Positions 1-64,000 of a DNA stretch of 64,000 nt are shown here, one piece after another. Each line of letters begins with the position of its first letter. Positions within the stretch are counted from its first letter, which is position 1. The notes under the pieces are model-generated. The model worked only from the letters and a program-made list of their open reading frames with translations. It was not told where the DNA came from and made no database searches. The DNA lies in NCBI RefSeq assembly GCF_008386235.1, contig NZ_CP040671.1, positions 1,180,001 to 1,244,000 of the forward strand, in the 5' to 3' direction. Both the position numbers and the translations under genes were made by a program. Origin of the DNA: Thermosynechococcus sp. CL-1. GTDB lineage: Bacteria > Cyanobacteriota > Cyanobacteriia > Thermosynechococcales > Thermosynechococcaceae.

Positions 1-203
1 CAAACCAAGAGATGATGGGGGAGCCAACCGGTTTGCAGCGTTGCACTGCCAGAGGCTTCAATTTGGTGCAGCCATTCCCATTCAAAAAAAGGGGTCTCTA
101 GGGGCAGAGCAAGGGCATCCCACTGGTCTTGGGGAACGCTGGCGATCGCATTCACCCACTGAATCGTTAGCTCCGGTGCCAGTGCCGCTGCAAACTCTGC
201 CAT
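1..203 (-). CDS. N-terminus of a FemAB/GNAT-like (DUF482-type) protein, partial
   Basis: A reverse-strand reading frame opens with ATG at 203 and runs off the left edge, so only the first 67 residues are present. The stretch WDALALPLETPFFEWEWL followed by an E-SGS segment and TGWLPHHLLV matches the start of the DUF482 (peptidoglycan biosynthesis/recognition, FemAB-like acyltransferase) family, which has a W-AL, N/T-PF--, LEESGS, TGW-P-HL pattern. The frame is closed upstream by TAG at 234-236, so ATG at 203 is the only good start. A TATAGT hexamer about 30 bases upstream could be a -10 element. Assignment is from motif memory; the catalytic core lies outside the window. Confidence 0.6.
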   Translation of the reverse strand, partial: MAEFAAALAPELTIQWVNAIASVPQDQWDALALPLETPFFEWEWLHQIEASGSATLQTGWLPHHLLV

Positions 204-247
204 ACCCCTCAGGGAAACTGCGTCTCTGTTGTACTATAGCAAGTGCT

Positions 248-1240
248 TTAGATAAAGACACTGCCATCGGGCATTAATGCCTGCTCCAAGCAAGCCTCCA
301 GCAACAGGGCACTACTGAGATCAGCACGCATTAGGTTGGCTTGACGTAAATTGGCACCCTTGAGATTCGTGCGGGCTAGGTAGGCATCAATGAGGCGAGC
401 TTCTTGCAAATCCGCCCCGGTGAGATCCGTACGCCGCAAATCCGCCTTATTCAAAACCGCTTCCCGCAAGTTCACCCCTTGAGCTTGGGCATCATCAAGC
501 CGCGCCTCGGAGAGAATCGCTTGACTTAAATCCGCTTGCGTGAGAATCGCTCCCCGCAGGTCTGCTTGAGCCAGCCGCGACTGCCGTAAGTTGCTTCCCA
601 CCAGATTCGCCTCATAGAGAATGGCACGGGTGAGAATTGCCCCCTGAAGATTGGTATTTTCTAAATTCGCTTGGGTCAGGTTGGCGCCATTGAGGTTGGC
701 CTCTTTAAGATGCGCCCCCTTGAGGTTCACCCGCGATAGATCTGCCCCTGCCAAATTCGTTCCTTGGAGATCTACCTGATGCAGATCTGCACCCACCAGA
801 CTTGCCCCCTCCTGATAGTTCTCTTTGCGAAAGTTAGCACTGCGCAGACAGGAGCCAGCCAAAACCGTATGGCTTAAATTCACCTGTCGCAAGTCACTAC
901 TCAGGAAGTTGCAGTCGCGAAAAACGGCCAATGTGAGATCTGCTCCCTGCAAATTGGCGCGATCAAAAACGCAACCATGACATTGGGCATCACGAAAATG
1001 GCTATCGTTAAAAACTGCTTGGGTAAAGTTGCATCCCTCCAAGCGGGCGCCCGTCAAGAGGGCATAGCTAAAGTCAGCACGACCAAAATGACAAAACTGG
1101 AAATGCACCCCCTGTAAACTGGTACCGCGCAGATCGATGCCAATCAAATCGGCACCCACGAGACTTACGCCCGCCAAATTCACACTTTGAAAATTGGTTT
1201 CGCCCTTGGCATAGCGAGCGAGCAACTCTTCAGCGTCCAT
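248..1240 (-). CDS. pentapeptide-repeat protein (330 aa)
   Basis: After a short N-terminal segment (MDAEELLARYAKGETNF), nearly the whole protein is A(D/N)LXX repeats such as GADLIG, GANLTQ, QADLRG, KADLRR and TGADL, which is the right-handed quadrilateral beta-helix (Rfr) fold. The central part (about residues 40-140) has less regular repeats with cysteines (HFQFCHFG, GCNFTQ, GCVFDR, DCNFLSS). No catalytic motif, signal peptide or membrane segment is evident. Such proteins are common in cyanobacteria and mostly of unknown function; some are lumenal or DNA-mimicking. It lies 42 bp downstream of the small unknown gene on the same strand. A second pentapeptide protein occurs at 33552-34196. Confidence 0.9.
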   Translation of the reverse strand: MDAEELLARYAKGETNFQSVNLAGVSLVGADLIGIDLRGTSLQGVHFQFCHFGRADFSYALLTGARLEGCNFTQAVFNDSHFRDAQCHGCVFDRANLQGADLTLAVFRDCNFLSSDLRQVNLSHTVLAGSCLRSANFRKENYQEGASLVGADLHQVDLQGTNLAGADLSRVNLKGAHLKEANLNGANLTQANLENTNLQGAILTRAILYEANLVGSNLRQSRLAQADLRGAILTQADLSQAILSEARLDDAQAQGVNLREAVLNKADLRRTDLTGADLQEARLIDAYLARTNLKGANLRQANLMRADLSSALLLEACLEQALMPDGSVFI

Positions 1241-1282
1241 GGCAATCTAACGTAGGGAGCAGTGCGCTAGGGATGTCTGTCC

Positions 1283-1534
1283 TTAACATTGCCAGCCACC
1301 GTGCTGAAGGCCGTAGTGTTCCAGAATCTCCTCACATCGTGCTTGGGCATCTCGGTCAAGCGTGGGGGGCACAGCCACGGCAATGCCTTCAATTTGACTG
1401 AGTTCGTAGTCAAAGCGGGAACAGGTTTGGGGCAACAGCCGCACAGAAACCCCATCGAGTAACTGCAAGTGGGCAGCCAGCTCACGATAGACCGCCAGTG
1501 GCATCCGCGGATTGTAGTACACCCGTTCACTCAT
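1283..1534 (-). CDS. conserved small protein of unknown function (83 aa)
   Basis: I start it at the internal ATG 1534 (MSERVYYNPRMPLAVYRELA) rather than the upstream ATG at 1579. The upstream extension is proline-rich, non-protein-like and overlaps the regulator gene much further. With ATG at 1534 the overlap with the upstream LuxR-type gene, which stops at 1527, is 8 bp and suggests translational coupling. The protein is soluble, has one central cysteine (LLPQTCSRFDYEL) and a C-terminal acidic helix (DRDAQARCEEILEHYG). I do not recognise a characterised family. Its constant partner here is the small LuxR-type regulator, so a linked regulatory role is possible but unproven. Confidence 0.7.
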   Translation of the reverse strand: MSERVYYNPRMPLAVYRELAAHLQLLDGVSVRLLPQTCSRFDYELSQIEGIAVAVPPTLDRDAQARCEEILEHYGLQHGGWQC

Positions 1535-1808
1535 GGGGCTGGGTTGGGGGAGTGGGTAAGGCACAACAATTGACATCATTCAAGCAAACTTTACCCCAGG
1601 CTAAAGCCCAGCGCACAAGTGCCACACGATTTTCTGATTTTGTTTTCATCAGAATATTACTGATATGGTTATCTACCGTACGCTTGCTGATGTCTAGTTT
1701 GGCGGCAATGTCTTGGTTGGTTAGCCCCGCCGCCACAAGCTCCAACACCTGTAGCTCACGCTCCGACAGCAGTGAATACTCCAACCGATCGTCTTGCGGT
1801 ATAGACAT
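1527..1808 (-). CDS. small LuxR-family (GerE) helix-turn-helix regulator, PedR-like
   Basis: Started at ATG 1808 (MSIPQDDRLEYSLLSERELQ), giving 93 aa. The protein is essentially one GerE-type domain: LSERELQVLELVAAGLTNQD, then IAAKLDISKRTVDNHISNIL, then MKTKSENRVALVRWAL. There is no receiver domain. Stand-alone LuxR proteins of this size in cyanobacteria include PedR, a redox-responsive regulator of photosynthesis genes; similarity in size and domain makes that a reasonable but unproven identity. The C-terminal tail carries two adjacent cysteines (NCCALP). It is divergently transcribed from the decarboxylase gene with only 43 bp between starts, so it may regulate that gene or itself. Confidence 0.8.
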   Translation of the reverse strand: MSIPQDDRLEYSLLSERELQVLELVAAGLTNQDIAAKLDISKRTVDNHISNILMKTKSENRVALVRWALAWGKVCLNDVNCCALPTPPTQPHE

Positions 1809-1851
1809 CCCTAAATCCGTATAATTACTTAGACCCTTATATTCATTGTAG

Positions 1852-3249
1852 TTGACGATTTCTCTCCTTGCTGCTCTTTTAGCCCAAAACCACACGATTC
1901 CCTTACACACGCCCGGCCATCAACGGGGTCGAGGCATGGAGCCGCTGTTGCGTGCCCTTTGGGGAATGGCCTTAGCCCAAGATTTAAGTGAGTTGCCCGG
2001 CCTTGATAATTTGGCGCAGCCAACAGGAGTGCTGGCAGAGGCACAGGCGGCGGTAGCGGCGACGGCGGGGAGCGATCGCGCTTGGTTTTTGGTGAATGGT
2101 GCCACCAGTGGTCTTTTAGCCGCACTTCTAGCCACGGTAGGGCCGGGCGATCGCGTTCTCGTGGGGCGCAATGTCCACCGCTCAGTGATTGCGGGACTGG
2201 TGTTAACGGGGGCGAAGCCCGTCTATTTGGGAGTCGCCGTTGATCCCCAGTGGGGGCTGCCGTTGCCCGTTACCCGTGATGTGGTTGCCGCCGGCTTGGC
2301 TGCCTATCCCGATACCAAGGCGGTTGTGCTTGTCAGTCCCACCTATGAAGGCCTTTGCTCACCCTTGGTCGAGATTGCTCAGTGCGTCCATGACCACGGT
2401 TTGCCCCTCATTGTCGATGAAGCCCACGGCAGTCATTTTGCCTATCATCCCGCCTTGCCGGTAGCCGCTTTGGCCGCAGGCGCAGATGTGGTGGTGCAGT
2501 CGTGGCACAAAACCCTCGGCACGTTAACCCAAACGGCAGTGCTGCATCTGAAGGGGGAGCGGGTGTCCCCTGAGCGCTTGAGTCAAGCCCTGAACCTCGT
2601 GCAAACCACCAGTCCCAGCTATTGGTTTTTGGCAGCCCTTGAGCGGGCGGGGGTGCAGATGGCTGAGCAGGGAGAGCAAATCTACGCGCGACTTCTCCAG
2701 TGGGTTAAGACCTCTGAATGGCCTTTACCGCGCTGGCAGCCCACAGGTATCCCTCAGGATCCGCTGCGATTGACCCTAGGGACTTGGCCGATCGGTCTGA
2801 CGGGGTTTGCCCTGGATGAGCTGTTGCAACCGCAGATCATTGCTGAATTTCCCAGCGGGCGATCGCTCACCTTTTGCCTTGGCCTCGGTACCAGCCAAAT
2901 AATGCTCGAAATCTTGGCCGATCGCCTAAAAAGTGTTTGCGCCGAATACTGTTACCATGCCCCTCTGCCACCACTGGCCATCCCACCAATCCCTAACCGC
3001 CAAGAACCCGCACTCTCACCACGGGATGCCTACTTTTGCCCACAGGCATCGGTTCCCCTCAAGGCGGCCTTAAATGAGATTAGCGCTGAGACCCTCTCCC
3101 CCTACCCACCGGGAATTCCCGCTGTTATCGCCGGCGAACGGATCACTGCATCAGTGATTGAAACCTTGCAAACCCTCCAAGAGCTGGGGGCAGAGATCGT
3201 GGGGGCTACCGATCCTACGCTACAAACCCTAAGAATCTGTAGGGTCTAG
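1852..3249 (+). CDS. Orn/Lys/Arg decarboxylase family protein, PLP-dependent
   Basis: 465 aa, starting with TTG at 1852. A TAG lies directly upstream and the next ATG is past the conserved LHTPGHQRGRG motif, so TTG is required. Family hallmarks are the N-terminal HTPGH, a PLP phosphate-binding region (VNGATSGLLAALLA), IVDEAHGSHF with the cofactor-binding Asp, and SWHKTLGTLTQ with the Schiff-base lysine. The C-terminal domain ends with APLNEISAE-like and PPGIPAVIAGE segments typical of the compact wing-less cyanobacterial/Bacillus type. These enzymes decarboxylate arginine, lysine or ornithine; the substrate cannot be told from sequence here. Its stop codon shares CTAG with the convergent DUF3727 gene. 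Confidence 0.85.
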   Translation: MTISLLAALLAQNHTIPLHTPGHQRGRGMEPLLRALWGMALAQDLSELPGLDNLAQPTGVLAEAQAAVAATAGSDRAWFLVNGATSGLLAALLATVGPGDRVLVGRNVHRSVIAGLVLTGAKPVYLGVAVDPQWGLPLPVTRDVVAAGLAAYPDTKAVVLVSPTYEGLCSPLVEIAQCVHDHGLPLIVDEAHGSHFAYHPALPVAALAAGADVVVQSWHKTLGTLTQTAVLHLKGERVSPERLSQALNLVQTTSPSYWFLAALERAGVQMAEQGEQIYARLLQWVKTSEWPLPRWQPTGIPQDPLRLTLGTWPIGLTGFALDELLQPQIIAEFPSGRSLTFCLGLGTSQIMLEILADRLKSVCAEYCYHAPLPPLAIPPIPNRQEPALSPRDAYFCPQASVPLKAALNEISAETLSPYPPGIPAVIAGERITASVIETLQTLQELGAEIVGATDPTLQTLRICRV

Positions 3250-3863
3250 TCTTCCCAGTCCTCCTCTTCAATGAGATGGCTCACCAAATGCTGTTCCAAG
3301 AGGGGTTGCAGGTGTTGAAAGTCTTGGGGAGAGAGGAGTTCAGGTTCTTGACCGGGGACAAGGCGAGCCACATAAAGGGTGGGACTCAGGGGCGTATAAA
3401 CGCTGTATTCCCGTGTACCGCAAAAGAAGCTACTGCCCAGAGGTTGATACTCCTCAATGTCATCATCGGCTTCCACCTCAACCGTGAGAATCTCATCTTC
3501 ATCCAGATCCGGCAGTTCACCCGCTACGGTGAGGGTTAGTGCAGTGCGCTTGAGGGTGAGGTTTTGTTCTTCAAGGATGGCACGGGCTGTATCAAAGACC
3601 GCATCAATTTCCTGCTCCTCTAGGGGCACCAAGATTTCTTCCTCGTCGTTTTCGGCCACGACCGCAAAAATTTCTACGGGGTAGTCCACTGGCCGCAGCA
3701 GCGCATAGGTTTCCCCTTGCACCTTCAGACGAAACTCGATGTAGCAGTCGAGGAAGCGACCATCATCATCGTAAAGGCGGAGTTGCTCCATCTCCTCCTC
3801 GAAGTCTTCCTCCTCCCAAGGCTGCTCATTACTATTTTGCTGGTTTTGATAGTTTGAACCCAT
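3246..3863 (-). CDS. DUF3727-type acidic cyanobacterial protein
   Basis: Start chosen at ATG 3863 (MGSNYQNQQNSNEQPWEEED), giving 205 aa. The upstream 13 codons look non-native. It is very acidic with clusters EEEDFEEEMEQ, ENDEEE, DLDEDE and EEEDWED. It shows the DUF3727 pattern of two similar beta-rich halves: LYDDDGRFLDCYIE and YALLRPVDYPVEIFA, then LGSSFFCGTREYSVYTPLSP with YVARLVPG. The family occurs in cyanobacteria and plastids, where plant members are implicated in plastid development; the bacterial role is unknown. No signal or membrane segment. Its 3' end overlaps the decarboxylase gene tail-to-tail by 4 bp. Confidence 0.8.
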   Translation of the reverse strand: MGSNYQNQQNSNEQPWEEEDFEEEMEQLRLYDDDGRFLDCYIEFRLKVQGETYALLRPVDYPVEIFAVVAENDEEEILVPLEEQEIDAVFDTARAILEEQNLTLKRTALTLTVAGELPDLDEDEILTVEVEADDDIEEYQPLGSSFFCGTREYSVYTPLSPTLYVARLVPGQEPELLSPQDFQHLQPLLEQHLVSHLIEEEDWED

Positions 3864-3960
3864 GCTGCTTCGGTAAAAAGATTCCCTATGGCATTGGAGC
3901 ATACCATGCAGCGGGTCGCCGTGGGGCAGCCTTGGTTAATTTTTCTACAAAAACTTAAAA

Positions 3961-4371
3961 TTAAGGGGGATCTAAGCCGGCAAATAGGGCGGCAACCACC
4001 TGTGCTGCCTTCTGATCGAGCTTGTGCCAGTCCACCTCCCCAGCAGGGTCAAAGAGGCTGAGGTCAGCTTGCACCTCCCCCACCTGAAAGTCATGGATGC
4101 CGCTGTAGTCCAGTTCTGGGGTGTACTGCTGAAAACAAATTTGGTAGCACAGCTCCCACAGGTTCACCCGCTCTTGGCGATCGCCCTGACGTAAGTGCAG
4201 CCAGTAGAGAATTTGTGGTTCGGCTTCACCACAGGGAATCTCAACGGTTTCATAGGTGCCCTGCCAAGGGGAAGTTTCTAGCGATCGCCGCAGATGATCA
4301 AGCAGGCGAATCAGTGCCGGTTGAATCAGTTGTGCCGCTGCATACCAAGGATGATCCGTGTTGGCCGTCAT
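3961..4371 (-). CDS. conserved cyanobacterial protein of unknown function (136 aa)
   Basis: I start at ATG 4371 (MTANTDHPWYAAAQLIQPAL), 4 bp after the stop of the upstream gene at 4376; the longer frame back to 4452 would run inside that gene. The protein is soluble, acidic and tryptophan-rich (PWQGTYETVEIPCGEAEP, LYWLHLRQGDRQERVNLWEL, CYQICFQQYTPELDYSGIHDF). I recognise no domain. Tight spacing to the zinc-ribbon/RelE-like gene suggests one transcript and possibly a functional pair. Confidence 0.7.
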   Translation of the reverse strand: MTANTDHPWYAAAQLIQPALIRLLDHLRRSLETSPWQGTYETVEIPCGEAEPQILYWLHLRQGDRQERVNLWELCYQICFQQYTPELDYSGIHDFQVGEVQADLSLFDPAGEVDWHKLDQKAAQVVAALFAGLDPP

Positions 4372-4375
4372 GAGA

Positions 4376-4798
4376 CTAAGCGAGAGGTTTTTTGACATTG
4401 TAGGCTTCGTGGGAGAGCACACTGCGGGGTTCAATGCGATCGCCCGTGTCATAGCAGATGAGGCGATAGTTATAGCTCAGGGGAATACTAATAATTCGGC
4501 GATCGTGATTCAGGCGCTTGCCCTTGAACTGGCGATAGTCGGCTCCTGCAAGGAGTTCTGCAATCACTTGGCGGGCTTTGAGGACAATCCACTTCGGCAA
4601 CCCTTGGAGATCCACCACATCGTTGGCAAAGGAAGCCTCCCATTCCTGCCGTGCCAAGCGTGCTTGTTCCTGTGCCAGTCGTGCCTGTTCCCGTTCTGCT
4701 ACCTCTAGAGCTTTTGCTTGGATCAACTGAGCGCAGTAGTGGCAAACCTGACCATAGCCTTGGTGGCCGCAGGGAAATTTTTTCCGACGACGTGGCAT
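4376..4798 (-). CDS. DUF7682-like zinc-binding protein with RelE/ParE-like C-terminus
   Basis: 140 aa. The N-terminus (MPRRRKKFPCGHQGYGQVCHYC) carries a C-x-H...C-x-x-C cluster that should bind one zinc ion. Residues about 30-55 are a charged helix (REQARLAQEQARLARQEWEA). The C-terminal half (LPKWIVLKARQVIAELLAG, FKGKRLNHDRRIISIPLSYN, YRLICYDTG, VLSHEAYN) resembles the small alpha/beta fold of RelE/ParE-type mRNA interferases: basic K-R-L turn, R-I-I-S-I-P strand, Y-R-L-I strand and a terminal HE-YN. The family is common in cyanobacteria with no assigned function, and toxicity is not implied. It is followed by an unknown gene 4 bp downstream, where an antitoxin could sit. Confidence 0.7.
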   Translation of the reverse strand: MPRRRKKFPCGHQGYGQVCHYCAQLIQAKALEVAEREQARLAQEQARLARQEWEASFANDVVDLQGLPKWIVLKARQVIAELLAGADYRQFKGKRLNHDRRIISIPLSYNYRLICYDTGDRIEPRSVLSHEAYNVKKPLA

Positions 4799-4896
4799 AG
4801 GGCGTTCTCAAAAAAAGCAAAACAGGGCAGAGAGTTATACCCCCCCACCCTGAGCATCTATTGATATTTTCCGTCTAAAGGCGTACCATTGGCAAC

Positions 4897-6891
4897 TTAG
4901 CCAAGCAGGGCATTGGCCTTGGCCACCACATTGTCCACCGTGAAGCCAAATTTCTCCATGAGGACGTTCCCCGGAGCCGAGGCACCAAAGCGCTCGATCG
5001 ACACCGTTGCATCGGCATAGCGGCACCAACCAAAACTGGACGCCGCCTCCACCGCAAGGCGTTTTACCCCCGCCGGCAGCACACTGGCTTTGTACTCAGG
5101 GGATTGCTCCTCAAAGAGTTCCCAGGAGGGCATGGACACCACCCGCACTTTCTTGCCACTAGTTGTCAGGACTTCAGCGGCCTTGACACAGAGGGAGACT
5201 TCTGAACCGGTGCCAATCAGGATCAAATCGGGAGTACCTTGGCAATCCACAAGGGTATAGGCACCTTTGGCGACATTGGCCGCAGAGGTACCGGCCAAGT
5301 TGGGCACATTTTGCCGCGTCAGTGCCAAGAGGGTTGGCTGTTTGCGGCGTTGGACGGCCACTTGGTAGGCACCCGAGGTTTCATTGCCATCGGCAGGACG
5401 GATCACCAGTAGGTTGGGAATAGCACGCAATGAGGCTAGGGTCTCCACGGGTTGGTGGGTAGGGCCATCTTCACCAAGGGCAATGGAGTCGTGGGTCATC
5501 ACATAGATCACCCCCGCTTGGGAGAGTGCTGAGAGGCGCAGGGCAGGCCGCAGGTAATCAGCAAAGACCAAGAAAGTGGCACAGTAGGGAATCAAGCCGG
5601 AATTGTGGAGAGCAATGCCGTTGCAGATGGCAGCCATGCCGTGTTCGCGCACGCCAAAGCGAATATTGCGATTTTGGTACTGGCCTTTTTGGAAGTCACC
5701 GGAGCACTTGAGTTCGGTGAGGTTGGAGTGGGTCAAGTCCGCAGAACCGCCAATGAGTTCGGGCAGATTGGGGGCGATCGCGTTCAGGCAAATTTCCGAA
5801 TGCTTGCGGGTGGCCACAGCCTTATCTTCAGGAGTGTAGCTCGGCAGATTAGCATCCCAGTTGGCGGGCAACTCACCCCGCAGCAGCCGTTCAAATTCGG
5901 CAGCCTCCTCAGGATACTTTTGGCGATAGGTGGCGAGGGTTTGGTTCCACTCCGCTTCATAGCTAGCACCGCGCTCCACAGCTTTGCGGAAGTGGTTGAG
6001 GACATCCTCGGGGACAACAAAAGGCTCATAGTTCCAGCCAAGGTTTTCGCGGGTGAGCTTGACTTCCTCAGGCCCAAGAGCAGCGCCGTGCACCCCAGCG
6101 GTGTTGGCTTTGTTGGGGGAACCATAGCCGATGGTAGTGGTGACTTTAATGAGTGAAGGTTTATCGGTTACGGCTTTGGCCGCTTCAATGGCTTTGGCAA
6201 TGCCCGCAAGATCCGTATTGCCATCGGCGACGTGCTGCACGTGCCAACCATAGGCCTCAAAGCGCTTGCAGACATCCTCTGTAAAGGCAATGTCGGTGGA
6301 ACCGTCAATGGAAATGTGGTTATCGTCGTAGAGGGCAATGAGTTTGCCTAAGCCCCAGTGACCCGCAAGGGAGCAGGCTTCGCCGGAGATGCCCTCCATG
6401 TTGCAGCCATCGCCAAGGATAACGTAGGTGTAGTGATCCACTAGTGTGACATCGGGCTTGTTGAAGCGAGCCGCTAAATGGGCTTCCGCCACTGCTAAGC
6501 CAACGGCGTTACAAATCCCTTGACCGAGAGGGCCTGTAGTCACCTCCACACCGGGGGTCTCAAAGTTTTCCGGGTGACCGGGTGTGCGCGATCCCCATTG
6601 GCGAAACTGTTTAATGTCCTCGATGGTGACGCTGTCGTAGCCCGTGAGGTAGAGCAGGGCATACTGCAACATACAGCCATGACCCGCCGAAAGGACAAAG
6701 CGATCGCGATTGAACCACTGCGGATTTTTGGGGTTAAACCGCATGAACTGGTTCCACAGCACATAGGCCATGGGTGCTGCCCCCATTGGTAGGCCGGGGT
6801 GCCCGGAGTTGGCCTTTTGCACCGCATCGATCGCTAGGAAACGAATCGCATTAATACAGAGTTCATCAAGGGATTGAGTCACCGCAGGCAT
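4897..6891 (-). CDS. tktA: transketolase
   Basis: 664 aa, full length for the family. It transfers two-carbon ketol units between sugar phosphates in the Calvin cycle and pentose phosphate pathway. Visible are SGHPG with His31, GPLGQG at 120-125, and the thiamine-diphosphate/metal motif [13 protein letters not shown] starting at 160 with the closing DDNHISIDG. The pyrimidine domain has [11 protein letters not shown] and [11 protein letters not shown] with [29 protein letters not shown] compressed as expected. The C-terminal domain includes [11 protein letters not shown] and [11 protein letters not shown]. It is the last gene of an acpP-fabF-tkt run on the minus strand, 35 bp after fabF. Confidence 0.97.
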
Positions 6892-6926
6892 TGCTTTCTC
6901 TCTCTAATTGGGTTTGCAGCAGACAG

Positions 6927-8189
6927 TTAACGATCGGGAGTAAATTTGCGGAAGGCCAACGTCACGTTGTGCCCACCAAAGCCAAAGGAGTTGGACAAAG
7001 CCACCGTCACCGAGCATGCCCGGCTCTGATGGGGAACATAGTCCAGATCGCAGGCAGGATCCGGTTGCTCCAAGTTAATTGTAGGGGGGATGCGATCGTG
7101 GGCAACCGCCATCACCGTTGCGATCGCCTCAATACCCCCTGACCCCCCTAGGAGGTGCCCCGTCATGGATTTTGTCGAACTTACGGGAACGCGACGGGCA
7201 TTTTCCTCACCAAGGGCACGTTTAATAGCGGCAGTTTCCGTACTGTCGTTGGCGGGGGTACTTGTACCGTGGGCATTGATATAGCTCACCTGATCCGGGG
7301 CAATCTCCCCATCCTTGAGGCAGGCTTCAATGGCACGGGCCGCCCCTTCTCCCCCCGGTGAGGGAGCAGTCATGTGGTAGGCATCACAGGTCAAGCCATA
7401 GCCCACCATTTCTGCATAGATGCGTGCCCCCCGCGCAAGGGCAAATTCCAATTCTTCAAGGATCAAGATGCCTGCCCCTTCCCCAAGGACAAAGCCATCG
7501 CGGTTGAGGTCAAAGGGACGGCTGGCATGGTGGGGGTCATCATTGCGGGTGGACAGGGCACGGGCTGCCGCAAAACCCGCCACCGATAGGGGAGTAATTG
7601 CTGCCTCAGTACCGCCACAGATCATGGCCTTGGCATAACCGTGCTGCACCATACGGAAGGCATCGCCAATGGCATTGGAACCCGCTGCACAGGCGGTCAC
7701 GGAACAGGAATTCGGGCCTTTGGCACCGGTGTGAATGGCGGTGAGTCCGGCGGCCATATTGGCAATCATCATCGGGATCATAAAGGGACTACAGCGATCG
7801 GGCCCCTTGGTGAGATAGACCTCCTGCTGATCCTCCATCACCTTTAGGCCGCCCACACCCGTACCAATAATGATGCCAATGTCAGTGGCATTGCCCTCGT
7901 CAATCGTCAATTGGGCATCTGCAAGGGCTTGCTTACTGGCAGCCACGGCAAATTGAGCAAAGCGATCCATGCGTTTGGCATCTTTGCGATCCATGTAGAG
8001 GGTGGGATCAAAGCCACGCACCTCACCCGCAATGCGGCAGTCATGACGACTGGCATCAAAAGCCGTGATGTAATCAATGCCGTTGCGACCGGCCATTAAC
8101 CCTTCCCAATACTCCGCAAGGGTGTTGCCGAGGGGGGTAATTGCCCCCATCCCCGTGACAACGACCCGTTTTTGGTGCGCCTTTGCCAT
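6927..8189 (-). CDS. fabF: 3-oxoacyl-[ACP] synthase II (KAS II)
   Basis: 420 aa. It condenses malonyl-ACP with acyl-ACP in fatty-acid elongation. The catalytic triad is visible: Cys167 in VTACAAGSNAIG, His307 in NAHGTSTPAND and His345 in MTGHLLGGSGG. The GFGGHN motif near the C-terminus is present. It begins 4 bp after the acpP stop, so acyl carrier protein and condensing enzyme are almost certainly co-transcribed and translationally linked. No anomalies. Confidence 0.97.
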   Translation of the reverse strand: MAKAHQKRVVVTGMGAITPLGNTLAEYWEGLMAGRNGIDYITAFDASRHDCRIAGEVRGFDPTLYMDRKDAKRMDRFAQFAVAASKQALADAQLTIDEGNATDIGIIIGTGVGGLKVMEDQQEVYLTKGPDRCSPFMIPMMIANMAAGLTAIHTGAKGPNSCSVTACAAGSNAIGDAFRMVQHGYAKAMICGGTEAAITPLSVAGFAAARALSTRNDDPHHASRPFDLNRDGFVLGEGAGILILEELEFALARGARIYAEMVGYGLTCDAYHMTAPSPGGEGAARAIEACLKDGEIAPDQVSYINAHGTSTPANDSTETAAIKRALGEENARRVPVSSTKSMTGHLLGGSGGIEAIATVMAVAHDRIPPTINLEQPDPACDLDYVPHQSRACSVTVALSNSFGFGGHNVTLAFRKFTPDR

Positions 8190-8193
8190 GGAT

Positions 8194-8439
8194 CTATGCA
8201 GCTACCTTATTGTTGATAAAGTCAAGGACATCTTGGACGGTTTTCAGTTTTTCCGCCTCTTCGTCGGGAATTTCCACACCAAACGCTTCCTCAAGTGCCA
8301 TGATCAACTCCACGGAGTCAAGGGAGTCAGCATTGAGATCCTCGGCAAAACTTGCTTCGGGCACAACCTTTTCTGCATCAACACTGAGTTGATCGGCAAC
8401 AATGGCTTTTACTTTTTCGAGAATTTCAGATTGATTCAT
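8194..8439 (-). CDS. acpP: acyl carrier protein
   Basis: Start set at ATG 8439 ([20 protein letters not shown]), giving the usual 81-residue ACP; the frame open to 8505 adds an untypical leader. Ser39 in [16 protein letters not shown] is the 4'-phosphopantetheine attachment site. Helix IV ends [14 protein letters not shown]. First gene of the acpP-fabF-tkt block. The 220 bp between it and the divergent RNase R-like gene must hold both promoters; I could not pick a convincing -35/-10 pair for either. Confidence 0.97.
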
Positions 8440-8660
8440 AGATGCCTTAACTGGATGGACAACGATTGAGAACAGTAATTGATGCGGGCGATCGCCATTC
8501 CTCAAATCTAGGATGTTTCGTGCCCAGAATCAACGCGCCATAATTATAGGACAGATTGGGGATCCCCTAAGATACTCCTGCAACTGTGATAAGCTACAGT
8601 TTGGATACTTGACACCAACAACGCTACATCCACTGTTGCCCTCCCTTCACCGAGTTGCCG

Positions 8661-10925
8661 ATGCATTTTACGATTGCCAGTCTGCTTGCCAACTTTAGCG
8701 AAGATAAATTTGTTGCCCCGAAAGTTCTCGAAAAAAAACTCGGCTGTGACGATCCTGAGAGCCAGCGAGAACTGGAAATTGCCCTTGATGCCCTAGAACG
8801 CATTGGCCTGCTCATCAAAGAACGGGGCAAGTATCGCCGCGCCAGTGATGATGGGTTGATTGAAGGGCGGCTGCGCTGCTCCAGCAAGGGTTTTTGCTTT
8901 GCGATTCAAGATACCGAGGGTGCTGAAGATATTTTTGTGCGTGAGCATCAACTCAGTACCGCTTGGAATGGCGATCGCGTGCTGGTGCGGGTCACCCGTG
9001 AAGGCCGCCGCAAGAAATCTCCAGAGGGGGAAGTGAAACTGATCCTTGAGCGGGGAAATCCCTCGGTGATTGCCCGGGTGAAACAGACCGAAGACGGCTT
9101 TCGGGCCATTCCCCTCGACGATCGCCTGCTCTTTGAAATTGCCCTTGAACCCAATGACCTCGTGCCCGATCTATCCACGGTGGTGGATCAACTGGTGCAT
9201 GTGAACATTCGCCGCTATCCCTTGGGGGGGTACCTGCCGACGGGGGAAATTGGCCAGATCCTAGGGAGTGATGCCCAATCGGCGCCAGCCTTAGATTTGA
9301 TTTGCTGCAAACATAATCTTGTCCGCCAATTTAGCCCCGCCCTGCGGACAGCAGCCGCCACCTTAAATGCCCAGTTGGAAACCTTGGACTTGAGCGATCG
9401 CCAAGACTTGCGGGAACTGGTCACCATTACCTTAGTGGCTCCCGGCCAAGAACCCCAAGTGGCCTTTTCCCTCGATGCCCTCGAGCAAAATCTCTGGCAG
9501 TTGGGGATTCACATTAGCGATGTGGGGGGATTGCTCCCCCGCGATGAACTGCTGGATCGCACTGCTCGCCGTCAGGGGATGACCCTCGCCACCCCTGAAC
9601 TGAGTTTGCCCCTCTTGCCGCAGGAATTGGAGAGGTTGCGCTTGCTGCCGGGGGGCGATCGCGCTGCCATTTCGCTGCTGATGGTGATCAACAATGCCGG
9701 TGAAGTTCAGTCCTACAGAATTTACCGCAGTTGTATCCGCGTTGATGCCTGTGTCACCAGTGAGCAGGTGGCGGCCACCCTTGCCCTAGGGGATACTTCC
9801 GGTGATTGGTTGCGTGCCCTGATTCACCTTGCCAATGCCGTGAGTCAGCAACGACAGGCACGGGGGAGTATTGAAGTTACGCCAGCGGATGCCCTGAGCC
9901 TTGCCTATGTCGATGAGGGTCTCGCCCCCGCCATTCCCCTACCGAGGGTCACCCCTTGGACAAGCTTAGTGATCCTTGCCAATGAACTCCTGGCTCGGCA
10001 TTTGGCGAAGTTGGGGGTACCGGCTCTCTACCGCACGCAGCCTGTGCCCGAACTCTATGCCGTGCAGGATTTTCTCAAGCTCTGCCAAAATCTCAACTTG
10101 CCCTTGAGCCTAGACAATCCCACGCAGGTCACGCCCCGCGACTGTCAGCGCTTTATGGCACAATTGGCCACCTCGGATCTAGCAGCCGTGTTGCAAGAAC
10201 TCCTGCTGGATAAACTCAAACCCGCCACTGATTCCACGACACAGCTGCCCCACTTTAGTTTGGCCACTGGCGAGGGCTATGGCCATTTCTGCTCACCCCT
10301 CCAACGCTACACTGACATTGTGAATCAGCGCATTTTGCACATTCTCCTGACGGAAGGGCGCGATCGCCGCGGGCCACGGGCAAAAGAGCGCGTCAATCTT
10401 GGCGAGTCCAGTTGCTTGGAGCAGGTGAATTGGACTGTTTTCACCACCGATATCCAGCGGGAAGTGGACACCCTCGTTAACGAATTAGCCCCCCACCTCC
10501 AAGAGCGGGAGCGGCAAACCTACACGGCTTGGAAGGATTTGGTGGGGCTACAACGGGTGCGCCAAGTCCAAGCCTGCATCGGCGAAGTGCGTTCGGGCAT
10601 TATTACCGGCGTGCAGTCCTATGGCTTCTTTGTGGAACTGATTGACTTTAATGTTGAGGGCTTAGTCCACGTCAGCTCCCTCAAGGATGACTGGTATGAA
10701 TACCGTGCCCATGCCCAAACCTTGACGGGTCGGCGTAACCGCTTGCGCTACCGCTTGGGCGATCGCGTTGAAGTCCTGATTAAAAATGTGGATTCCTACC
10801 GCCAGCAGGTGGATTTGGCGGTTATTAGTGGTGGCTCCCAAGTGACGGAAGAAGATCTCAACGGTAGTAGTGACGGCGGCGAAGCCCTCACCCCTTCTGA
10901 GGATGACGCTCCTGAGACTCTCTAA
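8661..10925 (+). CDS. RNase II/R-family protein (Zam/RNase R-like) with degenerate active site
   Basis: 754 aa, started at ATG 8661 (MHFTIASLLANFSEDKFVA). Order: winged-helix N-terminal segment (about 1-60), cold-shock/OB region with RLRCSSKGFCFAIQDTEGAEDIFV and NGDRVLVRV (about 70-115), central RNB-like domain (about 230-560), and an S1 domain (about 640-715: VRSGIITGVQSYGFFVELIDFNVEGLVHVSSL). RNB landmarks such as WQLGIHISDVGGLL, ILANELLARHLAKLGVPALYR and GHFCSPLQRYTDIVNQRIL are kept. However, the four-Asp cluster expected just before GIHISDV (pattern D-x-DA-DFDDA) is replaced by VAPGQEPQVAFSLDALE at about 258-275. Cyanobacteria carry a Zam protein (acetazolamide resistance) in this family; that identity is likely but recalled. 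Nuclease activity is doubtful. Confidence 0.85.
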   Translation: MHFTIASLLANFSEDKFVAPKVLEKKLGCDDPESQRELEIALDALERIGLLIKERGKYRRASDDGLIEGRLRCSSKGFCFAIQDTEGAEDIFVREHQLSTAWNGDRVLVRVTREGRRKKSPEGEVKLILERGNPSVIARVKQTEDGFRAIPLDDRLLFEIALEPNDLVPDLSTVVDQLVHVNIRRYPLGGYLPTGEIGQILGSDAQSAPALDLICCKHNLVRQFSPALRTAAATLNAQLETLDLSDRQDLRELVTITLVAPGQEPQVAFSLDALEQNLWQLGIHISDVGGLLPRDELLDRTARRQGMTLATPELSLPLLPQELERLRLLPGGDRAAISLLMVINNAGEVQSYRIYRSCIRVDACVTSEQVAATLALGDTSGDWLRALIHLANAVSQQRQARGSIEVTPADALSLAYVDEGLAPAIPLPRVTPWTSLVILANELLARHLAKLGVPALYRTQPVPELYAVQDFLKLCQNLNLPLSLDNPTQVTPRDCQRFMAQLATSDLAAVLQELLLDKLKPATDSTTQLPHFSLATGEGYGHFCSPLQRYTDIVNQRILHILLTEGRDRRGPRAKERVNLGESSCLEQVNWTVFTTDIQREVDTLVNELAPHLQERERQTYTAWKDLVGLQRVRQVQACIGEVRSGIITGVQSYGFFVELIDFNVEGLVHVSSLKDDWYEYRAHAQTLTGRRNRLRYRLGDRVEVLIKNVDSYRQQVDLAVISGGSQVTEEDLNGSSDGGEALTPSEDDAPETL

Positions 10926-10961
10926 ACCAGCAGTTGACGTTTTGCAGGGAGTGGGCAGCGG

Positions 10962-11957
10962 TTGAAAATCATTTATTTTGGCACACCGGAGTTTGCCCTT
11001 GCGCCGCTACAACGGCTGCTGGAAACAGAGACCTATCAAGTGTTGGGGGTGGTCACCCAGCCCGATCGCCGACGGGGACGGGGCAACCAGTTATCGCCTT
11101 CTCCGGTCAAGGCCTTAGCCCTTGGCCACAGATTACCGGTTTGGCAGCCGGAACGTCTGCGTCGGGATCCAGAGCTGCCTGGGGTCTTGCGATCGCTAGG
11201 CGCTGATGTCTTTGTGGTGGTGGCCTACGGTCAAATCCTGCCCCCGTCGATCCTTGAGATTCCCCGTTACGGCTGCATCAACATCCACGGCTCGCTGCTG
11301 CCGAAGTATCGCGGTGCCGCGCCCATTCAGTGGGCACTCTACCATGGCGAAGGGGAAACCGGCGTGACGACGATGCGCATGGATGCGGGTATGGACACAG
11401 GCCCGATGCTCCTGAAGCGCAAAGTAACGATTCATCTAGGAGATAACGCTGCTACCCTCAGTGCCAAGCTCAGTGACATGGGTGCCGACCTCCTACTAGA
11501 AACCTTGCAGCAACTGCTACAGCTTCAACCCGAACCCCAAAACGACGCTGAGGCTACCTACGCACCGCTCATTCAAAAAAGTGACTATGCCATTGATTGG
11601 GGGCGATCGGCCTTAGCCCTTCACAACCAAGTGCGCGCCTTTTACCCCTATGCCTATACCCAGTGGCAAGACACCCCCTTGAAACTGCTGCAAACGTGGC
11701 CATTGGTGCCCGAAGTGAGGGCCGAATTACCGGAACCTTTACACTCTTTTGTTTGTGAGCCTGAGGCATCTTCCGCCCCGGGTACGGTGGTAGAGCTAAT
11801 TAAGGGATGGGGCCCCGTGGTACAGACGGGCAAGGGTCGCCTGCTGCTGAGTCAAGTGCACTTGAGTGGTCGCAAAGCCCAATCGGGGTGGGATTTTGTC
11901 AATGGGGTACGGCTGGCGATCGCCACTCAATTCGATATGATGCCCTCAGCCCTGTAA
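10962..11957 (+). CDS. fmt: methionyl-tRNA formyltransferase
   Basis: 331 aa, TTG start (MKIIYFGTPEFALAPLQRLL), the conserved N-terminus of Fmt. It formylates initiator Met-tRNA using 10-formyl-tetrahydrofolate. Catalytic Asn107 and His109 lie in INIHGSLLPKYRGAAPIQWA and Asp145 in DAGMDTGPML. The flexible loop PDRRRGRGNQLSPSPVK is intact. The C-terminal OB domain follows from about residue 205. It lies 36 bp after the RNase R-like gene on the same strand, so co-transcription is likely. Confidence 0.96.
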   Translation: MKIIYFGTPEFALAPLQRLLETETYQVLGVVTQPDRRRGRGNQLSPSPVKALALGHRLPVWQPERLRRDPELPGVLRSLGADVFVVVAYGQILPPSILEIPRYGCINIHGSLLPKYRGAAPIQWALYHGEGETGVTTMRMDAGMDTGPMLLKRKVTIHLGDNAATLSAKLSDMGADLLLETLQQLLQLQPEPQNDAEATYAPLIQKSDYAIDWGRSALALHNQVRAFYPYAYTQWQDTPLKLLQTWPLVPEVRAELPEPLHSFVCEPEASSAPGTVVELIKGWGPVVQTGKGRLLLSQVHLSGRKAQSGWDFVNGVRLAIATQFDMMPSAL

Positions 11958-11984
11958 CTGAGTTTTAAGCACGCGGGGCTTAAT

Positions 11985-11999
11985 GTAACTAAATGTTAC
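11985..11999. repeat. GTAAC-5-GTTAC inverted repeat upstream of the RHH gene
   Basis: A 5-bp perfect inverted repeat with a 5-base loop sits between fmt and the promoter of the RHH-ycf46 genes, about 30 bp upstream of the -35 box. It is too weak for a terminator and has no T tract; it could be an operator for the adjacent ribbon-helix-helix protein. Function is inference. Confidence 0.35.
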
Positions 12000-12027
12000 G
12001 ATTTTGCCGTTTTGACAGCATTTCACC

Positions 12028-12057
12028 TTGACACCCCTCGGATCGGCTCACTACACT
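12028..12057 (+). promoter_or_regulatory. sigma70-type promoter for the RHH-ycf46 genes
   Basis: A perfect TTGACA at 12028-12033 is followed after 18 bp by TACACT at 12052-12057. Transcription would begin near 12064, leaving about 25 nt before ATG 12090. This supports the 12090 start over the upstream TTG at 12012. A second TTGACA at 12012-12017 is spaced too far to use the same -10. Confidence 0.6.
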
Positions 12058-12089
12058 GGCACACATACCTAGGTACGTCTCTAACCCCT

Positions 12090-12413
12090 ATGGAAGATAA
12101 GCAAAAGGTTACGTTGTATCTATCCCCCGATGTGCACCGCCAGCTAAAGATTGCCGCTGTGGTCGAGCAGGAAACGATGTCCACCCTTGCTGAACGTGCC
12201 ATTGAATTTCTGCTGGCTCACCCAGAAGTACTGGCGGAATATGCCGAGCAAAAGCATGGCAATGTGCATCGGGTTTACCACTGCCCAGAGTGTGCTAGTG
12301 CCCTTGTCCTACGGGGGGATGAGCTAACGGCCTTGGTCAATCAGCCCACAGTGATTGATGACGACAGCCTCAGTGTTCCTTCGCTCTCCGTCGAGTTGGT
12401 GTCTGCCCGCTAG
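12090..12413 (+). CDS. ribbon-helix-helix-type protein with CxxC (107 aa)
   Basis: Started at ATG 12090 (MEDKQKVTLYLSPDVHRQLK). The N-terminal 45 residues have the RHH pattern: a beta strand KVTLYLSPDVHRQLKIAAVV, then a helix STLAERAIEFLLAHP. The middle contains VYHCPECASALVLRGDE, one CxxC, so a dimer could share a zinc site. The C-terminus is acidic and low in structure (VIDDDSLSVPSLSVELV). Probably a cyanobacterial transcription factor or antitoxin-like DNA-binding protein; its target is unknown. It is 44 bp upstream of ycf46 on the same strand behind a good promoter. Confidence 0.75.
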   Translation: MEDKQKVTLYLSPDVHRQLKIAAVVEQETMSTLAERAIEFLLAHPEVLAEYAEQKHGNVHRVYHCPECASALVLRGDELTALVNQPTVIDDDSLSVPSLSVELVSAR

Positions 12414-12442
12414 GGGCGGGGGTGTTGGGTCAGCCTTGAAAG

Positions 12443-12460
12443 AAGGAGGTGATTGCTGTG
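12443..12460 (+). promoter_or_regulatory. near-perfect Shine-Dalgarno and GTG start of ycf46
   Basis: AAGGAGGTGA at 12443-12452 is fully complementary to the 16S rRNA tail, and the GTG at 12458-12460 lies 5 bases after it. This decides the ycf46 start against an in-frame GTG at 12449 that lies inside the SD itself. Such a strong SD is unusual in this window, where most genes have weak or no SD. Confidence 0.8.
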
Positions 12461-13987
12461 CAAGAAGAATTGAGTATCCTCATCCAAGCGCAATATCCGT
12501 TGATCTACCTCCTGACCTCTGAAGAAGAGCGGGCTGAGCAGGCGATCGCTACCATTGCCCAAAGTCAAGTCGGGTCTCAAGGGCGGTCTCCCCGCAAGCT
12601 CTACATCTGGACAGTGACCCACGGCATGGTCGAGTATGGCCATCCCCGCAACAACAGTCACCACAACACTGTCTCGCCAGAAGCCGCCATTCAATGGGTT
12701 GTTCACCAACGGGAACCGGGCATCTACGTCTTCAAGGATTTGCACCCCTTCATTGATTCGCCCCCTGTGACTCGTTCTTTACGGGACGCGATCGCCAGCT
12801 TCAAAAGCAGCCACAAAACCATTATTCTCATGTCCCCGGAAGCGGCGCAGCGGATTCCTGTCGAACTGGAAAAAGAAATCGTTGTCGTTGACTACCCTCT
12901 ACCCAGTATCAACGAACTAGATGAGGTGCTCGAGGAGCAACTAGATCCCCGCAATCGCCGCCTCACCCCTGAGGTACGGGAAAAACTCGTCAAAGCCACC
13001 CTTGGCCTGACGCGGGATGAAGCTGAAAAAGTCTTTCGCAAAGCCAAAGTGACCGCAGGTCGCCTCACGGAAGCAGAGGTAGATATTATTCTCTCCGAGA
13101 AAAAGCAAATTATTCGTCGCAATGGCATCCTCGAGTATATGGAAGTGGATGAAACCATTGATTCGGTCGGCGGTCTAGAGGAACTGAAAGTCTGGTTACG
13201 CCAACGCGCCAACGCCTTCAGTGAAAAGGCGCGTGAATACGGCTTACCGCAACCGAAGGGGATGTTAATTTTGGGGGTTCCCGGCTGTGGGAAGTCCCTG
13301 ATTGCCAAAACCACCTCCCGCCTTTGGGGCTTGCCGTTGCTGCGCCTTGATATGGGGCGCGTCTATGACGGTTCAATGGTGGGGCGATCGGAGGCCAATT
13401 TGCGCAATGCCCTAAAAACCGCTGAATCCATTTCCCCTGCCATTCTCTTTATTGATGAAATGGACAAGGCCTTTGCGGGCGGAGCAGGCTCCTCGGACTC
13501 CGATGGCGGTACCTCAAGCCGGATCTTTGGCTCCTTCCTGACTTGGATGCAGGAGAAAAAGTCTCCCGTCTTTGTCTTGGCGACAGCCAACCGCGTCGAA
13601 CGGCTCCCCGGTGAATTTTTGCGCAAAGGTCGCTTTGATGAAATTTTCTTTGTGGATTTGCCCAATGCCGAGGAGCGCAAGGAAATCTTTCGCATTCACC
13701 TCACCAAGCGCCGTCGCGAGATTGATCGCTTTGACCTAGAGCAACTGGCCAATATCTGTGATGGCTTTTCAGGTGCCGAGATTGAGCAGGCCATCATTGC
13801 TGCCATGTACGAAGCCTTTGCTCAAGGGCGTGAGTTTACCCAGTTAGACATTATTGCCGCTAGCCGTGCCACTCAACCCCTTTCCAAGACGATGCAAGAG
13901 CAGGTCACGGCACTGCGTGATTGGGCACGCCAACGGGCGCGTCCGGCGGCTGCTTCAGTGGCTGAATACCAGCGACTGGAGTTCTGA
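12458..13987 (+). CDS. ycf46: Ycf46-like AAA+ ATPase
   Basis: 509 aa from GTG 12458 (VQEELSILIQAQYPLIYLLT). The N-terminal 240 residues are the Ycf46-specific region with a RecA-like half (YIWTVTHGMVEYG, IYVFKDLHPFI). The C-terminal AAA module has Walker A GVPGCGKS at about 272, Walker B ILFIDEMDKAF at about 329, FVLATANRVERLPGEFLRKGRFDE (sensor 1 and Arg finger region) and a sensor-2/lid ending FSGAEIEQAIIAAMYEAF. Conserved in cyanobacteria and red-algal plastids; linked in the literature to inorganic carbon use and photosynthesis regulation, mechanism unclear. Probably co-transcribed with the RHH protein. Confidence 0.95.
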   Translation: MQEELSILIQAQYPLIYLLTSEEERAEQAIATIAQSQVGSQGRSPRKLYIWTVTHGMVEYGHPRNNSHHNTVSPEAAIQWVVHQREPGIYVFKDLHPFIDSPPVTRSLRDAIASFKSSHKTIILMSPEAAQRIPVELEKEIVVVDYPLPSINELDEVLEEQLDPRNRRLTPEVREKLVKATLGLTRDEAEKVFRKAKVTAGRLTEAEVDIILSEKKQIIRRNGILEYMEVDETIDSVGGLEELKVWLRQRANAFSEKAREYGLPQPKGMLILGVPGCGKSLIAKTTSRLWGLPLLRLDMGRVYDGSMVGRSEANLRNALKTAESISPAILFIDEMDKAFAGGAGSSDSDGGTSSRIFGSFLTWMQEKKSPVFVLATANRVERLPGEFLRKGRFDEIFFVDLPNAEERKEIFRIHLTKRRREIDRFDLEQLANICDGFSGAEIEQAIIAAMYEAFAQGREFTQLDIIAASRATQPLSKTMQEQVTALRDWARQRARPAAASVAEYQRLEF

Positions 13988-14107
13988 CAAGCTTCCTTCT
14001 GTCTGCCCTGCGCAGATGGGAGAAAGACCCGACCACAGGGGTTTGGTTCGCCATAAATTGTGGTTCATTCAGTCCAATGTTTCTGTCTCAATCTGGAGGA
14101 AATCCAC

Positions 14108-14461
14108 ATGTCTCACTTCAGCACCCTGCGTACGAAAATTACCGATGCTGAAATCTTGAAAGCGTCCCTGCGGGATCTGGGCATTACGGTGAAAACCAAT
14201 GCCGATGTGCGTGGCTACAATGGCCAACGTGTTCGCTCTGACATCGTCGCTGTCCTCGATGGCGAGTATGATCTGGGCTGGTCTCGCAATGCTGATGGCA
14301 CCTTTGATCTGATTGCTGACCTCTGGGGTGTGGCCAAAAAACACAACCAAACTGAGCTGATCAACTCGATCAACCAAAAATATGCCATCAACAAAACCTT
14401 GGCTGAGGTGAAGCGTCCTGGCCTTCAGAACGCCAACGTCAAGCTTGTGGTGCATAGCTAA
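14108..14461 (+). CDS. ycf35: Ycf35 (DUF1257) protein
   Basis: 117 aa from ATG 14108, preceded by CTGGAGGAAATCCAC, a good SD. The sequence MSHFSTLRTKITDAEILKAS, LRDLGITVKTNADVRGYNG and GEYDLGWSRNADGTFDLIAD is the DUF1257/Ycf35 signature. It is conserved across cyanobacteria and in red-algal plastids; the biochemical role is not established. It stands alone with its own terminator (14516-14547), 120 bp downstream of ycf46 on the same strand. Confidence 0.95.
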   Translation: MSHFSTLRTKITDAEILKASLRDLGITVKTNADVRGYNGQRVRSDIVAVLDGEYDLGWSRNADGTFDLIADLWGVAKKHNQTELINSINQKYAINKTLAEVKRPGLQNANVKLVVHS

Positions 14462-14515
14462 TCCTGTTGCCAATTGCTTTGTACTGTCTAGCGCGCGTTC
14501 CCAAGTAATCCGCTG

Positions 14516-14547
14516 GCTGACTCCCTAGGGGTCGGCCTCTTTTTTTA
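14516..14547 (+). terminator. Rho-independent terminator after ycf35
   Basis: GCTGACTCC (14516-14524), loop CTA, and GGGGTCGGC (14528-14536) form a 9-bp stem with two G-T wobbles, followed by CTCTTTTTTT. It lies 55 bp past the ycf35 stop and separates it from the methyltransferase gene. This is the clearest intrinsic terminator in the window. Confidence 0.8.
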
Positions 14548-14603
14548 TCTCAGGATTACGAATATGGTATTTTGGCGGTACAGGGAAGGATGGCTTATAG
14601 TTA

Positions 14604-15533
14604 TTGAGTTCTGGCCAGCACATTCAAGAGCGTTTTTCTCCAGAGGCTAAGCTAGTCGTTGCCAGTGGAGATGTCTGTGAGGTGATTCGTCAGGTGCCGG
14701 ATGAGGCTATGACGCTCATCTTTACGTCGCCGCCCTACAACCTCGGCAAGGCCTATGAAACGCCGGTGGCGATCGAGGACTATCTCCAAAGCCAAAGTGA
14801 GGTAATTACCGAGCTATATCGAGTACTACGGCCAGAGGGAAGTTTGTGCTGGCAAGTGGGGAATTTTGTTCAAGGGGGAGAGGTGTATCCCTTGGATATT
14901 TTGTTTTATCCCCTGTTCAAGCGGTTGGGTTTGAAGCTGCGCAATCGCATCATCTGGAAATTTGGCCATGGTCTCCATGCCACAAAGCGCTTTTCTGGCC
15001 GCTATGAAACGATTCTCTGGTTCACGAAGTCCGATCACTACATCTTTAATTTGGATGCCGTGCGTATTCCAGCCAAATATCCGGGGAAACGCCATTTCAA
15101 AGGCCCCAATAAGGGCAAACCCTCGGGCAATCCCTTGGGCAAAAATCCATCCGATGTCTGGGAAATCCTTCTTCAGGATTGGCAAGAACTGGTGTGGGAT
15201 ATTCCCAATGTCAAGTTCAATCATCCTGAAAAAACATTGCATCCCTGCCAGTTTCCCATTGAGTTGGTGGAGCGGTGCGTTCTCGCCCTCAGCCATGAAG
15301 GGGATTGGGTCTTTGACCCCTATATGGGGGTGGGATCATCGCTTTTGGCTGCCCTAATGCACAATCGGCGGGCGATGGGCTGTGAAAAGGAACCCGCTTA
15401 TGTCAACATTGCTCGCCAACGGATTCAGGCCTATGAAAATGGCACCCTGCCCTACCGTCCCCTCGGCAGACCGGTGTACGCCCCCACAGGGCATGAGAAA
15501 ATAGCCCAAGTTCCTGAAGAGTGGCAACAGTGA
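14604..15533 (+). CDS. site-specific DNA methyltransferase (beta class, N4-C or N6-A)
   Basis: 309 aa, TTG start (a TAG at 14598 excludes anything longer). Motif IV TSPPYN occurs at about 42-47 and motif I/AdoMet site FDPYMGVGSSLLAAL at about 236-250, the motif IV-before-I order of beta-class amino-methyltransferases. Also present are a target-recognition stretch around HGLHATKRFSGRYE and PNVKFNHPEKTLHPCQFPIELVER (motif X region). The SPPY tetrad fits N4-cytosine or some N6-adenine enzymes. No restriction endonuclease gene is adjacent, so it looks solitary. A conserved N4C enzyme for GGCC is known in Synechocystis; equivalence is possible but not shown. Its stop overlaps the next start as GTGA. 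Confidence 0.9.
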   Translation: MSSGQHIQERFSPEAKLVVASGDVCEVIRQVPDEAMTLIFTSPPYNLGKAYETPVAIEDYLQSQSEVITELYRVLRPEGSLCWQVGNFVQGGEVYPLDILFYPLFKRLGLKLRNRIIWKFGHGLHATKRFSGRYETILWFTKSDHYIFNLDAVRIPAKYPGKRHFKGPNKGKPSGNPLGKNPSDVWEILLQDWQELVWDIPNVKFNHPEKTLHPCQFPIELVERCVLALSHEGDWVFDPYMGVGSSLLAALMHNRRAMGCEKEPAYVNIARQRIQAYENGTLPYRPLGRPVYAPTGHEKIAQVPEEWQQ

Positions 15534-16054
15534 ATTGGCGATCGCTCGATGAACTGGTACGCATTCAATCCAAGTGGGTGACCTTGATTGCCGAAAAGTG
15601 GCTGACGGACACAGGTGAAACCTTAGAATACTGGCGGGTAGAAAAGGCGGACTCGGTGATTGTCCTGCCGCTGCAAGGGAAGGATTTAATCTGCTTGCCG
15701 CCAACCTTTCGGGTGGGGGTTCAGCGAGCTACGGTGGATTTTCCCGGTGGCAGAGTAGGGTCGGATCAAGATCCGATCGCGATCGTGCCGCAAATTTTGA
15801 CACGGGAATTGGGAATTACCGCTGATGTCATTCAAGGAATCACCCCGATCAGTGAGCAGCCTTGGCTGGTCAATAGTGCTTTCTCCAATCAAAGAGTGTG
15901 GGGCTTTGTTGCTGAACTCGCACCAAGGGCAACGGTACCTCAAGCCGGGGGCAGGTTTCGGCTCGGGAGTCCGGACATCTCACAGCTTCTTGCACAGTTG
16001 GAGTGCTTGCAATGTCGTGCTGTTTTGTTGCAATGGCTGTATCTCTCTTTATAG
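15530..16054 (+). CDS. Nudix-like hydrolase with degenerate box, 3' end altered by an IS
   Basis: 174 aa from GTG 15530, which overlaps the methyltransferase stop as GTGA. The fold resembles ADP-ribose pyrophosphatases: KWVTLIAEKWLTDTGETLEY, then VEKADSVIVLPLQGK, then TVDFPGGRVGSDQDPIAIVP and ILTRELGITAD. The Nudix box is degenerate: GG and REL are kept but the metal-binding E-x-x-E-E pair and the Glu after G-x5 are missing, so catalysis is doubtful. The final TAG (16052-16054) belongs to the inserted IS element. Removing the element and one TA would give TTA CGT TGA, one residue longer. Function unknown. Confidence 0.7.
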   Translation: MNWRSLDELVRIQSKWVTLIAEKWLTDTGETLEYWRVEKADSVIVLPLQGKDLICLPPTFRVGVQRATVDFPGGRVGSDQDPIAIVPQILTRELGITADVIQGITPISEQPWLVNSAFSNQRVWGFVAELAPRATVPQAGGRFRLGSPDISQLLAQLECLQCRAVLLQWLYLSL

Positions 16055-16074
16055 CTATTCCAATAGAGAATGAG
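16050..16074. repeat. left terminal inverted repeat and TA target of the IS630-type element
   Basis: TATAGCTATTCC followed by AATAGAGAATGAG matches the reverse complement of 16737-16761 at 19 of 25 positions. The outermost TA (16050-16051) is the duplicated target. Confidence 0.7.
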
Positions 16075-16759
16075 GCATCATCCAGCATAATACTTGCGAA
16101 TCACCTCATCAATCGAACTGTTTGACCCTGCATACATTCGCGCTCGCTTCAGCGCACTGAAGTCGTGCTCAATCACATTCAAATCAAGAGAGTATTTCGG
16201 TAAAAATAACACCTCGTGACCCGCCGCTTTCACCACTGCCTGAATCACCCCTTTCGGGTGAATCGGTGCATTATCCATGATATACACCACTGTTTCCTCG
16301 CCGTGACTCTCTACCCATGTGTCGAGCTGCTGTTGATACGCTTGCCGCTCTTCCTCACACCGTTCTTGGTAACGCATCTGTTTTTTTTCGGGTCATGCCC
16401 ATCTGGTCGAGGGCGTAACTAATGGTGGAAACTTGGACGCCAAATCGCTGGGCACGGTCGATTAAACGGTCGTCGGGATGGGCAGCAACATCCGCTGCTA
16501 AGGCCGCCCAATCCAGCTTCCAAGGACAACGGGGGACAACCGTGGGCGCTAAGTCCTCTCGCTTCAGCCAGCGATGGATGGCGGCGCGGCTCACCTGAAA
16601 GATCTGAGTCGTTTCACTGATTTTGCCGCCTTGCTGGATATAGGAGACAACCCGCTCTCGTCAGTCCAAGCTATAGCTCATATTCTTGAGTAACATTCAT
16701 GACGCTTTGAGTATAGCCTATCCCTCTTGAAAATATCTCACTCCCTTTCGAAATGGCTA
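16052..16759 (-). mobile_element. decayed IS630/Tc1-type insertion sequence (708 bp)
   Basis: The element is bounded by imperfect 25-bp inverted repeats and flanked on each side by TA (16050-16051 and 16760-16761), the target duplication of the IS630/Tc1/mariner group. Its only gene is a broken transposase on the minus strand. At 708 bp it is shorter than usual for the family, consistent with an internal deletion. It landed at a TA in the last codons of the Nudix-like gene, 74 bp from the 3' end of the cellulose synthase gene. Confidence 0.8.
16078..16681 (-). pseudogene. IS630-family transposase, inactivated
   Basis: Reading from ATG 16681 gives MSYSLD, then an in-frame TGA (16661-16663) where related proteins have Leu, then RERVVSYIQQGGKISETTQI and VSRAAIHRWLKRE (helix-turn-helix). 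At an A8 run (plus strand T8, 16381-16388) the frame must shift by +1 to continue into the catalytic half ending LPKYSLDLNVIEH and FSALKRAR. In the catalytic half, VVYI is joined directly to MDNAPIH, so the usual segment with the first catalytic Asp (VVYLDE-type, about 60-70 residues) seems deleted. The A8 shift could be programmed slippage as in other IS elements, but the nonsense codon and deletion indicate a dead gene. Confidence 0.8.
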
Positions 16760-16761
16760 TA
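16737..16761. repeat. right terminal inverted repeat and TA target of the IS630-type element
   Basis: Reverse complement reads TATAGCCATTTCG then AAAGGGAGTGAG, pairing with the left end. The terminal TA is the second copy of the target. Confidence 0.7.
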
Positions 16762-16832
16762 CGTTGACATCTCCCCTATTGCCACACTTTTATTGTCCCC
16801 TAGGGCAAATTTTTGAGCTGTGAGCCTATCGG

Positions 16833-19043
16833 TCAATTATTGCTATAGAGGCTAAAGAGCGATCGAAAGTCGAAGAGACGAATCAACATTGGCCAAAAGG
16901 CATCTAGGCCATTGGGGGCTTTGGGTTTGTGCCACCATGTGAGGCCACCATAGAGCAGTTGTACGAGGTGCCGCTGTGCCTCATCACTGACCTCTAAAAA
17001 TCGCAGGTAAATGCAGCACCGCTCCTCTTCAGTGCGGGTACGAACCACGGCTGCGGTGACGCTAAAGTCCTGTTCCAAAAAGGTCAGCGTGCCGACGGTA
17101 TCTCTTTGGGCTTCGATAAAACGCCCTGCAGTCAGCAACAGGGCAGCACCAGTCTCCGACACATCGCGGGTATAGCCCCAGTAGGTTTGATCCCCCAGTT
17201 GGAAACGACATACGGTGCAAACGGGAAAGCGATCGCTCTGACGGCGGGTGGGCTGATCAATGGAGGACAGAACCGCAATCAAGGCAATAAAGGCGTTGTA
17301 GAGCGTCCAAGCCAGCATCACCTCTAAACCCGCCCGTTCATACTCCATTGGTGGCCAGATATGGAGCCAGTAACCCCCATAGCGGATAAAGACCCCCACC
17401 CCGACTGCAATCACAAACGCCGCCAGCGGCCATGTATAGCGCAAATTCAACCGCTTCCGATTGGAGAGGGTGCCCTTGTTAGTGACAATGCTGCCAATTT
17501 TACCGAAGGGATTGCGGAGGATTTTAATCAGTTGCACCATCCCCGGAAAGGCAAAGGTCACCTCATAGACTTCACCCCAGACGGAAAAATACCGCCCTTC
17601 TGTCGCCCAGCTAAAGGTGGCGATCGTCAGCAGTGTATAGGGCAGCGCATAAAAGAGATACTCACCAAACGTGGCCACCGTCAGGGAAATACCGGTCATC
17701 AGGCTCAAAAAAGGACCGACGAGAAAGCACGTGCGGATAAAGGGATTAATGTTGTGCAAGAGCAGCGAGAGGTGGCAACTGCGCTGAAACCACGACAGTT
17801 TTGACCAAATGGGGAGATCATCACCACAGAAATAGATTTGCATATTCCCCTGTAGCCAGCGCAGCCGTTGCTCTAAATGATCCTGAAAGTTGCGAGGAGA
17901 TTCCCCCATGCTGAGGATTTCGTTCAGATAAATCAGGCGGTAGCCAGCAATTTGCATCCTTGTCCCCGTCTGGAAATCCTCGACTACACAGCGGGTATAG
18001 TATCCACCCACGGCTTCTAGGTCACGGCGGCGCACCACATAGGAGGTACCGCAGCAGATAATGGCGTTGCCAAAGTCCCGCCCCGGCTGAATAAAGCCAA
18101 AAAAGTACTCCATATCGCCGGGCATCATGAACTCAATGCCAAGGTTTTGGGAGTGGTAGTCAGGGTTAAAGAAGTGCTGGGGGGTCTGCACCATGGACAC
18201 GTGATCATCTTGAAAGAAGCCCACGGTGCGGCTCAGGAAGTTCTGAAAGGGAATAAAGTCGGCATCAAAAACGGCAATCAGTTCACCAGTGGTGTATTTC
18301 AGGGCATGGTTGAGGTTACCTGCTTTGCGGTGCTCATTGGTGGGACGGGTGAGATAGTTGACCCCCAGATGCTCACAGAGATCCGCAATTTCCGATCGCC
18401 GACCATCGTCGAGGACATAGATGCTTTTATTTCTGTAGTTGATCGCCTGACAGGCCACAATCGTCCGCCGCAAAATATAGGGAGGCTCATTATAGGTGGG
18501 AATAAAAATATCCACACTGGGGCAGTATTCGCCGCTGAGAACTGCCTGCTGATAGTGATCGGCCTGGCGCGATCGCCATGCAGTCGTCAGCCATGCCGTC
18601 TGATAGAAGTAAAGCAAATAGGTGAAAAAGTAGAGCACCTCAAGACCATAGAAGCCAATACTGGCAGTAAAGCTCAACCAGTGGGCATCATTGAGCGTCA
18701 CCCAGCCCCGCCACACCAGATAGCGGCAGCCAAAGAGAATAACAATGAAGCGAATAATCAAGCGTGTGACATTGTTGCTGGGAATAAAATTGAGGGCAAC
18801 TGCCACCACTGCCGCAAGGACAATGGGCCACCACACGCTTAAATCATCGGTGGGCATCTGCAGGAGGTCGGGCAGAGGCCGCAACTGATCGGGATTCACT
18901 AAATCAATGGGAAAGAGCGTCGGTCGCCACACCGTCGCCAACAGCACACCAAAGAGGAATAGGATGCTGAAAACAAAAAGACCCCAGACCCACGGTGAAA
19001 CCAGTTGCGGGGGGGAAGTGGGCTTGGGTGGCTCATGGGTCAT
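16833..19043 (-). CDS. xcsA: cellulose synthase catalytic subunit with PilZ domain (XcsA-like)
   Basis: 736 aa integral-membrane GT2 enzyme. Hydrophobic helices at about 18-38, 72-88, 95-110 and 127-150 precede the cytosolic glycosyltransferase domain. It shows DDG at 212-214, DAD at 260-262, VED at 354-356 (TED position) and QRLRW at 392-396. Further helices occupy about 425-500 and 540-595. A PilZ domain follows: RRQSDR at 600-605 and DVSETG at 627-632, both c-di-GMP contact motifs. It polymerises UDP-glucose to cellulose. In Thermosynechococcus a homologue named XcsA makes extracellular cellulose for light- and temperature-dependent aggregation; I infer this is the orthologue from architecture and neighbours. 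No bcsB/bcsC is adjacent. It follows the PIN/TRAM gene by 26 bp. Confidence 0.92.
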   Translation of the reverse strand: MTHEPPKPTSPPQLVSPWVWGLFVFSILFLFGVLLATVWRPTLFPIDLVNPDQLRPLPDLLQMPTDDLSVWWPIVLAAVVAVALNFIPSNNVTRLIIRFIVILFGCRYLVWRGWVTLNDAHWLSFTASIGFYGLEVLYFFTYLLYFYQTAWLTTAWRSRQADHYQQAVLSGEYCPSVDIFIPTYNEPPYILRRTIVACQAINYRNKSIYVLDDGRRSEIADLCEHLGVNYLTRPTNEHRKAGNLNHALKYTTGELIAVFDADFIPFQNFLSRTVGFFQDDHVSMVQTPQHFFNPDYHSQNLGIEFMMPGDMEYFFGFIQPGRDFGNAIICCGTSYVVRRRDLEAVGGYYTRCVVEDFQTGTRMQIAGYRLIYLNEILSMGESPRNFQDHLEQRLRWLQGNMQIYFCGDDLPIWSKLSWFQRSCHLSLLLHNINPFIRTCFLVGPFLSLMTGISLTVATFGEYLFYALPYTLLTIATFSWATEGRYFSVWGEVYEVTFAFPGMVQLIKILRNPFGKIGSIVTNKGTLSNRKRLNLRYTWPLAAFVIAVGVGVFIRYGGYWLHIWPPMEYERAGLEVMLAWTLYNAFIALIAVLSSIDQPTRRQSDRFPVCTVCRFQLGDQTYWGYTRDVSETGAALLLTAGRFIEAQRDTVGTLTFLEQDFSVTAAVVRTRTEEERCCIYLRFLEVSDEAQRHLVQLLYGGLTWWHKPKAPNGLDAFWPMLIRLFDFRSLFSLYSNN

Positions 19044-19069
19044 AGGGAGACCCCCTAAAAAGAGGAAAT

Positions 19070-20149
19070 TTAGGCCATCGTTGGCATTTGCAGACGGGCA
19101 AAAATCATGCGGCCTGCCGAGGTTTGCAGGGCACTGGTCACAACCACCGACAACTGATCGCCAATGTGATCCACCCCCTCTTCGACAACCACCATCGTGC
19201 CATCCTCAAGGTAGCCCACCCCTTGCGCTGGTTCTTTCCCTTCCTTGAGAATCTTCAACTCCAGCGTATCGCCGGGGAGGTAGATGGGGCGCAGGGCTTG
19301 CGCTAACTCGTTGACGTTAAAGACATCCACTTTTTGGAAGCGGGCAACTTTGTTGAGATTCAAATCATTGGTGACAAGAGTGCCGTTGATTTCTTGGCAG
19401 AGGCGCACCAGCTTGGCATCCACCGTTGTTAATTCTGGATAGTCTGCGGAGTGAATGACAATGCGATCGCCCAAACTGGCTTGGAGGCGATTGAGAACGT
19501 CGAGACCTCGCCGACCACGAATCCGTTTTTGTTCATTCCCCGCATCGGCAATCAGTTGCAACTCTTGCAGTACAAACTGGGGCACAATGATTTGCCCTTC
19601 GAGTACCCCAAGATTCAACAGCGCCTCAATGCGGCCATCAATAATGCAACTGGTGTCCAGTACCTTTGCTCGGGCAGGTTTGAGCATCCCCTCAGCCAAG
19701 AGACTGCTAGCAACGGCATTGGGGTTAATTAACCGCAGCAGGGCAGGCCCGTGACTATCGGCCAAAGTGGTTCCCGAATAGGCAAAGACAATGCTAGTGA
19801 GAACAGCAATCAGGGGTTTAATAAAGGAAAAATCCTTGGGAATGGGCAACAGGAAAATCGGTGCCAGCATCAAGTTGGCCAAGAGCAACCCCACCACTAG
19901 ACCCACGGCTCGCGACAAGAGCGTTTCTGGGGGCAATTGACGGATACTGCGCTCAAGACGATGGTAAAGGGACTGCAACAATAAACCAAGGGCAATGCCA
20001 ACAATGGCGCCAAAGCCAGCCATGACCCACTGCAATCCCCGCACATTGGCCACTTGAGCAAGAACCGTTTCTGGGAGGAGGTCAATGCTGTTGAAGCCAA
20101 CGGCAATTCCCATCACGACGATAATGAGGAGTAAGATGGTATCGAGCAT
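19070..20149 (-). CDS. membrane PIN/TRAM-domain protein (YacL-like)
   Basis: 359 aa from ATG 20149 (MLDTILLLIIVVMGIAVGFN); the frame extends to 20326 but overlaps the neighbouring gene's end there. Four hydrophobic segments span about 1-135. A PIN nuclease-like domain follows (VLDTSCIIDGRIEAL, VPQFVLQELQLIAD, RGRRGLDVLNRLQ, VDAKLVRLCQEINGTLVTND) with conserved Asp residues, then a TRAM domain near the C-terminus (LPGDTLELKILKEGKEPAQG and DGTMVVVEEG). Homologues occur in Bacillus (YacL) and plastid-bearing lineages; the RNA substrate is unknown. It likely shares a transcript with the downstream cellulose synthase. Confidence 0.88.
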   Translation of the reverse strand: MLDTILLLIIVVMGIAVGFNSIDLLPETVLAQVANVRGLQWVMAGFGAIVGIALGLLLQSLYHRLERSIRQLPPETLLSRAVGLVVGLLLANLMLAPIFLLPIPKDFSFIKPLIAVLTSIVFAYSGTTLADSHGPALLRLINPNAVASSLLAEGMLKPARAKVLDTSCIIDGRIEALLNLGVLEGQIIVPQFVLQELQLIADAGNEQKRIRGRRGLDVLNRLQASLGDRIVIHSADYPELTTVDAKLVRLCQEINGTLVTNDLNLNKVARFQKVDVFNVNELAQALRPIYLPGDTLELKILKEGKEPAQGVGYLEDGTMVVVEEGVDHIGDQLSVVVTSALQTSAGRMIFARLQMPTMA

Positions 20150-20198
20150 TGGTTCGCTCCTGTCGCGCTGGACATCTCCATAGGCCATTACTTTAGGA

Positions 20199-21161
20199 TT
20201 ATACTTTTTTCTCTTTTGCTGCGGTGTTGGGCTGTTGCATATCGAGATGACGACTAATGCGGGTACCGGCTCGGATGCCCTCAGCTTCGGCTTGAGGCCC
20301 CAGAATGGCCCGTGCCACCATGCCACCGAGGGTCGCCCATAGCGTTTCCTTAGTAAAGGCTTGACTGGTTTTCACCCACCACTCTAGGAAAAGATGCAGG
20401 GATGGGGGAGGAGGTTCCTCAGGGGATGGCGCCGCCAACTGTCGCCCGAGATCTTCCCCTAGTTGCGCACCAACCATATTGCCCACTACGCGCCCGACGG
20501 TTTCGCCCACAGGCCCCAAGACCACTTGCCCCGCCAAGCCGCCAGCAATTTCACCGGCGGTACCCCCAATTTTGTCACCCGTGCGAATCTCCAAGACTTT
20601 CGCGACCCGTTCCGGCGTTTCCTCAAGGGCAGTAAATTGCAGTTGGGTGATTTGCTCCGTGGCTTCCATCCCTAATCGCGCACCAATCACACCGCCAACA
20701 AAGGTGCCCACTTGCACCCCCATGACCGCACCCGCAGGCCCCATAAACAGGCCACCCGCCGTTCCCCCCACCATGCCACCGAGAATATCACCTACATAGC
20801 CGCCCATGAGAAATCCGCCCATGGAGGTGAGTTTGTTGCCCACCTCTTCGGGTTCGAGATCAAAGGCGCGGGTGAGGTTTTGCAAGCCCTTATTGCCTTG
20901 GCCAATGATCTGGACATCCCCCCAAAATTGAATGGCCGCCAACAGTTGTAGGGGCGTGATTTGCTCGAGGTGATACTCAATGGTAATTGAGGCGGCAAGG
21001 GGGTTAACGTGAACAGATTTGATCCCTTGGCGGGTTTTCAGATAGGCACTCAGGGAATCGCGAAAGGCAGCATCCGTTTTCAGTTCTTGAATCCGCAATC
21101 GCAGGCGATCGCCCGTGAGGTGCATGACTTCGGCAATCGGCGCAGTTTCGGCAGTGGCCAT
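20199..21161 (-). CDS. glycine-zipper protein with HMA-like N-terminus
   Basis: 320 aa from ATG 21161 (MATAETAPIAEVMHLTGDRL). Residues about 10-95 resemble an HMA-type beta-alpha-beta-beta fold (RLRLRIQELKTDAAFRDSLS, GIKSVHVNPLAASITIEY) but lack the CxxC metal site. Residues about 110-180 and 205-255 are glycine-zipper segments (GGFLMGGYVGDILGGMVGGT, AGGLFMGPAGAVMGVQVG, GGTAGEIAGGLAGQVVLG, VGRVVGNMVGAQLGEDLG) that would form packed or membrane helices. A proline stretch (PSPEEPPPPS) precedes the C-terminal helix. No function known. It lies 49 bp upstream of the PIN/TRAM gene on the same strand. Confidence 0.8.
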   Translation of the reverse strand: MATAETAPIAEVMHLTGDRLRLRIQELKTDAAFRDSLSAYLKTRQGIKSVHVNPLAASITIEYHLEQITPLQLLAAIQFWGDVQIIGQGNKGLQNLTRAFDLEPEEVGNKLTSMGGFLMGGYVGDILGGMVGGTAGGLFMGPAGAVMGVQVGTFVGGVIGARLGMEATEQITQLQFTALEETPERVAKVLEIRTGDKIGGTAGEIAGGLAGQVVLGPVGETVGRVVGNMVGAQLGEDLGRQLAAPSPEEPPPPSLHLFLEWWVKTSQAFTKETLWATLGGMVARAILGPQAEAEGIRAGTRISRHLDMQQPNTAAKEKKV

Positions 21162-21260
21162 GGGAAACCCACCCAATAGGCTCTAGTTGCCGTTGTAGCA
21201 CGCGCACCAAAGCAAGGAGGAAGATCTGTCAAAATGTTAAGGGAATCACACACAGAGTGA

Positions 21261-22289
21261 ATGACCATGACAGCCACGGTAAAGGTCGAACATCTCAAGA
21301 AGTCCTACGGTGCCATTACAGCGGTGGCCGATGTCTCCTTTAGCGCCCATCAAGGGGAAATTTTTGGGGTGCTGGGGCCAAATGGCTCAGGGAAAACGAC
21401 AACACTGCGCTGTCTGTGTACCCTCTCGCGACCGGATGCTGGGGTATTGGAAGTCTGTGGTCTTTCGGTTCTCCACCAACCTCATTTAGTGCGCCAAAAA
21501 TTAGGCTATGTGGCTCAGGAGGTGGCGCTTGATAAAATCCTCACGGGTCAGGAATTTCTAGAATTGCAGGCGGCGCTGTACCACATTCCCCGTGCCTTGA
21601 TTCCAGAGCGCATTGAAGCAGTGCTGGCACGGTTGGATTTATTGGAATGGCGCGATCGCCAGTGTGGTACCTACTCGGGTGGCATTCGCAAACGCTTTGA
21701 TCTCGCGGCAGGACTACTGCATCAACCCCAAGTGCTTGTCTTAGATGAACCCACCGTAGGCCTCGACATTGAAAGTCGCCAAGTGATTTGGGATGTGCTG
21801 CGGGATCTCAAGGCTCAGGGACTGACCATTATCTTGACCAGCCACTACCTTGAGGAAGTGGATCTCCTTAGCGATCGCTTGGCGATTCTCGATCAGGGGC
21901 GGGTGATTGCCAGTGGCTCTCCCGAGGAACTCAAGGCCAATATTGGGGGCGATCGCGTCACGTTGCGGGTACGAGAATTTACACCGCGTCAAGAGGCACA
22001 AATGGCCCAGGCCCTTCTCAGTCAATTGGACTGCGTGAAATCGGCGCTGATTAATGCCAACCAAGGCAACTCCTTGAATCTGGTGGTCACAGATGCGGCT
22101 GTGGCGATCGCAGCCATTAGAAGGGCGCTAGAGGAAGCAGGACTTCCCCTCTTTAGCTTGGCGCAGTCACGACCCAGTTTAGATGATGTCTATTTGGCCG
22201 CCACGGGTCAAACCCTCTTGGATGCCGACTTGGCAGCAGCGGCGCAGCGGGACAGCAAACAGTTGAAAAAAGAGGCCATGCAACGCTAA
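21261..22289 (+). CDS. ABC transporter ATP-binding protein (DrrA-like)
   Basis: 342 aa. Walker A GPNGSGKTT, signature YSGGIRKRFDLAAGLLHQP (a YSGG variant of LSGGQ), Walker B QVLVLDEPTVGLD and the H-loop LTSHYLEEVDLLSDR are all intact. A C-terminal extension (about 235-340) resembles the DUF4162 tail of daunorubicin-type exporters. It would power an ABC-2-type exporter, but no permease of that type is adjacent; the nearby LptF/G-like permease normally pairs with the shorter LptB. The stop codon overlaps the next start as TAATG. Confidence 0.92.
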   Translation: MTMTATVKVEHLKKSYGAITAVADVSFSAHQGEIFGVLGPNGSGKTTTLRCLCTLSRPDAGVLEVCGLSVLHQPHLVRQKLGYVAQEVALDKILTGQEFLELQAALYHIPRALIPERIEAVLARLDLLEWRDRQCGTYSGGIRKRFDLAAGLLHQPQVLVLDEPTVGLDIESRQVIWDVLRDLKAQGLTIILTSHYLEEVDLLSDRLAILDQGRVIASGSPEELKANIGGDRVTLRVREFTPRQEAQMAQALLSQLDCVKSALINANQGNSLNLVVTDAAVAIAAIRRALEEAGLPLFSLAQSRPSLDDVYLAATGQTLLDADLAAAAQRDSKQLKKEAMQR

Positions 22290-22699
22290 TGGGGCAGCCA
22301 ATTCTTTGGGTTCATGGAGACTGCCTCGACCCCACGGCGCCCATCTTTGACCGCTATCCCAAGGCGCCGGCCATTTTTGTTTGGGATGTAGCGCTCCTCA
22401 AGGAGTGGCAAATTCGCCTAAAGCGGCTGGTCTTTCTCTATGAGTGCCTGCTGGATCTCCCCGTGGAAATGTACCGGGGTGAGGTCGCTCCCTTGGTGAA
22501 TGCCTTTGTTGAGGTGCACAGCGGCGATCGCGTGGTGACAATGGCCAGTCCTAGCCCTCGCTTTCGCGCCATTTGTCAGCAATTGGCCTATCCAGTGGAG
22601 ATCCTAGAGCCAGAACCCTTTGTCACGTTACCTGCCAATGCTGATTTGAAGCGATTCTTTCGTTATTGGAAGTTGGCGAAACCCCGCTTGGGACTATAA
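22289..22699 (+). CDS. small photolyase-N-domain-like protein (136 aa)
   Basis: It starts at the ATG inside TAATG, coupled to the ABC ATPase. The layout mimics the alpha/beta N-terminal domain of DNA photolyases/cryptochromes: an opening strand ILWVHGDCLDPTAPIFDRYP, then AIFVWDVALLKEWQIRLKRL, VFLYECLLDLPVEMYRGEV, VVTMASPSPRFRAICQQLAY, and a terminal FFRYWKLAKPRLGL resembling the F--YW--A-P motif. The FAD-binding helical domain is absent, so it cannot be a photolyase by itself. Conserved small proteins of this kind occur in cyanobacteria without known function. Confidence 0.7.
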   Translation: MGQPILWVHGDCLDPTAPIFDRYPKAPAIFVWDVALLKEWQIRLKRLVFLYECLLDLPVEMYRGEVAPLVNAFVEVHSGDRVVTMASPSPRFRAICQQLAYPVEILEPEPFVTLPANADLKRFFRYWKLAKPRLGL

Positions 22700-22702
22700 A
22701 AG

Positions 22703-23842
22703 ATGCTGGCGATCGCCCGATCCCTTGAGAAGATGCCTTGGCAGCCGCGATTCTCCCTGTTGGATCGCTATATTCTGCGGGAGATGATTCGCCCCTTTGT
22801 CTTTGGTTTTGGCATTTTTACGGCGATCGCTGCCGTTATTGGTACGGTGTTCTACCTCATTCGCAATATGGTGGAGCACAACCTTGGCATCCTCAGTGCC
22901 CTTCAAGTCTTTTTTCTGCGTTTGCCCACCTTTGCGGTGCTGGGCATTCCCATGGCGATGCTCTTTGGTTCGCTCCTTGCCTATAGTCAACTGTCCCGCC
23001 GCAGTGAACTGATTGCTTGCAAAAGCTGTGGGGTGAGTCCGCTGCGTTTAGTGCGACCGGCGCTCCTAGCGGGGTTCTGTGCCTTGCTCTTCACCTTTGC
23101 CCTCAATGAACTGGTGGCTCCCCCCATGGCCTACCGCGCCATCAAGACCTTGGAAGTGGCGATTCAACGCCCCCAACCTACCTTTCAAACCCGCAATATC
23201 TTCTACCGTCGTTTTGCTGGGGGGCAGCTTCAGCAACTCTTTTTTGCCCATCGTTTTGATGGCGAGGTCATGGGTCAAGTGACGGTGTTGAACTTTGAGC
23301 AGGGGCAATTGCGAGAAATTATTACGGCGCAGGAAGCCCAGTGGCAGGGTTCGGCGTGGCTGTTTCGGCAGGGCACCTACCACCACCTGACCCGCGATCG
23401 CGACTATGATGTGGCCGAGACCTTCTCAGAACGAACATTTGCCTACCCCCGCACCCCCCTTGATTTAGCGATGGAAACGCGAGCACCAGAGTTTATGACC
23501 AGCCGCGAAATCTATCAGTACTTGCAAGTTTTGGCGGAAAGTGGCGATGCCAAACGTCTGCGGCAGTGGCGGGTGCAGTTGCAGGAAAAGCTCTCTCTCC
23601 CCTTTTTGTGTCTCAGTTTTGCTGTTGTCGGCGCTGTTTTGGGGATCAGTTCTCCCCGCCAAGGACAGGGGCGGGCCTTTGGGCTCAGTGTGGCAATTAT
23701 TTTTGGCTATTATGTCAGTGCCTTTATCTTCACGGCCTTTGGTGAGGGGGGAGCCATTTCACCCCTTGTGGCCAGTTGGCTGCCAAAGGGGATAGTCAGC
23801 GCGATCGCCCTCGGCATGCTCTACCATGCCAATCGTCATTAG
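22703..23842 (+). CDS. LptF/LptG-family (YjgP/YjgQ) permease
   Basis: 379 aa, starting 3 bp after the previous stop. N-terminal LLDRYILREMIRPFVFGFGI is the hallmark of the family. Six transmembrane segments group at about 25-45, 60-85 and 110-130, then after a periplasmic beta-jellyroll-like region (about 150-270) at about 305-375. It should extract LPS or related outer-membrane lipids together with LptB and LptC, which are not in this window. Its stop codon shares TTAG with the convergent amidohydrolase gene. Confidence 0.9.
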   Translation: MLAIARSLEKMPWQPRFSLLDRYILREMIRPFVFGFGIFTAIAAVIGTVFYLIRNMVEHNLGILSALQVFFLRLPTFAVLGIPMAMLFGSLLAYSQLSRRSELIACKSCGVSPLRLVRPALLAGFCALLFTFALNELVAPPMAYRAIKTLEVAIQRPQPTFQTRNIFYRRFAGGQLQQLFFAHRFDGEVMGQVTVLNFEQGQLREIITAQEAQWQGSAWLFRQGTYHHLTRDRDYDVAETFSERTFAYPRTPLDLAMETRAPEFMTSREIYQYLQVLAESGDAKRLRQWRVQLQEKLSLPFLCLSFAVVGAVLGISSPRQGQGRAFGLSVAIIFGYYVSAFIFTAFGEGGAISPLVASWLPKGIVSAIALGMLYHANRH

Positions 23843-25020
23843 TAGGGAATCTGCCAATAGCGACAGGCCGCATGGGCAAGGGTCATCACACCCACGGGGA
23901 TAGCCTGTTCATCGACATCAAACTCCGGGTGATGCAGGGGATAGTTGGGGCGATCGCGAAACCCTACCCCAAGGCGAAACATCGCACCGGGGGCATGCTC
24001 TAGGTAAAGGGCAAAATCCTCTGCCCCCAGGGACGGTTCCGGCAAAATATGCACATGGGGGGCACCCACCACATCAGTCGCCGCCTCCGCCAGCAGTTGC
24101 GATAGGTAGGGCGTATTTTCCACCCCCGGTACGCCCCGCCGATAGTGGAGTTTGTAACGGGCACCGTAGGTGTGGCAGACATTGGCCACAATTTGCTCAA
24201 TCCAGGTCGGGAGGGTGGCACGGGTTTCCGGATGGAGCGATCGCACCGTTCCCTGAAGGGTGACCTGATCGGCAATGACATTGGCAGCCCGTCCCCCTTG
24301 AATTTTGCCAAAGGTAACCACCACGGGTCGCAGGGGATTCTGCGTGCGGCTAATGGCCTGTTGCAAAGCACTGATCACTTGAGCGGCAATCCAAATCGCA
24401 TCTACCGCTTCATGGGGGCGGGCACCGTGGCCCGATTCTCCCAAAATCGTTAACTCAATGTCATCGGCAGCCGCCGTCAACGCCCCATAGCGCACCGCTA
24501 CTTCCCCCGCTGGAATGGTGGGAAACACATGGAGCGACAAAATGGCACTCACCTCTTTCATAGCGCCATCGGCAATCATCCAACTCGCCCCTTGGGCAAT
24601 TTCTTCCGCTGGTTGAAAAATAAACCGCACCCGTCCGGGGAACTCCTCCTTGAGGGCTGCTAACACCATTGCCGTGCCCAGACCCACCGTGGTGTGGACA
24701 TCGTGACCGCAGGCGTGCATCACCCCGCTATGTTTTGAGCTAAACTCGAGTCCAGTGCGCTCTTGAATCGGCAGGGCATCCATATCGGTGCGAATGGCCA
24801 AGAGCCGCTGTTCTTTGGGATTCCCCGCCAGTTCCGCAATCACCCCCACTTTCCCCACATCCTGCTGTACCGTTAAGCCGGCGGAGGAAAGTACCCCCGC
24901 CACATAGGCAGCGGTTTGATGTTCTTGGCCACTCAATTCGGGGTAGCGGTGCAGATGGCGACGAATTTCAATGAGACGGGGGGTGAGGGTTTGGGTAATC
25001 TGGCGAATCCGAGCAAGCAT
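23839..25020 (-). CDS. M20-family amidohydrolase (N-acyl-amino-acid/hippurate hydrolase type)
   Basis: 393 aa from ATG 25020 (MLARIRQITQTLTPRLIEIR). Metal-binding and catalytic motifs: RRHLHRYPELSGQE, HACGHDVHTTVGLGTAMVLA, FQPAEEIAQGASWMI, SLHVFPTIPAGEV and GAEDFALYLEHAPGAMFRLG. A small dimerisation domain is inserted at about 185-300 (GESGHGARPHEAVDAIWIAA). It resembles HipO/IAA-amino-acid hydrolases that release amino acids from N-acyl conjugates; the natural substrate is unknown. Last gene of the ndhO-BT1-oxygenase-CYTH-M20 run. Confidence 0.92.
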   Translation of the reverse strand: MLARIRQITQTLTPRLIEIRRHLHRYPELSGQEHQTAAYVAGVLSSAGLTVQQDVGKVGVIAELAGNPKEQRLLAIRTDMDALPIQERTGLEFSSKHSGVMHACGHDVHTTVGLGTAMVLAALKEEFPGRVRFIFQPAEEIAQGASWMIADGAMKEVSAILSLHVFPTIPAGEVAVRYGALTAAADDIELTILGESGHGARPHEAVDAIWIAAQVISALQQAISRTQNPLRPVVVTFGKIQGGRAANVIADQVTLQGTVRSLHPETRATLPTWIEQIVANVCHTYGARYKLHYRRGVPGVENTPYLSQLLAEAATDVVGAPHVHILPEPSLGAEDFALYLEHAPGAMFRLGVGFRDRPNYPLHHPEFDVDEQAIPVGVMTLAHAACRYWQIPY

Positions 25021-25058
25021 AGCGCAGCCGTGGCGATATTTTTGTATCCTATCGAATC

Positions 25059-25541
25059 TCAGGAATTGCCGGTTGCCCACTCCTGATAGGGGTGCTCCGC
25101 TAAGTAGGCATTGGTATAGCGGGGGTCGTCGGTCACCTCAAGGCCAATCCACGGGGGTAGAGTCAGGGGATAGTCAGGCTGGGGCAATTCAATTTCTGCC
25201 AAAATCAGGCCAGTACAGGCGCCAGTAAATTCATCCACTTCCCAACACAGATCACCCGCTGGAATACGATAGCGGTTTTTCTGGATGATGGGTTGTAGGC
25301 ACAATTCCGCGAGGAGTTCCCTTGCATCAGCAACGGGGATAGCATACTCATACTCACGGCGTTGGCCACCGCTGGCTTTGCCCTTGATTGTGATCCATGC
25401 TTGCTCACCCGCAAGACGCACCCGCACCGTGCGCTCAGGAACTGTGGACAGGTAGCCTTGGGCAAATTGGGACACACTTGTGACCAGCGATCGCCATTCT
25501 TCGCCTGTGACAAGGAACTTGCGCTCAATTTCGATGCCCAT
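25059..25541 (-). CDS. CYTH-domain protein (triphosphate tunnel metalloenzyme)
   Basis: 160 aa. The N-terminal EIERKFLV is the diagnostic ExExK motif, followed by alternating basic and acidic strands (RTVRVRLAGEQAWITIKGKA, RREYEYAIPVADARELL, NRYRIPAGDLCWEVDEFTGA, LILAEIELPQPDYPL). Bacterial members hydrolyse inorganic triphosphate or act as class IV adenylate cyclases; a short single-domain form like this most often has triphosphatase activity. It starts 3 bp from the carotenoid oxygenase stop, implying co-translation. Confidence 0.9.
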   Translation of the reverse strand: MGIEIERKFLVTGEEWRSLVTSVSQFAQGYLSTVPERTVRVRLAGEQAWITIKGKASGGQRREYEYAIPVADARELLAELCLQPIIQKNRYRIPAGDLCWEVDEFTGACTGLILAEIELPQPDYPLTLPPWIGLEVTDDPRYTNAYLAEHPYQEWATGNS

Positions 25542-25544
25542 TGC

Positions 25545-27029
25545 CTAGACCACTGTGGTAAATGAACCGTGGAGACCATAGGGAATGTGGTGTTTCAAGC
25601 GCAATCGTGCCACTGGCCCGGCGCTAATGGCTGCCGCATCAAAGATGAGTAACTGCGATTTGTGGCAACTGGCATCATACACCACCTGCAAGAGCCAGCC
25701 GTCCTCTTCCCCTTGGGCACCCTGCCAGAGAAAGTCACCCTTTTGCAGACCCCGCGGGACAAAAATGGGTTCACTGGCAAAGCCACGCGGTCCCGCCGAC
25801 CAAAATTGTTCCTCCCCCGTCTGGCGATTGCACCGCCACAGTGCCTGGAGAGGCGCATTGGTTTTCGGATCATGCCCTGCCGCCAAATACGTGTAGCGAT
25901 AGGGTTGCCCCACCTTGGCCGGATGCACTACGGGAAATTCACAGGGGCGATCGCTCACCACTTGCCAATCCACAGCCTTGGTTTTGGGGTTCAATTGAAT
26001 CCGCCACAGCAGGCTTGAGGGCAGCGCTGCAAAATTCACCTCCCGAAAATCCATGCCCGGTTCGAGATTGGGAAAGTGGCTGTAGGCAATGGACTCCACA
26101 TGAATTTCATCCCCAGCTTCGTAGGCATTGGCATGGTGAAAGACAAAACAGGCGGGCATCGTCAACATCTGGGGAGTCCCACCCCGACGAGGCAGCAGCC
26201 AAACCCGTGTCGGTTCCTGCGCATTGAATTGAATGCACTGGGCAGCGCCCCGCAGTCCCAGCAGATAGGGCAGTGGATTTAACTGCACTGGATTTTGAAA
26301 GACAATGGCGTAGTTGGGGGTCAGGGCAAAGTCATGGATAAAGGCAAAGCCCGGAATTTCAAAGACAGGTTGGGAGACACATTGACCACTGGCATCAAAC
26401 TCATAGAGGGTAATACGAGTCCGCAGGCCGGGCTTGACACCAAAATTCACGAGCCGCTGCGTCTGAGGATCAAAGCGGGGATGCGCTGCAAAGGCATCCC
26501 TCTCCTTGAGGAGACCCCCTAGGTTGTCGAGGCCAATGGTTTCTAGGGTCACAGGGTCAAGGCAGTAGGGCAGACCGGCTTCCCAGAGCGCCAGTAATTT
26601 GCCCCCCCAATAGATCACATGGGTATTGGCAATGTTTTTGACCCGAATATCGAGGAAATTGGCCAGCCAGCCCCCCGGTTTTTGGGTGCCAAAGACACCG
26701 CGATAGAGAAGGCGATTGGCCTTTTCCTCCTCTAAGAACCCAGCGGTACGCACGTAGCGATTGCGAAAATGCACCCGTCCCTTCTCAAAGCGAAAAGCAC
26801 AGATCATGCCGTCGCCATCAAAGGGATGGGCTAAGGGCACTCCCCCGCGCTCCAACCGTCCAGGGCCATTGCGGTAGAGCGTTCCCACCAAATCCGTGGG
26901 CACCGTACCTTCGACATCCTCAATCCAATAGTCATATTCTTGGGTGAGAGATTCGGTCCCCCCCGCCAATCCGCCATCGTGTAGGGGCGATCTAAAACTC
27001 CAGTCATGGGACACTTGGCTCCAACTCAA
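25545..27029 (-). CDS. carotenoid/apocarotenoid cleavage oxygenase (RPE65 family)
   Basis: 494 aa. Non-haem iron enzyme with four conserved histidines visible in AFAAHPRFDPQ, FAFIHDFALTP, CFVFHHANAYE and IPYGLHGSFTTVV. The N-terminal DYWIEDVEGTVPTDLVGTLY RNGPG block (two parts) and PFDGDGMICAFRFEKGRVHF are typical. The nearest characterised cyanobacterial relative in architecture is the apocarotenoid 15,15'-oxygenase (Diox1/ACO), which makes retinal from apocarotenals; substrate here is inferred. The start overlaps the 3' end of the BT1 transporter gene by 26 bp, so expression is probably coupled. Confidence 0.92.
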   Translation of the reverse strand: MSWSQVSHDWSFRSPLHDGGLAGGTESLTQEYDYWIEDVEGTVPTDLVGTLYRNGPGRLERGGVPLAHPFDGDGMICAFRFEKGRVHFRNRYVRTAGFLEEEKANRLLYRGVFGTQKPGGWLANFLDIRVKNIANTHVIYWGGKLLALWEAGLPYCLDPVTLETIGLDNLGGLLKERDAFAAHPRFDPQTQRLVNFGVKPGLRTRITLYEFDASGQCVSQPVFEIPGFAFIHDFALTPNYAIVFQNPVQLNPLPYLLGLRGAAQCIQFNAQEPTRVWLLPRRGGTPQMLTMPACFVFHHANAYEAGDEIHVESIAYSHFPNLEPGMDFREVNFAALPSSLLWRIQLNPKTKAVDWQVVSDRPCEFPVVHPAKVGQPYRYTYLAAGHDPKTNAPLQALWRCNRQTGEEQFWSAGPRGFASEPIFVPRGLQKGDFLWQGAQGEEDGWLLQVVYDASCHKSQLLIFDAAAISAGPVARLRLKHHIPYGLHGSFTTVV

Positions 27030-28359
27030 CAGTGACAGAGGATTGAGAGGCGGGCGCCGGCACCTGCTGCGGCAACCAGTTCAACAGGGGTAGGGGCAAT
27101 AGCGTACTCAGGTTGGTAATGAGCACCAGCAACCAGAGGCGATCGAAGTTATGCTCGGTAATCCCCAGCCAGTGGGTCAGCAGTGCCCCCAACTCATGGG
27201 AGACCAGATTGGCAAGGTTGCTAATGGACATCAGCAGCGCAAAGAGGGTGGCCTCAATCCCCGGCGGACACAGCCGTGCCGCCAACACGAGTACCGGCAT
27301 AAAGGCAATCTGCCCCATAACTGCCAAAATGAGGCTATCCCCCAAGCTAAACCACTGGTCACTAATGCCCCATTGGCGATTGAGGTGGGTGACCAAAATC
27401 AAGCTAGAGAGTCCCAAAAGGGCTGAGAGAATCGTGCTCCAGAAAAAAATGGTACGAATGGGCAGCGTTTTCAAGTAGCGCTGGAAAATCCACACCCCCA
27501 AGAGGGAGGCGATGCTAGTGACAAGGCGCACCCGTCCCAAAAACTCCGCCTCAAAGCCCAATTCATTCGTTGTGAAGAAAAAGAAGGCTGATTCCGAGCC
27601 GGGGGTGGCTTGCCAGAGGAAGAGAAACGCCACCGGCAACCAAATCCGTTTTTGCATCATGGCTTGGCGCACACGGTTGATGTGCTCCCAAGTCTGACGC
27701 AGTTGAGGCCGAGCCGTAACCCGTGCTTCGGCGATCGCCCACGCAACCCCCGACATCAAGAGCGGAAACGCCGCTGTAATTTGAAACACTGTACGCGGAC
27801 TAAACCACTGCAACAGTTGGCCACTAAAGTAAGCGGTGAGGATACCCCCCACGGCAGTCGCTGCCCAGCTTAGGGATTGCAGCGTTCCCATTTCAGTCGC
27901 CGATTCTTGGCGTGCCCGTTCAACCACCAGTGAATCGACAATCACATCACTGAGGGCGATGGCGATCGAGGTTGCGAGAATCGCTGCCGTTGCCTGCCAA
28001 GGGGTAGCCACCCACGTCCCCAAGCTCAACCACGCCCCACAGCCCAGCAAGCCCGACAGGACAAGATAGGAACGGCGACGAAATCCCAAAAGCGGCACAC
28101 TATCAGAAATGAGGCCAAATACCGGCTTAATGACCCAAGGCAGCGCAGCCACACCCATCAATGCCGCCACTTCCGCCGGCGACAGACCCAACTCATCCTT
28201 AAAGAAAAAGCTAATGGCCAGCCGTGCTAAGCCCAACACCCCTTGGACAAAATACACCAGCAAAATGGCTAAGAGTTCGCCACTGGGTTCTTGCCCAAAA
28301 AGGAGCGTCTCCTTGAGCCACTGAAACCAGCGTTGAGGTTGCGAAGGTTGAACTAACAT
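27004..28359 (-). CDS. folate-biopterin (BT1/FBT) family transporter
   Basis: 451 aa, about 12 hydrophobic segments in MFS arrangement. The family motif region FFKDELGLSPAEVAALMGVA ALPWVIKPVFGLISDSVPL is present near residues 45-85, with RRRSYL after it. Cyanobacterial homologues transport folates in Synechocystis. A hydrophilic loop at about 215-235 divides the two halves. It is tail-overlapped by the carotenoid oxygenase gene and follows ndhO at 110 bp. Confidence 0.9.
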   Translation of the reverse strand: MLVQPSQPQRWFQWLKETLLFGQEPSGELLAILLVYFVQGVLGLARLAISFFFKDELGLSPAEVAALMGVAALPWVIKPVFGLISDSVPLLGFRRRSYLVLSGLLGCGAWLSLGTWVATPWQATAAILATSIAIALSDVIVDSLVVERARQESATEMGTLQSLSWAATAVGGILTAYFSGQLLQWFSPRTVFQITAAFPLLMSGVAWAIAEARVTARPQLRQTWEHINRVRQAMMQKRIWLPVAFLFLWQATPGSESAFFFFTTNELGFEAEFLGRVRLVTSIASLLGVWIFQRYLKTLPIRTIFFWSTILSALLGLSSLILVTHLNRQWGISDQWFSLGDSLILAVMGQIAFMPVLVLAARLCPPGIEATLFALLMSISNLANLVSHELGALLTHWLGITEHNFDRLWLLVLITNLSTLLPLPLLNWLPQQVPAPASQSSVTVELEPSVP

Positions 28360-28469
28360 TACTAAATGTTAAGCAATAGCATTGCCTCCATCATATCCAG
28401 ACACGCTGAAAATTGCTAACACGGGTACTCTTCACTGGCTCCTAGGCTAGCAGGAGACCCTAATTGGGG

Positions 28470-28682
28470 TTATTTGGCGATCTCCAGTTGATCGAGGCGC
28501 AGCCAAACTGTAGGGGTGGGCACTGGAAATTTAATCTGCGCATAGTCACCGCGAATCTCCACCACCTCGCCTCGTCCCTCAAAGAGATAGGGGGGATAGC
28601 GATGATCACTGGCCAAGGCCTCAACACTGTTGGCCAATTTTTCAGCAACGACCTTTACCAAATCTCCCTTTTTAATCGCCAT
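28470..28682 (-). CDS. ndhO: NAD(P)H-quinone oxidoreductase subunit O
   Basis: 70 aa. The sequence [49 protein letters not shown] and [16 protein letters not shown] matches NdhO, a small stromal-side subunit of the cyanobacterial NDH-1 complex that modulates cyclic electron flow. The fold is SH3-like. No signal or membrane segment, as expected. The ndhB subunit gene is also in this window at 47230-48777. Confidence 0.95.
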
Positions 28683-28939
28683 AGGAAACCCTAACGCTGA
28701 TCAGCCCACATTCTATCCCAAGGAGAATCGCCAAGGGCTTTAAGTCTGTTGATGAATCCAATTGCCAAACCTTAACCAAGGGGAAACGCCACCTCAGTCC
28801 TTCACTGCCATTCATCGGGCACTGCCAAAACAGTAGCCCCTAGAAAATGAGCAACAAAAAGAACAGGGGTCTGAACCAAGACGAAGTTCTTTGGCGATAG
28901 ACTACGCTTAAGCGTCGCATTACGTGAGGGGAACCTTGC

Positions 28940-30370
28940 ATGGACTGTATTCCAGTGATTCTATCGGGGGGAGCCGGAAGTCGCCTTTGGCCATTATCGC
29001 GCCAAGCCCATCCCAAGCAGTTTATGCGCTTAACTGCCGAAGGGCAGAGTCTGCTACAACAAACGTGGCAACGCTTGCAGGGTTTACCCCAAGTGCAACC
29101 GCCAGTGGTGGTGGCCAATGACGCCCATCGCTTCCTTGTAGCGGAACAATTTCAAGAGCTAGGGGTGACACCAACGCGGATTTTGCTCGAACCCTTGGGG
29201 CGCAATACGGCTCCTGCGATTACCCTTGCTGCGCTCTACGTCACAGAAGTCCTCGCCACCGATGCCATTCTTTTGGTGCTACCAGCGGATCATTTAATTC
29301 AGGATGTTGCCGCCTTTCAGCAGGGGCTACAACGGGCACTTGCACCCGCCACCAAGGACTGGTTGGTAACGTTTGGCATTACGCCCACCTCTCCCCATAC
29401 AGGCTACGGCTACATTCGGCGGGGGGAAGCCCTCAGTGAGGCCCACACCTATCGGGTGGCAGAGTTTGTCGAAAAACCCGATTTGGCAACGGCAGAGGCT
29501 TATCTAGCGGATGGCCATTACCTTTGGAATAGCGGTATGTTTCTCTTCCGCGCCCAGAGCTTCTTAGCAGAATTGGCACAGCAGCAGCCAGACATTTTGC
29601 ACCATTGCCGTTTGGCACTGCGGGAGGGACAGGAGGATTTGGACTTTATCCGCTTGGCCACAGCACCCTTGAGTCAGTGTCCCAGTTTATCGGTGGACTA
29701 TGGGGTGATGGAAAAGACGCAAAAAGCAGCGGTAGTGCCCCTAGAGTGTGGCTGGAGTGATGTGGGGTCTTGGTCAAGTCTCTGGGAGGTGACACCCAAG
29801 GATGAATTTGGCAACAGTTGCCGTGGCGATGTTCTCACCTATGGCAGCAAAGATTGCTTTGTCCATAGTCAAAACCGCTTGGTTGCCCTACTGGGGGTGG
29901 AAAACCTCATTGTTGTAGAAACCGCTGATGCTGTTCTCATTGCCCATCAGGAGGCGGCACAGCAGGTGAAACAAGTGGTGGAGCAACTGCAAGCCCAAAA
30001 GCGCAGTGAGGCTTACAATCATCGCGTAGTCTATCGCCCTTGGGGACATTACGATTCCATTGACACGGGTCATCGCTTTCAAGTGAAGCGGATTACGGTC
30101 AAGCCGGGGGCGAGTCTTTCGCTGCAACAGCACCATCACCGCGCAGAACATTGGATTGTTGTCAGTGGTACAGCGGAAGTTACCTGCAATGGCAAAACGT
30201 TTCTGCTGACGGAGAATGAGTCCACCTATATCCCTGTGGGCGCTGTGCACCGCTTGGCCAATCCGGGGAAAATTCCCCTTGAAATGATCGAGGTGCAGTC
30301 GGGAGCCTACCTTGGCGAAGATGATATTGTCCGCTTTGAGGATCGCTATGGTCGCGAGACAGGGCAATAA
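28940..30370 (+). CDS. manC: mannose-1-phosphate guanylyltransferase / mannose-6-phosphate isomerase
   Basis: 476 aa, full length for the bifunctional class. The N-terminal nucleotidyltransferase shows PVILSGGAGSRLWPLSRQAH PKQF (G-x-G-xR and K) and FVEKPDLATAEAYL. SVDYGVMEK and CGWSDVGSW complete the GMP domain. The C-terminal cupin (about 370-470) has RPWGHYDSIDTGHRFQVKRI, GASLSLQQHHHRAEHWIVVS and GAVHRLANPGKIPLEMIEVQ, giving the PMI activity. It supplies GDP-mannose for glycans or exopolysaccharide. Stand-alone, with a 257-bp upstream region in which I see no gene. Confidence 0.95.
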   Translation: MDCIPVILSGGAGSRLWPLSRQAHPKQFMRLTAEGQSLLQQTWQRLQGLPQVQPPVVVANDAHRFLVAEQFQELGVTPTRILLEPLGRNTAPAITLAALYVTEVLATDAILLVLPADHLIQDVAAFQQGLQRALAPATKDWLVTFGITPTSPHTGYGYIRRGEALSEAHTYRVAEFVEKPDLATAEAYLADGHYLWNSGMFLFRAQSFLAELAQQQPDILHHCRLALREGQEDLDFIRLATAPLSQCPSLSVDYGVMEKTQKAAVVPLECGWSDVGSWSSLWEVTPKDEFGNSCRGDVLTYGSKDCFVHSQNRLVALLGVENLIVVETADAVLIAHQEAAQQVKQVVEQLQAQKRSEAYNHRVVYRPWGHYDSIDTGHRFQVKRITVKPGASLSLQQHHHRAEHWIVVSGTAEVTCNGKTFLLTENESTYIPVGAVHRLANPGKIPLEMIEVQSGAYLGEDDIVRFEDRYGRETGQ

Positions 30371-30385
30371 CCGCTGGGCAAACCC

Positions 30386-30835
30386 TTAGACCGCCAGCCA
30401 AGCGATCGCCACCCCAAGGGCGGAACCAACGATGACTTGAATGGGGGTGTGCCCCAATAACTCCTTGAGGCGGGCTTCTGCCAATTCGTGCCCATCTTGG
30501 AAAAATTCATCGACAATTTGATTGAGAATGCGGGCTTGTTTACCGGCTGCTTGGCGTACCCCGGCCGCATCGTACATGACAATGCAGGCAAAGACAACGG
30601 CGATCGCAAACTCAATGCTATCCCAGCCCCGCTGCAGCCCTACCCCAGTCGCCAGAGCAGTAACTAGGGCGGAATGGGAACTGGGCATGCCCCCCGTTTC
30701 CACTAGAACGCGGAAATTGAGCTTGCGGTGTTTGGCAATGTCAATCAGTAACTTGAGCATTTGGGCGATCGCGCTGGCGGCGAAAGCGACCCAGAGGACA
30801 TGGTTAGCCAGTAGCTCACGAAGACCGTCCATCAT
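30386..30835 (-). CDS. divergent PAP2-family (DUF212) membrane protein
   Basis: 149 aa from ATG 30835 (or the adjacent ATG 30832). LLANHVLWVAFAASAIAQML KLL, then RVLVETGGMPSSHSALVTAL, a hydrophobic FAIAVVFACIVMYDAAGVRQ and ELLGHTPIQVIVGSALGVAI match DUF212, annotated as acid-phosphatase/vanadium haloperoxidase-related. The PSSHS motif corresponds to one PAP2 phosphatase motif but the others are weak. Function in vivo unknown. It lies 51 bp upstream of nothing on its own strand and converges on manC. Confidence 0.88.
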   Translation of the reverse strand: MMDGLRELLANHVLWVAFAASAIAQMLKLLIDIAKHRKLNFRVLVETGGMPSSHSALVTALATGVGLQRGWDSIEFAIAVVFACIVMYDAAGVRQAAGKQARILNQIVDEFFQDGHELAEARLKELLGHTPIQVIVGSALGVAIAWLAV

Positions 30836-30886
30836 GGTTACGGACAAGGACAAACTCTGCGCCCATCCTAACCCACTTCGGGATCG

Positions 30887-31810
30887 TTAATGACTGCGGC
30901 TGGTAATGTAGTCGGCGATCGCCTGCAAAGGAACAGCGGCTGCCCCATACACAGCCAACTCTGCCTTCGCCTCTGCCACCAAGCGTTCAGCCTCTTGGCG
31001 AGATTTTTCCAGACCCCACAGGCGCGGGTACGTCATTTTTTGGGCGGCCACATCTTTACCAACGGTTTTACCGAGGACATCGCGGGTCGAAGTAATATCC
31101 AAAATGTCATCCACAATCTGGAACGCCAAGCCAATATTTGCCGCATAGCGCGACAGGCGAGCCACATCAGATTCATTCGCCCCCGTCAGTAATGCCCCAG
31201 AAACCACAGAGGCCTCCAGTAATGCCCCCGTTTTGTGGGAGTGGATAAAGTGCAGCGTTTCTAGACCAATGTTCGGCTGCCCTTCACACTCCAAGTCCAC
31301 CACTTGACCGCCCACCAATCCCGTTGCTGCCACCGCATGCCCCAACCGCGCCACAATTTTCAGCAGATATTCTGCGGGCACGTTTTTCGTTTGTTCCACC
31401 ACATATTCAAAGGCATAGGCCAGTAAGCCATCCCCCGCCAGAATGGCAATATCTTCGCCATAGACTTTGTGATTTGTAGGCTTGCCACGACGGTAGTCAT
31501 CATTGTCCATAGCCGGCAGATCATCGTGGATCAGCGACATCGTGTGGATCATCTCTAGGGCACAGGCGGTGGGCATGGCCATTTCCACGGTACCCCCCAT
31601 CAGTTCACAGGTGGCCAAGCAAAGAATCGGGCGCAGCCGTTTGCCCCCTGCCATCAGTGAATAGCGCATCGCATCGTAAATTTTCTCTGGGTAGGCAACG
31701 GGGATCGAGGCTTCGAGGGCCGCTTCCACAAGGGCTTGGCGTTCTTTGAGGTAGGCCTTGAGATCAAATGTGCCGGCGGGATGGACTTGGGGGGGATCAG
31801 CGGAAATCAT
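30887..31810 (-). CDS. crtE: geranylgeranyl diphosphate synthase
   Basis: 307 aa; start placed at ATG 31810 because GAGGAG lies 6 bases before it. The first aspartate-rich motif is in [20 protein letters not shown] and the second in [29 protein letters not shown] is also typical. It produces C20 diphosphate for carotenoids, chlorophyll phytyl chains and quinones. It starts 10 bp after the folD stop, so the two genes form a pair. Confidence 0.95.
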
Positions 31811-31820
31811 GAACAACTCC

Positions 31821-32741
31821 TCAGCGTGCGGGCGGCATAGAGGTCAACGAGAGCAGGGGCTTGTGCCAGTTGTGACGGCGACAATAGCTCCATACAGTAT
31901 TGTGCAACAACATGGCAACGGTCATCGGACCGACGCCCCCCGGAACAGGGGTAATATAACTGGCCACAGCACAGGCAGCCTCATAGTCCACATCGCCCCA
32001 GAGACTCGATTTACCGTCGGGGCGTTGAATGCGATTAATCCCGACATCAATAACCACTGCCCCCGGCCGAATCATGTCGGCAGTAATCCGCCGCGGCTGT
32101 CCCATCGCTGTGACTAAAATCTCAGCACTACGGGTGACACTGGCAAGATCACGGGTGCGCGAGTGGGCGATCGTCACCGTTGCATTGGCAGTGAGTAACA
32201 TCAAGGCCAAGGGCTTGCCGACCAAAATACTGCGACCCACGACCACTGCCGAGCGACCTGCAACATCAATGCCATAGGCGGCCAAAAGCTGCATCACTCC
32301 AGCAGGCGTACAACTGCGCAGTCCCGGTTCATCGCGCACGAGCCGACCGAGATTTTCGGGATGCAGGCCATCCACATCTTTATCCGGATGAATCGCGTAT
32401 AGCAGGGGACGGGGATCAAGGTGGGGCGGTAGGGGCAATTGCAGCAGAATGCCATCCACCCATTCGTCCTGATTTAGCTCAGTAATTCTGGCCAATAAAT
32501 CCGCTTCTGTAATGGTGGCCGGTAAATGGGCACCAAAGGATTGAATCCCGACGCGGCCACAGGCTTGTTCTTTGGCACGGACATACACGGCACTGGCGGG
32601 ATCATCGCCAACCCGCAACACCGCCAAGCCGGGCGATCGCCCCCACTGGGCTTGAAACGTCCGCACATGATCAGCCAACTGGCGTTCAATGGACTGGGCT
32701 AAGGATTTGCCATCAAGGCAGGCAGCGGAGTTTGCAACCAA
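31821..32741 (-). CDS. folD: methylene-THF dehydrogenase / methenyl-THF cyclohydrolase
   Basis: 306 aa. Signature motifs are [16 protein letters not shown] (catalytic Lys in the Y-x3-K pair), [29 protein letters not shown], and the NADP site [35 protein letters not shown] is near the C-terminus. It supplies one-carbon folate units, including the 10-formyl-THF used by Fmt encoded at 10962. Likely first gene of a folD-crtE operon; the 203 bp upstream hold no gene I can see. Confidence 0.96.
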
Positions 32742-32944
32742 AGGACACCTTAAAATTGATCAATCACAAAAGTCTAGGGTTGAGTTGCCGAATGCGTTTC
32801 CATCGGTTGGCAACAACATCGAACTAGTTTACCTCAAACAGGGAGCACCAAGGCTAGCATTGATCAAGTTCTCTCTGCTAAGCCACCGCAGATAGGGAAT
32901 TACGCCAGAAGAGTTAACAAATTGTGCCAAAGGCTTAAGAATCG

Positions 32945-33280
32945 CTAGGGGCGATCGCCCGAAGGGGAGGTTCGCTCCACTTGAATTTTGGCAATGGCAG
33001 GGGTGGTACACAGGTAGGTCAGCACATCCTCCGCACTCATCAGGCGCTTAAGCACCACTTGGCCAATGGTTGAGGCAGGGTCAGGATGGCTGGGCTTCAC
33101 TTCTACCATGAGAACCATCTCCTCCACTTGGTACAGCCAAAGCTTTTCCTCCCCCTCTAGGATGTAGAGGCAGGTACGGGTGATCACGGGCGATCGCCGC
33201 CACGCTTGCTCATTCCAGAGGCCTTGGGGTTCCCACACGCGGCCAATCTGCCACCCCTCAGTGAGGAAAAAGTATTTCAT
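32945..33280 (-). CDS. conserved cyanobacterial protein of unknown function (111 aa)
   Basis: Soluble protein rich in Trp and Val (MKYFFLTEGWQIGRVWEPQG, LYILEGEEKLWLYQVEEMVL, MVEVKPSHPDP). It is predicted mostly beta with a C-terminal helix. I recognise no named domain. Its ATG overlaps the stop of the upstream small membrane protein gene as ATGA (33277-33280), indicating translational coupling. Confidence 0.72.
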   Translation of the reverse strand: MKYFFLTEGWQIGRVWEPQGLWNEQAWRRSPVITRTCLYILEGEEKLWLYQVEEMVLMVEVKPSHPDPASTIGQVVLKRLMSAEDVLTYLCTTPAIAKIQVERTSPSGDRP

Positions 33281-33474
33281 GCCACGGGTGGCGATTCATT
33301 CCCTTGGGCACTGGCGGTCTCCTCAGGTTCCATAGAATTAAAACAAGCTGCCGCTATCAGCAAAAAAGGCGTTCCTGGCACTAGGGGTAAAATGAAGCCG
33401 ACAACCCCAATAATCCCAAAAATTACACCAAGAACCATACGTGCTGTATTACGGATGCTTTTAGTCACAGGCAT
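33277..33474 (-). CDS. small PGPGW/DUF454-like membrane protein (65 aa)
   Basis: One or two short hydrophobic segments (RMVLGVIFGIIGVVGFILPL, then PFLLIAAACF) separated by VPGTP, which resembles the G-G-LP-LPGTP turn of DUF454/PGPGW small membrane proteins. The hydrophilic tail is acidic (SMEPEETASAQGNESPPVA). Function unknown. Coupled to the following 111-aa protein by an ATGA overlap. Confidence 0.7.
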   Translation of the reverse strand: MPVTKSIRNTARMVLGVIFGIIGVVGFILPLVPGTPFLLIAAACFNSMEPEETASAQGNESPPVA

Positions 33475-33551
33475 TCCTTTCGAGTTGCAATAGGCGAGGA
33501 TGATTCACCTCTAACGTAGCCTGAACCTTGCCTTTTCACAAGTTGCTGGTG

Positions 33552-34196
33552 CTAAGCTTTATCGAGAATCGCATCCCGCAGATCCATGCCGTCCATTTCT
33601 GCTTTGTAGAGGTTTGCCCCCTTAAAGTTAGCACGGCGGGCATTGGCCTTCGACATCTTGGCCGCAATGAGAACCGCATATTCAAAGTTGGCCTCAATGA
33701 GACTGGCACTTTCGAGAATCGCTTCTTGCAAAATTGCGCTCTTGAGATCGGCCAAGTGCAGGTTGGCTTGAAAGAGATTGGCACGGGTGAGGTTGGCATA
33801 GGCAAGGGTCGCTTCCACTAGGCTCACTCGCCGCAGTAGCGTGCCCACCAAGTTGGCTTGGCGCAGATCGGCCATGGCAATATTTGACTTGTAGAGATCA
33901 GCACCCGCTAAGGTAGCCCGCTGTAAACAGGCCCCCTGCAAATCCGCCTCAATCAGGTCACTCATGTAGAGGTTTGCTCCAGCCATGTAGGCATCCTTGA
34001 GCAAAGCATTGCGCAGATCAGCCCCCGCTAAATTTGCCTGATCGAGATTGGCATTGGTGAGGTTGTACAGCTCCAAATTGGCGCCAGTGAGATCGGCTTG
34101 TCCCAGATCAGGGCGAATATCACTGTTTTGCTCCCGCCATTGATTCCAAGCGGTAACCCCCTGCTTGAGAAGCTGAAGATGTTGGGGATTGGCCAC
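33552..34196 (-). CDS. pentapeptide-repeat protein (214 aa)
   Basis: A 35-residue helical N-terminus (HLQLLKQGVTAWNQWREQNS) precedes about 35 A(D/N)LXX repeats (GQADLTGANLE, NANLDQANLAGADLR and so on) that end MDLRDAILDKA. The N-terminal ...L..GV..WN.WR motif is a recurring cap in cyanobacterial pentapeptide proteins. No enzyme domain. It starts 5 bp after the Fur-family gene stop, so the two share a transcript and the pentapeptide protein may be under the same metal or redox control. Confidence 0.9.
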   Translation of the reverse strand: MANPQHLQLLKQGVTAWNQWREQNSDIRPDLGQADLTGANLELYNLTNANLDQANLAGADLRNALLKDAYMAGANLYMSDLIEADLQGACLQRATLAGADLYKSNIAMADLRQANLVGTLLRRVSLVEATLAYANLTRANLFQANLHLADLKSAILQEAILESASLIEANFEYAVLIAAKMSKANARRANFKGANLYKAEMDGMDLRDAILDKA

Positions 34197-34201
34197 GATA
34201 G

Positions 34202-34663
34202 TTATCCTTGGGTGCTCGCCTCAGCGTTTTGATAACCATAAAAGTCAATGCGATAGTCAACGATTTTCACGCCAGTTTTTGCTTCAATCTCAGCAATGAG
34301 AGAGGGGGGTAGCTCAACGTGAACGTCAATAATTTTCTGGCTATCGAGACAATTGACATGGCTGTGGCTATCACTGATATTGCCGTAAAGGCGCCCATCG
34401 GCACGCTCAACGCACTCAATAATGCCATGCTCGGAAAGGGCTTCGAGATTCTGATATACAGAGGTATGGCCGATGTCTTTGCCGGCTTGATTCAGGCGAT
34501 CGTAGATCTGCCGCGCTGAGAGGTGATCCTTGGCATCCCAGAGCAGTTCAAGAATGGCACGCCGCTGCCGACTCAGCCGCAATCCAAGCCGCTGACAGCG
34601 ATCGATCGCATCCTCAAGGGAACGAATGGGGGGTAGGGGACTGGGAGCAGGAGACGTGAACAC
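34202..34663 (-). CDS. Fur-family regulator lacking CxxC motifs
   Basis: 153 aa. Winged-helix part: RLGLRLSRQRRAILELLWDA, KDHLSARQIYDRLNQAGKDI and HTSVYQNLEALSEHGIIECV. The dimerisation part keeps DSHSHVNCLDSQKIIDVHVE, with His residues for a regulatory metal, but the structural-zinc CxxC pairs of Fur, Zur and PerR are missing; only one Cys is left. It is therefore a third type beside the canonical Fur at 50361. Its signal cannot be assigned. TATGATAATCAAT at about 34774-34786, about 110 bp upstream, looks like part of a Fur-type operator. Confidence 0.88.
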   Translation of the reverse strand: MFTSPAPSPLPPIRSLEDAIDRCQRLGLRLSRQRRAILELLWDAKDHLSARQIYDRLNQAGKDIGHTSVYQNLEALSEHGIIECVERADGRLYGNISDSHSHVNCLDSQKIIDVHVELPPSLIAEIEAKTGVKIVDYRIDFYGYQNAEASTQG

Positions 34664-34797
34664 GGCGCTATCCTAAAAAATAAAATTCAAACAGCAGATT
34701 TTGCTTAGCTAAGTAGCCTATCGCAGTTAAATCGCAGTTTTAGGGTTATCCATTTGCTAACCTGTAGTCACTATGATAATCAATCCTTTGGTTATAA

Positions 34798-35097
34798 TCA
34801 AATTTGCTCCTTGTCAAGGCTGTCAGCCGCTGTTTGAGACAGCAAATAAAACCCCAGAAAGGCAAACATCATGGCAGCGATCGCCTTGACCACCTTCACG
34901 GGGATCAATGTGGCAATCCCACTGCCCAAAAGCACACCGAAAAACGTTGTACACACCAAGCCAGAGGCCACGCCTAGAAAGACAGCGGTAGCGGAGCGGG
35001 CATTACTCCCTAAAGTAATCGCCACCAGTTGACTCTTGTCCCCCAGTTCTGACAAGAAAACAATCGCAAAACTCACGGCAAAGGATTGCCAGTCCAT
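34798..35097 (-). CDS. half-size UPF0016 (GDT1/Mnx-type) transporter
   Basis: 99 aa with three hydrophobic segments and one E-x-G-D-(K/R)-(S/T) motif (FLSELGDKSQLVAITLGS). Full-length relatives (Mnx/PAM71, about 200 aa) carry two such motifs and move Mn2+ or Ca2+ out of the cytosol to the thylakoid lumen. This single-repeat form must work as an oligomer or with a second half encoded elsewhere; no partner is adjacent. It is followed at 134 bp by the Fur-like regulator on the same strand, an attractive but unproven regulatory link. Confidence 0.88.
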   Translation of the reverse strand: MDWQSFAVSFAIVFLSELGDKSQLVAITLGSNARSATAVFLGVASGLVCTTFFGVLLGSGIATLIPVKVVKAIAAMMFAFLGFYLLSQTAADSLDKEQI

Positions 35098-35259
35098 CCA
35101 ATTTCTCCAAAGATGTTGCTGCTATAGGGCAGATTAACGGTATGAGCAGTTGCGGTCAACGATCGCTAGTGGCGCAGGGTGGCAGGATCAGCTTAAAACA
35201 AGTTACAATTCTTAACATCAATTCTGCTTATAGCCCTGTTCTAAATGGCGGAGGTGCTC

Positions 35260-36240
35260 ATGTTGAATACCACTACTGACGGATCGAGCGCGATCGCACC
35301 GGACACCACCTCCTTGAGCAGTCTGGCACAGGCTTGGGCAAAGCGCTATATTACCAACCTCAACACCACCGCCCTTGCGGAGGATGATCCAGCGGTGGTT
35401 GCCCCTCGGCTCTTGGCCGAATTGCGGAATGCCAGTGTCAAGGCTTGGCAGCGCACCGAAGGCTTCTTGGCCGCAGAGATGATTCGCCATGGCATCCCAG
35501 CGGAACTGGTGGATCCTTGGAGCATCTCCAAAGACATCCATGACATTTATCAGCGCACCCTCAAACTCTACGAAGCCGGCAAGGGCACCCAGCAAATGAC
35601 CGCCAAGCTGGCTAGTGCCATCAGTGAGATTCGCCGCCGCTATACTGCCGTCGATCCGCGGGTGATTGGCTTTGTCAGTATGCAGTTTCACCACACGGGG
35701 GTATTACTGCTAGAAGTGGCACCAACGAGCCAACGTCCGATCCTCAGTAGCTTCTTCAAAGTCATTGATGATCACCTCTACCTGCCCTTGCACCGTGCCT
35801 ATAACGCAGCAGCCAACTACGACTACAATGATCCGGCCTTGGCTTTAGTGCGCCATCTGTTGCCCCAGAGCACGGCGATCGCTACCGCTATTTGTGATCG
35901 TGTTGCCGAACTCAACCCCCAGCACCGCTGTTTTAGTGGCCCTTTGACCCAAGCCAGTGTGCGTGTTTCCAGTATTCGCGATGTCGAGATGTTCCAAATC
36001 TACCTCTGGGTATGTCTTTTGGAGCAAAGCCTTGGGGCGCTGCAACGGGAACTCTTTCCCCTGTGTTTGATGCTTTATCCTTCGCTGAATGTGACATGGG
36101 AGCTAGTGTTTCAAATGGTGCACCTTTTGGGTAAGGAAATACAAACCCGTGCCGCTGGCTATGATACAAGTGTTTTTACCCCCTACTATCTATCTCTCCG
36201 AGAAATGTTTGATCCCAAGATTTTTCAAGGACTCCTATGA
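35260..36240 (+). CDS. conserved cyanobacterial protein of unknown function (326 aa)
   Basis: Started at ATG 35260, 6 bases after a GGAGGTGC SD; the longer frame from 35245 covers the SD. Mostly helical, soluble (SLSSLAQAWAKRYITNLNTT, HDIYQRTLKLYEAGKG, EISEIRRRYTAVDPRVIGFV-like). It ends YYLSLREMFDPKIFQGLL. I recognise no domain. Its last codon overlaps the start of the next gene (ATGA at 36237), so it forms an operon with the small membrane protein, perhaps continuing into sasA after 114 bp. Confidence 0.8.
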   Translation: MLNTTTDGSSAIAPDTTSLSSLAQAWAKRYITNLNTTALAEDDPAVVAPRLLAELRNASVKAWQRTEGFLAAEMIRHGIPAELVDPWSISKDIHDIYQRTLKLYEAGKGTQQMTAKLASAISEIRRRYTAVDPRVIGFVSMQFHHTGVLLLEVAPTSQRPILSSFFKVIDDHLYLPLHRAYNAAANYDYNDPALALVRHLLPQSTAIATAICDRVAELNPQHRCFSGPLTQASVRVSSIRDVEMFQIYLWVCLLEQSLGALQRELFPLCLMLYPSLNVTWELVFQMVHLLGKEIQTRAAGYDTSVFTPYYLSLREMFDPKIFQGLL

Positions 36241-36563
36241 TTCCCAATTTGCAGCAGGTTTCTCTCTCCCCCATTGCCATTGCGGGGTCTGGTCTGTGGG
36301 CGATCGCCCTGTACTGGGGCTTTTATCCCACGGGGCAAGCCTTAATACAGCGTTTAGTGACGTGGCTAGGGGGTGAAGCAAACCAAAGTGCCGAATTCTG
36401 GGCAGGAATGGTGGGGCTAGTTCCCTTTATTCTGGTGGGGACGGGTTGCTTTATCCTCTGTAGTTTGGGCTTGGGGCAAAGTTGGGCCTTGAGTTTAGGC
36501 CTGATGGCAACGATCGGTGGGGCAATCTACGAACTTGGCCGGCGGGATGGCCAGCAATCTTAA
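36237..36563 (+). CDS. small membrane protein of unknown function (108 aa)
   Basis: Starts in an ATGA overlap with the preceding gene. Hydrophobic segments at about 12-30, 55-75 and 78-98 (AIAGSGLWAIALYWGFYP, AGMVGLVPFILVGTGCFILC, WALSLGLMATIGGAIYELG). No known family. It precedes sasA on the same strand. Confidence 0.72.
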   Translation: MIPNLQQVSLSPIAIAGSGLWAIALYWGFYPTGQALIQRLVTWLGGEANQSAEFWAGMVGLVPFILVGTGCFILCSLGLGQSWALSLGLMATIGGAIYELGRRDGQQS

Positions 36564-36677
36564 GTTGGGTTGCGAGGGAGAATCCGCTAACATTTAGTTA
36601 ATCTTTTGATTGCTCTCTAGTGTTTCCTGTCCAGGAAGCGCCATTCATTGCCCTTGAGAATACTCACCGGTGATTCA

Positions 36678-37820
36678 ATGAAAGCGTCTGCGGATGCCAG
36701 TTCTACCCAAGAAACGACACCGCCGCTCAGTTTGCTCCTGTTTGTTGCCAATCGTCCGGGCGATGAAGAGGAAACCGCTGCTATTCAAGCCCACATTCAG
36801 CAACTGCCCTCGAACTTTGGCTTTGAGTTAAAAGTGGTGCCCATAGGTGAGCAGCCCTATCTCCTAGAGGAGTACAAGCTGGTTGCCACGCCTGCCTTGA
36901 TTAAAGTCCGCCCTGAACCGCGTCAAACCCTTGCTGGTCGCAAGCTACTGCAAAAGGTGGACTATTGGTGGCCGCGCTGGCAGCGGGAAGTGGCTCTTGG
37001 CCTACAGGCAGATATGCAAAAGTCGGCAGCGGAGCAGTCCGATTGCTCCATGGAACTCAGCCGCCTCAAGGATGAGCTGTTTCAACTGCGTCAAGAGCGC
37101 GATCGCCTTGCCGAACAACTGCAATTCAAAGATCGGATTATTGGCTTGCTGGCCCATGAGTTGCGTAACCCCCTCACTGCTGTTGGCATTGCCCTTGAAA
37201 CCCTCGAGGCCAACCTTCAGGAAGAGAGCACTCAGCAACTCCATATTGAGGACATCCAACGCCTGTTTCACCATGCCCGCAGTCAAACCCAGATGATGGG
37301 ACAACTGATTACGGATTTACTCTTAGCGGCGCGCGGGCCCCAAGACAAACTGCAAATTATGGCACGGCAACTGGATCTGCGACAACTGTGCCAAGAAACG
37401 GTTGAGGATGTGCGCCTCAATTTTGAACGTAAAAAGCAGCACTTTACCACCGACATTCCCTTGGATTTACCCTTGGTCTATGGCGATGGCGATCGCATTC
37501 GTCAGGTCCTTGTCAACCTGCTGGACAATGCCTGTAAATACACTCCTGCAGGGGGCAAAATTCACCTCAGTGCCTTTCACCGCATGACTCAAAAAGTACA
37601 AGTTACCGTCTGTGACACTGGCCCCGGTATTCCCATTGAGCAGCAGGAAAAAATTTTTGGCGAGACGGTTCGCCTCGATCGCGATCGCACCATTGAAGGC
37701 TATGGCATTGGCCTTGCCCTTTGCCGCCAAATTATTCGTATGCACTACGGCCAGATTTGGGTGGACTCCCAACCGGGAAAAGGCAGTTGCTTTCACTTCA
37801 CACTGCCCGTTTATAGCTAG
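36678..37820 (+). CDS. sasA: circadian clock output histidine kinase SasA
   Basis: 380 aa from ATG 36678 (MKASADASSTQETTPPLSLL). The N-terminal about 100 residues are the KaiB-like thioredoxin-fold sensor (LLFVANRPGDEEETAAIQAH, LVATPALIKVRPEPRQTLAG). It binds KaiC. A coiled linker precedes the HisKA domain with phospho-acceptor His160 in LAHELRNPLTAVG. The HATPase domain shows the N box VLVNLLDNACKYTPAGGKI, G1 VCDTGPGIPIEQQEKIF and G2 GYGIGLALCRQII. SasA phosphorylates RpaA for daily gene-expression rhythms. The stop shares CTAG with the convergent gene. kaiABC are not in the window. Confidence 0.97.
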   Translation: MKASADASSTQETTPPLSLLLFVANRPGDEEETAAIQAHIQQLPSNFGFELKVVPIGEQPYLLEEYKLVATPALIKVRPEPRQTLAGRKLLQKVDYWWPRWQREVALGLQADMQKSAAEQSDCSMELSRLKDELFQLRQERDRLAEQLQFKDRIIGLLAHELRNPLTAVGIALETLEANLQEESTQQLHIEDIQRLFHHARSQTQMMGQLITDLLLAARGPQDKLQIMARQLDLRQLCQETVEDVRLNFERKKQHFTTDIPLDLPLVYGDGDRIRQVLVNLLDNACKYTPAGGKIHLSAFHRMTQKVQVTVCDTGPGIPIEQQEKIFGETVRLDRDRTIEGYGIGLALCRQIIRMHYGQIWVDSQPGKGSCFHFTLPVYS

Positions 37821-38776
37821 CGCTGCCCTTCCTTGACCATGCGGGCGATCGTTTCAGCACGCAGATAGGGATCAGGCCCGAAGGGCAAAATTTCGTAGAA
37901 CTCGTTATCTGGCAAGCGCATCAGTTGTAGGGATTCCTGCTCGCGATAGATCACATAGACTCCCGGTGGCCATGTTTTGGCACTGCGCACTGGCACAGGA
38001 ATGTCACGGCGCTCTTCGCCAACGCAGGCAAGGCGTACCACCTGTGTATTGGGACGATAGACCACCTTATCTTCACGGGTGCGCCGAAATAAAAAGCGAT
38101 CCAAAACCTTGGGTAGAATCTCTGTTTCTGTGCCCCCCAATTGCAAATTCAAATCCAGTAATTTGTCTTCAAGGGTGAGTTCAATGATGTGGGGTTCAGG
38201 GACGAGGGGTTGGGAGTGAATCTCAGTGGTCTCTTGGGGTGGTTCGGCGGTAGGTTTCACCTTCTGGACAATTTGGCTGATGTATTCCAGATCCACTGTC
38301 GTGATTTTCTTAAAGGTGACAAACCAAGAGAGCAAACTAATGGCTATCCCCGGTTCCAATGTCGTAATCAAGGTTGCTAGATCCAAGTCATCAAGGCGAA
38401 TGGCCTTAAGAGCAGCATCGGTTTGACCCAAGACAATGGCTTGATCCCCTGCACTTAAGTGCTTGAGACTGCCGTAGAGCAATCCCAAATCAATGGTTTC
38501 TTGACAGCCTTGGGTGGAAATGCGATAGGTGATGTCGTAGAGCCAATCCAGTGTCACCAAGTCATGGTTGAGCATCCAGAGGGCAAAGTTAAAGGCCGTT
38601 TGGGGAAAGGCAGCTTGGGCAATGCTTTTGACAATGACTTGGGCGCGATCGCGCTGGAGCAAGGTAAGTAAGGCTGCTTGCTTGTCTGCCTTGATTGTCA
38701 GTTCATGGTAGCCAAGGAGCGCTTGGAACAATTCCTGATCACTGGGCAGTAATCGAATGGCTGCTGGAGGAGTCAT
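37817..38776 (-). CDS. conserved cyanobacterial protein of unknown function (319 aa)
   Basis: Started at ATG 38776 (MTPPAAIRLLPSDQELFQAL), which has GGAGG just before it; the longer frame has a low-quality leader. The N-terminal half is helical (AFNFALWMLNHDLVTLDWLY, LDLATLITTLEPGIAISLLS), then a charged linker (KVKPTAEPPQETTEIHSQPL). The C-terminal half is beta-rich (TQVVRLACVGEERRDIPVPV, WPPGVYVIYREQESLQLMRL). I do not recognise the family. Convergent with sasA, sharing its stop tetranucleotide. Confidence 0.78.
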   Translation of the reverse strand: MTPPAAIRLLPSDQELFQALLGYHELTIKADKQAALLTLLQRDRAQVIVKSIAQAAFPQTAFNFALWMLNHDLVTLDWLYDITYRISTQGCQETIDLGLLYGSLKHLSAGDQAIVLGQTDAALKAIRLDDLDLATLITTLEPGIAISLLSWFVTFKKITTVDLEYISQIVQKVKPTAEPPQETTEIHSQPLVPEPHIIELTLEDKLLDLNLQLGGTETEILPKVLDRFLFRRTREDKVVYRPNTQVVRLACVGEERRDIPVPVRSAKTWPPGVYVIYREQESLQLMRLPDNEFYEILPFGPDPYLRAETIARMVKEGQR

Positions 38777-38889
38777 AAGCTTTAGTGTCGCAGATTCGTG
38801 TGACCCATTGCCCCTCACCCCATGATGAACGATCCAAAAGGCAACCCTAGCCCTTAATTCCACTATAGAGGGTGGTTAGAATATCTATG

Positions 38890-39906
38890 CTATCCCCTTA
38901 CCTTTGCTTCCAATTGGCGCACTCGCTTGAGGAGATCCGGCAGTTGCTTCACTGCGGCTGAAACCTTGAGGTAGAGGGTTTGATCCATGGCTGGAATCCC
39001 CCCCATGCGGCTATCTGGGGGGACAGAGCTACTGATGCCGGATTTGGCGGAGACAATGGTGCGATCGCCAATGGTCAAATGACCCGCTGCCCCCACCTGC
39101 CCAGCAAGGACGACGTGATTACCAATGTGGGTCGACCCGGCCAAGCCCACTTGGGCACAGAGAATCGAATTTTCACCAATGGTGCAGTTGTGAGCCACCA
39201 TTGTCAGGTTGTCAATTTTCGTGCCATCCGCCACGCTGGTTTCCCCTAAGGTGGCGCGATCAATCGTTGTGCCGGCACCGATTTCCACATCATTGCCAAT
39301 GACCACGGTGCCCACTTGGGGAATTTTATAGTGGCGACCATCGGGCAGAGGCACATAGCCAAAACCATCACTACCCAGAACGACACTGTTTTGCAGAATG
39401 ACGCGATCGCCCAATTGCACCCGCTCCCGCAAGGCACAGTGGCTATAGATACGGCAATCGGCGCCAACCACCACATCATCGTAGAGCGTGCAATGACTAT
39501 CAATTATCGTGCGATCGCCAATGCGCACGCGATCGCCAATCACGGTATAGGCACCAATGGTCACCTCAGCTCCCAAGACGACATTGGCTCCCAGAATTGC
39601 CGTCGGGTGAATTTTGGCGGAGGGTTTGGGTTGCGGATAAAACCATTCAATACATTTGGCAAAGGCAAGGTAGGGATGGGGCACCCGCAGCAGGGGACAG
39701 GCTGCTTCCCCTTGAAAATCGGGACGGACAAACACAGCAGCCGCTGCCGTGGTCTGCAATAGAGCGGTGTACTTCGGATTGGCTAGAAAGGAGATGTCTG
39801 TTGCTGTTGCTGTTTCGAGGGGGGCTACCCCCAAAACGGGGCGATCGCCCTGCTCTGGACAGTCGAGGGTTGCCCCAAACCGTTCAGCCACCTCTGCCAA
39901 CCGCAT
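38890..39906 (-). CDS. lpxD: UDP-3-O-(3-hydroxymyristoyl)glucosamine N-acyltransferase
   Basis: 338 aa. N-terminal uridine-binding domain with DISFLANPKYTALLQTT, then a long left-handed beta-helix of hexapeptide repeats (ILGANVVLGAEVTIGAYTVI, GDRVRIGDRTIIDSHCTLYD). The catalytic His is in MVAHNCTIGENSILC, and VVLGSDGFGYVPLPDGRHYK is the LpxD-specific loop. It ends with a helix (LPDLLKRVRQLEAKV). It catalyses the third step of lipid A assembly. The other lpx genes are not next to it. Confidence 0.95.
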   Translation of the reverse strand: MRLAEVAERFGATLDCPEQGDRPVLGVAPLETATATDISFLANPKYTALLQTTAAAAVFVRPDFQGEAACPLLRVPHPYLAFAKCIEWFYPQPKPSAKIHPTAILGANVVLGAEVTIGAYTVIGDRVRIGDRTIIDSHCTLYDDVVVGADCRIYSHCALRERVQLGDRVILQNSVVLGSDGFGYVPLPDGRHYKIPQVGTVVIGNDVEIGAGTTIDRATLGETSVADGTKIDNLTMVAHNCTIGENSILCAQVGLAGSTHIGNHVVLAGQVGAAGHLTIGDRTIVSAKSGISSSVPPDSRMGGIPAMDQTLYLKVSAAVKQLPDLLKRVRQLEAKVRG

Positions 39907-40110
39907 CTTGCCGTCCTCATCATCGAACTTAAGTTTTAGCTCAGTCTATCAGGTCTCGTTTGTGAAACCAATCAAGAATTTAGTGAAATCGTTCATGCTG
40001 AACATTTTATCCTTTGCACGGGTGATATTCATTGAGTGGCAACTTTGTCAATGTGTTTGTTATATTTTTTAACACGTATGCCCGATAACATGGAGTAAGG
40101 AGTACGTTCT

Positions 40111-40296
40111 ATGGAGCAACGCTTCCCCGAACTGAATGTTGACCTCAGCTTTGAACAGGAGTTTCAAATGCGGGTGATGGAGGAGCAAGTGAGTGCCATG
40201 AGCCTTCAGGAAGCTCGTGAGCTACTGTTGCAAGCCTCTCGCCTATTGATGATGAAAGACAACGTCATTCGCTCCTTGGTCAAACGCGCTGCCTAG
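40111..40296 (+). CDS. nblA: phycobilisome degradation protein NblA
   Basis: 61 aa, typical NblA size. LSFEQEFQMRVMEEQVSAMS, LQEARELLLQASRLLMMKDN and VIRSLVKRA match the two-helix NblA fold. NblA bridges phycobilisomes to a Clp chaperone partner during nutrient starvation. SD TAAGGAG lies 8 bases before ATG. The 204-bp upstream region is AT-rich, as expected for a stress-controlled promoter, but I could not define -35/-10 with confidence. Confidence 0.93.
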   Translation: MEQRFPELNVDLSFEQEFQMRVMEEQVSAMSLQEARELLLQASRLLMMKDNVIRSLVKRAA

Positions 40297-40298
40297 GT

Positions 40299-40310
40299 CA
40301 CACATGTGTG
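40299..40310. repeat. 12-bp perfect palindrome just after nblA
   Basis: CACACATGTGTG begins 2 bp after the nblA stop codon, followed by a pyrimidine-rich tract (CCTCTTTCTCC). It could be a weak terminator/mRNA 3' stabiliser or a protein-binding site. Confidence 0.5.
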
Positions 40311-40367
40311 GGACGGACCTCTTTCTCCACCTTGCTTCCTCCGTCGAATCAAGTAGGGGATAGTGGC

Positions 40368-41114
40368 CTACCACGCACGGGGCTGAAACTGCGGGTCGTT
40401 GAGAATCGTCACCCCATCCCCCGACTGCGCCAACACAAACAAACCTTGCCGATAAGCGTAGCGAGCCACCTCGGGCGGCACAATCATCCCTGCCACGGTA
40501 CCCAAGAGTTTCGTGCCACGATACTGGTGAGCTAGACGGCGAAATTTCGCAATCCGCTCTAAATGCTCATCAACATCCCCTTGGCTAAGTTTTGTTTTCA
40601 CTTCGACGAGAACGGCTTCATCGGTGTTAACGACCAACAGATCAATTTCTAAACTCTCGTTGCCGTCTTGAAGAATCACATCACTGTAGAGTTGAGAAAC
40701 AGCAATTCCCCGACTCTGAAATAAGCGCAACACGGCTGGGCGGACTTGCCACTCCACAAACTCCCCAAGGCGATTGCCCAGTTTGCCAATTTGTTGGTTG
40801 AGCTGCCGTGCTTCTTCTCGGAGCAACCGTTCCGTTTCTTGAAAACGCCGGTCAGTCTCTTGGAACCGCCGATCTGTTTCTTGAAATTGCCGTTCAGTCT
40901 GCTGAAAAAGCCGGTCTGTTTCTTGAAAACGTTGAGCCGTTTCCTGAAATCGCTGTTCAAGATCCTGAAAACGCCGGTCAGTCTCTTGAAATCGCCGATC
41001 TGTTTCTTGAAATTGTCGCTCGGTTTCCTGAAATCGGCGTTCTGTTTCCTTTTGAGCCTCCAGTAGCTCTGCCAATAATCGCCAAACATCTTCAGGGGTG
41101 TATGCCTGTGTCAT
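40368..41114 (-). CDS. DUF3782-like coiled-coil PD-(D/E)XK protein
   Basis: 248 aa from ATG 41114 (MTQAYTPEDVWRLLAELLEA). Residues about 20-100 are heptads RFQETDR/RFQETER repeated about 11 times, a long coiled coil written in near-identical 21-nt DNA units. The C-terminal domain has GEFVEWQVRPAVLRLFQSRG, then ESLEIDLLVVNTDEAVLVEV KTKLSQGDVDEHL. The Asp...Glu-x-Lys set is that of the PD-(D/E)XK nuclease superfamily, which DUF3782 belongs to. Many copies occur in cyanobacterial genomes; role unknown, possibly DNA-end related. It converges on nblA. Confidence 0.85.
   Translation of the reverse strand: MTQAYTPEDVWRLLAELLEAQKETERRFQETERQFQETDRRFQETDRRFQDLEQRFQETAQRFQETDRLFQQTERQFQETDRRFQETDRRFQETERLLREEARQLNQQIGKLGNRLGEFVEWQVRPAVLRLFQSRGIAVSQLYSDVILQDGNESLEIDLLVVNTDEAVLVEVKTKLSQGDVDEHLERIAKFRRLAHQYRGTKLLGTVAGMIVPPEVARYAYRQGLFVLAQSGDGVTILNDPQFQPRAW
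40805..41060 (-). repeat. 21-nt tandem repeats encoding RFQETDR heptads
   Basis: About eleven imperfect 21-nt units, plus-strand core TTTCTTGAAA..CGCCG or TTCCTGAAATCG, lie inside the coiled-coil part of the DUF3782-like gene. Units differ mostly at the last two codons (DR/ER, QR, LF), so the number could vary between strains by slippage. Confidence 0.8.
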
Positions 41115-41352
41115 TCTGGATTGATAATTGCCAACAAACTGGTGCGTACACCTTACCATCATAACTTAGGAAACAATACAGAAGCTTGGTAGCCTCAACG
41201 CTTCAGTACGAGGGAAAAAACCCAAAAAGGACTTTAGTTCCAGAGGATATAATAAGAATAAGAATGAGGGCTGACCTTGGTGAAAAAAATAAGCGGTTAG
41301 AAGAAGCCTACTGTAAAAATTATTTGCGATCGCTCCCAAGAGGTATTGACTT

Positions 41353-41634
41353 ATGACTTGTCCACTGCTGCTGAGCGTGGTGTTGCTGGGGATATGTTAT
41401 CCCTTGGCCACGTTGGCGACTCCCCTGCCCCCGATCTTTAATCCCATTTCCCCGACCACTGGCTTTGAATCCTCGGAAATGAACCGCCTTTGGCAAAATC
41501 AGTGGCGTTCTAAAGACCGCCGTGAGGCCAGTACGACGCTGCAACCATCCGCTGACAAGGTGCTGCAAATTGAAGTGGATGGCCAACTCCTGACACCCAG
41601 CCAAGCTCAACAACTCCTACTGCGCCAAGAATAA
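41353..41634 (+). CDS. small exported protein of unknown function (93 aa)
   Basis: An N-terminal signal peptide (MTCPLLLSVVLLGICYPLAT LATP) is followed by a short mature part with NRLWQNQWRSKDRREASTTL and VLQIEVDGQLLTPSQAQQLL. A cysteine at residue 15 is followed by YPLA, not a clear lipobox. No family recognised. It sits 54 bp upstream of the exported SOD gene on the same strand, so the two may be co-transcribed. Confidence 0.65.
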   Translation: MTCPLLLSVVLLGICYPLATLATPLPPIFNPISPTTGFESSEMNRLWQNQWRSKDRREASTTLQPSADKVLQIEVDGQLLTPSQAQQLLLRQE

Positions 41635-41688
41635 TCCTGCGGAACTTAAAGACTTAAACTATTAGCGGGAACATTTCACGTACTCGCT

Positions 41689-42411
41689 ATGCCCCTAACC
41701 CGTCGTCAAACCCTTGGCCTTCTCGTCGGCAGTGCCGCTACACTCTGGTTGCGATCGCGCCCAGCCGTGGCTGAAGGTGAGCCGTCAGAAATTTATACGC
41801 TGCCGCCTTTGCCCTACGGCTACGATGCCCTAGAGCCAGTGATTGATGCGCAGACGATGCAGCTACACCACGACAAACACCATGCGGCCTATGTGAAGAC
41901 GCTGAACAAGGCACTCACACCCTACCGTCAATGGCACGGCCTAGCCATCGAAGACCTCCTGCGTCACATTGGCCAACTACCCACCGCCATCCAACAAACC
42001 GTGCGCAACCACGGCGGCGGCCATGCCAACCATTCCCTCTTTTGGCAAAGTATGGCACCGAATGGGGGCGGTGAACCCACGGGGGAGTTGGCCACAGCAA
42101 TTGCAGCCACCTTTGGCTCGTTCTCAGCGTTTCAAACCCAGTTTCAGCAGGCAGGTCTAAAGCACTTTGGCAGTGGCTGGGTCTGGCTTGTGCTGACGCC
42201 CCAAGGAAATCTGGCCATTACCACCACACTGAACCAAGATTCGCCGCTGATGCAAGGGCAAGTGCCGATCTTGGGCAATGATTTGTGGGAGCATGCCTAC
42301 TACCTGACCTATCGCAACCGTCGCGATCAGTACCTAGAGGCTTGGTGGCAGGTGGTTAATTGGCCTTGGCTGAGCGATCGCTACGCCCAGATGCGCGCTC
42401 TTTTGACTTAG
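41689..42411 (+). CDS. sodA: exported Fe/Mn superoxide dismutase, Mn-type
   Basis: 240 aa. A Tat-type leader begins the protein (PLTRRQTLGLLVGSAATLWL) and a cleavage region AVAEGEP precedes the SOD fold (YTLPPLPYGYDALEPVIDAQ). Metal ligands are in MQLHHDKHHAAYV, HGGGHANHSLFWQSM and DLWEHAYYLTY. Residues near GGGHANHS and NQDSPLM fit the Mn form rather than Fe. The leader indicates action in the periplasm or thylakoid lumen/membrane side. The 3' end overlaps the convergent phoH gene by 56 bp. Confidence 0.92.
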   Translation: MPLTRRQTLGLLVGSAATLWLRSRPAVAEGEPSEIYTLPPLPYGYDALEPVIDAQTMQLHHDKHHAAYVKTLNKALTPYRQWHGLAIEDLLRHIGQLPTAIQQTVRNHGGGHANHSLFWQSMAPNGGGEPTGELATAIAATFGSFSAFQTQFQQAGLKHFGSGWVWLVLTPQGNLAITTTLNQDSPLMQGQVPILGNDLWEHAYYLTYRNRRDQYLEAWWQVVNWPWLSDRYAQMRALLT

Positions 42412-43378
42412 TAAGCAAGGCCTGCTCATGGCGATCGTAGGCATCAATAATTCGCTCGACAAGGGGATGGCGAATCACATCCCCCTTGGTTAGATAACAA
42501 AACGCGATCCCTTCGACATCTTTGAGAATTTTCGTGGCCACACTGAGGCCGGAGGTTTGATGTTCTGGTAGATCGGTTTGTGTCAAGTCCCCCGTTACCA
42601 CCAAGCAGGAGTTAAAACCAATGCGGGTCAAGACCATTTTCATCTGGGCAGGGGTGGTGTTCTGGGCCTCATCGAGGATGACAAAGGCATTATTGAGGGT
42701 ACGCCCTCGCATATAGGCCAAGGGAGCCACTTCAATCACCCCCCGCTCCATCAGGTTACTAATTTTCTCTGGCTCCACTAGTTCGTAGAGAGCATCGTAG
42801 AGGGGACGCAAATAGGGATCAATTTTTTGCTGTAAATCTCCCGGCAAAAAGCCGAGCCGCTCCCCTGCTTCCACCGCAGGCCGTGTCAAAATCAACCGCT
42901 CATAAGTACCCGACAGTAGCGCTTGGACGGCTAGAACGGTGGCCAAGAAGGTTTTGCCGGTGCCCGCTGGCCCAATGCCAAAGGTGAGTGTGTGGCTGCG
43001 AATGGCTTGAATGTACTGGCGCTGGCGAAAGGTTTTGGCACGAATAATGTCGCCGCGACGGGTGCGAGCCAGAATATCCTGTTGCAGCTCTTGGAGGGCT
43101 TCCCGCTGCTGGGTGTCGTAGGCATGGCGGACGGTGAGAATATCTACCCCAGACACAGGACGCCCCTCGCGCCAGAGGGTACCGAGGTCTTGAATCAGTT
43201 GTTGGCAGAGCTGGATTTGAGCAGGGGTACCAGTGATGTAGAGATCCCGCCCCCTTAAAACAAGGGTCGCCCCTGTTTGGGCGGCAAAGATGCGCAGGTT
43301 GGCTTCTTGCTCACCGACAAGGGCGATCGCACTCTCAGTGCTGTGGAGGTCAATCGTGAGGCTTTCCCTCGTGGTCAT
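42356..43378 (-). CDS. phoH: PhoH-like ATPase (YbeZ type)
   Basis: 340 aa from ATG 43378 (MTTRESLTIDLHSTESAIAL). P-loop GPAGTGKTFLATVLAVQALL, an Asp box AFVILDEAQNTTPAQMKMVL, and VVTGDLTQTDLP with RHPLVERIIDAYDRHEQ are all present. An N-terminal KH-like region precedes them. Homologues act with YbeY in rRNA processing or RNA decay. The final about 20 residues (basic tail) are encoded antisense to the last codons of the SOD gene. Upstream on the same strand is rpsU, 10 bp away, so it belongs to a ribosome-linked cluster (rpsP-khpA-rpsU-phoH). Confidence 0.93.
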   Translation of the reverse strand: MTTRESLTIDLHSTESAIALVGEQEANLRIFAAQTGATLVLRGRDLYITGTPAQIQLCQQLIQDLGTLWREGRPVSGVDILTVRHAYDTQQREALQELQQDILARTRRGDIIRAKTFRQRQYIQAIRSHTLTFGIGPAGTGKTFLATVLAVQALLSGTYERLILTRPAVEAGERLGFLPGDLQQKIDPYLRPLYDALYELVEPEKISNLMERGVIEVAPLAYMRGRTLNNAFVILDEAQNTTPAQMKMVLTRIGFNSCLVVTGDLTQTDLPEHQTSGLSVATKILKDVEGIAFCYLTKGDVIRHPLVERIIDAYDRHEQALLTKSKERASGRSDRSAKAN

Positions 43379-43387
43379 ACCCAAGGC

Positions 43388-43561
43388 TTAGCGATTGCGC
43401 TTGCGGGCGGCCTCCTGTTTGCGTTTGCGGCGCAGGCTGGGTTTCTCGTAACGTTCACGCCGTTTGACTTCCGAAAGAATGCCCGCTTTTTGGATTTTTT
43501 TCTTGAATCGCCGTAGAGCGGACTCAATGGATTCATTTTCACCTAAACGCACTTCAGACAC
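43388..43561 (-). CDS. rpsU: 30S ribosomal protein S21
   Basis: 57 aa, GTG start at 43561, read directly from the minus strand. [40 protein letters not shown] and [17 protein letters not shown] is a canonical bS21, highly basic at the C-terminus. It lies 3 bp after the khpA stop and 9 bp before phoH, so it is part of a tight cluster. Confidence 0.95.
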
Positions 43562-43564
43562 GCG

Positions 43565-43915
43565 CTAACTTTGCCTCCTTGATGATGGATAAGAACGACG
43601 GAATCGCCGGGGGCGATCGCTCCCTTGATGATCTATTTTAGGCGTACTTTTGGCATCGTCATAGACATCTAAGTAAACCTGCTGACCGGCGGCTTGGGCA
43701 GCAGCCTGTAGAACTGCTCGAATGGCATGGAGATTGCGACCGCCACGGCCATAGACCCGTCCCTTATCCTCGCCAGCAAAGGCAAGGCGTACCCAGATGC
43801 GAGAATTGGCAGGGGAAAATTCCGCATGCAGCCGTAGCGTTTCCGGTGCTTCCATAAAGGGTTCCAGCAGGAAGCGAATCAAGGCAGCGTAGTTGGGGGC
43901 AGCCGACTCAGTCAT
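43565..43915 (-). CDS. khpA: KH-domain RNA-binding protein (KhpA-like)
   Basis: 116 aa. A single KH domain with WVRLAFAGEDKGRVYGRGGR NLHAIRAVL contains the GxxG loop as GRGG. A basic tail (GSDRPRRFRRSYPSSRRQS) extends past the usual 75-80 residues of KhpA and may add RNA affinity. It lies directly after rpsP (3 bp), the conserved bacterial position of khpA. Confidence 0.92.
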   Translation of the reverse strand: MTESAAPNYAALIRFLLEPFMEAPETLRLHAEFSPANSRIWVRLAFAGEDKGRVYGRGGRNLHAIRAVLQAAAQAAGQQVYLDVYDDAKSTPKIDHQGSDRPRRFRRSYPSSRRQS

Positions 43916-43918
43916 TGC

Positions 43919-44170
43919 CTATTTTTTGGCAGTTTCGGGGAGAAGATTTGCTTTGACAAACAGCCGCCGCACGGTATCTGTGGGTTGTGCGCCCTGCGCC
44001 AAACGCCGCTTGATAGCCTCTTCCTTGAGGCGCACTTCATCACGGATCGGATCATAGAAGCCCAATTCTTCGAGGGCACGCCCATCGCGGCGATCGGTAT
44101 TGTTCATCGCCACAATCCGATAGGTGGCGTTCCGTTTTTTGCCGTAGCGTTTGAGACGCAGTTTAATCAT
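43919..44170 (-). CDS. rpsP: 30S ribosomal protein S16
   Basis: 83 aa. [40 protein letters not shown] and [18 protein letters not shown] are the S16 hallmark. First gene of the rpsP-khpA-rpsU-phoH cluster; the 106 bp between it and divergent fabD must carry both promoters. Confidence 0.97.
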
Positions 44171-44276
44171 GTCAGCCTATGGAGATAAAAGGGGCAGATT
44201 TTTATCGACAATTTTCTAGTATAACGGACATCCCAAATCGGGTAAAGTAGATTGCGGTTCGAGTTGAGCACTGCCG

Positions 44277-45163
44277 ATGACAAAGACAGCATGGTTATTT
44301 CCCGGCCAAGGGTCGCAACATCCAGAAATGATGGCGGATTTGCTGACGGCCTATCCCCCAGCCGAGGAGCGGTGCGCACAGGCAGCGGCGATTTTGGGGT
44401 GGTCGGTCATTGAGTGCTGTGCAGGTCGTATCGGTAACTTAGATCAAACCCTCTATACCCAGCCGAGTTTGTTTCTGGTGGAGAGCTTGCTTGTGGATGC
44501 CCTCAAGGAACAGGGGGCAAAAGCGGACTTTGTTGCGGGGCATAGTCTCGGCGAATATGTTGCCCTCTATGCGGCGGAGGTTTTTGACTTTACAACAGGA
44601 CTGAAGTTAGTGCAGCGGCGAGCCGAACTGATGAATGCCGCTGGGGGGGGCAAGATGGTGGCCTTGATTGGCTTTGACCGCGAGCAGTTGCAAGAGGCGA
44701 TCGCCAGCACAGCCAATGTGGTTCTGGCCAATGATAACCATCCGGGGCAGGTGGTGATTTCGGGGCTGCCGGCAGCGGTGGACGCGGTGCTAGGCAAAAT
44801 TAAGGTGAAGCGAGCGGTTCCCTTGAATGTGAGTGGGGCTTTTCATTCCCCGTTTATGGCGGAGGCGGCAGCCACGTTTGCTACGCTGCTGGAGGAGTGC
44901 ACCTTCCACGAGGCGATCTTTCCCGTTTTGAATAATGTCGAACCTGAACCGACAACGGATGCAGCGGTGATCAAGGCACGGTTGCGATCGCAGATGACCG
45001 GCTCTGTGCGGTGGGTGGACACCTGTCATGCCCTTGCGGCAGCGGGGGTGACCCAAGCCTTTGAAATTGGTCCCGGCAACGTATTGGCAGGCTTGGTTAA
45101 ACGCACGACCCCAGAGATCACCGTTACCAGCATTGCCACGATCGCTAGTTTGGAGAGCCTTGG

Positions 45164-45167
<4 letters not shown>
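44277..45167 (+). CDS. fabD: malonyl-CoA:ACP transacylase
   Basis: 296 aa. FPGQGSQHPEMMADL at the N-terminus, the nucleophile in VAGHSLGEYVALYAAEVFDF (GHSLG), and the His in NVSGAFHSPFMAEAA are visible; GPGNVLAGLVKR is near the end. It loads malonyl onto the ACP encoded at 8194. The stop overlaps the GTG start of plsC as GTGA. Confidence 0.96.
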
Positions 45168-47177
<2,010 letters not shown>

Positions 47178-47229
47178 GGCTTCCCCTTGATTCTAGGGGG
47201 ATAGATCGGGAATCGTACTAAAGTCATCC

Positions 47230-48777
47230 TTAAGATTTACCTGCCGGCGGTAGGTTTTGGTAGGCCACCTCGATCGCCGTCGGTTGATGAGCCACTTGGG
47301 GCACATCTAGTACTGCCGTATTCACCAAGTTAAAGAGGGGATTGGCCAAGATACCCGCCAAGGAGGTGGCAATCACCGTCATCACTAGACCCACCTGCAA
47401 AGGACGCATGCCAAAGGTTGACCAAGAAATCTCGGGATAATTTTGCACAGCTAGGGACATTTCTTGGGGTTCCTTGACCACCATCATCTTGACAACACGA
47501 ATGTAGTAGTAAATCGAGATCACACTCGTTAATAGACCCAGCAGCACCAGACCATAGGCACCGGCTTGCCAACCCGCCCAGAAGAGGTAAATTTTGCCAA
47601 AAAAGCCGGCCAAGGGAGGAATCCCCCCCAGAGAAAGCAGACAGAGGCTCAGGCCGAGGGTGAGCAGGGGGTCTTTTTGATAGAGGCCGGCATACTCACT
47701 AATTTGATCGGTACCCGTGCGCAGGGAGAAGAGAATCACACAGGTAAAGGCGCCAAGGTTCATGAAGAGGTACACCAGCAGGTAAAAGAGCATACTGGCA
47801 TAACCTGCCTCAGTGCCAACGACAAAACCAATCATCACAAACCCCGCCTGCCCAATGGAGGAGTAGGCGAGCATCCGCTTCATGCTGGTTTGGGCAAGGG
47901 CAACCACATTGCCGAGAATCATGCTGAGGATCGCCAGCACCGTAAAGATGAGTTGCCACTGATCGGTGACACTGGGGAAGGCCAAGGTCAAAAAGCGAAT
48001 GGCAAGGGCAAACCCAGCCGCTTTGGAGCCAACGGAGAGAAAGGCAACCACAGGCGTAGGGGCACCCTCATAAACATCGGGCGTCCATTGGTGAAAGGGC
48101 ACTGCTGAAATTTTGAAACTAATGCCAGCAATAACAAACACTAAGGCCACCACCAGACCCAAGGATTCCGCAGAGAGAGCTTGGGCAATTTCTGGTAATT
48201 GGGTGTACCCACCGGAGAGGCCATACAACAGTGACGATCCATAGAGGAAAATGGCAGAACTGGCCGCACCAATCAGGAGATATTTCAAGGCGGCTTCGTT
48301 GGAGCGGCTATCGCGCTTGGTGTAGCCGGTGAGCAGATAGGAGGCAATACTCAGGGTCTCTAGCGCCACAAAGATAAACACCAGTTCTTGGGCACCGGCA
48401 ATGAACATGCCACCCACCGTGGCGGTCAAGAGGATGGTCATAAATTCGCCGAGGGAACTGCCGGTTTGCTCAACATAGCGAATGGACATGAGAATCGTGC
48501 CCAAGGCTGAAAGGGCAATCAGTCCCCGGAAGAAGAGGCTGAGGTGATCAGAAATAAAGCTGCCAAAGAAACTGACGGTGTCGGGCTGAGTCCACAGGGG
48601 AATCATCGTGGCGATCGCTCCCCCTAAACCGACAATGGCAAAGTAGGGGGTCCAGCGATCGGCTTGGCGTCCCTGAATCAAATCTGCTAGGAGGACAACA
48701 AGCAGCGTCACAATCACGATGGTTTCCGGCAAAATGGTGCCTGCATTCAGCTGTCCGGCCAGTGTCACCAAATCCAT
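47230..48777 (-). CDS. ndhB: NAD(P)H-quinone oxidoreductase subunit 2
   Basis: 515 aa, about 14 hydrophobic helices. Conserved proton-channel residues appear in [59 protein letters not shown] and [29 protein letters not shown]. It is a membrane-arm subunit of the photosynthetic NDH-1 complex in cyclic electron flow and respiration. Another NDH-1 subunit gene, ndhO, is at 28470. It is monocistronic as far as can be seen. Confidence 0.97.
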
Positions 48778-48922
48778 AACTCTTTACGCGCCTTGATGGA
48801 ATCCCCCATATCTTATCACTCGAATTTTCATTTCATTGTTTGCCAGCGATCGCCTTCTGCTTATGAGTGGGATTAGTTTTTACCAATCTCGGCACTGGCA
48901 GAGGTGGTATTTTGATTTTGGG

Positions 48923-49819
48923 TCAGAGTAATAGCCGCAAAGAGCCGCGATCGCCATCCAACTCTGCTGCGACTCCCACAGGTAAGGCAGCGTTCACTCC
49001 CTCATGACCAAAGGGCAAGTCACTGACAATGGGAAGCCCCAAATCCCCTAAGCGATCCTGCAACACCTCAATCAGCCGAAAATTGGGTTGGGTGGTCGGA
49101 TCCTCACAGCGACTAAAACGACCGAGGACAATCCCCTGAATCTGATGCAACACACCACTGCAGCGCCACTGCGTCAACATGCGGTCAATGCGATAGGGGG
49201 CTTCACCCACATCCTCTAGAGCCAAGATCACATTCTCAAAAGAAGGACAATCAGGCGTCCCCAGTAAATGAGTCGCGACTGTTAAATTCCCCACCAAAAG
49301 ACGACCCTGCACCACACCGCCCCCCCAACCCGTTCCCAAGAGCGGCTCTAGGGGTTTGCCCCGCACCAGATCAAAAAGCCGCTGCTGACTCCAAAGGGGT
49401 TCTGCCGCCAGCGTGGTGAGTACTGGGCCATGGACACCGGCCACCCCTTGGTTAGCATAGCTCCACAGCAAAGCCGTAATATCCGAAAAACCAATCAGCC
49501 ATTTCGGCGATACCGCTGGCCACTGCCACTGCTCCAACAGACGAGTCGCTCCAAATCCACCCCGCCCGCAGAGAATACCCTTAATAGAATTATCTTGCAA
49601 TAAGTGCCGCAGGCGATCGCGCCGCTGTTGATCGGCACCCGCAAGGTAGCCCCAGCCGGCAAAGGCCGCCTCATCGACAATCACCTCATAGCCCTGAGCT
49701 TGCCAACAGGCCACTCCCTGCCAAAAAGGTTCCCTTTGGCGGAGGACACCACTGGGAAAGGCGACGGCAAGGCGATCGCCCGGCTGCAGGGGAGGCGGTA
49801 ATGTTGCAAAGACGGTCAC
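48923..49819 (-). CDS. ldcA: LD-carboxypeptidase (peptidase S66)
   Basis: 298 aa. Nucleophile Ser in PKWLIGFSDITALLWSYANQ, preceded by GILCGRGGFGATRLLEQ. The acid is in VILALEDVGEAPYRIDRML, and the His in LPFGHEGVNAALPVGVAAEL. The family removes the terminal D-Ala from the muropeptide tetrapeptide during cell-wall recycling. No signal peptide, so cytosolic. It begins 1 bp after the DUF2808 gene's stop. Confidence 0.9.
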   Translation of the reverse strand: MTVFATLPPPLQPGDRLAVAFPSGVLRQREPFWQGVACWQAQGYEVIVDEAAFAGWGYLAGADQQRRDRLRHLLQDNSIKGILCGRGGFGATRLLEQWQWPAVSPKWLIGFSDITALLWSYANQGVAGVHGPVLTTLAAEPLWSQQRLFDLVRGKPLEPLLGTGWGGGVVQGRLLVGNLTVATHLLGTPDCPSFENVILALEDVGEAPYRIDRMLTQWRCSGVLHQIQGIVLGRFSRCEDPTTQPNFRLIEVLQDRLGDLGLPIVSDLPFGHEGVNAALPVGVAAELDGDRGSLRLLL

Positions 49820-49820
49820 G

Positions 49821-50357
49821 TTAGAAAAAATTAGAATTGCGGTAAAACTGCAAGCGCCCCGTGCCGATATTTTGACCCATGGCGCGATCGCCCCCCCGAG
49901 GAAAGGCTGTCACAGCAAAAAGATACGTCCCATCCCATTGGGGATTGCGCACAGGAGCAACCTCAACCCGCAGGTACGACCCCGGTGGCACAGGGGGATC
50001 AAAGGTCACTCTAAGCAGCGCTGAATGGCCATCAAAGGTCACCTCGGCCAAGGGAATCGGCTGGTGGGAGCGATCGCCGATAAAAGCACGGGTACGTTGG
50101 GGCAAAAAGTAAATCGTCTCAATGCCGGGCAGTTGTTGAATGTCAAGCCGGGCAAGGGGTTCGCCCGCGGTGGTCGGTATCTGCACAATGAAGTTGTAGG
50201 TGGTATTCGTTAGCCACACTTGAGGATAGCGGGTATTGGCTTCAACAAAAATGGGTGGCTGATCGAAGGCCACCCGACCATCGGGAAACTCAACCCCTAG
50301 GCTCTGAGGGGTCAAAGCAGCTATGCCAACAAGGGCGATCGCGAAGAGTCGTCGCAT
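49821..50357 (-). CDS. DUF2808 exported protein
   Basis: 178 aa. Signal peptide MRRLFAIALVGIAALTPQSL G, then a beta-rich domain with VEFPDGRVAFDQPPIFVEAN and YNFIVQIPTTAGEPLARLDI, LRVEVAPVRNPQWDGTYLFA, VTAFPRGG and a terminal GRLQFYRN. This is the cyanobacterial DUF2808 pattern; function unknown. It lies 3 bp after the fur stop and 1 bp before ldcA, so it is in the fur transcript. Confidence 0.88.
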   Translation of the reverse strand: MRRLFAIALVGIAALTPQSLGVEFPDGRVAFDQPPIFVEANTRYPQVWLTNTTYNFIVQIPTTAGEPLARLDIQQLPGIETIYFLPQRTRAFIGDRSHQPIPLAEVTFDGHSALLRVTFDPPVPPGSYLRVEVAPVRNPQWDGTYLFAVTAFPRGGDRAMGQNIGTGRLQFYRNSNFF

Positions 50358-50360
50358 CCC

Positions 50361-50882
50361 TTATTTACCCCGCGAGGGGGGTTCTGTGCCGTGGGCGATC
50401 GCGCTACTACAGACCCAGTTTTCCGGCAGTCCGGGGTAACCGCGCCGCAGCGCCTCTGGGCAAATGGTGTAAATCGTCAGTTGGCAATCAATCAATTGCA
50501 GACCATACTTCTCCGTCTGCTTCAGAGCCTGCTTGAGAATCGTATCATTGTCGAACTCCATTGTGCGGTTGCATTGCACGCACACCATGTGGTGATGGTG
50601 GTGCGGGGACATGGTATTTAATTCATAGTGCTTGTGTCCCTCTGCCAGTTCCAACTCCCGCAGAATACCCATCCGCGACATCAGCTTTACGGTGCGGTAA
50701 ACGGTGGATAAACTAATGGAGTGTCCCTGTTTGCGCAACTCATGGTGCAGGTCTTCAGCACTCAGGTGATTGCCCTTGGGCAGATTCTGGAAAATATTGA
50801 GAATGGTTTCTCGCTGTGGCGTCAACCGCCAGCCCTTCTCATTCAATTCTGCCTTTAAGGCTGCTGCTGTATAAAGTGGCAT
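50361..50882 (-). CDS. fur: ferric uptake regulator
   Basis: 173 aa from ATG 50882 (MPLYTAAALKAELNEKGWRL); an upstream in-frame ATG at 50918 is a possible alternative. TPQRETILNIFQNLPKGNHL, ISLSTVYRTVKLMSRMGILR and ELELAEGHKHYELN match cyanobacterial FurA. The regulatory His cluster and Cys pair are SPHHHHHMVCVQCNRTMEF. CQLTIYTICPEALRRG is near the C-terminus. It controls iron acquisition and, in cyanobacteria, photosynthesis genes. A possible autoregulatory box is at 50960-50978. First gene of fur-DUF2808-ldcA. Confidence 0.94.
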   Translation of the reverse strand: MPLYTAAALKAELNEKGWRLTPQRETILNIFQNLPKGNHLSAEDLHHELRKQGHSISLSTVYRTVKLMSRMGILRELELAEGHKHYELNTMSPHHHHHMVCVQCNRTMEFDNDTILKQALKQTEKYGLQLIDCQLTIYTICPEALRRGYPGLPENWVCSSAIAHGTEPPSRGK

Positions 50883-50959
50883 AGAAGATTCGCTTGATCT
50901 GCCGATATTGGTTTGCATGATAGCCGACAACAAGTGTCATTTGCAACAACCCCAGCTTA

Positions 50960-50978
50960 TTGAGAATAATTACAATAG
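50960..50978. promoter_or_regulatory. possible Fur box upstream of fur
   Basis: TTGAGAATAATTACAATAG, about 80 bp before the fur start, resembles the A/T-rich NAT(A/T)AT hexamer array of Fur operators. The match is partial, and the assignment rests on position plus the known autoregulation of Fur. Confidence 0.35.
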
Positions 50979-51103
50979 TTTTACTGAAGTTTCTGCAAAT
51001 GAGTTGCAACGCCCAAGCACCATCTGATCAAATCGATCAAATCAAGTGTTAATGGGTTCAATGGCGCAGAACCCAGTTCAAAAACCAATCCCTAATTTGT
51101 TTG

Positions 51104-53035
51104 CTAATTTGTTTGCCGTTGCGGCTTGGGTCGCTGGAACTTCGACATTGGAGTAAAGTCTTCGATGGGCACATCCTTGAGTGCCTGACTCATGAAATCC
51201 CGCCAAATGGGTGCCATAAAGCCACCCCCCGTTGCCCCCTGCCCGAGGGGTGCATAGTTGTCATTCCCTGCCCAAACCGCCGCTGAGAGTTGTGGCACAT
51301 AACCAACAAACCAAATATCCCGCTCAGAAGAGGTGGTGCCTGTTTTCCCCGCCGCGGGTCGGCCAATGTTGGCGGCTGTCCCTGTGCCACTGGTGATCAC
51401 ACTCTGCATTGTGTTGTTTAGGGCGGCGGCGGCCCAAGGATCAAGCACGAGTTTGGGGCGCGGTGTGTGATCCAAGAGCAAATTGCCATTGTTATCGGTG
51501 ACTTGAATGATGGTTGTGGTGGGGGATTGCCAGCCATTGTTGGCGAATGTGGCATAGGCCGCGGCCATTTCCAAGGGCGTTAGATCCACAGCCCCCAGAG
51601 GTAGAGAAACCACAGGAAGCATGGGACTGGTAATGCCAAGGGTACGGCAAATTTCAATGACGCGCTCAATGCCCACCTCTTGGCCAAGAACAATCGCAGG
51701 AATATTGCGGGACGTGGCCAAAGCCATACGCATAGACATCCCACCCATAAAGGAGCCATCGTAATTTCGCGGCACATACCACCCACTGCCATCGCGATAC
51801 CTAACGGGTGAGTCGTTAATTCCAGAATCCGGCGTATATTTGCCACTGGCATAGGCAGCATAAAAGACAAAGGGCTTAAAGGCAGACCCCGGTTGACGCA
51901 TGGCTTGGGTGGCGCGATTAAACTGACTGCGGTTGTAGTCCACACCGCCGACAAGGGCTTTGACATAGTGCGTTCGTGGATCTACTGCCGCCAAGGCCAA
52001 CTGATCGGCGCGCACACCACTGCCCCGTAGGGTTTGATAGCCGCGTTGGATTGCCTCTTCGGCCATTTTTTGCACCTTGACATCAAGGCTACTTTGTACC
52101 CGCATTCCCCCACGGATAACCGCTTCACGACCAAATTGGCGGGTCAACTCCTGCAACACAGCATCCGTAATCCAAGGGCTACGACTGCGCTGGAAGGAGG
52201 TAATTTCCCCTAGCTTGATGGGTTCTTGGGCAGCGGCAGCGGCCTCTTGGGGGGTGATCCAATCCAATTCCACCATCCGATCCAGCACCAACTGCTGCCG
52301 TTCCTTGGCGAGGTCAAAATCCACAAAGGGGCTATAGGCCTCGGGCGCTTGAATAATGCCAGCCATCATGGCGGCTTCGGCAAGCGTGAGATCAGCGGCA
52401 TTTTTTTTGAAGTAGCTTTGGGCTGCGGTTTGTACGCCGTAGGTATTGTGTCCCCAATAGACTTGATTGAGGTACATCTCCAAAATTTCATCTTTGCTGA
52501 AGATCTGCTCGAGGCGCATGGCCAGAACAGCCTCAGCCACTTTACGGCTAATGGAGCGATCTTGAGACAAAAAGAGATTTTTCACCAATTGCATCGTCAG
52601 GGTAGAGCCACCCTGTACGGTACGCCCCGAGGTGAGGTTGACCATCAAGGCACGGGAAATACCAATGGGATTAATACCGCGATGCTGGTAGAAACTACTG
52701 TCTTCAATGGCCATCACAGCCAGCTTCAAATTGGGGGAAATTTCGCTGAGGGGAACGACTTCGCGGTTTTCTTCATCGTGAAGGCTGACAAGGAGGGTGC
52801 CCTTGACATCGTAAATGTGCGTCGTTTCACTGGGAATGTAGCCCCGCAGCGATCGCACATCCGGCAAATTCCGAAAGCTAATCGCCAAGCCCAGCAGTCC
52901 CCCGCCGATCGCCGCACAACCAAAGGTCATCCCCACAAGGAAGGTACGGTTAGCAATGCGCAGGACCCCATGCCAGAAGTTTTCATCCTGGGGGCGAGTT
53001 TGGGAGGGGTGTTTGCCAAGGGTAGTGGTGGACAC
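51104..53035 (-). CDS. class A penicillin-binding protein (bifunctional transglycosylase/transpeptidase)
   Basis: 643 aa from GTG 53035 ([19 protein letters not shown]), preceded by AAGGAAG; the frame further upstream is lysine/asparagine-rich and unlike a PBP. One N-terminal helix ([20 protein letters not shown]) anchors it. The GT51 domain has [20 protein letters not shown] (catalytic Glu) and [20 protein letters not shown]. The transpeptidase has Ser in [22 protein letters not shown] in [10 protein letters not shown], and KTG in [21 protein letters not shown] short basic tail ([11 protein letters not shown]) ends the protein. Confidence 0.94.
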
Positions 53036-53164
53036 GACAGTCGCTTCCTTACGCCAATTATTTTTTACTTCGTATATGATTTTTTTATTGGAATAAAAGT
53101 AAGGGATGGCAAAATTGCCCCGCGATCGCAATTGATTGCTATCATAGCCATCCTAGACCAGAAA

Positions 53165-54412
53165 ATGTCCCAGCCCAATTCCATGATGTCTTCAGATCTT
53201 GAGGCCACAATTGCCCGGCTCCAGCGCGGCGTTGTCGAAACGTTTCCCCATGTCCCTGATTCCACCAAACCCGAAGAAAATCTCTGGGCCTATTTGCGGC
53301 AAACGGAGCGCCCGCTGCGGGTTAAGCTTGGCATTGATCCCACCGGCAGCGAAATTCACCTTGGCCACAGTATTGTGCTGCGCAAGCTGCGGCAGTTTCA
53401 GGATGCGGGTCACTGTGCCGTACTGATTATTGGTGACTTTACGGCTCAAATTGGCGATCCCACAGGAAAGTCCGAGGTGCGCAAACAACTCAGCCCCGAA
53501 GAAGTGGCTGCCAATGTGCAAACCTACCTTGAGCAGGTGAAACCCATTTTGGATTTTGAGACCCCCGGCCGCTTAGAAATTCGCTACAACTCGGAGTGGC
53601 TCGCTAAACTGGACTTGCGGAAAATTCTTGAGCTACTGGGAACCATGACTGTTGGCCAAATGCTGGCCAAGGAGGGGTTTGCCGAACGCTACGCCAAGGA
53701 AACGCCCATTTTTCTCCATGAGTTTCTCTATCCCCTCATGCAGGGCTATGATTCGGTGGCGGTGGCCGCAGATGTCGAGTTGGGGGGGACGGATCAAAAG
53801 TTCAATATTGCTGTCGGTCGCGATTTACAGCGCCATTTTCGCTTGCCCACCGTGCAATTTGGTCTGCTGATGCCGATCCTAGTGGGCACGGACGGAGTAC
53901 AGAAAATGTCGAAGTCCCTTGGCAACTATGTGGCGCTTACGGAATCGGCAGCCAGTATGTACTCCAAGCTGGAAAAAATTCCCGATGCCTTGGTGAACCA
54001 ATACATTGAGTTGCTCACGGATTTGCCCTTGGACAGTTTACCCCCCAATCCCCGCGATCGCCAGAAGGCCTTGGCCCTAGAAGTCGTGAGTCAGTACCAT
54101 GGGCGCGATCTCGCCCTGCAAACCCAAGCGGAACTAGCCGCGATCGTCACCCAAGGGCAAACGGCACAGGCGGGATCGATTCCAGAGTATTCCCTTGGGG
54201 AGTTTCAGTTTCCTGTGAAGCTGACTTATGTGCTCAGTCACACCAAGCTCTGCCCCAGTAGCAGCGAAGCGCGCCGACAGATCCAAGGGGGTGGGGTGCG
54301 TCTCAACGGCGAAAAAGTTACGGATGTGGACTTTACCCTCACGGCACCGGAACCCTATGTGAACCAAGTGCTGCAAGTGGGTAAGAAAAAATTCCTGCGC
54401 TTTGTACCTTAG
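53165..54412 (+). CDS. tyrS: tyrosyl-tRNA synthetase
   Basis: 415 aa from ATG 53165 ([20 protein letters not shown]); the open frame extends far upstream antisense to the PBP gene but that part is a shadow. Class I motifs: [18 protein letters not shown] (HIGH as HLGH), with KMSKS in [15 protein letters not shown]. The C-terminal S4 domain is present ([20 protein letters not shown]). This is the TyrRS type with the KMSKS-like long C-terminus found in cyanobacteria. The divergent PBP gene starts 129 bp away. Confidence 0.96.
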
Positions 54413-54469
54413 GTGGCGGTTGGCATTCTCTGCCAGAATGAAGATGAGGTGGTGCAGAGAATGTGTAGG

Positions 54470-54799
54470 ATGAGCGAGCAGGAATTTCAAGCCAAGGTAC
54501 TCAGCGAGTTGCAGGCGCTGCGTGTAGATGTGGAGAAGCTCGGCACCGATGTCGAAAAACTACAAACGGATGTCGAAAAGCTCCAAACTGATGTGCACAA
54601 ACTGCAAGGGGATGTGAGTGAGTTGGCCACTCAGGTGAAAAATCAAGAGTATAAGTTTGAGGTCTATCAGCGGGGCACCGATGCCATGGTGCGGATGGCA
54701 ACAACGATTATTATTGCGGCAGCATCGGTCGTGGTTCTGGCGAGTCTTTCCCCGGCGATTACAGCACTTGTGAGCGCGATCGCCCACCAAGGGAATTAA
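54470..54799 (+). CDS. coiled-coil membrane-anchored small protein (109 aa)
   Basis: Start chosen at ATG 54470 (MSEQEFQAKVLSELQALRVD); an ATG three codons upstream is possible. Residues about 18-60 are heptads V-x-K-L-x-T-D (VEKLGTDVEKLQTDVEKLQT, DVHKLQGDVSELATQV), giving a coiled coil. Residues about 78-103 form one membrane helix (ATTIIIAAASVVVLASLSPA ITALVSAI). Similar coiled-coil/TM proteins are numerous in cyanobacteria without assigned function. It lies 57 bp after tyrS and 8 bp before the M16 gene, so it may be co-transcribed. Confidence 0.75.
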   Translation: MSEQEFQAKVLSELQALRVDVEKLGTDVEKLQTDVEKLQTDVHKLQGDVSELATQVKNQEYKFEVYQRGTDAMVRMATTIIIAAASVVVLASLSPAITALVSAIAHQGN

Positions 54800-54807
54800 C
54801 TACAACG

Positions 54808-57546
54808 ATGACCCTAGGGCTAGTTCCACGATTCGTTAAAATCTTATTATTTATTGGCTTGATGCTCTTGAGTACCAGTTTGGCGGTGATTTTTCCCCTG
54901 CACACGGTAGAAGGACTCGGTAGTGGTGTAACCAAAACCGTTTTAGACAATGGCCTCACGGTGCTGATCAAAGAGATTCCCACAGCACCCGTTGTGAGTT
55001 TACAGGTGTGGTATCGCGTTGGTTCTCGCCATGAACCCAAGGGAGAAAATGGGATTGCCCACCAACTGGAGCATTTGATGTTTAAGGGCACCAAGAGCCG
55101 TCCCGTCCAGTTTGGTCAGTTGTTTTATGCCCTTGGCAGTGCTTCCAATGCCTTTACCAGCTACGACATGACTGCCTACCACCATACGGTGCGCGCTGAC
55201 CAACTAGAACCACTGCTGATCCTTGAAGCCGATCGCCTGCGCAATATCCTGATGACCCCCGAGGCCCTTGAGAGTGAAAAACGGGTGGTGATCTCGGAGC
55301 TGCAAGGCTATGAAAATAGTCCTGAATATCGCCTCAGTCGAGCCGTGATGGCCGCCCTCTATCCCCATCATCCCTACGGCTTGCCAGTGGGGGGAACGGC
55401 CAGTGATGTGGAGCAGTTTACGCTGCCAGCGGTGAAGAGTTTTTATCACCAGTACTATCGCCCCGATAATGCCGTTGTGGTGATTGCTGGCGATGTCCGT
55501 CCCCCAAGGGCACTGGAACTGGTCAAGAAAACCTTTGGGCAGATTCCTCGGCCAACCGACCCTCTAAAGTCTCCTTCATTACCGCCCCCAACGGCAGGTC
55601 AAGCCCAGCGAATTTGCCTCACAGAACCGGGGAGTGCGCCGCTATTACAGATTTTGGTACCCATTCCAGCGATGACCCATCCAGATCAGGCGGCCTTGGA
55701 TGTGCTGGATATGCTCCTCAGTGGCGGACGCAGTTCGTACTTGTATCAGGAATTGATGGAAACGGGTCAAGCCAGTTCGGCCTACTCCTATGTGGCCGCG
55801 TTACAGGCGGGGGGCTGGTTTGAAATTGGCGCGATCGCGGCTCCGGAGCAATCCCTTGAGACGATTGAGCAGACCATTGGCCAGATTCTCCACCAGCTGG
55901 CAGAGCATCCCTTGAGCGCCGCTGAACTGCAACGGGCTAAGCAACAGCTCAAGGCCAATTTTATCCTGCGCAATCGTGACATTGATGCCCAAGCCAGTCA
56001 ATTGGCTAATGATGAAACCCTGACGGGAGATTATCGCTTTAGCGATCGCCACCTTGCGGCCATTGAAAAAGTCACGGCTGCGGATGTTCAACGAGTGGTG
56101 CAGACCTACTTTGGGCGCGATCGCTGGATTGTGGGGGAATTTATTCCCAGTGAATTTGCCGATGTTGAGCTTTCAGGTCGGCCGGGTGCCCAAACCACCG
56201 CCCATAATCTTGTCGGTGAGCCAGTGGATCCGCAAACCATTGCCGCCTATTTACCCCAAGGGAGTGGGCAGGCTGCCCCTGAGGTCAAAAATAATGGGGT
56301 GGAAACCTTTACCCTGAAAAATGGCCTGCGGGTGCTCTTACTCGTGGATCGCAGTACACCAACCATTACGCTGGCGGGGCGCATTGACGCAGGAACAGCC
56401 TACGATCTATTGACACAACCGGGGGTGGCCCACCTCACTGCTGCCAATCTCCTCAATGGCACGCGGCGCAAAAATGCCCTGACGCTGGCACAAACCCTTG
56501 AGGATCGTGGCATTAGCCTAGAATTCAGTGCCTTCCGCGATGGAGTGGATATTGAGGGCTATGCCTTGGCCAGTGAACTGCCCACGCTGTTGCAAACCCT
56601 TGGTGAAGTCCTTCAAGAAGCCACCTTCCCAGAACCGGAGTTTAAGCTCAGCCAACAACGCTATCTCACGGCTCTGAGCCTTGAGGCGGATGATCCTGTG
56701 CGCTGGGGGCGCCGCGTCCTGCAAGAAACCCTCTATCCCGCCAATCATCCCCTGCATCCCTTTGCCACGCCTGAATCTGTACAGGCGATTCAACGCCCAG
56801 ACCTGTTGAACTTTTATCGGGCGGCCTATACCCCCGATCACACGATTTTGGCCCTCGTGGGGGATTTTGACCCAGTGGAGGTGCGATCGCGCCTCAATGA
56901 AATTTTTGGCTCGTGGCAACCCCAAACGGATCCCCTGTCCCTAACCTTTCCTGCGGTTTCACCGCCCGAGCAAACCCTCTTTAAGAATGCGGTGATTGCC
57001 GGTAAGAGCCAAGCGATTACCTATCTGGGGGCGCCGGGGATCGATCGCCGCGATTCTCGCTTCTACGCAGCGATACTGATGAATCACATCCTAGGGGGAG
57101 ACACGCTGGCCAGTCGCTTGGGCACAGAGATTCGCGATCGCCAAGGCTTGACCTACGGCATCTATAGCTTCTTTAGTGCCAGTCGTCAGGCAGGGCCTTT
57201 TATCATCCAACTGCAAACGGCTCCCGAAGATACCGCCAAGGCCATTCAGGCCACGCTGCAACTCCTGCGGGAGGCGCGCCGCCAAGGATTCACTGCTGCC
57301 GAACTCGATGCGGCCAAGCGCAGCCTCAGCAATACCTACATTGTGGAATTAGCCAATGTCGATGTGGTGGCACGGACGCTGTTGGGAAATGCCAGTGTGG
57401 GCTTACCGCCGGCGGAATTACAACAGTTTAGCGATCGCTTGCAAGCGGTGACTCTAGAGCAAGTGAATCAAGCTCTACGCGATCTCCTTGATCCAGAGCG
57501 ATTGGTGATTGTGACGGCGGGTCCCCCTGTTGCCTTTAACCTTTGA
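54808..57546 (+). CDS. M16-family peptidase, two-domain (PqqL/processing-peptidase-like)
   Basis: 912 aa. An N-terminal hydrophobic segment (ILLFIGLMLLSTSLAVIFPL) is a signal or anchor. The first M16 half has the inverted zinc motif GIAHQLEHLMFKG (HxxEH) and the distal Glu in ALESEKRVVISELQG. The second half (from about 495: NGVETFTLKNGLRVLLLVDR) lacks HxxEH, showing AHLTAANLL instead, as expected for an inactive partner domain. The family degrades peptides inside a closed clam-shell. It is exported or membrane-associated. Followed at 4 bp by ccdA. Confidence 0.94.
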   Translation: MTLGLVPRFVKILLFIGLMLLSTSLAVIFPLHTVEGLGSGVTKTVLDNGLTVLIKEIPTAPVVSLQVWYRVGSRHEPKGENGIAHQLEHLMFKGTKSRPVQFGQLFYALGSASNAFTSYDMTAYHHTVRADQLEPLLILEADRLRNILMTPEALESEKRVVISELQGYENSPEYRLSRAVMAALYPHHPYGLPVGGTASDVEQFTLPAVKSFYHQYYRPDNAVVVIAGDVRPPRALELVKKTFGQIPRPTDPLKSPSLPPPTAGQAQRICLTEPGSAPLLQILVPIPAMTHPDQAALDVLDMLLSGGRSSYLYQELMETGQASSAYSYVAALQAGGWFEIGAIAAPEQSLETIEQTIGQILHQLAEHPLSAAELQRAKQQLKANFILRNRDIDAQASQLANDETLTGDYRFSDRHLAAIEKVTAADVQRVVQTYFGRDRWIVGEFIPSEFADVELSGRPGAQTTAHNLVGEPVDPQTIAAYLPQGSGQAAPEVKNNGVETFTLKNGLRVLLLVDRSTPTITLAGRIDAGTAYDLLTQPGVAHLTAANLLNGTRRKNALTLAQTLEDRGISLEFSAFRDGVDIEGYALASELPTLLQTLGEVLQEATFPEPEFKLSQQRYLTALSLEADDPVRWGRRVLQETLYPANHPLHPFATPESVQAIQRPDLLNFYRAAYTPDHTILALVGDFDPVEVRSRLNEIFGSWQPQTDPLSLTFPAVSPPEQTLFKNAVIAGKSQAITYLGAPGIDRRDSRFYAAILMNHILGGDTLASRLGTEIRDRQGLTYGIYSFFSASRQAGPFIIQLQTAPEDTAKAIQATLQLLREARRQGFTAAELDAAKRSLSNTYIVELANVDVVARTLLGNASVGLPPAELQQFSDRLQAVTLEQVNQALRDLLDPERLVIVTAGPPVAFNL

Positions 57547-57550
57547 TGCC

Positions 57551-58273
57551 ATGGCCAGCTTAACGCTCCAACTCTATCAACTAGAACAGTGGGCAAACCA
57601 ATGGGTGAGTGGTCAACTGAGCAGTCTCAGCGTCATGAGTGTGGGGATTATCTTTTTGGCGGGACTGCTCACAAGTCTGACTCCCTGCACCCTTTCGATG
57701 CTGCCAATTACTGTCGGGTACATCGCCGGCTACGCCACAAAGCAAAATAGCTCCGTCTTGCGCCAGTCTCTTTGGTTTGCCCTTGGCCTCGCAACCACCT
57801 TAACCCTGTTGGGGATGATTGCTGCTGTTGCTGGTCGCATCTACGGTCAGGTGGGCTGGGGGTTAACGATCGTGGTGAGCTTGGTGGCGATCGCCATGGG
57901 CTTAAACTTGCTCAATGCCTTGCCCCTGAGCTTTCCCCGCAGTCGCTTCCTAGAGGAACTGCCGGATCGGGTTCCTGCGGGATTGCAAGCCTATACCCTA
58001 GGGGCAACATTTGGCCTTGTGGCAGCACCCTGTAGTACGCCGGTCTTGGCAACGCTGCTGGCATGGGTGGCCACAACCCAAAAGCTAGTGGTGGGGGCTG
58101 GCCTGCTGTTGGCGTATACAACAGGGTATGTCGCGCCGCTGATTTTAGTCGGAGTATTTAGCGGTGCCTTGCAAAAGCTCTTGGCACTGCGGCAGTGGTC
58201 GAGTTGGATTACCCCTGTGAGCGGTGTGCTCCTCATTGCTTTTGGCGTCATTGCTTTAGCCATTCGTCTTTAG
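57551..58273 (+). CDS. ccdA: cytochrome c biogenesis protein CcdA
   Basis: 240 aa from ATG 57551 (MASLTLQLYQLEQWANQWVS), 4 bp after the M16 stop. Six transmembrane segments and the two redox-active cysteines, each before a proline-bracketed turn: LLTSLTPCTLSMLPITVGYI and FGLVAAPCSTPVLATLLAWV. It passes reducing equivalents across the thylakoid membrane for cytochrome c-type haem attachment with CcsA/CcsB, which are not here. It is the last gene before the CRISPR leader. Confidence 0.95.
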   Translation: MASLTLQLYQLEQWANQWVSGQLSSLSVMSVGIIFLAGLLTSLTPCTLSMLPITVGYIAGYATKQNSSVLRQSLWFALGLATTLTLLGMIAAVAGRIYGQVGWGLTIVVSLVAIAMGLNLLNALPLSFPRSRFLEELPDRVPAGLQAYTLGATFGLVAAPCSTPVLATLLAWVATTQKLVVGAGLLLAYTTGYVAPLILVGVFSGALQKLLALRQWSSWITPVSGVLLIAFGVIALAIRL

Positions 58274-58568
58274 TGCTCAAGTCAAAGGGGCAGTGGTTAG
58301 CCGATGGCGGCAGCCATGCAAGCACCTCTGGACAAAAATATCCTCTCAGCTTGGCAATTTTCTCAAACCCAGTCTCCACAACGCTTTGAGCAATTTCTAA
58401 CAGATTTGGAGGTGCTTGAATTTTCCCGAAATTCAGTTCCAGAGTGACTTTCACGTCCTGTGACCCTGCGGATCTAAAAATTTTACAAAAACAAAAAAAT
58501 GATCCTCTCTAGGTGCTTGAAAATGACCTGTGCTATAGTAGTCGTAGAGCACCTTCTAGGAAGGCGCA
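58274..58568 (+). promoter_or_regulatory. CRISPR leader region
   Basis: This 295-bp stretch between ccdA and the first repeat has no convincing gene and becomes AT-rich near the array (AAAAATTTTACAAAAACAAA around 58476-58497). TGCTATAGT at 58531-58539 is an extended -10 promoter box; transcription would start about 20 nt before repeat 1. The hairpin-forming CCTTCTAGGAAGG at 58552-58564 lies just before the repeat and could be part of the leader-anchoring site. Leader placement on this side is supported by the decayed repeat at the opposite end. Confidence 0.65.
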
Positions 58569-60770
58569 GTGCTGGGATTCTTTCCCAGCCGAACAAATGG
58601 AAACAAACCCAAGGGAACAAAAGCGCGTTTGCCCAAGAGTCGTGCTGGGATTCTTTCCCAGCCGAACAAATGGAAACTGGTGGGTACAGGCAAGCTTTAT
58701 TGCCGCCGTTATAAGTGCTGGGATTCTTTCCCAGCCGAACAAATGGAAACGGAAAATACTGCGCCGATTTAATGCATAGGGATGAAAGTGCTGGGATTCT
58801 TTCCCAGCCGAACAAATGGAAACGTTTTGGTTTCGCCGCGGAAACCAAAATCCCTTGCGGTGCTGGGATTCTTTCCCAGCCGAACAAATGGAAACAGACG
58901 CACCGCCTAGGATTAAAAACCCAATAGGCACGTGCTGGGATTCTTTCCCAGCCGAACAAATGGAAACTACATTGCACTCTTTTTCACGATATCTAAAATA
59001 TAGTGCTGGGATTCTTTCCCAGCCGAACAAATGGAAACTATCTAGAGCGGTTATCGACTAACGTGGAGCGTTATGTGCTGGGATTCTTTCCCAGCCGAAC
59101 AAATGGAAACTAGATTTGTTGGTGAGAGGCACCACCAAGCAGTAGAGTGCTGGGATTCTTTCCCAGCCGAACAAATGGAAACTACTTCCTTCTGCAAAAG
59201 AGCCAGGTCGGAATTCGGACAGTGCTGGGATTCTTTCCCAGCCGAACAAATGGAAACCTGCCCGTCTCATCCCGTTTTGAGATGGCGGTCTGCGTGCTGG
59301 GATTCTTTCCCAGCCGAACAAATGGAAACCTTTGGATTGTATCTCCTTTTTCTAGGAGTGTGTAAGTGCTGGGATTCTTTCCCAGCCGAACAAATGGAAA
59401 CGCGGTCTGCCCGAGATAGATGCCCCGGGAAAGCTCGTGCTGGGATTCTTTCCCAGCCGAACAAATGGAAACTACAAAACCTCTAACATTTCTAAAGTAG
59501 TTTTTCTTGTGCTGGGATTCTTTCCCAGCCGAACAAATGGAAACTCGTGAAGGATTTCGAAATTGTAGTCCTCGACGCTAGTGCTGGGATTCTTTCCCAG
59601 CCGAACAAATGGAAACTGCATAAGTTCATGCACAATTACGTATAGCTGCCCAGGTGCTGGGATTCTTTCCCAGCCGAACAAATGGAAACCCAATGACTAG
59701 CATCAATACTTTGCAGAGCATTTTGGTTAGGGAGTGCTGGGATTCTTTCCCAGCCGAACAAATGGAAACCCTTTATTAAAAGTTTATCGATTACAAGACA
59801 CGTACGTGCTGGGATTCTTTCCCAGCCGAACAAATGGAAACCTACTTTTGCCGCCGTTTTTTTAGCCCTAACTGGTGCTGGGATTCTTTCCCAGCCGAAC
59901 AAATGGAAACTTGTTTGACCTTTTTGTGTCAACACTGCTAATGCAGCAGTGCTGGGATTCTTTCCCAGCCGAACAAATGGAAACCTAAGAAGCCAGATAA
60001 CGGCCTCTTTCATGGAATGTGCTGGGATTCTTTCCCAGCCGAACAAATGGAAACTTTAGGGTATGCTTTGTGTAAAACAGAAGTTTTAATGTGCTGGGAT
60101 TCTTTCCCAGCCGAACAAATGGAAACTTGTATTCTTAAGGATACAAAAGGCACAACTCAAAGTGCTGGGATTCTTTCCCAGCCGAACAAATGGAAACGGG
60201 ACTTCTTTTTCTTGTTCTTTGGGGAATTTTAGGTGCTGGGATTCTTTCCCAGCCGAACAAATGGAAACATCTAAGTAGGCCCTGAGGGCGTTTTCGATAA
60301 GCCAGTGCTGGGATTCTTTCCCAGCCGAACAAATGGAAACAAAGGCTTTCTGTATTCTTTCATGTCCAGTAAAAATGGTGCTGGGATTCTTTCCCAGCCG
60401 AACAAATGGAAACCCAAAACATAGTGTTCTCCTAAGTAAACTCCATGTGCTGGGATTCTTTCCCAGCCGAACAAATGGAAACTTAAAAAGGCAATAATTG
60501 TGTGGTCAAACTTTTTAAGTGCTGGGATTCTTTCCCAGCCGAACAAATGGAAACCTTAACAATATCCCCCCTTGACCCCTCAAAACTAACTGTGCTGGGA
60601 TTCTTTCCCAGCCGAACAAATGGAAACCAGCTCAAACTCATAATGAATGACTGTGGAAAAAGTGTGCTGGGATTCTTTCCCAGCCGAACAAATGGAAACT
60701 TCAACTTGTAGTTGCATAATTAACCCTCCAGTAAGTGCTGGGATTCTTTCCCAGCCGAACAAATAGAAAT
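58569..60770 (+). CRISPR. CRISPR array, 31 repeats / 30 spacers
   Basis: The repeat is 36 nt: GTGCTGGGATTCTTTCCCAG, then CCGAACAAATGGAAAC. GCTGGGA and TCCCAGC form a perfect 7-bp stem with a TTCTT loop, and the 3' end ATGGAAAC would be the 8-nt crRNA tag. Copies start at 58569, 58642, 58715, 58788, 58860, 58932, 59003, 59075, 59147, 59222, 59294, 59366, 59437, 59509, 59581, 59654, 59734, 59806, 59875, 59949, 60019, 60091, 60162, 60233, 60305, 60378, 60447, 60519, 60592, 60664 and 60735. Spacers are 33-39 nt, except one of 44 nt at 59690-59733. Thirty repeats are identical by eye; the last ends ATAGAAAT. No cas gene is in the window, so the type is not assigned. Open frames through the array are artefacts. 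Confidence 0.98.
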
Positions 60771-60796
60771 CGAGTTTATTTTTTTGGAGAAACATT

Positions 60797-61288
60797 ATGG
60801 GAATACTCTCAGAAGTCCTTCAACGGGCTACTGCATCACCACCTATTACCCTGAAAACGCTTGCCACAGAAGTTGTTGTCCCACTCTACAGTCGCTACAG
60901 TGGAGCAAATTTGGCATCCTATTCTAGGCTTGACGAGCGTTTTGTTCAAAAAATGACTTTTATTCCTTTAGGGTTCTTTCTACCAAGCTCTTCCAAAATT
61001 CTTTACGCGATTTTGAAAGACGGCAAGTTGCCGTCTGACTGGGCACCGTCCATTCAATTCAGCCGGGACGGAACCTTGATTGACAAAACAGGCTGGAGTG
61101 ATATTGCCAATATGACCTCATCGGCATTTCGGAAGCTTCCTAGGGGATTACAAGGAAAGATCATCAGTTTATTGCAACTCCAAGCTGACAAGCACGTACT
61201 CCTAAATTATTCGGAGTCATGGCAGTCTTTGCTGTGGCTTCCAGCAGAGTATCAACGCTTAGACGTTGTGGATACTGCTGCAGATTAA
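60797..61288 (+). CDS. unrecognised gene embedded between two CRISPR tracts (163 aa)
   Basis: ATG 60797 is preceded by TTTTTTTGGAGAAACATT, a good SD (GGAG, 8 bases), so this is probably a translated gene. The protein MGILSEVLQRATASPPITLK... has a helical N-terminus, a hydrophobic middle (MTFIPLGFFLPSSSKILYAI), DWAPSIQFSRDGTLIDKTGW and a helical C-terminus (KIISLLQLQADKHVLLNYSE). No signal peptide or family motif recognised. It lies 26 bp after the decayed last repeat, and its TAA ends 1 bp before the next repeat. It contains no HIP1 octamer and looks more AT-rich by eye than flanking genes, suggesting acquisition. Confidence 0.75.
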   Translation: MGILSEVLQRATASPPITLKTLATEVVVPLYSRYSGANLASYSRLDERFVQKMTFIPLGFFLPSSSKILYAILKDGKLPSDWAPSIQFSRDGTLIDKTGWSDIANMTSSAFRKLPRGLQGKIISLLQLQADKHVLLNYSESWQSLLWLPAEYQRLDVVDTAAD

Positions 61289-61289
61289 G

Positions 61290-61466
61290 GTGCTGGGGTT
61301 CTTTCCCAGCCAAACAAATGGAAACACGGATGCAGTTTAACGTCATGCTCAGGACAAGAGTGCTGGGATTCTTTCCCAGCCGAACAAATGGAAACCCTGT
61401 GTGGAGTAAAGACATCTCTAGATCTCCAAAGTGCTGGGATTCTTTCCCAGCCGAACTAATGGAAAC
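61290..61466 (+). CRISPR. second CRISPR tract, 3 repeats / 2 spacers
   Basis: Repeats at 61290-61325, 61360-61395 and 61431-61466 use the same 36-nt consensus. The first has two changes (GCTGGGGTTC and CCAAACAA), the second is perfect, and the third has GAACTAAT in place of GAACAAAT. Spacers are 34 and 35 nt. There is no leader of its own; it sits directly behind the embedded gene and 15 bp before the convergent gene at 61482. It looks like the old distal end of the main array cut off by the embedded gene. Confidence 0.9.
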
Positions 61467-61481
61467 GGTTGGCCATAAGAG

Positions 61482-62702
61482 CTAATGCATCTTGTCTAGG
61501 AAACCCTCAGTCGAGCTCGGGGAAACACCGCAAGGCCGGATTAAGACAATGGGTGTTTGCTCATCGGCATTACCGGCGGGGTTTTTCTTCAGAGCAGTCG
61601 TGAGGAAGTGAGGGGAGACTCCTTGGCTAGCGGCAAGCACCTTGACTGCCCCTAGGTCGTTAACATCCACAATGGCGATGCCCAAACCCGTTTTTGCTGC
61701 CAGATCCTCCACGACGGCTTGGGGGTTAACAGGTCCCATAACAATAAATTGATCGTAGGGGGGCAGAGTACCTGTCACATCGTCAATGAGGCGAGCTTGT
61801 TCGCCGGCCAATTGATAAAATCCGCCCTTGTGACCAAAGACTTTGGCGATCGCCCCCCCCAAAAAGGCCAAGAGTACCCGTAGCGCTCCCACTTCCTCGA
61901 CCAAGGCTTGCATGCCACAGGCCGTTGCCAAACTGGAAGTCGGCAAGAAGAACTGGCACACCCGCGTTGCTACCCAGCCGGGGCGCAGTTGGGCAGGATC
62001 TTTGAGGCGGCCTTGAATAATGGCAATGGGGGTTTCACCAATTGCGACAATATCACCTGCTTGGGCATGGGGCATGACGTAGCGATTGAGCACCTCTAGG
62101 GGAATATCCAACGGCGTCAGTAAATGGGTGCGAATGGGGAGTACCTGACATCCCTCCGCCTGTCGCCACACACCTGTATTTCCCGTGGCCGGAAACTTGA
62201 GGGGGATAAATTCATGATGGGTTTTCAGGAAGCGACCATGGGGGCCATAGGCAATGTAGTGAATCTTGACCCAAGCAGCCTTGACCTCGCTCACGCCAAT
62301 TCCCTGCAAATCCACACAAATCTCGACATTCGTTTGCTTGGTGGACTTGACGATATAGGCAAACCAATAGCCATCGGCACGGGGGGGAAACTCTGGCTCC
62401 GGGTGGCGGGGGATGACCTGCACATCCGTCTGAATCATATCGACACGGCCATCGGACAATAGCACCACCTCTGCCCGTAAGTCTGGCACCATCACCTCAA
62501 GGCCACGGTGGGGGTTGCTCAGTCCCAATAGCCCGACAAAACGGTAGTGGGTTGGCTCATAGATTTCCAGATTCCAAGTGGCACGGATCACTTCAAGGGG
62601 ATGGGCTGGCCGCTGGCGATACCGCCCTTCCAAACCGATCGCCACCAAAAGGGCTAGGAATCCTAGGGCGGCTGCCCCTATGCCGATAACTGTTGCAATC
62701 AT
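61482..62702 (-). CDS. F420-0:gamma-glutamyl ligase-like (CofE-like) protein
   Basis: 406 aa from ATG 62702. One N-terminal membrane helix (IATVIGIGAAALGFLALLVA) is followed by a cyanobacterial-specific region (about 30-200). The C-terminal domain (PHAQAGDIVAIGETPIAIIQ, FGHKGGFYQLAGEQARLIDD, GLGIAIVDVNDLGAVKVLAA) resembles CofE-type F420-0:L-glutamate ligases. Cyanobacteria are not known to depend on F420 generally, so another gamma-glutamylation or nucleotide-dependent role is possible. It converges on the CRISPR locus, ending 15 bp past the last repeat. Confidence 0.75.
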   Translation of the reverse strand: MIATVIGIGAAALGFLALLVAIGLEGRYRQRPAHPLEVIRATWNLEIYEPTHYRFVGLLGLSNPHRGLEVMVPDLRAEVVLLSDGRVDMIQTDVQVIPRHPEPEFPPRADGYWFAYIVKSTKQTNVEICVDLQGIGVSEVKAAWVKIHYIAYGPHGRFLKTHHEFIPLKFPATGNTGVWRQAEGCQVLPIRTHLLTPLDIPLEVLNRYVMPHAQAGDIVAIGETPIAIIQGRLKDPAQLRPGWVATRVCQFFLPTSSLATACGMQALVEEVGALRVLLAFLGGAIAKVFGHKGGFYQLAGEQARLIDDVTGTLPPYDQFIVMGPVNPQAVVEDLAAKTGLGIAIVDVNDLGAVKVLAASQGVSPHFLTTALKKNPAGNADEQTPIVLIRPCGVSPSSTEGFLDKMH

Positions 62703-62777
62703 CACGTGTCCTGTACCACTGCATTTCCCGTATTCGCTAGATTACAGTCAGTTAGGCATTTTTGGAGTGACTGGATT

Positions 62778-63554
62778 TTGGAGTGGCAAGAGGTTCGCGG
62801 CAGTTGGCTGTGTCTTCCCCAGCGTCCCTTGGGGTGGATTCACTTTCTGGGGGGAGCTTTTGTGGCAGCGGCACCGCAATTGACCTATCGGCGCTTGTTG
62901 GAGCACCTAGCGGAGGCGGGCTATGGCATTATTGCCACGCCCTTTGTGAATAACTTTGATCATGGGGCGATCGCCCTCGATGTGCTGAATAAACTCGACT
63001 ATGCCCTTGATTGGTTGATCTATCGCCGCGGCTACCCAGCGGCATTGCCCATCTATGGTTTGGGACACAGTATGGGCTGCAAGCTCCACCTGCTGATCAA
63101 TAGCCTCTACGATGGCGATCGCGCCGGCAATCTCTTCATGGCCTTCAACAACTACCCCGCCAGTCAATCCATTCCTTGGATAGAAAACCTTGCCCCCGTG
63201 GGTGTCGAATTCAGTCCCAGCCCGACAGAAACCGAAAAACTGATTCAAGAGCGCTATCCTGTGCGCCGTAATCTCTTGATCCGTTTCCAAGAGGACGATA
63301 TTGACCAAACAGCCCGCCTGCGCAGTCTCCTCAGAGCCAAATTTGGCGATATGGTCACTGCCTTGAAGCTACCGGGGAATCACCTCACCCCCCTCAGCCA
63401 AGGACTCAAGTGGCAAGTCGGCGCAGAATTTTCTCCCCTAGATGCCGTCGGCCAGTGGATCAAGCAAAGTTTCTTTCCGGAAATGCAGATTCTGGAGGAG
63501 TGTCTGTTGGAGTGGCTCAATCCCCTAGGCACTGCCCGCCGTTCCCGCCCCTAG
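62778..63554 (+). CDS. DUF1350 alpha/beta-hydrolase-like protein
   Basis: Start set at TTG 62778 (LEWQEVRGSWLCLPQRPLGW), giving 258 aa; relatives begin with this W-Q-E block, and the longer frame from GTG 62706 adds an atypical leader. The core IHFLGGAFVAAAPQLTYRRL is the DUF1350 hallmark, and the nucleophile elbow is LPIYGLGHSMGCKLHLLINS (GHSMG). LPGNHLTPLSQ holds the likely His. Function unknown; plastid homologues exist in plants and algae. It is divergent from the CofE-like gene. Confidence 0.85.
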   Translation: MEWQEVRGSWLCLPQRPLGWIHFLGGAFVAAAPQLTYRRLLEHLAEAGYGIIATPFVNNFDHGAIALDVLNKLDYALDWLIYRRGYPAALPIYGLGHSMGCKLHLLINSLYDGDRAGNLFMAFNNYPASQSIPWIENLAPVGVEFSPSPTETEKLIQERYPVRRNLLIRFQEDDIDQTARLRSLLRAKFGDMVTALKLPGNHLTPLSQGLKWQVGAEFSPLDAVGQWIKQSFFPEMQILEECLLEWLNPLGTARRSRP

Positions 63555-63602
63555 CGTGGCACAATCACATAAGGAACCCTTGATGAAAAAAGGACTTTGC
63601 CC

Positions 63603-64000
63603 GTGACTGTTGCCCCCTCTGCTGCCCTCAGTGCCGCTGCTCGCCCCGATCCCCGTGGTCGCTTTGGTCGCTTTGGTGGCAAGTATGTTCCCGAAACGCT
63701 GATGCCCGCCCTCAGTGAATTGGAGGCGGCCTTTGCCCACTATCGCCAAGACCCTGAATTCCAAGCAGAATTTCAGCAACTGCTGCGGGACTACGTTGGT
63801 CGTCCCAGTCCCCTCTACTTTGCCGAACGCCTCAGTGCCCACTATGCCCATGATCAAGCCCAACCCCAGATCTATCTAAAACGGGAAGACCTCAACCATA
63901 CGGGTGCCCACAAAATCAACAACGCCCTCGGGCAAGTCCTGCTTGCCAAACGCATGGGCAAACAGCGCATTATTGCCGAAACAGGTGCCGGTCAGCATGG
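63603..64000 (+). CDS. trpB: tryptophan synthase beta chain, N-terminal part
   Basis: GTG start at 63603; 132 codons lie before the right edge. [20 protein letters not shown] is the TrpB N-terminus, [17 protein letters not shown] and [20 protein letters not shown] follow with the PLP Schiff-base lysine in [22 protein letters not shown] is the last visible piece. It condenses indole with serine. 48 bp separate it from the DUF1350 gene on the same strand. Confidence 0.96.

Follow-up and report, generated by a model that had tools for sequence, protein, structure and literature searches.

An open reading frame of foreign composition in a spacer position of a CRISPR array of Thermosynechococcus sp. 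CL-1

The array and the open reading frame between its repeats

The window, that is, the 64,000 nucleotides of Thermosynechococcus sp. CL-1 analyzed here (contig NZ_CP040671.1, positions 1,180,001 to 1,244,000), contains a CRISPR array at 58569-61466 made up of 34 repeats of 36 nt (Table 1). The canonical sequence is found in 31 of the 34 repeats, the exceptions being R31, R32, and R34. Among the 33 intervals, 32 are ordinary spacers of 33 to 44 bp, and the remaining one, between R31 and R32, measures 519 bp and lies flush with R31 on one side and with R32 on the other. DNA of non-spacer length therefore has a repeat directly at each end, which is the arrangement by which we define an insertion of foreign DNA into an array. 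The initial annotation had described a gene occupying a spacer position at this point, and the mapping of R31, the insert, and R32 shows its coordinates and description to be correct.

The insert holds a single open reading frame (ORF), of 163 codons and on the array strand. Its ATG lies 26 nt past R31, and its TAA (61286-61288) is followed by a single G and then by R32. The insert was subjected to 20,000 dinucleotide shuffles, and 38 of them contained an ORF of at least 150 amino acids in any frame, which makes an accidental origin of the open frame unlikely. The highest hydropathy of the encoded protein over 19 residues is 1.46, and an AlphaFold model made from the single sequence has a mean pLDDT of 38.8. 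The substitution at position 31 of R31 creates an in-frame TAG (60764-60766), 11 codons before the ATG, which closes a frame that would otherwise run on into R31.

Table 1. Features of the array, its insert, and the surrounding block (positions in the window)
Feature	Position	Strand	Description or basis
Block that looks introgressed	~57400-61750 (limits approximate)		Gene 57530-58273, leader, and whole array; identity to relatives
Leader side of array	58274-58568	+	Flank and array align with G001; likeness to array 2; GGAAAC repeat end
Repeats 1-30	58569-60734	+	Each canonical; the 30 spacers among them are ordinary (33-44 bp)
Promoter-like match	60693-60720	+	9/12, spanning repeat 30 and spacer 30; possibly fortuitous
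R31	60735-60770	+	Positions 31 and 36 substituted, at the end facing the gene; retains hairpin
Insert	60771-61289	+	519 bp in spacer position
Shine-Dalgarno-like GGAG	60786-60789	+	7 nt before ATG
ORF	60797-61288 (stop included)	+	163 aa, putative ORFan, ~18.2 kDa, pI 8.9
R32	61290-61325	+	Positions 9 and 23 substituted, in the part facing the gene; retains a slightly weaker hairpin
First spacer after gene	61326-61359	+	Matches short element of many viral contigs
R33	61360-61395	+	Canonical
Last spacer	61396-61430	+	35 bp
R34 (terminal repeat)	61431-61466	+	CTAATGG variant, as in array 2 and G001

The composition of the insert is foreign. Its GC content is 44.5%, against 53.7% in the window and 41.6% in the 32 ordinary spacers. 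The codon adaptation of the ORF (0.54) falls below that of all 32 window genes compared (0.66-0.76), and its codon score is -0.08 per codon versus 0.14-0.28 for the 32 reference window genes; the ORF frame is the best-scoring of the six frames, yet it stays under every reference gene. These values fit phage or plasmid DNA, or a recent import, and would also leave room for a non-coding insert, an explanation considered below. A decayed stretch of array was rejected as the source of the insert, the best internal match to the repeat being 18/36, a value that 191 of 300 shuffles reached as well.

The units of an array that lie far from the leader are the oldest. The orientation of the array is deduced from the GGAAAC end of its repeat, and its upstream flank is also present in relatives with an array or a relic at this site. 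Together, the shared flank and the repeat end place the leader on the side given in Table 1 and the gene among the oldest units. Immediately upstream of repeat 1, the sequence is similar to that preceding a second array of the genome, array 2 (26 of 29 bases by eye). R34 carries a single substitution, A27T, which is the state found in array 2 and in both arrays of the relative G001, and this makes the trailer end look old. R33 is canonical although it is old by position. Array 2 (541829-545511 of the genome) has 52 repeats of nearly the same sequence and spacers of 32-40 bp, with no gene inside. It also contains a run of three spacers that is directly repeated, one of them occurring a third time, and hence does rearrange through its repeats.

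Homologue searches and the same site in relatives

The search of genomes and structure sequences that the initial annotation had proposed produced no homologue in the collections covered, and its remark that no domain was recognizable is borne out, since no family in Pfam, PHROGs, PADLOC, or NCBIfam matched the 163-aa protein up to E = 10. No known cas or defense model (PADLOC, Pfam, NCBIfam) matched it either, and the best E value against PDB sequences was only 0.22. A tblastn search of 50,697 phage and 72,556 plasmid records gave nothing better than E ~1, and four pattern scans with a reach of close relatives, three of viral contigs and one of genome contigs, gave no confirmed relative. No convincing plasmid or virus match was thus found in phages, plasmids, or viral contigs. 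At the DNA level, relatives of the insert within the genus were short stretches only (best E 0.002, over 26 bases), and no further copy was found in its own genome. No known RNA family was detected at 58200-61700 up to E = 1.

Searches of whole genomes, in sets of relatives, order, class, and phylum that overlap, returned matches at E ≤ 0.01 in 1 of 58 relatives, 1 of 29 genomes of the order, and 3 of 386 of the phylum, and at E ≤ 0.1 in 12 of 388 genomes of the class, the own genome being counted each time. Besides the own genome, this leaves 11 of 388 at E ≤ 0.1, where ~39 are expected, and 2 of 386 at E ≤ 0.01, where ~4 are expected, so the weak matches do not exceed chance. Three of them were examined in context, with genes recognized by eye, and look like chance: L176 overlaps a ribosomal protein gene of the opposite strand, and L175 and L074 lie inside apparently ordinary genes. 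At the sensitivity reached, the predicted protein is an ORFan.

The gene is present in 1 of 11 genomes of the genus, being absent from the 10 others searched, two of which are drafts 90-92% complete. Two of these relatives (G001 and G007) have gene-free arrays at the same site, and five (G002, G004, G005, G006, and G008) have a single relic repeat there; in G003, G009, and G010, no repeat was detected at the site by the BLAST search used. The comparison establishes an old array site and does not date the gene. In G005, the leader and the relic repeat are inverted relative to the neighboring gene, and a different gene follows (L020 772-1071).

The array also lies between two breakpoints in sequence identity. 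Four relatives were compared along the window, and G008 is the closest of them; identity to it is 88.9-96.2% from 38.5 to 56.5 kb in 1.5-kb steps and 93.6-96.8% from 61.97 kb on in 500-bp steps. At the left breakpoint it falls from 96.7% (57250-57399) to 74.7% (57400-57549), and at the right one it rises through 76, 86, 91, and 96% in 100-bp steps over 61550-61850. Outside the block there is one dip, to 86.7%, in the 150-bp step at 56800. In fine steps, the gene before the array remains at 78.7-81.5% identity to G008 throughout. Over 57550-58250 the window is 78.9-81.8% identical to all six relatives compared, against 88.5% between G008 and G007. Three segments outside the block were also compared, and there the window matches G008 at 94.2-96.5%.

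This strain has a divergent allele of the preceding gene, with a sharp drop in identity to G008 at 57400. This gene is also divergent among other relatives (80.4-81.0% between G001 and G002, G004, or G005), and part of the drop may for that reason belong to the locus itself. From the identity profile we infer that array, leader, and neighboring gene came together from an unsampled lineage. If the block is introgressed, relatives would be expected to lack the gene in the array, and its absence from them is hardly informative about its history in the donor.

Proposed recombination within repeats and rival origins

All four private substitutions among the repeats lie in R31 and R32, on the sides that face the gene. 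When four substitutions were placed at random over 33 repeats, with R34 left out as ancestral and with a hypothesis formed after seeing the data, they were confined to R31 and R32 in 1.35e-5 of trials, to R31 and R32 with the order seen in 1.5e-6, and to some one adjacent pair in 3.7e-4. The gene-facing order alone, given two substitutions per repeat, has a chance of 1/6. A crossover between repeat positions 23 and 31 would give exactly this pattern, whether as a single event with a circular donor or as one event per repeat with a donor array. Both 23A and 31A occur together in the single relic repeats of G002 and G004 at the same site. Alternatively, relaxed selection could have let the substitutions arise at a later time.

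These observations suggest a gene that is real, unusual in its position, and probably a recombination-derived passenger; our confidence in this reading and our doubt about it are about equal. Homologous recombination inside the 36-bp repeats would have placed a gene of foreign composition between two of them, the donor being either a molecule that carried the gene and a repeat (one crossover) or an array with diverged repeats (two crossovers). The donor tract would begin at the right end of R31, take in the gene, and stop midway along R32. The array as a whole, together with its preceding gene, would have entered this strain by exchange from an unsampled relative. As a passenger, the gene may have been retained since its diverged flanking repeats would be less prone to loop it out. 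Among the options offered by the initial annotation, an insertion through recombination between repeats has the best support, given the breakpoints and the gene-facing substitutions of R31 and R32. What counts against it is the donor: no homologue of the gene was found, and no repeat with both 23A and 31A appeared in the viral or genome contigs, two collections from which records close to the genome of the window may be missing. The array's own repeat was likewise not found in viral contigs.

The main rival, which we regard as possible if improbable, is aberrant adaptation, in which Cas1-Cas2 would have inserted 519 bp of DNA from a phage or plasmid as an oversized spacer at a time when R32 stood next to the leader, the repeat being copied at integration and the flanking repeats mutating later. 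The exact repeat-insert-repeat geometry, a GC content close to that of the spacers, and the presence of a Cas4-Cas1 fusion in the genome agree with such an event. It would have to be reconciled with a length ~14 times that of a normal spacer and with the only Cas1 found, which adjoins a type I-B system with a different repeat, and a random fragment would presumably seldom contain exactly one whole gene. Taken alone, it also leaves unexplained why private substitutions occur only in R31 and R32 while the older R33 is intact. The same DNA could be foreign and yet have a frame that is broken or open by chance, from which no protein is made. The negative codon score relative to host genes, the lack of a homologue in any collection searched, and the AlphaFold value given above are compatible with this explanation, which is nevertheless unlikely in view of the rarity of such frames among the shuffles, a GGAG and an ATG of its own, a frame that scores best of six, and an ORF that fills the insert.

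We assign very little probability to a mobile element having landed in an ordinary spacer. Spacer remnants could be hidden at the ends of the insert, but both ends are flush with the repeats, and we found no match to a transposase or other family, no further copy in the genome, and no terminal repeats (ends inspected by eye). The repetitive nature of arrays invites the suspicion of an assembly artifact, to which we give almost no credence, as the genome is a single contig estimated to be 100% complete and 0.04% contaminated and the repeats at the joins carry unique variants.

A comparable arrangement has been described in Sulfolobus solfataricus, where an 899-bp fragment that partly matches a pNOB8-like plasmid lies between two repeats of CRISPR locus F (PMC4390879). 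The likeness consists in DNA far longer than a spacer between two repeats of one array. The difference is that here one complete ORF with a ribosome site fills the insert and the repeats differ on their gene-facing sides, whereas the passage on locus F describes no gene or repeat chimerism (PMC4390879). This is the one precedent for genes within arrays that the accessible text of the open-licence literature yielded, and we do not claim that others are absent from print. The complete gene, the chimeric-looking repeats, and the block that looks introgressed would go beyond it. Passages of the same source describe deletions, duplications, and exchanges of spacer-repeat units through repeats, also between loci, in Sulfolobales arrays (PMC4390879). 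Both cases would represent rearrangement of arrays via direct repeats, with the gain of a gene proposed for the present one.

If recombination within repeats is the true origin, CRISPR repeats would act as short tracts of homology that allow a strain to gain whole genes, and arrays would move between cyanobacterial species as blocks. Gene-facing repeat differences provide a simple signature that can be searched for in other genomes. Should the protein be expressed, it would be an ORFan whose transcript is expected to be processed by the crRNA machinery.

Expression, a guard role, and the spacer after the gene

Expression of the passenger gene, if any, would start from a chance promoter in spacer 30 or from a long array transcript. 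Promoter-like matches number 4 on both strands of 60600-61500, against 0.9 expected, and the one listed in Table 1 is the only one on the + strand. Both repeats beside the gene retain their hairpin, so a long transcript could possibly be cleaved at R31 and R32, and such cleavage would release a short mRNA. A stronger version holds that the gene is maintained cargo, its mRNA cut from pre-crRNA at the hairpins and its output tied to array transcription and crRNA processing, the substitutions serving to tune cleavage or to prevent loop-out; this we consider decidedly unlikely.

As to the effector that the array serves, the type I-B locus of the genome encodes Cas3, Cas5, Cas6, Cas7, Cas8, and a Cas4-Cas1 fusion, and the array that belongs to this locus has a different repeat. 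The genome also has a III-B locus, and in the 19 kb read around it there is no copy of the array's repeat. By elimination, we infer that the array at 58569-61466 serves the III-B effector. The genome-wide cas searches covered Cas1, RAMP, and one Cas6 family. A match to PF10040 (Cas6) was rejected, as it was below the cut-off and inside another gene; Cas6 proper was found in the type I-B locus.

The initial annotation had also suggested that the gene might guard the array, a proposal that is left unsupported by the spacer comparisons. A guard would be a toxin or regulator restrained by CRISPR RNAs, as in CreTA, and two slightly degenerate repeats do flank the gene, degenerate repeats being typical of creA in the accessible part of the source (PMC8501985). 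CreTA resembles the present case in having a gene next to degenerate CRISPR repeats and is described, in the parts of the sources available, as consisting of ectopic repeats outside arrays, an RNA toxin, and a guide that directs repression by Cascade (PMC9458426, PMC8501985). Unlike CreTA, no spacer seed was found at the gene. A guide partly complementary to the toxin promoter was sought as exact seeds of at least 8 nt, without mismatches, in 60700-60830, and none was found for 129 of 130 spacers; these came from this genome and from the same-site arrays of two relatives, and the one left out, spacer 30, lies within that interval. The first 9 or more nt of the 96 ordinary spacers of three arrays of this genome had no exact match in the insert. 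The best full-length match of the 130 spacers to the insert was 22/34, by a spacer of G001, a value (64.7%) that barely exceeds the best of five shuffles made with the genome's 96 spacers (62.9%). Seed and spacer comparisons thus gave no sign of a guard or toxin-antitoxin role. Furthermore, inspection by eye of the ORFs of 80 aa or more between 45 and 64 kb revealed no cas gene, the type I-B Cascade of the genome has another repeat, and the gene is confined to one genome of the genus. Taken together, a guard role appears highly improbable.

The spacer that follows R32 matches a short element of viral DNA, with an exact match over 23 bases in 77 viral-contig stretches drawn from many IMG/VR datasets (L089-L165). 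The element has near-identical copies in a Nostoc phage, a deep-sea thermophilic phage, and a human fecal phage contig (L086 1501-1524, L087 1501-1528, and L088 1501-1526), and in the two annotated records it sits between annotated genes. No Rfam family at gathering score overlapped the element in the 13 loci searched, and its 12-base core was encountered in the literature in one unrelated paper only. On the other strand of the element, a start codon followed by at least 60 open codons lies 3-33 nt after it in 43 of 66 distinct contexts, and within 142 nt of it in 56 of the 66, both counts being made without a shuffled control. The element is possibly a widespread phage regulatory element.
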